This document shows, piece by piece, positions 1 to 26,320 of a stretch of DNA of 26,320 bases (positions within the stretch are counted from its first letter, which is position 1; every line of letters begins with the position of its first letter). The translations under genes were made by a program, and so were the position numbers. The stretch is from a virus, in IMG/VR virus record IMGVR_UViG_3300030117_004093, positions 1 to 26,320 of that record; one strand, 5' to 3'. The notes beneath the pieces were generated by a model. That model searched no databases, was not told the origin of the DNA, and was given only the letters and a program-made list of their open reading frames with translations.

Positions 1-185
1 TTAAATTCCCCTGAGAAGAGGACGACTGGTAGTTTCTTTTTAAAGTCTTTTGAACCATCTCTAATAGCTTCAATGACAGTTTGCGAATTGCCTTCTTTTA
101 TTCTTTTAAGGGCAGTAGAAAGCTGTATTACGTGAGCGTCACTCTTATTCTTCTTGTAGATGTCTTGGAAGATTGTTACTCTCAT
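1..185 (-). CDS. VirE N-terminal / BT4734-like primase-type protein, N-terminal part only
   Basis: Only the first 61 residues are present; the gene runs off the left edge. The start ATG (183-185) overlaps the stop of the upstream gene as ATGA, which fixes the start. The protein opens MRVTIFQDIYKKN, continues with a helix containing LSTALKRIKEGNS, and reaches LPVVLFSGEF. That order matches the N terminus of the BT4734/BF3469 and VirE-N family, common in Bacteroidetes phages and mobile elements and often fused to a primase or helicase. Role in the family: probably DNA replication priming. It closes a block of recombination and replication genes, which fits. The downstream catalytic part is not visible, so the primase role is inference. 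Confidence 0.72.
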   Translation of the reverse strand, partial: MRVTIFQDIYKKNKSDAHVIQLSTALKRIKEGNSQTVIEAIRDGSKDFKKKLPVVLFSGEF

Positions 186-433
186 CTTGGTTGTATTGGC
201 TCACAAGTGCTTCCTACTTGCTTCTTGGATTCTATTTTGTCTATTAGTATCGTTCTCTGTTTTGCTTTAGGAGTAAGCAACTCCTCGTCCAGTCTGTGCA
301 TGGTGCGTGGGTCATGCCTCATGATATCTCTTGGGTTATCATATCTGCTCACAATCCATACGCTCCTTGTCTGAGGTGTTTTGTTCTTGATGAACGTCAC
401 CTTTGCTGTCATGTAGTAAATAGGCTTGCCCAT
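182..433 (-). CDS. hypothetical protein, 83 aa
   Basis: Not recognised. A basic, soluble protein without membrane segments or signal peptide. It opens MGKPIYYMTAKVTFIKN, with a beta-strand-like start, followed by a charged helical second half rich in Arg, Lys and Asp. It is translationally coupled to the next gene through an ATGA overlap at 182-185, so it is probably made together with the VirE-N-like protein. The gap upstream (434-506) holds a terminator-like hairpin, so this gene may begin a separate transcript or be read through. Confidence 0.6.
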   Translation of the reverse strand: MGKPIYYMTAKVTFIKNKTPQTRSVWIVSRYDNPRDIMRHDPRTMHRLDEELLTPKAKQRTILIDKIESKKQVGSTCEPIQPR

Positions 434-454
434 GGGTTAGATATTAGGGGAAAG

Positions 455-485
455 AAAAGGGGTGGGACCGAAGCCCACACCCCCT
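455..485 (-). terminator. possible intrinsic terminator between two early genes
   Basis: On the minus strand GGGG, a 2-nt TG bulge and TGGG pair with CCCA and CCCC around a CTTCGGT loop, followed by TTTTC. It lies in the 73-base gap after the 101-aa gene. The T tract is short and the stem has a bulge, so it may only attenuate. Confidence 0.4.
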
Positions 486-506
486 CGCTTAACCAAGACT
501 CCTATA

Positions 507-812
507 CTAGAACGGGATCGTTTCCGTATCCGCTGTTTTAGCCGTGTTGTTTCGACGCTCCTGCGCCGCCTCGCTGTTGGGGTCCCACACGCTCAAGCAT
601 GCTTTGCCATTCTTCGACATGAAGAGTCGGAATCGAATGTTGCCGCCCTGACCGTTTGCATCACGCTTGGTGGTGTACTGGTCAATGCAGTCTTTCAGTT
701 CGTTGTCCTTGAGGCGGAAAGACCATCCCATCAACTCACCATTGTCATTGTAGCTAGGCTCGTCCGCCCAACCTACGAGAACACTCTCGTACTTCTTGCT
801 CTGATCACTCAT
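507..812 (-). CDS. small protein with SSB-like C-terminal tail; possible ssDNA-binding protein
   Basis: 101 aa. The body has alternating strand-like segments (YESVLVGWADEPSY, GWSFRLKDNEL, GNIRFRLFMSKNGKACLSVWD) that could form a small beta barrel. The end reads TADTETIPF, resembling the acidic, Pro-Phe-terminated tail by which bacterial SSB proteins recruit partners. It lies beside a RecE-like nuclease and a putative annealing protein, and phage recombination cassettes commonly include an SSB. The fold is not provable by eye, so ssDNA binding is an inference from tail and context. A promoter-like site lies upstream at 841-872. Confidence 0.55.
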   Translation of the reverse strand: MSDQSKKYESVLVGWADEPSYNDNGELMGWSFRLKDNELKDCIDQYTTKRDANGQGGNIRFRLFMSKNGKACLSVWDPNSEAAQERRNNTAKTADTETIPF

Positions 813-840
813 TTGTAAAGAAAGTTAGTAAATAATATGT

Positions 841-872
841 GAAAGGTAATGGCTGCTGCAACAAACAGCAAC
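841..872 (-). promoter_or_regulatory. probable Bacteroidetes-type promoter for the 101-aa gene
   Basis: Minus strand TACCTTTC (841-848) with GTTG (869-872) exactly 20 bases upstream. This is the same spacing as the stronger promoters in the window. The last base of the -7 element deviates from TAnnTTTG. The leader would be about 25 bases. Confidence 0.4.
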
Positions 873-887
873 TTTTTGATTGGTTTT

Positions 888-1670
888 TTATACTTCATAC
901 TGCAAATAGTCTTTTACGGGATCGTAGTCCTCGTTCAGGAACTGCCGTATACGGCGCACCCCATCGTTGAACTTCATCTCCCCTGTGAATAATGTTTCAT
1001 CCGTGCACTTCACCAATGCTGGCAGGTACGGATATGTTTTTTCTTGCACCACCCAATAGAAATCCTTGATTCCAAAGACCTTGCAATAGATGTATGCTTG
1101 TATGTCGTAACAGAAGTCTCGCACTGCATAGCGGAACTTCTCCGCACTGCGTGCTGACTTGCTGTCACTGATGAAGCCGTCACCAAGGCAGTCGAGGAAT
1201 CCCTTGACCTGAACTCCGTTCAGTTCCTCAAGGAATCCCACCTGGTAGTCACCTGCCAGGTATGTATCTAGTAAGCCGCAGGTAGCGAGACGGTCGATCA
1301 TGTCGTTCGCCATCTGCCAGTCATCACTAGAGACAATCGTCTTGCCTTCTTCGAGAGCCTCCGTCTTCATGGCTGCAACGACAGCCTTGTATTCAGAAGT
1401 CATTGACGGTTTCTTTGCGCTTCGCGCTTTGTCAGAAAGACGCGATAACACCTCTGTGTCTGACATTACTACGTACTTCTCGAACGCTTGCTCTCGCTCA
1501 AACAAGAGCATGTCATATAGTGTACCGAAGTCTAGCGCGTCTGACTTGTATATGAGTTCTCCCTTCATGTATCGGTCGAACTGAGCCATGTCGCCAAGCG
1601 CCTGCTTCAGTGATGAGTACGACAGGTGTGACTTGCCGTACCGTTCGTGTAATTGTTCGCTAATAGTCAT
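888..1670 (-). CDS. PD-(D/E)XK exonuclease, RecE-like
   Basis: 260 aa. The arrangement is that of RecE-type (PDDEXK-like, exodeoxyribonuclease VIII-like) phage nucleases: an N-terminal helix with LSYSSLKQAL, FGTLYDMLLF (48-57, matching the usual G-x-x-x-H/D-x-x-L motif), then the active site GVQVKGFLD (D160), DSKSA (D169 and K171) and the YDIQAYIY helix (Q191). These nucleases resect double-stranded ends to give single strands for an annealing protein. The neighbours fit: a putative annealing protein is encoded two genes upstream and an SSB-tailed protein one gene downstream. The start overlaps the preceding gene by 11 bases. The family is clear; exact polarity and substrate are inferred. Confidence 0.85.
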   Translation of the reverse strand: MTISEQLHERYGKSHLSYSSLKQALGDMAQFDRYMKGELIYKSDALDFGTLYDMLLFEREQAFEKYVVMSDTEVLSRLSDKARSAKKPSMTSEYKAVVAAMKTEALEEGKTIVSSDDWQMANDMIDRLATCGLLDTYLAGDYQVGFLEELNGVQVKGFLDCLGDGFISDSKSARSAEKFRYAVRDFCYDIQAYIYCKVFGIKDFYWVVQEKTYPYLPALVKCTDETLFTGEMKFNDGVRRIRQFLNEDYDPVKDYLQYEV

Positions 1671-1968
1671 CGTATATTGGTGTTCCGTCTTCGTTTGTGT
1701 ATTCGTAGGTTTCTATCTCCGCCCACTTTACAGGGGGCTTAGAGGTCATCCAAAATCGCTTGCCCTTGCTGTTGATAAAGAACTCAGCTATATCAAACTC
1801 TCCAGGAGAATCTGCATGGACCACGAAGAAGAGCCCTGAGAACTCAGGGTTCATTTCCTCCGTGTCTATCCAGAACTTGGACATCTTTGCGTTCAGGCAT
1901 TGCTCCCTGAAGCTAGCAAAGAGCTTCCTGTTAGTTCTCCTTTGGTCTAGCGGATTCTGTCTTGGCAT
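1660..1968 (-). CDS. hypothetical protein between nuclease and annealing protein genes, 102 aa
   Basis: Not recognised. The N terminus is basic (MPRQNPLDQRRTNRKLF), the middle is strand-rich (FSGLFFVVHADSPGEFDIAEFF) and the C terminus is acidic, ending TPIYDDY. It is coupled to the upstream gene by an ATGA overlap at 1966-1970 and overlaps the nuclease start by 11 bases. Its place inside the recombination cassette suggests an accessory DNA-processing role, but nothing in the sequence shows one. Confidence 0.65.
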   Translation of the reverse strand: MPRQNPLDQRRTNRKLFASFREQCLNAKMSKFWIDTEEMNPEFSGLFFVVHADSPGEFDIAEFFINSKGKRFWMTSKPPVKWAEIETYEYTNEDGTPIYDDY

Positions 1969-2483
1969 CAGCGTACAAACTTCTGGAGGCCAGCAATCTG
2001 ACCAGCAGTAAGCGAGTCCTCGTACTTGTCCATAATCGACTTGAATGCTTTCTTCTTGTCCGTTTGAGACTTGATGTAAGCAACAGCCTTGTCCATGATG
2101 TTTTCTACGGGTGCGCTATCCTTCTCTTGTTTGGCTATGGCATCTGATACTTCGTTGGCCGAAGCTATAGAGGTGTCAATACCGATACCTAGCATGGCTA
2201 ACGCACGACCGATCGCTGACGTCTCGCAGTTCTCTACGTAGCTAGTCTTGTTGATGTTGCTGCTGCCCTGCACTTCGTGTGCATGACCCGTAGCTATGAT
2301 GCGGTGCTCTGTGTCGGCTATCGATGCCTTGCACACACATTGCTCGCTGTCTAGCACGGGGAACTCTGTTATCAGGCTCCAGTGCTTGTACTGTTCTTCT
2401 TGTCGGAAGAACTTGATGCGTTCGTTGACTTCAACGTACTGCTTGCCACGGATGTTCGTGGTCTTGAATTTGTAATTAGACAT
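1968..2483 (-). CDS. putative single-strand annealing / ERF-Rad52-like recombination protein
   Basis: 171 aa. The N-terminal domain has YVEVNERIKFFRQ (16-28), then strands with a QCVCKASI segment, and a helix ENCETSAIGRALAMLGIGID (84-103) followed by ASANEVSDAI. The E-T-S-A-I-G-R-A-L-A helix plus a downstream A-S-A-x-E-V is a signature of a widespread phage family, usually annotated as ERF-like or ssDNA-annealing. The C terminus is a helical tail. Function: pairing single strands produced by the nearby RecE-like nuclease. It overlaps the DnaA-like gene upstream by 8 bases. I am fairly sure of the family, less sure of the activity. Confidence 0.65.
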   Translation of the reverse strand: MSNYKFKTTNIRGKQYVEVNERIKFFRQEEQYKHWSLITEFPVLDSEQCVCKASIADTEHRIIATGHAHEVQGSSNINKTSYVENCETSAIGRALAMLGIGIDTSIASANEVSDAIAKQEKDSAPVENIMDKAVAYIKSQTDKKKAFKSIMDKYEDSLTAGQIAGLQKFVR

Positions 2484-2862
2484 ATTGATTGGATTGAATT
2501 GTTTCTTCTAAATCTTTTTTCATTCTATTGAACCTAGTCAGCTGGGCATTTACATACTTCAGCTTGGACTGCATGGCTTTGTATTTCATCGTTTCATTGC
2601 ACAGCCTAGCAGCAGCTATGAAGTACCTCCTGTACCCAGGCCAGTGCTCCATGTTTGATTCGTGTTTCTTGCAGTGGTAACACACGGTGCTGTGGTCTGA
2701 ACCGAACACGTTGGCTATCGCTGTGGCTGTTAGTTTGAACTGACGCATGGCGGTCATCATTGCGGCCCGCGCCTTCACCTGTTCTTGGTGTCTTGATTTG
2801 TCAGGAATAACACCAATGACGTGGTAGTATTCCTTCAGTATGGATTGCATTTCACTCTTCAT
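2476..2862 (-). CDS. DnaA domain IV-like helix-turn-helix protein
   Basis: 128 aa from the ATG at 2862. Residues about 28-65 read like the DNA-binding domain IV of DnaA: an ARAAMMTAMRQF helix, TATAIANVFG, then the signature DHSTV (56-60) and CYHCKKHE. There is no AAA+ ATPase part, so this is an isolated DNA-binding domain with a C-terminal coiled-coil-like helix (KAMQSKLKYVNAQLTRFNRM). Such proteins may bind an origin or a regulatory site. The frame is open further upstream to 2967, but a strong promoter (2864-2895) abuts the 2862 ATG, so this start, or the ATG at 2850, is preferred. Confidence 0.75.
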   Translation of the reverse strand: MKSEMQSILKEYYHVIGVIPDKSRHQEQVKARAAMMTAMRQFKLTATAIANVFGSDHSTVCYHCKKHESNMEHWPGYRRYFIAAARLCNETMKYKAMQSKLKYVNAQLTRFNRMKKDLEETIQSNQYV

Positions 2863-2863
2863 G

Positions 2864-2895
2864 CAAAGGTATGTTTTAAGTTTTCTTAGTGCAAA
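2864..2895 (-). promoter_or_regulatory. Bacteroidetes-type promoter upstream of the DnaA-like gene
   Basis: Minus strand TACCTTTG (2864-2871) with TTTG (2892-2895) 20 bases upstream, a full match to the TTTG/TAnnTTTG consensus. One base separates the -7 element from the ATG at 2862, which implies a leaderless transcript or use of the second ATG at 2850. Confidence 0.7.
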
Positions 2896-2987
2896 TTTTG
2901 GCAGGGAAAAAGAGGGACTTTGTTTCTCATCGCTCTCTAACAGGCGAGTTACGGGATCTCCCCGCACACCATACGCCCCTCTCCCTG

Positions 2988-3302
2988 TCAGCGTTCTGAC
3001 AGTGCCATGTGGTACGACGTGAGTATCTCGTAGAACTTCACGTAGTAATACGCAGCTTCAGATACATCGCACAGCCCGTCAGCTAGCTTAGACTTGGTGA
3101 CTCCCTCCTCGATGAGGTCGTTGGCAAGGTCTCTTGCGATGTCAGGAAACTGCATGAGGTACTCTGAAACGTCTGTGTTTAGCCATGTGTCAATGTCATC
3201 TGCTACAATGTCATCCATAGCATACATGGCGGCAAGTTGTTCTGTTTTCTCCCCGCCTTTAGATTTTTCTTTTATCACTTGTATTGCTTTCTCATTCGTC
3301 AT
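2988..3302 (-). CDS. hypothetical acidic protein, 104 aa
   Basis: Not recognised. Largely helical and acidic: MTNEKAIQVIKEKSKGG, then a stretch of Asp-rich helices (DDIVADDIDTWL, IARDLANDLIEEG) and an aromatic C-terminal helix (AAYYYVKFYEILTSYHM). The start overlaps the end of the 131-aa gene by 11 bases. The 125-base stretch downstream contains the promoter for the DnaA-like gene. Confidence 0.65.
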   Translation of the reverse strand: MTNEKAIQVIKEKSKGGEKTEQLAAMYAMDDIVADDIDTWLNTDVSEYLMQFPDIARDLANDLIEEGVTKSKLADGLCDVSEAAYYYVKFYEILTSYHMALSER

Positions 3303-3687
3303 TGCATTCGTGGTTTTCGGTTACTACAAATAGGCTACGGTCTTGGCTTACCAGCAAGCTGTACTCCTCGTTGCTCATGATATTGTCGTGCATATCTACC
3401 CATTCAGGATTACGGCGCGGGTTGAACCTGACGTAGAAGTCGTTCACGTTGGGCCTGATTTTGTCGTTCCTCGTAATCTGGAACTCCTCACATTGAACCC
3501 AAGCACACACAGTTTTGCATGCACCTTCGTGAATCTTCTTTGACGTGCCTGTTTGAACCTTGAGCTTAGCATTGAACATAGCTATCTGATGTTCAGCAGG
3601 GTCTACGTATTGAACATAGCCTGGTGCTTTGACCTGCCACTTCATAAAGTTTTCTCCTCGTGCGAGGTGGAATCTGATTTTGTACAT
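3292..3687 (-). CDS. conserved phage protein of unknown function, 131 aa
   Basis: Begins MYKIRFHLARGENFMKWQVK and contains YVDPAEHQIAMFNAKLKVQ, then ACKTVCAWVQCEEF with three cysteines, and an RFNPRRNPEWVD segment. From memory this pattern (RFHLxxGENFMKWQ... CKTVCAWVxCE) recurs in small early proteins of Bacteroidetes phages, but I know no assigned function. The Cys and His residues could bind metal. It lies in the leftward operon and overlaps the next gene by 11 bases. Confidence 0.72.
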   Translation of the reverse strand: MYKIRFHLARGENFMKWQVKAPGYVQYVDPAEHQIAMFNAKLKVQTGTSKKIHEGACKTVCAWVQCEEFQITRNDKIRPNVNDFYVRFNPRRNPEWVDMHDNIMSNEEYSLLVSQDRSLFVVTENHECNDE

Positions 3688-3790
3688 GAGAGTTTTGATT
3701 GATAGTTAATTTTTACTTGACGGTAGACGTGTTGAATCCACTCGTTGTAATCCTTCGCGGGATCTTCGTTTGCACTTGACCGTACACAAA

Positions 3791-3943
3791 TCATTTCATC
3801 TTGTCGAATACAATCATACTGTCAGGTTCAGACGGTGTGTTCTGCACTATAGTCTGTGCCTGCTCTCTTGTGAGATTGGGGATAAGCATCTTGGTTTTCT
3901 TGTTCCAGTCGCGGAACACCTTGTATACTGCGTAGTTGTTCAT
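3791..3943 (-). CDS. small phage protein of the YKVFR...LTREQAQ type, 50 aa
   Basis: The product begins MNNYAVYKVFRDWNKK and continues LIPNLTREQAQTIVQN, ending SMIVFDKMK. The layout (a strand Y-x-V-x-R-x-F, then L-T-x-E-E/Q-A-Q, then a second strand) matches a family of very small proteins common in phage early regions. No function is established that I know of. The ATG at 3941-3943 overlaps the upstream stop as ATGA. The 100 bases downstream (3688-3790) show no gene. Confidence 0.65.
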   Translation of the reverse strand: MNNYAVYKVFRDWNKKTKMLIPNLTREQAQTIVQNTPSEPDSMIVFDKMK

Positions 3944-4107
3944 GTTGTAATTGAATTAAGGATTTGATTTGCTTGCATTAAGGCATAGGTTTGCCGTTGT
4001 GTGTTTGTGCCTGAGCGTTGTGGCTTGGGCAGTCTGACATCCAAGGGGACCGTAAACGTGTCGTCCCCTCTCATTATTGCGTTTGCTATTCGTTGTTGTA
4101 ATGTCAT
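3940..4107 (-). CDS. hypothetical protein, 55 aa
   Basis: Not recognised. MTLQQRIANAIMRGDD, then TFTVPLDVRLP and a Gln/Thr-rich helical end. It is supported by tight coupling on both sides: its ATG lies inside the stop of the 23-codon reading frame upstream (ATGA, 4104-4107) and its stop overlaps the start of the next gene (ATGA, 3940-3943). Confidence 0.55.
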   Translation of the reverse strand: MTLQQRIANAIMRGDDTFTVPLDVRLPKPQRSGTNTQRQTYALMQANQILNSITT

Positions 4108-4175
4108 TGTTCTAAGTATTCGATGTAGTCAATATATTCGAGGCCGTACAGGTCTTGCAGTTGTTCGATTGTCAT
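4104..4175 (-). CDS. very small reading frame, 23 aa
   Basis: MTIEQLQDLYGLEYIDYIEY followed by LEQ: an acidic amphipathic helix. It begins two bases after the stop of the 51-aa gene and its stop overlaps the next ATG. Both suggest genuine coupled translation. It may instead be a translational bridge with no independent product. Confidence 0.4.
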   Translation of the reverse strand: MTIEQLQDLYGLEYIDYIEYLEQ

Positions 4176-4177
4176 TC

Positions 4178-4333
4178 TTAAAAGTGTTTGTGCAGGTAGC
4201 CTGAGAGCATGAGCTGCTGATTTACATCTGATGTTGGTGTCTTGAGGATTTTCTTTACACCCTCGTCCTCTGATGCGAGTACGGGATCGATGTTGTACTC
4301 CTCGCAGATGAAGATGAAGTCGTTTACGTTCAT
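4178..4333 (-). CDS. small acidic protein, 51 aa, NIDP type
   Basis: MNVNDFIFICEEYNIDPVLA, then SEDEGVKKIL and a short tail ending YLHKHF. The N-I-D-P-x-L-A pattern followed by an acidic helix is common among tiny phage early proteins. I know of no demonstrated role. The ATG at 4331-4333 overlaps the stop of the 170-aa gene (ATGA). Confidence 0.6.
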   Translation of the reverse strand: MNVNDFIFICEEYNIDPVLASEDEGVKKILKTPTSDVNQQLMLSGYLHKHF

Positions 4334-4842
4334 GATTTAAATTCTTTTGATTTAGGCATCTGGAAGTAGTAGATGCAGAGGTCATCGGCATCGAACATGG
4401 CGCTGTTTCCATACCACAGGTCGCGGACAAACTCGTGGAATGATTCGATACTGAAGGTTTCAGCAACAGCTTCTTGTCGTTCGCACAAGTCCTTGATGAC
4501 AGCCATGTCAGTCGGCATATAGTCCCCATCGTATGGGGCTTCACAGTTCATTTGGTCCCACACGAAGTACTCGGCAATGCTGTTGTCCTCAGGCCATGTG
4601 GGTTTGAGTTCGATAATTTTGACAATCTCGTGCTCGCACTCCTCGATATTGTAATTAATAACGCTTTCCATCCCGTCTGTAGTTGTAGTGCATGACTCAG
4701 CGTTTTTGTCATCCATAAGTATTGTCCGAAGCTTTGCCTTAGCTTCGAGGGCTTTGTCCAGGTCGTTGAACCATCGGACTGTGGTGTCGGAGTAACCTTC
4801 GGCTAGTCCACATACACCGTGTAATAATGCATAGTATTTCAT
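4330..4842 (-). CDS. hypothetical protein, 170 aa
   Basis: Not recognised. Acidic (many Asp and Glu), with a strand-like start MKYYALLHGVCGLAEGY, a helix DLDKALEAKAKLRTIL, a central acidic strand region and an aromatic C terminus (LCIYYFQMPKSKEF). Seven scattered cysteines do not form an obvious metal site. It is the first gene behind the promoter at 4869-4900, with a leader of about 25 bases, so it probably heads the transcript covering the next five small genes down to about 3.3 kb. Confidence 0.7.
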   Translation of the reverse strand: MKYYALLHGVCGLAEGYSDTTVRWFNDLDKALEAKAKLRTILMDDKNAESCTTTTDGMESVINYNIEECEHEIVKIIELKPTWPEDNSIAEYFVWDQMNCEAPYDGDYMPTDMAVIKDLCERQEAVAETFSIESFHEFVRDLWYGNSAMFDADDLCIYYFQMPKSKEFKS

Positions 4843-4868
4843 GAGAAAGAGATTTTGAAATTGTTCGA

Positions 4869-4900
4869 CAAAGATACGGTGTCGTTTCCGTTATTCCAAA
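4869..4900 (-). promoter_or_regulatory. early promoter, copy 1 of the extended -33 type
   Basis: Minus strand TATCTTTG (4869-4876) with TTTG (4897-4900) 20 bases upstream. The -33 box is embedded in AAAATAAATTTGGAAT, shared with the promoters at about 6.77 and 8.81 kb. The TAA inside this box is the stop codon of the 133-aa gene. Confidence 0.8.
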
Positions 4901-4901
4901 T

Positions 4902-5303
4902 TTATTTTGTAACTAACTGATTATCAACCTTCAAGACGATGTGGTCAATGTAGTCATCAAGCAAGTCAGACAGCCCGTAATCCTTATCGTACTGCACACA
5001 CTCGATGATCTTGCGCTTGAGCCTATCTACATCCAGTCGTGAGTAGTCGTAGATGTCATCGAATAACTCCTCCCACCACCGCTCGATTTCGTAGCTGTTG
5101 TACCACTCGCCGTCATCATCAACGTCCATCTCCTCGCGGACGATATTACCTGCGCCGTTGTTGAAGACGTCGTGGTTGATTCGGGCTATGGCTCGCAAGG
5201 CGTTACCCTCTGCTGTGTCCGCCCGTCCTCTTTCGGGTACGAGGCTCCTCCAGTGCTTGTCAAATAGGTCTTGGTATTGACCCTCTCCGTTCCAGTATTT
5301 CAT
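4902..5303 (-). CDS. conserved phage protein of unknown function, 133 aa
   Basis: Begins MKYWNGEGQYQDLFDKHWRS, followed by LVPERGRADTAEGNALRAI and a Tyr/Asp-rich C-terminal part (LFDDIYDYSRLDVDRLK). The W-x-x-L-V-P-x-x-G-x-A-D-T-x-x-G-x-x-x-R-A-I pattern recurs in phage and bacterial proteins of unknown function. It is predominantly helical and acidic, with no signal or membrane segment. The start overlaps the stop of the 81-aa gene, and its own stop lies within the -33 region of the downstream promoter. Confidence 0.72.
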   Translation of the reverse strand: MKYWNGEGQYQDLFDKHWRSLVPERGRADTAEGNALRAIARINHDVFNNGAGNIVREEMDVDDDGEWYNSYEIERWWEELFDDIYDYSRLDVDRLKRKIIECVQYDKDYGLSDLLDDYIDHIVLKVDNQLVTK

Positions 5304-5545
5304 TGCTCTAAGTTTTTGATTAGTTTTTCTTCCAACAGGTAGTACATAGTGTCTGAAATGGCGTCAGCGATTTTTTCCATCAGCCAGTCATTGTCATCGA
5401 GCGCACTTGTAAGAACCTTCTTCATGTCTTGCTCGCTCAGGGTGATGCCCGTCTGTCCTGTCAACCTTTCGACATCTCGTATGTCCCATTGCATGGATGC
5501 ACCTACAAAGACACCTGCGTCATTAATTAGAGGGTATTTATTCAT
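5300..5545 (-). CDS. hypothetical protein, 81 aa
   Basis: Not recognised. MNKYPLINDAGVFVGASMQW, then the helix IRDVERLTGQTGITLSEQDM and an acidic helical C terminus (DDNDWLMEKIADAISDTM). It looks like a small all-helical soluble protein. Its stop overlaps the next start as ATGA (5300-5303), so the two products are probably made in similar amounts. Confidence 0.62.
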   Translation of the reverse strand: MNKYPLINDAGVFVGASMQWDIRDVERLTGQTGITLSEQDMKKVLTSALDDNDWLMEKIADAISDTMYYLLEEKLIKNLEQ

Positions 5546-5556
5546 TGTTTTAAGGG

Positions 5557-5952
5557 TTATCCGTAAATCACATCTCCGAAGAGCGATAGCTGAAGGAATA
5601 CGTCTGCCGTAGTGGCATCGTCGTTTTCCTGAATCAGGTCATCAAAATGATGGGTGTAGTCCTTAGCCATCAGTTGCATCGCCTTACACATCTTACCCCA
5701 AGTGAGGGGGTAAACACTATTGCCGAACTCGTCGAGTATCAGCACTTGGTGCTCCGTGTTAGCCCTGAGGTATGCAAATACCTGAGGTTCCCAACATTCG
5801 GGCATATCCAAGTCGGCCAATGCTTCGGAGTTCTCTTTAGCCCACTTGTAAGCCTTTTCAAGTTCACCGTCAAGAGCAGTGTAGTCACGGTATGATGCAT
5901 TACACAGCATGTTGAGCATATACGTATCGGAGATTTCAATAGTCAATTTCAT
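5557..5952 (-). CDS. hypothetical protein, 131 aa
   Basis: Not recognised. The N terminus MKLTIEISDTYMLNMLCNAS suggests one strand followed by a helix. The middle is acidic and helical (ELEKAYKWAKENSEALADL), and the C terminus contains MCKAMQLMAKDYTHHFDDLI. A conserved phage early protein is the best description. The ATG overlaps the stop of the 55-aa gene as TAATG. There are 11 bases to the next gene. Confidence 0.65.
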   Translation of the reverse strand: MKLTIEISDTYMLNMLCNASYRDYTALDGELEKAYKWAKENSEALADLDMPECWEPQVFAYLRANTEHQVLILDEFGNSVYPLTWGKMCKAMQLMAKDYTHHFDDLIQENDDATTADVFLQLSLFGDVIYG

Positions 5953-6119
5953 TAGAGTCGAGGTAAAAAATGTTCGTCGTTAGATAAGATTCCCAAGATG
6001 TCGTGTACAATATCCTGTGATCGGATGTTCGTGTCCGTGTCGTTGGCTGTGTTAGCCACACGCTTCGCCCATTGGCGGAAGATTTCGAATTGTTCGTAGC
6101 TCATAGTGTTGTTATTCAT
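5952..6119 (-). CDS. hypothetical protein, 55 aa
   Basis: MNNNTMSYEQFEIFRQWAKR, then VANTANDTDTNIRSQDIVHD and a short tail. It is mostly one or two amphipathic helices, hydrophilic. The stop is coupled to the next gene (TAATG). The leader AACTCTAACACATG is nearly the same as that of the 48-aa gene just upstream. Confidence 0.58.
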   Translation of the reverse strand: MNNNTMSYEQFEIFRQWAKRVANTANDTDTNIRSQDIVHDILGILSNDEHFLPRL

Positions 6120-6122
6120 GTG

Positions 6123-6269
6123 TTAGAGTTTTTCGATGTTGTCAAAGTCACGCACGATTTCGATTGGCACGTGGTAGTAGTCACCCGTCACAGGGTCTAG
6201 CCAAGTTTCGATTTCACCTGCAATGGTTTCTTCGAAGTATTCGAGTCGGGCAATGATTTCGTCTGTCAT
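6123..6269 (-). CDS. hypothetical acidic protein, 48 aa
   Basis: MTDEIIARLEYFEETIAGEI, then ETWLDPVTGDYYHVPIEIV and a short end. Strongly acidic, one helix followed by a strand pair. No family recognised. It ends 4 bases before the next ATG. The 38 bases upstream to the GTG-start gene hold no promoter match. Confidence 0.52.
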   Translation of the reverse strand: MTDEIIARLEYFEETIAGEIETWLDPVTGDYYHVPIEIVRDFDNIEKL

Positions 6270-6307
6270 GTGTTAGAGTTTTTAGAGTTAATAAGAAAGG
6301 ACGGTGC

Positions 6308-6502
6308 TTAGGTTTCTCTCCCATCGATGCAAGCCTCACGATTCCACAGCTTACACCACAGGTAGTGGTCTTCCTGGTGATTTGTAACACCGTCCATTGT
6401 AGCATAGGGTGGAATCGAACCACCACATCCCTCACGCTCGTTGCCATAAGCCCTCGGTAAAGGGTAGAAGGAACGTATGTTGAGATGCACACACCAATCC
6501 AC
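6308..6502 (-). CDS. hypothetical protein, 64 aa, probable GTG start
   Basis: The frame is open from about 6523 and reads ...LQEAVDWCVHLNIRSFY, then GCGGSIPPYATMDGVTNH and LWCKLWNREACIDGRET. There is no upstream ATG, so GTG at 6500-6502 is the best start. An AGGAGG lies only 2 bases before it. The internal ATG at 6392-6394 would give a 28-aa product. Cysteines at 4, 27, 52 and 59 could bind metal. Part of the coding sequence mimics a tRNA T arm (6408-6424). Function unknown. Confidence 0.45.
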   Translation of the reverse strand: MDWCVHLNIRSFYPLPRAYGNEREGCGGSIPPYATMDGVTNHQEDHYLWCKLWNREACIDGRET

Positions 6503-6536
6503 AGCCTCCTGTAGCCAGTGTCAATGCTATGTGTGT

Positions 6537-6734
6537 TTAGTAGAACATATTGAGCAGCGACCTATAGTGCGCCTCGTTCCCCTTCACGGGCTTGAACGTC
6601 TTAGGTGCAGGGGTCAGGTCGGCCAAGTGCGCCCATCTTGCCTCAGCCATCTGCCGAGCCTCCTCGATAGACGTGGCGAACTCTGAGTTCCACCCGCCAT
6701 TCTCGAAGTAGTAAAAGTATTCTTGCTTTTCCAT
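6537..6734 (-). CDS. hypothetical protein, 65 aa
   Basis: MEKQEYFYYFENGGWNSEFA, then the helix SIEEARQMAEARWAHL and TFKPVKGNEAHYRSLL. The pattern of an aromatic strand followed by an S-x-E-E-A helix is typical of small phage modulators, but no function is known. It is the first gene after the promoter at 6767-6798, and its leader ends AATCTTTAACACATG. Confidence 0.65.
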   Translation of the reverse strand: MEKQEYFYYFENGGWNSEFATSIEEARQMAEARWAHLADLTPAPKTFKPVKGNEAHYRSLLNMFY

Positions 6735-6766
6735 GTGTTAAAGATTTTGATTGCTGAATTGCTTCA

Positions 6767-6798
6767 CAAAGATAAGGCAGAGTTTTCGTTATTCCAAA
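6767..6798 (-). promoter_or_regulatory. early promoter, copy 2 of the extended -33 type
   Basis: Minus strand TATCTTTG (6767-6774) with TTTG (6795-6798) 20 bases upstream, inside the same AAAATAAATTTGGAAT box as copy 1. The similarity to copy 1 also extends upstream (GTTACAAAATAA) and downstream (AACG) of the box. Confidence 0.8.
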
Positions 6799-6811
6799 TT
6801 TATTTTGTAAC

Positions 6812-7066
6812 TCACTGGTTTTCAGTAGGTTGGACAAGGCCATCAACTTGGTAAGAGTAGCACCAATGTCCGTTGTTCAAGGTGAGTACATAGTGGTCGT
6901 CCAGTGTGACCGCATCCACCTCATCCCCGTACTTCTCGTTCGGGCCTTGCGTCTGCTCGATTGCGATTACCTCTGCGATTTTCTGCGGGTCGCGTCCCCA
7001 TGACCCACGGTACAGCACCTGTGAGCCTTTGCGAATGATTCGCGTGTTGAAAATTGATGTTTTCAT
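6812..7066 (-). CDS. hypothetical protein, 84 aa
   Basis: Start chosen at ATG 7066 (MKTSIFNTRIIRKGSQVLYR) because the longer frame upstream runs through the 37-aa gene. The protein is strand-rich: GSQVLYRGSWGRDPQKIAEV, DHYVLTLNNGHWCYSYQVDG. It could be a small SH3-like or KOW-like beta barrel, but this is a guess from strand spacing. Its end adjoins the -33 box of promoter copy 2. Confidence 0.62.
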   Translation of the reverse strand: MKTSIFNTRIIRKGSQVLYRGSWGRDPQKIAEVIAIEQTQGPNEKYGDEVDAVTLDDHYVLTLNNGHWCYSYQVDGLVQPTENQ

Positions 7067-7079
7067 TTCGTCTGATTTT

Positions 7080-7193
7080 TTAGATGTCATTTTCATATTC
7101 GTATGCACGGTCGGCTTCCTCCATGATATCGTGCTCGTATGCGTCATCATCATCACTTGGGTAGTCGTACCCTTCTCTCCATAAGTCCGTCAT
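7080..7193 (-). CDS. very acidic small protein, 37 aa
   Basis: MTDLWREGYDYPSDDDDAYE, then HDIMEEADRAYEYENDI. About 40 percent Asp plus Glu, with several Tyr; such acidity is typical of DNA-mimic or inhibitor peptides, though nothing proves it here. The start lies 5 bases after the stop of the 96-aa gene and the stop lies 13 bases before the 84-aa gene. Confidence 0.5.
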   Translation of the reverse strand: MTDLWREGYDYPSDDDDAYEHDIMEEADRAYEYENDI

Positions 7194-7198
7194 TGCTC

Positions 7199-7489
7199 TC
7201 ATTGTTCTTTTTCATTCAGGTATTCGTCGATGAGTTGGTAGGCTGTTTTGTCGTCGTTCAGGTACTCGTCACGATGCCCTGACCAGTACGCAGCATTGCG
7301 TAGCGTTTCCACGCCGCTGTTGAACTTGGGTCTCGGAGTCAGGTCAAACCGAGTGCCCTTGAAAGCCTCTTCGAGAATTCTTGTATTGCCGCCATCGGCT
7401 CGCAAGTATGCGTCGATCAACGCCTGCTCGAATCCGCCTGCTGTCTTGCGCCGTTCGTACAGCGCGTCAATGTGTTGTTGAGTTTTCAT
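7199..7489 (-). CDS. conserved phage protein of unknown function, 96 aa
   Basis: MKTQQHIDALYERRKTAGGF, then EQALIDAYLRADGGNTRILE and AFKGTRFDL. The A-D-x-x-N-x-x-x-L-x-x-A-F pattern following a long helix is recurrent in short phage proteins of unknown function. The C terminus (DKTAYQLIDEYLNEKEQ) is a second acidic helix. The start is coupled to the stop of the 48-aa gene by ATGA. Confidence 0.65.
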   Translation of the reverse strand: MKTQQHIDALYERRKTAGGFEQALIDAYLRADGGNTRILEEAFKGTRFDLTPRPKFNSGVETLRNAAYWSGHRDEYLNDDKTAYQLIDEYLNEKEQ

Positions 7490-7632
7490 AGGAATGTTAC
7501 TTTTAAGGTTTCGTATCCATCATCACCGATTGCCACCAAGTGAAGCAACAGGTCTTCATAGTCAGCGAACGTGCGGATGTAGTTGTTCTCGCAGTTGGCT
7601 TCCTCGTTGTATGTGTGTAGTGCTACTTTCAT
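7486..7632 (-). CDS. hypothetical protein, 48 aa
   Basis: MKVALHTYNEEANCENNYIR, then TFADYEDLLLHLVAIGDDGY and a terminal strand LKVTFL. It reads as strand-helix-strand. ATGA overlaps at both ends (with the 143-aa gene upstream and the 96-aa gene downstream) support it as a real gene. Function unknown. Confidence 0.57.
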   Translation of the reverse strand: MKVALHTYNEEANCENNYIRTFADYEDLLLHLVAIGDDGYETLKVTFL

Positions 7633-8060
7633 GCGCTGTAGTTTACAAAGATTTCACGTTCAGTTTCGAGGTCGTAGATAGCCCGCTCGCCTCGACGTTG
7701 AGCGATTTCGAGAGGGATTTTGAACGACTCTACGTTGTCGTACAAGCTGCACAAGTCGATGACAATGCGCTCACCTGCATCGGGGTGATGCTCCACCCAT
7801 GTGCCCAAGACAACAGATTTGCCCTCTCGAACCATCTCTTCCGCTTCGCGGTGCGCTTGCAGGAAGACGTGCTTGAAGGCTTGAACATTGTCCGACTTTA
7901 CAAATCGTTCGTCCGTGACCCCGCCCACCACGTAGCCCGACTTGGGCATAGCGTATTCGAGATTAGAACCGTTCTCCCACATAGTTAGGGAGCATCCGCC
8001 CTTGAGCAAGGTGCGACCGTATACGAGGCACATGACCTCGAAAGCATTTAAGTTTTTCAT
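7629..8060 (-). CDS. hypothetical protein, 143 aa
   Basis: Start at ATG 8060 (MKNLNAFEVMCLVYGRTLLK), preceded by an AT-rich leader like those of neighbouring genes; the in-frame extension to 8123 lacks one. Strands alternate with helices: LEYAMPKSGYVVGG, AFKHVFLQAHREAEEMV, KSVVLGTWVEHH, ERIVIDLCSLYDN, then a Glu/Arg-rich end. No catalytic motif recognised. The 126 bases upstream (8061-8186) hold no gene and only a weak TGTCTTTG promoter-like site. Confidence 0.63.
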   Translation of the reverse strand: MKNLNAFEVMCLVYGRTLLKGGCSLTMWENGSNLEYAMPKSGYVVGGVTDERFVKSDNVQAFKHVFLQAHREAEEMVREGKSVVLGTWVEHHPDAGERIVIDLCSLYDNVESFKIPLEIAQRRGERAIYDLETEREIFVNYSA

Positions 8061-8186
8061 GTTAGAAATTTTGAATTTGACAAAGACACCACTTCCAAGG
8101 CCAGCCCATGCTTTCGCACTCACGCTGGGGTCGCAGAGTATTTACTGCCGTTCGCAAGGAAGGGTGTCCCGTCCATTTAGGACTCG

Positions 8187-8363
8187 TCAGTGTGCCTGAC
8201 CTATAAGCCTGTCCAACTCATCCCACACCCATTGGCGCTGGGCGTCTGTGATTTCCCCGTACATCTTCGTCTGCCGAAGGATGAAGTAATCGACGTTGTA
8301 CTCATTGCCCTTGTACAGGTGGTAGGCAATTTTTGGCAAGTAGCCGTTTTCGTATCTGCTCAT
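8187..8363 (-). CDS. hypothetical protein, 58 aa
   Basis: MSRYENGYLPKIAYHLYKGN, then a strand EYNVDYFILRQTKMYG and a Trp-rich helix AQRQWVWDELDRLIG. Soluble, about neutral. The start lies 18 bases after the stop of the 47-aa gene. No family recognised. Confidence 0.57.
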   Translation of the reverse strand: MSRYENGYLPKIAYHLYKGNEYNVDYFILRQTKMYGEITDAQRQWVWDELDRLIGQAH

Positions 8364-8381
8364 GTGTGAACTGTTTTGAGA

Positions 8382-8525
8382 TTAGAAATTTTGAAAATCT
8401 ATTGAAGTATTCTGAGCGAAAGCCTCGCCAACTAAACGACAGCCTTCGTAGTCGCGGATGTGATCGAAGTACGTATACGCATCTACCATCTCGTCCACGC
8501 TGAACTCAAGGAAGTGATTGTACAT
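8382..8525 (-). CDS. hypothetical protein, 47 aa
   Basis: Start at ATG 8523-8525 (MYNHFLEFSVDEMVDAYTYF), chosen because it overlaps the stop of the 28-aa gene as TGATG; the in-frame extension upstream runs antisense-like through that gene. The remainder is an acidic helix and CRLVGEAFAQNTS. Function unknown. Confidence 0.5.
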   Translation of the reverse strand: MYNHFLEFSVDEMVDAYTYFDHIRDYEGCRLVGEAFAQNTSIDFQNF

Positions 8526-8611
8526 CAGCGGTCGAGTTTGAAAGATTCGTCTGCTATGTAAGTGCTGACCACCACGTAGGCAAGGCCAATCGCATACCCT
8601 ACCCAAGTCAT
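8525..8611 (-). CDS. single-span membrane peptide, 28 aa
   Basis: MTWVGYAIGLAYVVVSTYIA followed by a charged tail ending KLDR: one hydrophobic helix of about 18 residues. ATGA coupling to the gene upstream and TGATG coupling to the gene downstream support translation. It could be an inner-membrane host-takeover or lysis-timing peptide; that is speculation. Confidence 0.47.
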   Translation of the reverse strand: MTWVGYAIGLAYVVVSTYIADESFKLDR

Positions 8612-8766
8612 TGGGCAGAGTTTACGAGGTCTACCAATCGCATCTGCTCGTCACAGGAGAGCAGGTCGAACTCCGCCGTGCAGGTGACGGTAGAACCGAG
8701 GAGTTGAACATCGTCGAAGAGGGCCGAAGCCATTTGCGCTTTCTTGCGCTGTGTGTCTGTTGACAT
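8608..8766 (-). CDS. hypothetical protein, 52 aa
   Basis: MSTDTQRKKAQMASALFDDV, then LLGSTVTCTAEFDLLSC and a helical end QMRLVDLVNSAQ. It is the first gene behind promoter copy 3, and its leader ends AATCTTTAACTCATG, close to that of the 65-aa gene. It is coupled to the membrane peptide gene by ATGA. Function unknown. Confidence 0.57.
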   Translation of the reverse strand: MSTDTQRKKAQMASALFDDVQLLGSTVTCTAEFDLLSCDEQMRLVDLVNSAQ

Positions 8767-8806
8767 GAGTTAAAGATTTTGATTGTTGACTGAGTTGACA
8801 ACGCCA

Positions 8807-8838
8807 CAAAGTTATGGCTTATTGTCGATGATTCCAAA
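8807..8838 (-). promoter_or_regulatory. early promoter, copy 3 of the extended -33 type
   Basis: Minus strand TAACTTTG (8807-8814) with TTTG (8835-8838) 20 bases upstream, again within AAATAAATTTGGAAT. The spacer sequence differs from copies 1 and 2, so the conserved -33 box stands out from its surroundings. Confidence 0.75.
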
Positions 8839-8846
8839 TTTATTTT

Positions 8847-9134
8847 TTACCCTATAGGGTAGATTTCCATAGCTTCGTCGAAATCGTCGATGACTTCGAG
8901 CATCTGCCACGTCTGTCCGTCAGCGCTCCAGCTCACGGCAGTGTGCGATTCACACGCTGGCTCGAACACATAGTCCGCGCTCTCGCACTCGCACACATAG
9001 CAGACCTCGCTGCGGTCCAACATCGAAGCCGCCCACTCGCAGGCTGCCTCCTCGTCCACGAAGTTCCGCTTACAGCGAAACTCTCCACATCCTTCCCCAA
9101 AGGGGAACACAAAAGCAAAAATTGGTTGATTCAT
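8847..9134 (-). CDS. cysteine-rich acidic protein, 95 aa
   Basis: Not recognised. MNQPIFAFVFPFGEGCGEFR, then seven cysteines in all, including a CYVCEC cluster at about 45-50; a small metal site is possible. The C terminus is acidic (VIDDFDEAMEIYPIG). The start codon lies inside the first inverted repeat of the hairpin field (9133-9149). Its 3' end adjoins the -33 box of promoter copy 3. Confidence 0.6.
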   Translation of the reverse strand: MNQPIFAFVFPFGEGCGEFRCKRNFVDEEAACEWAASMLDRSEVCYVCECESADYVFEPACESHTAVSWSADGQTWQMLEVIDDFDEAMEIYPIG

Positions 9135-9171
9135 AAATCTTTGATTTATAGGGTTTAACTAAAACTTCGTT

Positions 9172-9888
9172 TTAAACTGCGGGAGCAAAGGATGGCTCCA
9201 ACATCGGATTTCCAGAGGAAATCAGCGCCTCTGCCTCCAAGCGCTCCTGCTCCAAGCGAGCGGAGCGGAGTCGAGCCATTGCCTCCTCTGGCGACTCTCC
9301 TGGAAGGAGAGTCAGCTTCATTTGTTCCTTCTTTCGAACCTTTGGTTCGACGACCTGAACCTCTTTACGAGGTTCAAAAGGTTGGGCTTCCCCACCGTCA
9401 ACTGCGTTGACGACTTTGGTTTTCTGAACCTTGCCAACTTTGTTGGCAGTAGCTGTCTTAGCTTGAGTTAACTCAAGCCCAGCAGTTGACGACCTCTTAG
9501 GTCGTCGAACTGCTTTCTTAGAAGCTTTCTTAGAAAGCTTCCGAGCAGCCTCTCTCTCCTCAGAGAGGAGAGCATGAAGCTCCTTGTTCAGAACGGAACG
9601 TTCTGACCTCTTGAGCTTCTTACCAGAGGTAAGAACAGCCTCAATCTCAGCCTTACGGCTGGACTTCGACTTCGACTTAGCCTTCGAAGCCTTCGGCTTC
9701 TTGGCTGACTTCGAAGCCTTCGGCTTCGGTTGCTCCTTCGGAGCATCGATGGAGTCGATGAACTCCGACAACGATGCTAAAGCATCGAGGGCCGACTGCT
9801 TCTTAGAAGCAGAAGGGTTGAACATCAGGCTGTTTACAGCCTTTTTAGCTGCCTTCAGCAGCTCTGAGTGGTTGGTGGTTTTTGCCAT
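9172..9888 (-). CDS. lysine-rich protein encoded within the hairpin field, 238 aa
   Basis: Start at ATG 9888, one codon after a possible GTG. Residues 1-52 look like an ordinary helical domain (LLKAAKKAVNSLMFNPSASK, ALDALASLSEFIDSID). Residues 53-130 are a Lys/Ser/Ala/Pro-rich low-complexity stretch resembling histone H1 tails; then a basic Arg/Lys middle; the C terminus has a possible folded helix (SPEEAMARLRSARLEQERLE). A nucleic-acid-binding role is plausible from composition only. Over 20 perfect mini-hairpins run through the coding sequence, so the low-complexity protein may partly be a by-product of selection or mutation acting on the DNA. No promoter match lies upstream; a 44-base inverted repeat does (9904-9947). 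Confidence 0.6.
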   Translation of the reverse strand: MAKTTNHSELLKAAKKAVNSLMFNPSASKKQSALDALASLSEFIDSIDAPKEQPKPKASKSAKKPKASKAKSKSKSSRKAEIEAVLTSGKKLKRSERSVLNKELHALLSEEREAARKLSKKASKKAVRRPKRSSTAGLELTQAKTATANKVGKVQKTKVVNAVDGGEAQPFEPRKEVQVVEPKVRKKEQMKLTLLPGESPEEAMARLRSARLEQERLEAEALISSGNPMLEPSFAPAV

Positions 9889-9903
9889 CACTGTTAGATA
9901 TTA

Positions 9904-9947
9904 AGATTAGAAGAAGAATTCATAGAATTCCATTCTTCTTCTAATCT
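9904..9947. repeat. 44-base inverted repeat upstream of the lysine-rich gene
   Basis: A 16-bp perfect stem (AGATTAGAAGAAGAAT with its complement) closes a 12-nt loop, and a GAATTC-ATA-GAATTC repeat offers an alternative inner pairing. It is the longest perfect stem in the window. It sits 16 bases upstream of the 9888 start, in the 5' leader position, so a translation or transcription control role is possible. Confidence 0.8.
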
Positions 9948-10635
9948 ATATCTACTTTTTCCAACTCCTGCGGTCAGCTTGCTGACTCATGTGGTTGGTA
10001 GCCAAACACATCAGCATCGAAGATGCTTCAGCGCGTTTGGACAAACGGCCTCAGTTTCAACCAGTTAGTAGCAGTTTCTTAAACTGCTAATGAGCCTTCA
10101 TTTATGAAGGCTTGTTGTTCGACCTATGGTCGAGGTGGGGTATTGTCCTGCCCTTCCCTTCAGCAGTTTACTGCTGCCACTTCAAGCGGTTGGTAAACCA
10201 ACCGAGGGTAACTTGCTTAGTATCAGTAGGTTAACTACTGCTACTAAAAGCTAGAAAGTATGCTGCAACTCTGTAGAGTTGCAAGGGTGGGGGGTCGGCA
10301 GGTCGGTTTTGCAACGTAGTTGCAACTGTTACATACTATATATAATCCCCTAGATCTGTATTACTGACCTTTTTTTACGGTTCGCGGTAAAAATTGAGTT
10401 TTCCACACCCTGCTCACTTAATCGTTTTAAGATGCTGTTGATCAACGCCTTAGAAAGGCTACTTAAAGCAGTTTTTCTGGCTTGACTTTTCAAAAAAAAA
10501 GCTGTAACTTCGCCAAAGCATTGTTAGCGATGACACTTCGAAGCTGTTTTTACTAAGAAGCTATCTAAAAAGGAGTGCGTAGACGCACTAAACAGACACT
10601 ACGAAGCGTAAATCAAACATACGAAGCTGTGGGGG

Positions 10636-10664
10636 GCGCAAAAACTGTTTATTTATCTTTGCGC
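10636..10664 (+). promoter_or_regulatory. rightward promoter with flanking 7-bp inverted repeat
   Basis: TATCTTTG at 10654-10661, four bases before the ATG at 10666. GCGCAAA (10636-10642) and TTTGCGC (10658-10664) form an inverted repeat that overlaps the -7 element. There is no clear TTTG at -33, so an activator may be needed. The dyad is a candidate operator. Confidence 0.62.
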
Positions 10665-10665
10665 T

Positions 10666-11727
10666 ATGAAGCGTAACTACAAAAAAGAGTACAAGAAGTT
10701 TCAGTCATCCCCAGAGATGATCAAATATCGTACTAGACTCAATAAAGAGAACCGTGATCGTGGCACTTATGGCAACGGTGACGGGATGGATGTATCACAC
10801 AAAGGAAAAACAACAGTTTTGGAAAAGCAGTCTGTAAATAGAGGCCGCATGGGTGAGGGAGGCAGGAAAAGAAAGGTCTCTGTAAAGAAAAGAAGGGCTC
10901 AGGAGGGCATGATGGTGAAGAAAACGCCTATGTCAGAAAACCTGATGCGGGATCAACAGTTTATGACGGAGCCTGTCGTCGAAGAAAGAGACAAAAAGCC
11001 GCTTAGAGAGAGGGTAAAAGAATTCTTTGCGAATAGAAAGAAAAGAAAGCTAGAGGAGTCGGCTCCAATGAAGCCTTTGAAAATGAAAAATATTGAGGAG
11101 ATTCCTGCCGCTCAACCAAGGTCAGAAAGGGAGCAAATGGAACAGAGTTTATCAATGGCCGCAGCGGATATGTCTAAATACTTGATTGATCCAGAAACGG
11201 GTTCATTTAGATTAGAGTCAGACCCAATAGCCAGGGAGTATATCGAAGACGATCTTTTCCCTAATGTTGGATATGATGATCTAGACTCTACAACAACAGC
11301 CTGGAGCGCTGCAACCGTAAGTAAGTTAGCCAAGGCTTTTGACCCCAACTTTGAACCCAGCATAAACCACGGAGACTTTATAAGAAAGGCATTTAAAAAT
11401 GATTCTGGTCAAGGGTACGTGGCTCAACCCATAGAGCTCAACACTGATTTTAAAATTGGTGATATACTTTTTGATGGTAGACTAAACGAAGATGGGACTC
11501 CCGCAGGTCCTCAAACATATAGAGAGTTTGAAATAGACGCAAAAGGAAGAGGGCAATATGCAAACGTTCAATACGGATCTCACAGCGACATTATAGTAGA
11601 CGTGACAACAAGGGATGGTAAAACCGTGTATCTGGTGCAGGGCGGAAATATGTCAGATAAAATGAGGCTAAAAGAGTTTACGGCAGAACAGCTGGTAGCC
11701 GAATACAAAGGCAGACTCACCCAATAA
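10666..11727 (+). CDS. DUF2272-like protein with basic N-terminal domain; probable lytic or virion protein
   Basis: 353 aa. Residues 1-75 are basic (FQSSPEMIKYRTRLNKENRD, then GTYGNGDGMDVSHKG and NRGR), resembling small basic phage proteins. Residues 80-200 look disordered. Residues 200-353 match the DUF2272 layout: TAWSAA (211-216), NHGDF (234-238), GD (265-266), HSDII (306-310) and GGN (327-329), with spacing close to the family. DUF2272 domains are NlpC/P60-related and probably cut or bind cell wall. As the first rightward gene, with a separate endolysin at 13311, this may be a virion-associated wall enzyme; the usual family Ser replaces Cys after the Trp. Domain call good, role inferred. 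Confidence 0.7.
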   Translation: MKRNYKKEYKKFQSSPEMIKYRTRLNKENRDRGTYGNGDGMDVSHKGKTTVLEKQSVNRGRMGEGGRKRKVSVKKRRAQEGMMVKKTPMSENLMRDQQFMTEPVVEERDKKPLRERVKEFFANRKKRKLEESAPMKPLKMKNIEEIPAAQPRSEREQMEQSLSMAAADMSKYLIDPETGSFRLESDPIAREYIEDDLFPNVGYDDLDSTTTAWSAATVSKLAKAFDPNFEPSINHGDFIRKAFKNDSGQGYVAQPIELNTDFKIGDILFDGRLNEDGTPAGPQTYREFEIDAKGRGQYANVQYGSHSDIIVDVTTRDGKTVYLVQGGNMSDKMRLKEFTAEQLVAEYKGRLTQ

Positions 11728-11735
11728 AAATATCT

Positions 11736-11743
11736 TATATTTG
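11736..11743 (+). promoter_or_regulatory. rightward promoter -7 element
   Basis: TATATTTG, four bases before the ATG at 11748, and within an imperfect dyad (AAATA-TCTTA-TATTT). No -33 match is visible. The gap to the preceding stop is only 20 bases. Confidence 0.6.
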
Positions 11744-11747
11744 CATT

Positions 11748-12236
11748 ATGGGAGTACTCACCGTATCTATTAAAGAAGAGCTAACGCTAAACGGCACTCA
11801 ACAAGGGGGTATAAACACACTCACTATTGCTTCTGTCACTCAGTCTTTTAAAAGGGTGGTGACTTTGCCTGCTAACGGTGGATCTGGAAATACGCAGACT
11901 ACTGTCGCTGTTTTTAGAGATGTAGTAACTACAGCTGATGGAGCCGTTGATGACGGGGACGCTAAATACGTTAGGGTAACCAACCTCGACGCAGACAACA
12001 ACGTTACCCTTTCTTTGCAGCTGGCTGCCAACGGAACAGCCGACGCATCAACTACAAGTAGTATTTTATTGAAGCCAGGGTACAGCTTAATGTTGTGCTC
12101 AACAGATAACGCCATCGCAGTTGATGATGACGCTGCTACTCCGATCACAAGCGGAAGCTTGGTTCACTTAGAAAGTATCTTGGCAATAAACGAAGTCAAC
12201 GATACTACACAACTAGAAGTATTTATAGCATCATAA
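11748..12236 (+). CDS. probable virion (decoration-type) protein, 162 aa
   Basis: Rich in Thr, Ala, Val, Asn and Asp, with no Trp and strong alternating beta-strand pattern (VTLPANGGSGNTQTTVAVF, KYVRVTNLDADNNVTLSLQL, SSILLKPGYSLML). This composition and the V-R-V-T-N-x-D-x-D-N-x-V-T-L pattern are typical of phage decoration or minor structural proteins. It has its own promoter 4 bases upstream, suggesting high expression. It is too small and unlike HK97-fold proteins to be called the major capsid protein with any confidence. Confidence 0.6.
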   Translation: MGVLTVSIKEELTLNGTQQGGINTLTIASVTQSFKRVVTLPANGGSGNTQTTVAVFRDVVTTADGAVDDGDAKYVRVTNLDADNNVTLSLQLAANGTADASTTSSILLKPGYSLMLCSTDNAIAVDDDAATPITSGSLVHLESILAINEVNDTTQLEVFIAS

Positions 12237-12237
12237 C

Positions 12238-12714
12238 ATGAAAGCAAAAAAGAAAACAGTATATGGCTCTATGCAAAAGGGCGGAGTGCTGAGAGACGAG
12301 GAGGGTAACATCATTGTCGAGAACGGCGGAAAAATTAAAAAGAGAACCCGCAGGGCAGGAAAGATGCCAAGAGGAGACAGAAGATTCTTGTTTTCTAGAA
12401 GAAATGCTGCTGTTCTAAGAGATAAAAAAATTGAAGAATCTAGGGCTAAGATGGCAAAAGGCGAACAGCCTGGAAGGGGTGGATCGGAAGCTGGCATAGC
12501 TGTACAGGAAAAAGATCAAGCAAAGCTTGAAAGAAAGGCCGCAAGAAGAAAGGCGATTGGAAAAAGAATCCGAAAGCGCTCTAACCGCACAGGGCCAGTC
12601 GCAAGGGCTCTTACAAAGAGCGGTCTACGAAGAAGCCGAAGGCTTGGAAAAAAGGTAAAGGACCTTAAGGCACAAGATGTTGCCAAGCTAATTGAAAAAG
12701 AAGATAAAAAATAA
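12238..12714 (+). CDS. very basic protein, 158 aa
   Basis: About one third Lys plus Arg. MKAKKKTVYGSMQKGGVLRD, then IIVENGGKIKKRTRRAGKM, a helix-forming middle (RRNAAVLRDKKIEESRAKM) and KAIGKRIRKRSNRTG. The ATG begins two bases after the previous stop, so it is co-transcribed with the virion-type gene. It may be packaged with DNA or bind it; the Y-G-x-M-x-K-G-G motif is common in structural-region proteins of marine phages. A strong terminator follows directly. Confidence 0.62.
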   Translation: MKAKKKTVYGSMQKGGVLRDEEGNIIVENGGKIKKRTRRAGKMPRGDRRFLFSRRNAAVLRDKKIEESRAKMAKGEQPGRGGSEAGIAVQEKDQAKLERKAARRKAIGKRIRKRSNRTGPVARALTKSGLRRSRRLGKKVKDLKAQDVAKLIEKEDKK

Positions 12715-12737
12715 AAAGGGGCTTGCGCCCCTTTTTT
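12713..12737. terminator. bidirectional intrinsic terminator
   Basis: AAAAA-GGGGC-TTGC-GCCCC-TTTTTT: a 5-bp GC stem with a 4-nt loop flanked by A and T tracts on both sides. It serves both the rightward basic-protein gene and the leftward secreted-protein gene that converge here. Confidence 0.9.
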
Positions 12738-13134
12738 ATTGAATGTAGTAGTAGTGGTATTTTCTATGCCCTACTTGCAGGTCTTTATGTCCAGACCGAA
12801 CGTATCGATCATCAACGTGCAAGAAAGTTGGCTTCATAGGAACGCCATCTCGAAAACAGAGAAAAGCATAAACACCTTTGGATGTAAATCTTTCTGCGTA
12901 CTTATCTACGTACATCACGCTAATTACTTCAGCGCCATCTAAAGATTCGTGCTTTCTAAACTTGTGAGCCCTTAAGAATCGAAAGGGGCCCTCGTATACT
13001 GTGTCTGAAACCTTGTAGACTACGATAGAGTCCGTGTCGGATTCAAAAGCTTGAATGGTCTGAGATTTAAAAATATCCTGACCAAATGTTACGCCTGCAA
13101 ACAACAGGCAAAGGATTAAGATTGAATTTTTCAT
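12736..13134 (-). CDS. small secreted protein with signal peptide, 132 aa
   Basis: Start at ATG 13134: MKNSILILCLLFAGVTFGQ is a classic Bacteroidetes type I signal peptide (short basic N terminus, hydrophobic core, FGQ-D cleavage site). The in-frame extension to 13206 lacks these features. The mature part is about 113 aa with strands (DSIVVYKVSDTVYEGPFRFL, VISVMYVDKYAERF, GVYAFLCFRDGVPM) and an aromatic end. No family recognised. It lies alone on the minus strand between late genes, with its own terminator, like a moron gene. It could act in the periplasm or at the cell surface. TTATTTGC just before the ATG is only a weak promoter match. Confidence 0.7.
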   Translation of the reverse strand: MKNSILILCLLFAGVTFGQDIFKSQTIQAFESDTDSIVVYKVSDTVYEGPFRFLRAHKFRKHESLDGAEVISVMYVDKYAERFTSKGVYAFLCFRDGVPMKPTFLHVDDRYVRSGHKDLQVGHRKYHYYYIQ

Positions 13135-13310
13135 AGCAAATAACTGATTTAAATTGTTTCGTAACTTGGGTTTGCTGATCTCAATGTAGGGCAGAATATC
13201 ATTCAATCCAAATTTTTTTGTCTAACTTAGCTTATTCAATCATAGATTGAAAAAATATTATCACAACCCTAGGATTAAGAGAATTGATCCTTCTTGGATT
13301 GCCAATCGAA

Positions 13311-13781
13311 ATGCAGTTAAGCAAAAACCTATCACTGAAAGAGGTCGTGAAATCAAACACGGCCAGCCGCCTTGGGATCGATAACACTCCCGAAGACTGG
13401 GAGATCGAAAACCTCAAGGCTGTAGCAGAGAATGTATTCCAACCTATCCGCGATCACTTCGGTGTGCCTATCGCCGTGAGCTCTGGGTATAGAGGGAAGC
13501 AGCTAAACAAAGCCATCGGGGGGAGCAGATACTCCCAGCACATGGTGGGGGAGGCGCTCGATCTAGACGCCGATGTGTACGGGCGCATTACGAATGCAGA
13601 TATCTTCAACTTCGTAAAAGACAACCTGGTGTGGGACCAGATGATCTGGGAGTTTGGAGATGACGAGGAACCCAACTGGGTGCATATCTCGTACAAGTCT
13701 GTAGGGCATAACCGTAAACAGATTAAGCGAGCCCGCAGAGACGAAAAAAATAAAGTTTATTACACAGTAGAAAATGCCTAA
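13311..13781 (+). CDS. peptidase M15A family endolysin (D-Ala-D-Ala carboxypeptidase type)
   Basis: 156 aa, full length for the family. Start at ATG 13311 (MQLSKNLSLKEVVKSNTA). Family motifs are complete: SSGYRG (57-62), SQHMVGEALDLD (75-86) with zinc ligands H77 and D84, and WVHIS (123-127) with H125. The fold is that of M15A peptidases (VanX/DacA-like), which many phages use to cleave peptidoglycan cross-bridges at lysis. There is no signal peptide, so export would need a holin, which I do not recognise in the window. It overlaps the next gene by 8 bases. Confidence 0.88.
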   Translation: MQLSKNLSLKEVVKSNTASRLGIDNTPEDWEIENLKAVAENVFQPIRDHFGVPIAVSSGYRGKQLNKAIGGSRYSQHMVGEALDLDADVYGRITNADIFNFVKDNLVWDQMIWEFGDDEEPNWVHISYKSVGHNRKQIKRARRDEKNKVYYTVENA

Positions 13782-13908
13782 ACAAGTATTTAACTACGCT
13801 CCTGGCGACAGCAAGAAAAAGCGTCCAGGGGTCCACGCTAAGACGAAGACGTCCAGCAACAAAGTCAGCAAAAACTACAAGAAATCTTACCGAGGACAAG
13901 GAAGATAA
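13774..13908 (+). CDS. small basic protein with YRGQG end, 44 aa
   Basis: MPKQVFNYAPGDSKKKRPGV, then HAKTKTSSNK and SKNYKKSYRGQGR. The G-V-H-A/S-K-T-K-T-S-x-x-K ... S-K-N-Y ... Y-R-G-Q-G pattern is, as I recall, widely shared among small basic phage proteins of Bacteroidetes and marine viruses. Function unknown; DNA-binding or capsid-internal is possible. The start lies inside the end of the endolysin gene, so translation is coupled. Confidence 0.7.
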   Translation: MPKQVFNYAPGDSKKKRPGVHAKTKTSSNKVSKNYKKSYRGQGR

Positions 13909-13915
13909 ATTTGTC

Positions 13916-13923
13916 TATATTCG
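13916..13923 (+). promoter_or_regulatory. weak promoter -7 element
   Basis: TATATTCG, one base off TAnnTTTG, 20 bases before the ATG at 13944. An imperfect AT-rich dyad centred on AAATTT lies just upstream. Confidence 0.35.
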
Positions 13924-13943
13924 CGCTCCTAAAATTTTTTATC

Positions 13944-14081
13944 ATGCGCGAAAAAGAAGAAGACTTCAACGTAGATTTCCTAGATCCAGAAAGAGTAAAA
14001 GCGACCGAAGAAAAGGTCAAGAGTGGCAAGATCGTGTGCGATATTCACGCACCAGAGGGCTGCGAAAACTGTAGCGGTTAA
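13944..14081 (+). CDS. small protein with Cys/His knuckle, 45 aa
   Basis: MREKEEDFNVDFLDPERVKA, then KVKSGKIVCDIHAPEGCENC and SG. The ending C-x-x-H-x-x-x-x-C-x-x-C could coordinate zinc. Acidic first half. Its stop codon overlaps, on the opposite strand, the stop of the winged-helix gene. Function unknown. Confidence 0.55.
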   Translation: MREKEEDFNVDFLDPERVKATEEKVKSGKIVCDIHAPEGCENCSG

Positions 14082-14497
14082 AGTGAGTTATAGAAACGCT
14101 GTACCGCTAATCTACCTTTCTGCGACAGCGCATACCGAACTCTGTAATTGTATTTGGTCTCATCACGGAACAAGTGATCCTCTAGACTCTGAGAAGGAGT
14201 AAGCTTGTCGAAGTGCTTGTACAGATAACCTGCAAGGACTAGCGGGTACACCATCCTGTCCGCTAAGTTCTTTCTATTCATCCCGTAGTTCTCTGCCAGC
14301 CAAGAGATAGTAAAGAACTCTAAGTCGTAGACAAACAAGAGTAAGTGCAAGTACGACTTGGTGAGCTCTGGGTTTACTTCGAGGAACTCGTTCGTAGCGC
14401 TCCGCAAGTTTTTCAAGTGGTTGTGCTTGACAAACCTGGATGGCATCTTAGAGAAATCTCTAAACATGCGCGTTTTTTTCACTGTCGATTTCGGCAT
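14078..14497 (-). CDS. winged-helix DNA-binding protein (MarR-like), 139 aa
   Basis: Start at ATG 14497 (MPKSTVKKTRMFRDF). The pattern from about 50 on is a winged helix: helix LTKSYLHLLLFVYDLEFFT, helix SWLAENYGMN, recognition helix RKNLADRMVYPLVLAGYL, then a wing (KYNYRVRYALSQKGR) leading to a long terminal helix, the usual MarR order. It is one of two leftward genes in the late region and diverges from the 14538 gene across a promoter that contains a perfect 7-bp inverted repeat, which suggests autoregulation or late-gene control. Related proteins are common in Bacteroidetes phages. Confidence 0.7.
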   Translation of the reverse strand: MPKSTVKKTRMFRDFSKMPSRFVKHNHLKNLRSATNEFLEVNPELTKSYLHLLLFVYDLEFFTISWLAENYGMNRKNLADRMVYPLVLAGYLYKHFDKLTPSQSLEDHLFRDETKYNYRVRYALSQKGRLAVQRFYNSL

Positions 14498-14507
14498 CTC
14501 AATTATG

Positions 14508-14524
14508 TTGTATCTTTGATACAA
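14508..14524. promoter_or_regulatory. promoter overlapping a perfect inverted repeat (candidate operator)
   Basis: TTGTATC-TTT-GATACAA, a 7-bp inverted repeat with a 3-base centre, fully covers the rightward -7 element TATCTTTG (14511-14518). It is placed between the divergent winged-helix gene and the 99-aa gene. Binding by the winged-helix dimer would block the promoter. Confidence 0.65.
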
Positions 14525-14537
14525 ACGAATTTACATC

Positions 14538-14837
14538 ATGAGCCCTAACGACACCCTCTTCTTTGCTGAAATGTATTCTCTCGTTAAGAAGATGGAGGAA
14601 ACTATAGATGAGTTCGACATGAAAGATCGAACGCTAGCATCTATCGTGGTAGGTGTTCTTGACCTAGATGCTATCGAAGCGGGTGCAGAAGAGACAGAGA
14701 TGAAGACCATGTACAGCTTTAGCCTTCAAAGCAGGCAAGAGCTTGACACCATGAAGACCATCATGGACAATGCATACTCTGACGACGATGATGATCTCGA
14801 AGACCTCCTTGGTAGCCTGGGTATATCATTAAACTAA
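14538..14837 (+). CDS. hypothetical acidic protein, 99 aa
   Basis: Not recognised. Helical with an acidic tail (YSDDDDDLEDLLGSLG). It contains YSLVKKMEETIDEF and LASIVVGVLDLDAIEAG. It is the first gene of a tightly packed run of seven rightward genes that leads to the terminase, and its stop overlaps the next start as TAATG. Confidence 0.65.
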   Translation: MSPNDTLFFAEMYSLVKKMEETIDEFDMKDRTLASIVVGVLDLDAIEAGAEETEMKTMYSFSLQSRQELDTMKTIMDNAYSDDDDDLEDLLGSLGISLN

Positions 14838-15073
14838 TGGAAGGACTTATTAGAAAGATTGTGGTCGGAAAGGACCCCAAGAACGGCATGGCTTATTATG
14901 TAGGTATGCGAGCGGGAAGCGGAGAGGTATCAGCCATCGTAGAGGACGAAAGGCATCTCCATAAATTTGGAAAGCAGAGATATCTTATATACATTGAGAA
15001 CGAAGACGGGACCATGCTATGGAAAAGCATAGATGAGATGTCTTGTGTTTTAGAGTACGATTTAAACTTCTGA
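14837..15073 (+). CDS. conserved phage protein, 78 aa
   Basis: Strand-rich: LIRKIVVGKDPKNGMAYYVG, EVSAIVEDERHLHKFG and QRYLIYIENEDGTMLWK. The V-G-x-D-P-K-N-G-M-A-Y ... V-S-A-I ... Y-x-I-Y-I pattern recurs next to terminase genes in Bacteroidetes phages as I recall, without assigned function. It is coupled at both ends (TAATG in, TGATG out). Confidence 0.68.
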   Translation: MEGLIRKIVVGKDPKNGMAYYVGMRAGSGEVSAIVEDERHLHKFGKQRYLIYIENEDGTMLWKSIDEMSCVLEYDLNF

Positions 15074-15393
15074 TGAACAGAAACAACCTACTTACTGAAG
15101 GAAACGAGTTTAGATTGCCAAACGGGAATCTGTATACTGGGTATTATCATATCCACGTTTCAAAAGGCCCGATGGTTGGCGCTCAACATGTAGATAGTGA
15201 GCATGACCTTTTAACCCCAGTAAATAGCACTGTTGCGGATAGAGTTAGATCGATTCAAACTGAACTCACATCAGAAAGAAGAAGGCAGAGAAATCTAACA
15301 ATCAATTCAAATAACCAAGCTGCCCCTGCTCCTGTAGTTTCTTCCCCTTCTCCGTCAGGAGGTGGCGGAGGCGGTGGCGGAGGAGGCTACTAA
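15073..15393 (+). CDS. probable virion-associated protein with glycine tail, 106 aa
   Basis: Start at ATG 15073 (TGATG coupling). FRLPNGNLYTGYYHIHVSKG and MVGAQHVDSEHDLLTPV match a motif (Y-T-G-Y-Y-H-I-H ... M-V-G ... H) repeatedly seen in phage structural-region proteins. A charged helix follows, then a Pro/Ser linker and a terminal run of ten glycines before Tyr. The tail may be a flexible tether. Function not established. Confidence 0.65.
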   Translation: MNRNNLLTEGNEFRLPNGNLYTGYYHIHVSKGPMVGAQHVDSEHDLLTPVNSTVADRVRSIQTELTSERRRQRNLTINSNNQAAPAPVVSSPSPSGGGGGGGGGGY

Positions 15394-15403
15394 AATTTAA
15401 TTA

Positions 15404-15988
15404 ATGCGAACATTCGATTTGTTTATCGTCGAGTTAGAAAAAGCGATAAACGATACAATCAAAACCGATAGCGGATTAGAGCTATACATAGACACAAGAT
15501 TTAATGAGTTTGAAAACAGAGTTACAGAAGGCCCTGTCGTGGCTGTCCCGTTCAAGTACGAAACTGGCGTCAAGCCTGGCGACACGCTTTACTTCCATCA
15601 CCTCGTGGTGCTCAAAGAAGGGCAGCCACTTACTGGGGTCGATAATCACTACATTGTCAAGTACAATCATGATCATGCTGTCAATAATCAAGCTATTGCT
15701 TTTAAAGATCAGCATACTGGTGTTGTCGAGCCTCTCAAAGGCTGGAGCCTACTTGAGCCTGTCGAAGAAGAGGAAGTTCAAGAATCGGAAATTATCGAAG
15801 TTGTTAAACTCAATGAGACGCTCCCAACAAGAGGCAGAGTCGCATTTACGTCTTCTGGGATTGAAGAAGTAGGGCTGAAGGTCGGAGACGTGGTAGGCTT
15901 CAAAGAGAACCGCGACTATCGCATCAAGATAGACGGGAAGGAATACTACCGCACTCGTATCGAAGATTTACTTTACAAAGAGCTCTAA
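15404..15988 (+). CDS. GroES-like co-chaperonin, possibly two-domain, 194 aa
   Basis: The C-terminal half (about 137-194) has the GroES pattern: LPTRGRVAFTSSGIEEVG, LKVGDVVGFKENRDYRIKI, DGKEYYRTRIEDLLY, matching G-x-V ... G-D-x-V-x-F ... I-D-G-x-E-Y ... D-I-L. The N-terminal half repeats the scheme (EGPVVAVPFKYETGVKPGDT, then LYFHHLVVL). Phages encode such co-chaperonins (T4 gp31 type) to fold their capsid protein with host GroEL. It lies in the head-gene region, which fits. It is twice the usual length of GroES, so a fused duplicate or an inserted mobile segment is likely. Confidence 0.62.
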   Translation: MRTFDLFIVELEKAINDTIKTDSGLELYIDTRFNEFENRVTEGPVVAVPFKYETGVKPGDTLYFHHLVVLKEGQPLTGVDNHYIVKYNHDHAVNNQAIAFKDQHTGVVEPLKGWSLLEPVEEEEVQESEIIEVVKLNETLPTRGRVAFTSSGIEEVGLKVGDVVGFKENRDYRIKIDGKEYYRTRIEDLLYKEL

Positions 15989-15989
15989 C

Positions 15990-16247
15990 ATGTTTAGCAA
16001 AGAAGACACCTGGCAGCTCCTCGAAGATGAGGAGTGCTTGCTCGCTGACGGGTTCAATGATGCCGTGATAGGAATCGTTTATGGGCTTGAGCCCAAAGCC
16101 GTTTACAGCGTAAGAAAAATAGTTGACATCCTCATGGAGGATATGAGCTACGAAGACGCTGTTGAGCATTTTGAATACAACATAGCTGGTTCATACGTAG
16201 GAGAGAAAACACCCCTGTACATTTACGATATCCAGGAAGATGTCTAA
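15990..16247 (+). CDS. conserved phage protein near terminase, 85 aa
   Basis: ADGFNDAVIGIVYGLEPKAV, YSVRKIVDILMEDMSYEDAV, EHFEYNIAGSYVGEKTPLYI. The F-N-x-A-V-I-G ... M-x-x-E-D-A-x-E-x-F-x-Y-N-x-x-G-x-Y-x-G-E-x-T-P signature is widespread in phages, typically near DNA-packaging or replication genes; its role is unknown to me. One base separates it from the co-chaperonin gene, and it overlaps the next gene by 8 bases. Confidence 0.72.
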   Translation: MFSKEDTWQLLEDEECLLADGFNDAVIGIVYGLEPKAVYSVRKIVDILMEDMSYEDAVEHFEYNIAGSYVGEKTPLYIYDIQEDV

Positions 16248-16524
16248 GTTCACTACGATCAGTGCATCCAAGAGGTTGATGGCAAGCATGGAGGTTGCTA
16301 TCAATAACATGATTGAAGAAGTAAAGAAACCTGTGGACCCAGAAGCTGGCGGGTCCGCAAGAAAAGCAGAATTACAATCCATTAAACAAACAGCTATTGA
16401 CTGTAAAGAGTTGCTGATAGAGCGTCAGCGTTTAGAACAAATGGTTAAAGAGCTACAAGACAATGGATCAATCGAAAAAGAAAAAGACTACTCAGGTGGA
16501 TTCGCGGAACGATTCTCAAAATAA
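16240..16524 (+). CDS. helical protein upstream of terminase; small-terminase candidate by position only
   Basis: 94 aa. ISASKRLMASMEVAINNMIE, then a Pro/Gly linker and a long helix (LQSIKQTAIDCKELLIERQR, LEQMVKELQDNG). Similar short proteins (A/G-K-R-L-x-A-S-x-E-V-A-I) sit before terminases of Bacteroidetes phages. A TerS role is a positional guess; no helix-turn-helix is evident. The tRNA gene lies between it and TerL. Confidence 0.6.
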   Translation: MSKFTTISASKRLMASMEVAINNMIEEVKKPVDPEAGGSARKAELQSIKQTAIDCKELLIERQRLEQMVKELQDNGSIEKEKDYSGGFAERFSK

Positions 16525-16627
16525 CCCAACTGGTTTGATATACTGGGAGGACTATAACTTTGATAATCAGAACAATACGGCTGGTTACTTAAAGATAAAT
16601 ATATGCACCCGTAGCTCAGCTGGATAG
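16463..16627 (+). CDS. doubtful overlapping reading frame running into the tRNA gene, 54 aa
   Basis: MDQSKKKKTTQVDSRNDSQN, then NPTGLIYWEDYNFDNQNN. It overlaps the 94-aa gene by 62 bases in another frame and its stop (TAG, 16625-16627) lies within the tRNA D arm. The L-I-Y-W-E-D-Y-N-F stretch looks protein-like, and this gap otherwise holds no gene, but the tRNA overlap argues against it. Confidence 0.28.
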   Translation: MDQSKKKKTTQVDSRNDSQNNPTGLIYWEDYNFDNQNNTAGYLKINICTRSSAG

Positions 16628-16678
16628 AGCATCTGCCTTCTAAGCAGACGGCCACAGGTTCGAATCCTGTCGGGTGTA
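16605..16678 (+). tRNA. tRNA-Arg (anticodon TCT)
   Basis: Complete cloverleaf of 74 nt: acceptor GCACCCG/CGGGTGT (one G-T pair), D arm with AGCTCAGCTGGATAGAGC, anticodon stem TCTGC/GCAGA around loop CTTCTAA (anticodon at 16639-16641), T arm ACAGG-TTCGAAT-CCTGT, discriminator A. CCA is not encoded. It decodes AGA, a codon heavily used in several late genes here, so it may support late translation. Confidence 0.95.
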
Positions 16679-16691
16679 CTAATTAAATTAA

Positions 16692-18800
16692 ATGTCCGTA
16701 CTAGTAGATATAGACGGTTATGAAACTAAAGGGATTAAGATCGACCCTAACGGTACAGAGGGAGAGCATGTTGAGCTCCACGGGTTACTCGTTGTTCTTC
16801 CAAAAAAACCGAAGCGATCTGAGATACTCTTCCATGACAAACCAAAGGAGTTGCAGATGTGGCAACGCATTCCTTTGCCCGAAGAACTGCAAAGGGTTCG
16901 CAGTATGGATGAGTGGTTCGAGAAGCCTGCCGAGTTTCGCAACAAGTTTCGTTCTTACGTCGAGAAAGAGTTTCAGCGTAGGCGCGACGGTGTGTGGTTT
17001 TACAACAATGGGCTCCCTACGTATATTACAGGGAGACACTATATGTTTCTACAGTGGTCTAAAATCGATATCGGATACCCATCATACCTTGCTTTCCAAA
17101 GAGAAATCTTTCTTCACATGGCTGCTTGCGAAGTTGATCCCCGTTGTTTCGGTCAGCTTTATACTAAGTGTCGTCGTTCTGGCTACACTAATATATGTTC
17201 TGCTGTTCTTGTGGACGAGGCTAGTCAAGTTAAAGAGAAGCTGTTGGGCATTCAGTCAAAGACTGGTAAGGACGCGCAAGAAAATATTTTTATGAAAAAG
17301 GTAGTTGCGATCTTCCGCAGCTACCCTTTCTTTTTCAAGCCTATCCAGGACGGTACGACCAACCCGCGTATGGAGCTGGCTTTCCGTGAGCCTTCGAAGC
17401 GCATCACGAAAAACAATAAAACGTCTTACAGGGGTGATGCACTGAATACAGTGATCAACTGGAAGAATACCACGAACAACGCATACGACGGTGAGAAGCT
17501 GCACATTCTGTATCTGGACGAGGCGGGCAAGTGGGAGAAACCCACAGACATCCGCGAGGCTTGGCGTATCGAACGGACATGTTTGATCGTAGGTAGAAAA
17601 GTGGTTGGCAAGGCTATTGTAGGCAGCACCGTGAACCCAATGAACAAGGGTGGCAACGAGTACAAAGGTTTGTGGTATGACTCTGACCCTAACGAAAGAA
17701 ATAGTAACGGTAGAACCAGGTCGGGTCTGTACAGAATATTTATTCCAGCTTACGATGCGCTAGAGGGTTTCTTTGACCAGTACGGAAACCCAGTCATAGA
17801 AGATCCAGAGCAGGAGATAGAGGGGATTGATGGAGACTTTATCACCATCGGTAGCAAGACGTACTTAAAAAATGAGCGCAGGTCATTTAAGGACAACCCT
17901 TCAGAACTAAACGAGGTGACTAGGCAGTTCCCGTTCACGGAGGATGAGGCATTTAGAGATAGTATCGAGGGCAGCCTATTTAATATCGGGAAAATCTATC
18001 AACAGATTGAGCACAATGAAGAACTGTTTCCAGACCCTGTAATCAAAGGAAACTTTACCTGGAAGGAAAAAGACAAAGAGGTAGTGTTCTCACCTACGCC
18101 TAACGGTAGGTTTAGGGTTTGCTGGATGCCAGACCCCTCCGACAGGAATGTCATAAAAATCGACAGGGGTAAAAAGATAGCTCCATTTAGTGAGTACGGT
18201 TGCGGCGGCGTTGACTCCTACGACCTGGACGCAACAGTAGACGGCAGGGGATCGAAGGGGGCGCTACACATGTACAACAAGTTCAGTCTGAATCGCCCTC
18301 CAAACATGTTTGTGGTGGAGTACGCTTCTCGCCCAGACCTCGCCAGCATCTTTTACGAAGACGTTTTGATGTGTGCTTTTTATTATGGCTACCCGCTACT
18401 TGTAGAGAACAACAAGTATGGTATTGTAAGATACTTTGAATCAAGAGGTTACGACGGTTACTTAATGGACAGACCCAAGCACCTGCTCAGCAGTTCTTCA
18501 CATGTAAATGTTAAAACAAAAGGCATACCATCTAACTCACAAGATGTCATTCAGTCACACGCTCAGTCTATAGAAAAATACATTCATGAACATGTAGGTG
18601 TGGATCATGAAACTGGAGAGGTTGGGAAGATGTATTTCAACAGAACATTAGAAGACTGGATAGGATTCAAGATAGATAAGAGAACCAAGTTTGACTTGAC
18701 GATTAGCTCTGGACTTTCTTTGCTTGCTGCTCAAAAACCTAAAGAGAAAGAAAGATCTAACTTCAAAGAGAAGGTGTTTTTCAGGAGATATAAGGTCTAG
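16692..18800 (+). CDS. terL: terminase large subunit
   Basis: 702 aa. The ATPase half has the P-loop position QLYTKCRRSGYTN (155-167), Walker B HILYLDEAGKWEK (271-283) and a coupling segment AIVGSTVNPMNKGGNEY (308-324). The C-terminal half has the nuclease entry GCGGVDSYDLDATVDGRGSK (503-522, with D508 and D511/D513) and a later acidic motif. The enzyme pumps and cuts phage DNA into the prohead. The P-loop reads R-R-S-G-Y-T, with Tyr in the place of the usual Lys, so the true phosphate-binding Lys may be K159 or elsewhere. Start at ATG 16692, 13 bases after the tRNA. An N-terminal extension of about 100 residues precedes the ATPase core. Confidence 0.9.
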   Translation: MSVLVDIDGYETKGIKIDPNGTEGEHVELHGLLVVLPKKPKRSEILFHDKPKELQMWQRIPLPEELQRVRSMDEWFEKPAEFRNKFRSYVEKEFQRRRDGVWFYNNGLPTYITGRHYMFLQWSKIDIGYPSYLAFQREIFLHMAACEVDPRCFGQLYTKCRRSGYTNICSAVLVDEASQVKEKLLGIQSKTGKDAQENIFMKKVVAIFRSYPFFFKPIQDGTTNPRMELAFREPSKRITKNNKTSYRGDALNTVINWKNTTNNAYDGEKLHILYLDEAGKWEKPTDIREAWRIERTCLIVGRKVVGKAIVGSTVNPMNKGGNEYKGLWYDSDPNERNSNGRTRSGLYRIFIPAYDALEGFFDQYGNPVIEDPEQEIEGIDGDFITIGSKTYLKNERRSFKDNPSELNEVTRQFPFTEDEAFRDSIEGSLFNIGKIYQQIEHNEELFPDPVIKGNFTWKEKDKEVVFSPTPNGRFRVCWMPDPSDRNVIKIDRGKKIAPFSEYGCGGVDSYDLDATVDGRGSKGALHMYNKFSLNRPPNMFVVEYASRPDLASIFYEDVLMCAFYYGYPLLVENNKYGIVRYFESRGYDGYLMDRPKHLLSSSSHVNVKTKGIPSNSQDVIQSHAQSIEKYIHEHVGVDHETGEVGKMYFNRTLEDWIGFKIDKRTKFDLTISSGLSLLAAQKPKEKERSNFKEKVFFRRYKV

Positions 18801-18803
18801 CCC

Positions 18804-18827
18804 GTATTTGTTATATTTGCAAAATAC
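18804..18827 (+). promoter_or_regulatory. promoter for the portal gene, with partial dyad
   Basis: TATATTTG at 18812-18819, flanked by GTATTT (18804-18809) and AAATAC (18822-18827). It starts 3 bases after the terminase stop and lies 28 bases before the portal ATG, so portal can be made independently of TerL. Confidence 0.6.
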
Positions 18828-18847
18828 GCCTATAGTGCTATCAACAA

Positions 18848-21295
18848 ATGAATTACACAAACGACAAGCGTAAAAGCTCTTTTCCCGACCCTCTTGCCGA
18901 CTCAGAGACTAAAAAAAGCAACTCTTACGGGTTGCAGTATGCGAAAGCGATTGAGTCTCAATGGGGAAAGATGACCAACGCAACCTCGTTGTACGGTAGG
19001 AGAAATGTTATTTTCGAGAGGAGCAGGGATTACGCAAACGGCACGCAAGATACTAACATCTACAAGAAGCTTTTAAGATCGTTGTCTCCCAATGATGGAG
19101 ACGGTAGCCTTCTTAATCTTGATTACACGCCAGTGCCAATCCTCCCTAAGTTCGTTAGGGTGGTTGCAAATAAAATACTGTCTCGAAACCCCTATCCAAA
19201 TCTTGAAGCTGTTGACCCTCTTTCTTCTTCAGAAAAGAACAACAAAAAAAGAGCGATAGAAATACAGGTTGAAGCGAAAAAGCAGCTGCAACAGTTGAAG
19301 CAAAACACGGGGATGGTTATAGGCGATGATCCTGATAAACTCCCCGATACCCTTGAAGAGGCTGAGATTTTATTAGGGACCAACGTTAAAACCGATGCTG
19401 AGATGGCTGCTCAGATCGGCACTAACATGACGCTTTCTTGGAACTCATTCAATGATAACGTGTTCCGAAGATGCGTAAACGACCTGGTTGCCTTGGGCAT
19501 GGCCGTTGTAAAAAGAAGCAACGATCCCAATGAAGGTATTAAGACCGAATATGTAGATCCCACTTCATTTATCCATAGCTACACAGAAGACCCTGGTTTC
19601 AACGATATGATGTATGCTGGTCATATCAAAACCATCTCTATTCAAGAACTAAAAAGGCTTGCTGGTCATGAGCTAGATGAAGAGGTTTTTGACAAGATTG
19701 CTAAGGCCGCAAGAAACAGAGACGGAAATGACCCCAACGCTTACAGTAGGAAGTCATACAACAAAAGAGCCATGCGCCAAGAGTACGGCTATGACGAATA
19801 CATGGTCGATGTTCTTGACTTTGAGTTTATTTCTGTTGATTGCATTTTCTTCGAAGAGAAAGAAAATCGCTTTGGAAACACCAACTTCTTTATGAAGGGG
19901 TTTGATTACGAAGAGAAGCAAGGCAGTGTATTCGATAGGAAACCACATAAGATGGAAATCTCTACCGTCTATAGCGGTTCTTATGTGATGGGTGGCTCTG
20001 ACATCCTGTTTAATTACGGGATGATGAAAAACATCCCAAAGAATATTCATGACCTCTCAAAGTGTAGGCTGTCATACTCTGTTGTGGCAACCAACTTGAG
20101 AAACATGATGCCTAAGTCTATGGTGGATAGCTGCACTGGCTTTGCTGATATGTTGCAGCTAACACATCTGAAGATTCAGCAAGCTATCGCCAAGGCCAAG
20201 CCCGACGGCTTGATCATTGATATCGAGGGGTTAGAAAATGTGCAACTCGGAAAAGGCGGGGAGCTACAACCTTTGGACCTGCATGATATTTATGAGCAGA
20301 CTGGTGTTTTCTATTACAGAAGTAAAAACCCAGAGGGTGGATTCCAGAACCCGCCTGTACGAGAGATCGGTAATAGCATCCGAAACATCAACGAGTTGAT
20401 TGGGCTTTACAATCACTACTTGCGTATGATCCGTGATACTACGGGAATCAACGAGATGATGGATGCGTCTACACCGAAGGGTGACACACTTGTTGGTGTT
20501 CAACAACAAGCCATAGCAGCAGGCAATAACGCTATATATGACATCACTAATGCCTCCATGATCCTTTACAAAAAGGTTTGCGAGGACATTGTAAAGTGCA
20601 TTCAGATTCTCCCTGAAGATTGTGTTCTGTATAAGCATTATGAAAACGCAATAGGTCAAGAAAACATGTCTGTACTTTCCTCTTTCAATGAGCTACCTAT
20701 GTACAACTTTGGTGTCCAGGTAGTTAAGGAGATGGAGGACCAAGACAGAGTTTATCTTGAGCAAAACATTCAGATGTCTATACAGCAAAAAGAGCTTGAC
20801 ATTGAAGATGCTATTGCAATCCGAGGGATGAAAGACGTTAATCAGGCTGAGCGTCTTTTGGTTGTTCGCCGTAAAAAGCGCATGGCTAAGATGCAGGAAA
20901 TGGCTATGCAAAACTCCCAGGTGCAGGCTCAGTCAGCTCAGCAGGCTGCTCAGGCCGCCTCTCAAGCGAAGATGCAGGAGATGCAGATGGAAGCTCAACT
21001 CGAAGCGCAACAGCTTCAGCTGAAGGCTCAGCTTGAGAGTCAGCTCGAACAAGTAAAACATCAATTCAGAAGAGAGATTGAGCTTATCAAAGCACAGGCT
21101 ACTTTAGGCTTCAAAACTGATGAGCAAGAGTTTAAAGAAAAGCTTGAAGTTCTTAAGGAGGATAGAAAAGATGAACGTGTTAAAAAACAATCTGCTGAGC
21201 AGAGCAAGTTGATCTCTCAAAGACAGGGGTCAAGAGGTGAGCTTCCAGAAGCCGCTGAAAATGTAGACAATATTGTAAACTCATTATTAGGCTAG
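18848..21295 (+). CDS. portal protein
   Basis: 815 aa. Position directly after TerL, size and pattern fit phage portal proteins of the large type found in Bacteroidetes podophages: an N-terminal helical region, a strand-helix core (YVDPTSFIHSYTEDPGFNDM, VDVLDFEFISVDCIFFEEKE), a long helical stem region (IGNSIRNINELIGLYNHYLR, then IRDTTGINEMMDASTPKGD, the usual D-x-T-G-I-N-E portal motif) and a Gln/Ala/Met-rich coiled coil (about 680-770). Portals form the dodecameric DNA gate at one capsid vertex. The start ATG is clear. The coiled-coil tail could reach into the capsid or contact internal proteins. Confidence 0.85.
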   Translation: MNYTNDKRKSSFPDPLADSETKKSNSYGLQYAKAIESQWGKMTNATSLYGRRNVIFERSRDYANGTQDTNIYKKLLRSLSPNDGDGSLLNLDYTPVPILPKFVRVVANKILSRNPYPNLEAVDPLSSSEKNNKKRAIEIQVEAKKQLQQLKQNTGMVIGDDPDKLPDTLEEAEILLGTNVKTDAEMAAQIGTNMTLSWNSFNDNVFRRCVNDLVALGMAVVKRSNDPNEGIKTEYVDPTSFIHSYTEDPGFNDMMYAGHIKTISIQELKRLAGHELDEEVFDKIAKAARNRDGNDPNAYSRKSYNKRAMRQEYGYDEYMVDVLDFEFISVDCIFFEEKENRFGNTNFFMKGFDYEEKQGSVFDRKPHKMEISTVYSGSYVMGGSDILFNYGMMKNIPKNIHDLSKCRLSYSVVATNLRNMMPKSMVDSCTGFADMLQLTHLKIQQAIAKAKPDGLIIDIEGLENVQLGKGGELQPLDLHDIYEQTGVFYYRSKNPEGGFQNPPVREIGNSIRNINELIGLYNHYLRMIRDTTGINEMMDASTPKGDTLVGVQQQAIAAGNNAIYDITNASMILYKKVCEDIVKCIQILPEDCVLYKHYENAIGQENMSVLSSFNELPMYNFGVQVVKEMEDQDRVYLEQNIQMSIQQKELDIEDAIAIRGMKDVNQAERLLVVRRKKRMAKMQEMAMQNSQVQAQSAQQAAQAASQAKMQEMQMEAQLEAQQLQLKAQLESQLEQVKHQFRREIELIKAQATLGFKTDEQEFKEKLEVLKEDRKDERVKKQSAEQSKLISQRQGSRGELPEAAENVDNIVNSLLG

Positions 21296-21296
21296 T

Positions 21297-21740
21297 ATGA
21301 GTAAAGTAAACTTAGATGTAGCGGAAAAATTAGATATCACCTGTAGAAGAGGTGATACTTTCTCTTTGACTTTGACCCTAAAAGATTCGAGCGGAACTGC
21401 CTTGCAGCTTAGCACTCTGGGCTATGAATTTTTCATGAATGTAAAGTCAAATGAAAAAGACAAATCTGGAGAAAGATTTGTTATTGCTTCATCTAGTACA
21501 GCCTCTCAGAAGTCTCCTACTTCTTCGCGCTTAAATGAAGATCAGACTAGAGATCTTGCTGGTATTTTTACTTTTGATGACGCAAGCGATAGCGGAACAG
21601 TAGTGTTAAATGCCAGCGCCGCAAGTATGGCGAGCTTTCCTGTGGGTAGGTTTTCGTATGATATCCAACAGCTGGTTGGTGGCGTAAGGACTACAATATT
21701 GAGAGGTTCATTTAAGGTTAACGAAGATATAACTCTCTAA
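21297..21740 (+). CDS. baseplate/fibre-attachment-like structural protein, 147 aa
   Basis: Strand-rich: [72 protein letters not shown]. The R-G-D-T-F-x-L-x-x-x-L-K-D ... Y-D-I-Q ... G-x-F-x-V-x-x-D-I-T layout matches the Ig-like domain of BppU-type upper baseplate and fibre-adaptor proteins. It begins one base after the portal stop and ends one base before the collagen-like fibre start, consistent with linking fibre to tail. Confidence 0.68.
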
Positions 21741-21741
21741 T

Positions 21742-23865
21742 ATGGCTATAACAGTTACAGCAGCATCAGGCAGCACTTCGGTAACAGTTACAGCTCCAAC
21801 CTCTAGCTCTGTAACGGTTACAGAAAAGGGCATTAAGGGCGACAAAGGCGACACTGGAGATACAGGAGCCACGGGTGCAACTGGCCCCGCAGGTCCCACT
21901 GGTGCTACAGGCGCTACAGGCGCTACAGGCGCTACAGGCGCTCAGGGGCCACAAGGAATCCAAGGTCCAGCAGGCGCTGATGGAGGAACAAACATTGTTT
22001 CTGATACATCGCCCCAGCTAGGTGGCAACCTTGATGTAAACGGAAATGATATTGTTAGCACTTCTAACGGCGACATAGATCTTGATCCTAACGGAACGGG
22101 TAAGGTTGTATTTAAAGGCAACTCTGACAAGGGTGCTGGTCAGTTTGTTCTGAACTGCGAGCAGAACAGTCATGGCATTGTAATTAAGGGACCACCCCAC
22201 TCTGCTGGTGCCTCTTATACGTTGACGCTACCAAACACAGATGGAAGTGCAAATGAAGTTTTGAAGACTGACGGTAGCGGTAACTTGGATTGGGTTGCTC
22301 AAACTACAGACACCAACACTCAAAACACAACCACACTATCTTTTGTAGATAGCTCCAACGATATCATTCTTAGGAACACCACAGGTGGTGCAGGTTCGGG
22401 AACTGACGACATCAAGTTTGTAGCTGGGTCTAATATAACCCTGACTCACACAGATGCAGACAATATTACTATAGCATCTACAGATACTAACACTCAGCTC
22501 TCTACTGAGGAAGTCCAAGATATAGCTGGACCCTTAGTTGCTACTGGCGGAACAAAAACAGGCATTAGCGTTACCTATGATGATGTTAATGGCAACATGG
22601 ATTTCGTTGTTGCTTCGGACATAAATACTACAGGAACTGCTGGAGGCTTGTCTTCTACTTTGGCTGTAAGCAGTGGCGGAACTAATGCTACTTCGTTTAC
22701 AGACAAGGCTGTAATTATTACTCAAGATAGCGGAACGGACACGCTTCAATCCGCTGCCATGACTACAAATGGCTCGTTACTTATAGGCGGTAGTAGCGGT
22801 CCAGCAGTTGGCACCCTTACGGCTGGCAGCAACATCACTATTACAAACTCCGATGGTGGAATTACTATTGCTGCCGCAGGTGGTGGAGGCAGTGGCGATG
22901 GAGATATTGAGGGTGTAACTGCGGGCACTGGTCTTTCTGGTGGTGGCGATTCGGGTAGCGTAACGCTAAACGTAGAGGCTGCTCAAACAGGTATTACCTC
23001 TGTAGTAAATTCTAGTTTGGAGATCGGTAGAGATGCCGATAACAGAATCAAGTTTGGTACTGATAATCAAATTATCTTCAGAGTTAGTGGCGGTGACGGA
23101 ATCACCATGAAGGCTTCGGGTGAGATAGAGGCCACTAAGTTTGATGGAGCCCTTGAGGGAAATGCTGATACAGCTACGGCTTTGGCTTCTGCTGTAAACA
23201 TCGGTGGCGTTAGCTTTGACGGATCAGGAAACATAGATCTGCCAGGCGTAAATAGCGCAGGCAACCAGAATACTTCAGGTACGGCTGCCATTGCCACTAC
23301 CGTTACAGTAACAGACAATGAAAGCACTGACGAAGAAAACGTAATAACCTTTGTTGCTGGAGCAGCAGGCAGCGGTAACGTGGGGCTAGAAGCAGATGGC
23401 GATTTAACGTACAATCCTTCTTCAGGCACTGTAACTGCACCTCAGCTGAATGTCACTAAAAACCTGTTTGCTAAAACCGCAAACACAGACTTTAGCGCTC
23501 AGGGTGACATTATTAAAATAGGCACAGGCAGCACTACTCAGGGTGAGCTTTGTTATTACAAGTCTGATGGATCGTGGGGTGCTGCTGATGCTGATGCCGC
23601 TTCTACTTCTGGTGCTTGTTTGTTGGCGATAGCCCTAGGCACAGATCCCGACTCTGATGGTATGTTGCTTAGAGGGACATTTACTTTGGATCACGATCCA
23701 GGGACCATTGCCGATGAGTTATATGTATCTACTACGGCTGGAGATATTACTGGGACTCCCCCATCTGGTACTGGAGATGTTGTTCGTGTTGTTGGATATT
23801 GTCTAGACAGCACTAACGGACAGATTTGGTTTAATCCTTCTAACGACTTTATCGTCCTTGCATAA
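21742..23865 (+). CDS. collagen-like tail fibre
   Basis: 707 aa. Residues 1-29 are a Thr/Ser-rich strand segment, then Gly-X-Y collagen-like repeats from about 30 to 81 ([16 protein letters not shown] type), [15 protein letters not shown] at about 90-104, and a long Gly/Thr/Ser/Asp-rich beta body with repeated G-T/S-N-I-T-x-T motifs, consistent with a trimeric fibre shaft. The C-terminal 130 residues ([38 protein letters not shown]) match a terminal domain common in marine phage fibres. No chaperone domain or cleavage site recognised. Low complexity and the repeats make it prone to recombination. Confidence 0.85.
21901..21942 (+). repeat. 9-bp tandem repeat in the collagen-like segment
   Basis: Unit GGCGCTACA (first copy GGTGCTACA) about 4.7 times, encoding G-A-T triplets. 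Such repeats can gain or lose copies and so change fibre length. Confidence 0.9.
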
Positions 23866-23867
23866 AC

Positions 23868-25271
23868 ATGCCAAACATAGCATCACATAACGGAATAGAC
23901 GTGGGTAATATAGCATCAATAAACGGACAAGACATTGCAGCCTCTGGTGGAGCTTTTGATCCTGTGGCTGATACAGGGACATATACAGAAACTGTCCCCA
24001 CCACTGGTTTGATTCACTACGGTCATGCTGGTCTTGGAATAATTGCCGCTGGGACCTCGGGTACTTTAGGTGATATAATGATGGATAGCACCAACACAAA
24101 CACACCTGTCAAACTTAATTTATCCTCAGATAAAGATGGTCTCTATCAAATTTTTGCGGTGAGTAATGCAAACAAATCTTGGACAAAGATTGATTGTGGT
24201 CTCTATGCATGGTGCGGCATTGAAGGGGGTAGACTTTGGATGGCGGGAACTACAGGAAGTAAAGTTCATCAGAGCTCTGGTGTAGATACTCTACAGCAAG
24301 TTACATCTCTTAGTGGGGCTTCTGACACTGGATGGACAGACGTTAGTTGCGGAACAGACTTTATTTATGCTATTAACGACGGTAAGTTGTTTGTTATGGG
24401 AGAAAACGGAGATGGTCAATTGGGGCTTGGAGACACTACAGACAGAAGCACTTTAACCCAAGTAGGTGGAAGTGGAGGAGATACAGATTGGTTTGCAGTT
24501 TCCGCTGGTGACGATCACGGCGTTGCAATTAAGGGGGCCTCTGGAAACAGGGCGCTTTACACCACTGGCGAAAATAAAGATGGGAAGTGTGGGTCTGGAG
24601 ACACATCTGGAGACGATACTTCGTGGATCGAAAGAGTTTCTGCTGACGCCTCTGAAGACTGGACTTTTGTGGAGGCTGGCTATGATGCTACGATGGCTAT
24701 CAAGGCAGGCAAGGTATTTTTTACTGGGGACGGTTCTAATGAAAAGTTTGGCAACAACTCTACGTCTGACGTGACTACTTTCACTCAATCTGGTAAGACA
24801 GACGCGAGTACATTTGGAACTAACTGGGTCACGGGCGCTTTAGGAACTTACAGAACCTGGTTAATAAATAGTTCTGGAGAGGTTTGGTTTGCTGGCGATG
24901 GTCAGATTACAGGAAGCGGCAGCGGTAATACAACTGACTACAAAAGTGGTTACCACGTAAAAACGAGTGGAAACGCCTCCAACGGAACCACAGGCTCCTA
25001 TGGCGGGAGCGATAACTTTACTCAAATAAAATGTTTAAGAAACCACGGCTTTGGAACATCTTCTTATATTGTTGCTGCTATAAATAACGGAAAGCTTTAC
25101 GTCCATGGAAGCCAAAGGTATAATGGCGGAGGAGCCTACTTTATTCCAGGGAGCAGTAGCACTTATGTCTCACAGGGAACTGTAGTGAACTCTGGTCAAA
25201 CTTGTGTTACGATCGCTCCTTGGAGGGACTTAGCTGCTGGGAATGGTGGCGTATTTGCTTACTTTACTTAA
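23868..25271 (+). CDS. RCC1-like beta-propeller fibre or adhesin protein, 467 aa
   Basis: N terminus MPNIASHNGIDVGNIASING is the short phage fibre signature I-A-S-x-N-G. Residues about 100-460 carry at least five propeller-type repeats: GGRLWMAG (120-127), DGKLFVMGENGDGQLGLGD (171-189), RALYTTGENKDGKCGSGD (228-245), AGKVFFTGDGSNEKFG (280-295) and SGEVWFAGDG (336-345), each preceded by W-x-x-V-S-x-G-x-D-x-x-x-A-I. This is the RCC1/BLIP-II pattern, known as a protein-binding propeller. It lies in the fibre cassette, two bases after the collagen-like gene, so receptor binding is the likely role. Confidence 0.8.
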   Translation: MPNIASHNGIDVGNIASINGQDIAASGGAFDPVADTGTYTETVPTTGLIHYGHAGLGIIAAGTSGTLGDIMMDSTNTNTPVKLNLSSDKDGLYQIFAVSNANKSWTKIDCGLYAWCGIEGGRLWMAGTTGSKVHQSSGVDTLQQVTSLSGASDTGWTDVSCGTDFIYAINDGKLFVMGENGDGQLGLGDTTDRSTLTQVGGSGGDTDWFAVSAGDDHGVAIKGASGNRALYTTGENKDGKCGSGDTSGDDTSWIERVSADASEDWTFVEAGYDATMAIKAGKVFFTGDGSNEKFGNNSTSDVTTFTQSGKTDASTFGTNWVTGALGTYRTWLINSSGEVWFAGDGQITGSGSGNTTDYKSGYHVKTSGNASNGTTGSYGGSDNFTQIKCLRNHGFGTSSYIVAAINNGKLYVHGSQRYNGGGAYFIPGSSSTYVSQGTVVNSGQTCVTIAPWRDLAAGNGGVFAYFT

Positions 25272-25273
25272 TC

Positions 25274-25525
25274 ATGGCATTATATACAGTAGAAATATCA
25301 TCAGAGGATGCTCTGTCTGAGCGATGGACAGACCCTAACCATCCAACCAAAGCTTTTAAGTTCAACGAAGAAACTCTTGAGGAATGCACTTTGTTGGAGA
25401 ACGGAAATTATGCAGCGACATATAACACCGTTGAGTATAGCTCACCAGTTACCTTGAAGTATATAAACCAGTCTGGTACTCACACAACAACGATACCTGC
25501 TGGCGAGTATGGCGTCAGATCATAA
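25274..25525 (+). CDS. hypothetical protein of the fibre cassette, 83 aa
   Basis: Start at ATG 25274, two bases after the previous stop. MALYTVEISSEDALSERWTD, then LEECTLLENGNYAATYNTV and SPVTLKYINQSGTHTTTIP. Strand-rich and Thr/Tyr-rich, ending GEYGVRS. It is probably a small accessory of the fibre or a tip protein, judged from position only. Confidence 0.58.
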   Translation: MALYTVEISSEDALSERWTDPNHPTKAFKFNEETLEECTLLENGNYAATYNTVEYSSPVTLKYINQSGTHTTTIPAGEYGVRS

Positions 25526-25539
25526 CTTTTTATTTTTAT

Positions 25540-25547
25540 TACCTTTG
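25540..25547 (+). promoter_or_regulatory. rightward promoter -7 element
   Basis: TACCTTTG four bases before the ATG at 25552, in an AT-rich stretch. No clear -33 TTTG. The four-base spacing equals that at 10666 and 11748. Confidence 0.6.
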
Positions 25548-25551
25548 CTAG

Positions 25552-25845
25552 ATGTCTAACACCAGAGTAAAAAACCTTCTTAAGAAGCATGGATTATCTG
25601 GGGTAAACAAACCCAAGAGAACTCCACAGCATCCTAAGAAGTCTCACATAGTGTTAGCGAAAGAAGGAAACAAGGTAAAGCTTATACGTTACGGTCAGCA
25701 AGGTGCGAAGACAGCGGGTAAGCCAAAAGCTGGAGAAAGCGACAGGATGAAGAAGAAGAGAGCCAGCTTCAAGGCTAGACACAGACGCAACATCGCAAAG
25801 GGCAAAATGAGTGCAGCGTACTGGGCCAATAAGTCTAAGTGGTAA
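25552..25845 (+). CDS. conserved small basic protein (NKPKRTP...MSAAYWA type), 97 aa
   Basis: GLSGVNKPKRTPQHPKKSHI, VLAKEGNKVKLIRYGQQGAK, FKARHRRNIAKGKMSAAYWA then NKSKW. This signature is widely distributed in marine phages and some large viruses under a domain of unknown function. It is basic throughout; a nucleic acid or capsid role has been suggested by composition only. It begins a three-gene basic cluster, coupled to the next gene by TAATG. Confidence 0.82.
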   Translation: MSNTRVKNLLKKHGLSGVNKPKRTPQHPKKSHIVLAKEGNKVKLIRYGQQGAKTAGKPKAGESDRMKKKRASFKARHRRNIAKGKMSAAYWANKSKW

Positions 25846-26039
25846 TGAAAGCTGTTAAGTATAAGAAGGGCGGGAAGTTCACCGTGACAAGCCGCAAGAT
25901 GTCTATCGATCCCCCGAAGGGCTTTCACTGGATGGAGGAAGGAGGTAGATACTATCTCATGAAGGGCGACTACGTGCCACATCCTGGTGCTGTGAAGAAA
26001 GCTACGTTTAAGATGGCTGACCACCCAAAGAAGAAGTGA
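25845..26039 (+). CDS. small basic protein (GFHWMEEGGRYYLM type), 64 aa
   Basis: MKAVKYKKGGKFTVTSRKMS, then PPKGFHWMEEGGRYYLMKGD and PHPGAVKKATFKM. The G-F-H-W-M-x-x-x-x-R-Y-Y-L-M motif accompanies the preceding family in marine phages as I recall. Start taken at 25845, where TAATG couples it to the previous gene; the ATG at 25839 is in frame. TGATG couples it to the next. Confidence 0.72.
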   Translation: MKAVKYKKGGKFTVTSRKMSIDPPKGFHWMEEGGRYYLMKGDYVPHPGAVKKATFKMADHPKKK

Positions 26040-26308
26040 TGGCAAAGAATCCAGCACAGCAAGCAGCGATTGCTATCGCTATGAAGAAGGCAGGGAAAAA
26101 GCCTAAGTCCGCGAAGAATGGAATGAAGTTCAACCCGAAGTATACTCGTGGTAGCGCTGACGTGGGCAAGAGGAAGAAGTTAATGCAACAGATTAGCGAG
26201 ATATACAAGAAGCACAGAGGAACAAAAGCCAAAAGACAAAAGAAGGGCTTTCCTCCTGCTGTAGCTGCCAGGCTCAAAAGACTCATGGCACAAAGAGATA
26301 AGATATAA
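26039..26308 (+). CDS. small basic protein (NPAQQAAIAIAMKKAGKKP type), 89 aa
   Basis: MAKNPAQQAAIAIAMKKAGK, then KPKSAKNGMKFNPKYTRGSA and a basic C terminus (KAKRQKKGFPPAVAARLKRL). A recurrent small basic protein in marine phages, function unknown. Start at ATG 26039 within TGATG; the upstream ATG-like frame start at 26036 is GTG. It closes the window; 12 bases follow. Confidence 0.72.
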   Translation: MAKNPAQQAAIAIAMKKAGKKPKSAKNGMKFNPKYTRGSADVGKRKKLMQQISEIYKKHRGTKAKRQKKGFPPAVAARLKRLMAQRDKI

Positions 26309-26320
26309 CCTTTAAAAAAT

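Follow-up and report, generated by a model that had tools for sequence, protein, structure and literature searches.

A field of sequence-diverse mini-hairpins beside a putative leftward early promoter of an uncultured virus

The locus

The window, i.e., the whole stretch of DNA analyzed here, comprises positions 1 to 26,320 (26.3 kb) of the IMG/VR virus record IMGVR_UViG_3300030117_004093. Its terminase and portal are 25–47% identical to proteins of Flavobacterium, Cellulophaga, Maribacter, and Tenacibaculum phages. Given these resemblances, the host likely belongs to the Bacteroidota, a placement made from sequence. A tRNA gene at 16605–16678 (Rfam RF00005, 72.4 bits) sits directly upstream of the terminase gene; it was the only known RNA family matched in the window, and none matched the field described below.

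The Bacteroidota −7 box has the consensus TAnnTTTG. Two matches to this pattern face apart, i.e., TATGTTTG at 10614–10621 on the minus strand and TATCTTTG at 10654–10661 on the plus strand, which suggests a pair of divergent promoters. The former would be the leftward promoter, and the latter the rightward promoter of the ORF at 10666. In the rightward box region, CAAAGATA is kept in most of the aligned relatives.

A field of mini-hairpins, to which no strand is assigned, occupies 9133–10589. Read in the direction of the leftward unit, the field opens about 25 nt beyond the leftward box, crosses a leader of about 700 nt, continues through a 239-codon ORF, and stops where the next ORF has its start codon. 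The leader (9892–10605, minus strand; its extent is set by the putative promoter box) is the intergenic part of the field. The ORF (9172–9891, minus strand; GTG at 9891, ATG at 9888) encodes a Lys/Ala/Ser-rich protein of 239 aa, referred to here as the Lys-rich protein. It matched no Pfam or PHROG family and had no Foldseek match below 0.001, and no copies were found in the bacterial genomes searched. A low-confidence model (pLDDT 67.8, pTM 0.26) shows helices with disordered linkers between them.

The first-pass annotation placed the field at the transcription divide. It does lie near the divide but is not symmetric about it, since all of it lies past the putative leftward promoter, over the leftward unit's leader and first gene.

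Two further features of the surroundings may be mentioned. Paired boxes, TAAATTTG with TATCTTTG or TAACTTTG, 28 bases apart, occur on the minus strand at 4869–4904, 6767–6802, and 8807–8842; recurring every 2 kb or so, they look like a series of leftward promoters. At 10480–10640, several AGCTTCG-like words lie beside a T run and are conserved in relatives; these could be origin iterons.

Density and diversity of the hairpins

Hairpins were scored as perfect inverted repeats with a stem of at least 6 bp and a loop of 2–5 nt. By this rule the field contains 36 hairpins with stems of 6–9 bp, about one per 35 nt, the first at 9133–9149 and the last at 10574–10589. The first-pass annotation had listed more than 35 between the same end coordinates. 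Dinucleotide shuffles of the segment gave a mean of 1.6 (sd 1.25, maximum 8; 500 shuffles), so that shuffling does not reproduce the density. For stems of at least 7 bp the count was 24, versus a shuffle mean of 0.4. The field averages 24.7 hairpins/kb, compared with 1.2/kb on its left and 1.6/kb on its right; that is, the window outside the field is at the chance level given by shuffling.

Coding and non-coding DNA share the excess, as had been claimed. The ORF holds 21 hairpins, versus 1.8 when synonymous codons were permuted (maximum 6; 1000 permutations), and the intergenic part holds 13 by the same loop rule, versus 1.0 in shuffles. Low complexity and codon bias are ruled out as causes by the dinucleotide, synonymous, and codon-order shuffles. 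Regular spacing is also ruled out, as gaps between hairpins vary no less than under random placement. The field is not a repeat family: as first noted, the loops are short, mostly 3 or 2 nt, and the stems differ throughout. Neither the stems nor their immediate flanks yielded a consensus; thus no recognizing protein is indicated.

The field was also said to stop abruptly on both sides. Its left end in the window is indeed sharp, but in several relatives a weaker tail extends 1–2 kb further downstream.

Individual hairpins, all given on the minus strand, illustrate how stems vary among relatives. In the leader, AGTGCGT-CT-ACGCACT (10574–10589) has GTTTGCACTTGCAAAC, TTGTATTTCAATACAA, or GTGCGTACATACGCAC in the homologous slot. 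For TTGCAAC-TAC-GTTGCAA (10309–10325), relatives have stems TTGGAAC, TTGGGGC, or TCGGTGC, with the TAC loop mostly kept. A longer, bulged hairpin just upstream of the start codon, AGATTAGAAGAAGAAT gg AATTC tat GAATT cTTCTTCTAATCT (9904–9947), displays compensatory changes. Within the ORF, GCTTGAGT-TA-ACTCAAGC (9461–9478), encoding LELTQ, is replaced by CTTGAGC-AA-GCTCAAG (LEQAQ) or GGTCTTG-AA-CAAGACC (LEQDQ). Similarly, CTGCTTC-TAA-GAAGCAG (9796–9812; ASKKQ) becomes CTCCTTC..GAAGGAG (PSKKE) or CACCTTC..GAAGGTG (PSKKV), and AGGCTGT-AA-ACAGCCT (9827–9842) becomes AAGCTGT..ACAGCTT, with a coupled change of L to F. Several amino acid swaps between relatives thus track hairpin swaps (ELTQ/EQAQ/EQDQ; SASKKQ/TPSKKE/TPSKKV), and some slots are occupied by wholly different stems in different relatives.

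Relatives and the turnover of stems

A search with the ORF recovered 20 viral contig loci, in each of which hairpin density is raised at the same place, and terminase and profile searches added further loci. In all, 37 loci encode the overlapping Lys-rich protein and are enriched for hairpins at this position; because these overlap the first 20 and include repeated contigs, the independent genomes number fewer than 37. Within the gene, density is 17–28/kb in close relatives and 4–16/kb in the most diverged, versus 0.8–1.7/kb elsewhere in the same loci. Across loci, the profile rises near −500, peaks at about 28/kb within the gene, and tails off over 1–2 kb. The clade bearing the field consists of uncultured viruses whose hosts are probably Flavobacteria-like bacteria.

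Outside this clade, no field was found in the examined parts of elemo, phi38:1, and MW202828. The right-hand neighbor gene (10666–10895, phrog_6437) also occurs in numerous phage contigs without the field. Among 80 loci with this neighbor gene, the field was found only in L214, the one locus that also has the Lys-rich gene. A second candidate, L215, was rejected: its density is weakly raised, but over structural genes and with mostly 4-nt loops. As a separate observation, made at the ends of L007, L012, L017, and L020 and in L011 and L019, contigs of relatives terminate in or beside the field, and one contig gave two separate gene pieces with about 10 nt between them; the tract seems to interrupt assembly.

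Covariation was computed on a ten-sequence alignment, with the window's hairpins as reference; the alignment is uncertain in its non-coding part. Stem pairs changed on both sides number 59, versus a shuffle mean of 28.3 (sd 3.4; equaled in 0 of 500 shuffles), a count drawn, like many of the others here, from sequences that share ancestry and so are not independent. The covariation score is 0.171, versus 0.031–0.061 for slid versions. Comparison with relatives, as proposed in the first-pass annotation, thus finds stems maintained by compensatory change rather than decaying.

Stems also diverge less than their surroundings. Among homologous perfect hairpins, differences per site in non-coding DNA are 0.203 in stems, 0.435 in loops, and 0.330 in flanks; the coding values are 0.090, 0.132, and 0.241. 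At third codon positions, the values are 0.092 for stems, 0.259 for loops, and 0.267 for spacers, although the low value for stems may result in part from protein constraint on the partner arm. Aligned coding hairpins are intact in 72% of cases, whereas 24% of 14-nt spacer blocks are unchanged.

How the paired changes arise is a separate matter. In close relatives, almost all stem changes are doubles: the comparison of the window with L020 gave 16 internal doubles versus 0–8 single mismatches, depending on the reference, and L033–L038 gave 2 doubles versus 0 singles. For stem pairs in which both positions are synonymous, 23% are double changes and 6.5% single, against 27% change at neutral sites, rates that rest on few distinct hairpins and on a count in which the window row is out of frame. 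Doubles at this near-neutral rate accrue faster than selection among independent mutations could readily produce, which points to concerted copying; fold-back copying explains the rate more easily.

These observations are the core of the strongest rival explanation, one that we consider rather unlikely: the tract is a mutational record, a hotspot of fold-back template switching in which the hairpins need have no function. For example, an R-loop or a replication start at the leftward early promoter would leave the tract single-stranded; the growing strand would snap back over a 2–3 nt loop, copy its own arm, and re-align, leaving perfect repeats where imperfect ones had been. Arms would then change in concert, as seen in the excess of doubles. 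Some gains do replace one whole arm while the other is kept (TGGTCTTGAGTTAACTCA to TGGTCTTGAACAAGACCA), and hairpin density decays downstream from a sharp start. Quasi-palindrome switching initiated by an RNA–DNA hybrid is described for yeast (PMC3820800). Yet neutral conversion should leave the substitution rate unlowered, and non-coding stems are less diverged than either flanks or loops. This explanation also calls for a mechanism that operates at a single 1.5-kb locus, given that hairpin density elsewhere in the window matches that of shuffles. Finally, no significant bias in arm direction was found over three regions (3′ arm 50, 5′ arm 33).

DNA-level interpretation and known systems

Mismatches and loops bear on whether the field acts as DNA or RNA. 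Single internal mismatches in otherwise intact hairpins, read on the sense strand, are G·T in 26 cases and A·C in 21, far from an assumed RNA-like ratio of 80:20 (p = 1e-4). One set of coding comparisons did give G·T over A·C at about 3:1, a weak signal of opposite sign that is absent from the de-duplicated counts. The commonest loop lengths are 3 nt (155 of 419) and 2 nt (97 of 419); in a comparison of 2-nt with 4-nt loops, the former prevail 90 to 26. In non-coding hairpins the closing pair is 5′-pyrimidine–purine-3′ in 53 of 59 with 3-nt loops and 46 of 59 with 2-nt loops. Triloops of the form GNA or TNC account for 92 of 202, versus 17% expected.

An RNA-level role can be imagined. An early transcript made of consecutive mini-hairpins might resist nucleases, Rho, or an RNA-targeting defense, or might titrate an RNA-binding protein. 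The field begins just past the putative leftward promoter and follows the direction of the transcript, and both of its halves fold far better than shuffles (z −12.8 for the coding part as RNA; z −10.1 for the leader as DNA). G·U pairing is not favored, however, G·T being no better tolerated than A·C; loops are of 2–3 nt, with few tetraloops; and no Rfam family matches. We therefore regard a structured RNA as improbable; the field seems to function, or to originate, at the DNA level. Among the three options first offered for the field, a titrating folded RNA is thus disfavored, and a DNA structure and a record of template switching remain.

A junction resolvase encoded by the phage could also cleave extruded mini-cruciforms, and the tract would then be a site of recombination or of recombination-primed replication. 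Endonuclease I is a junction-resolving enzyme, and the relative L108 encodes (6995–7483) a weak match to phage endonuclease I (PF05367, 31.5 bits, cut-off 29.1). The window itself encodes a RecE/exonuclease VIII-like protein, and alignment of the Lys-rich gene shows a block-like mosaic. But the endonuclease match lies outside this window, cruciforms of 6–9 bp are short substrates, and mosaicism is common in phages; a nuclease target is thus a very improbable explanation.

We tentatively favor, at somewhat less than even confidence, a functional reading: a lineage-specific array of DNA hairpins kept by selection for self-pairing. The array would consist of about 35 short Watson–Crick self-complementary segments, with stems of 6–9 bp, loops of 2–3 nt, and 5′ pyrimidine/3′ purine closing, occupying the leftward early unit's leader and first gene, just downstream of its promoter. 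What is conserved would be the ability of each segment to fold on itself as DNA, rather than its sequence. Where DNA near the early promoter is negatively supercoiled or its strands open, the segments may be extruded, forming mini-hairpins or mini-cruciforms; early in infection, a protein of the phage or host might read their shape, or the hairpins might absorb torsion. A simple torsion sink between divergent promoters fits poorly because the two promoters do not flank the field, which instead follows one of them. The hairpin-array reading is backed by the excess of hairpins, their fixed place, their co-occurrence with the Lys-rich gene, turnover that preserves pairing, less-diverged stems, the lack of a G·U signature, and loop rules that resemble those of extrudable DNA mini-hairpins.

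Copying and selection are both invoked, since doubles occur near the neutral rate, yet non-coding stems diverge less and the field is confined to one locus. DNA structure and template switching may thus both contribute: new hairpins probably come from fold-back copying and would then be retained by selection. A fuller statement, to which we give less credence, is that what this phage DNA element transmits is self-complementarity itself, as dozens of extrudable mini-hairpins that head the early region, are renewed by fold-back copying, and are under a selection so strong that it dictates amino acids of the overlapping gene. If the functional reading is right, secondary structure of phage dsDNA is a selected trait over 1.5 kb, outweighing protein sequence in a gene. 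If instead the mutational record is the truth, the locus would let template switching be studied in nature, through hundreds of dated events across relatives. Under either, direct tests become possible of the formation and action of short DNA hairpins in vivo.

REP/BIME elements, MITEs, and CRISPR arrays likewise cluster small inverted repeats or hairpins, but they repeat one sequence, whereas stems of the field all differ. No described equivalent was found in the open-access literature, within which the initial claim of novelty stands, and we know of no other case in which dsDNA secondary structure is a selected trait that outweighs a gene's protein sequence. In some RNA viruses, ordered RNA structure is kept on a genome scale, across coding and non-coding regions, while sequence varies. 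Those structures are RNA, use G·U pairs, and span the genome; the present field is DNA-like, covers only 1.5 kb, and has no G·U signature.

At quasi-palindrome hotspots (PMC3820800), the arms of imperfect inverted repeats are likewise made identical in concert. Such hotspots are described as isolated, whereas the field packs 35 hairpins into 1.5 kb and has persisted through long divergence. The target site of the BPP-1 diversity-generating system (DGR) is a phage DNA hairpin in which, as proposed for the field, stem structure is needed and stem sequence is not (PMC3240598). A DGR, however, has one hairpin per target, with a 7–10 bp stem, a 4-nt GRNA loop, and a variable repeat; 4-nt loops are rare in the field, and no reverse transcriptase or retroelement was found among the window proteins scanned, which were part of the ORFs.

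Another close likeness is to the early promoters of coliphage N4. N4 promoter hairpins extrude at physiological supercoiling, in a form with a 3-nt loop and specific closing-pair and loop bases; they are read by the virion RNA polymerase, and non-conserved stem bases are free to vary as long as they still pair (PMC4496689). The N4 sites number three and share a conserved loop, stem, and spacing to the start site, whereas here about 35 run through a gene with no flank consensus, and no counterpart was found of the N4-type conserved −17 to +1 sequence at fixed start-site spacing. No RNA polymerase domain was detected in the giant proteins of two relatives; a search with PF00940 matched nothing anywhere, controls included, and is thus uninformative. 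Compared with the N4-type loop rule, 3-nt loops are the commonest here and pyrimidine–purine closing dominates, but the loop bases are variable and many loops have 2 nt. Both systems have phage DNA hairpins with short stems and 3-nt loops in the early region, and N4 is the physical precedent for the extrusion proposed here.
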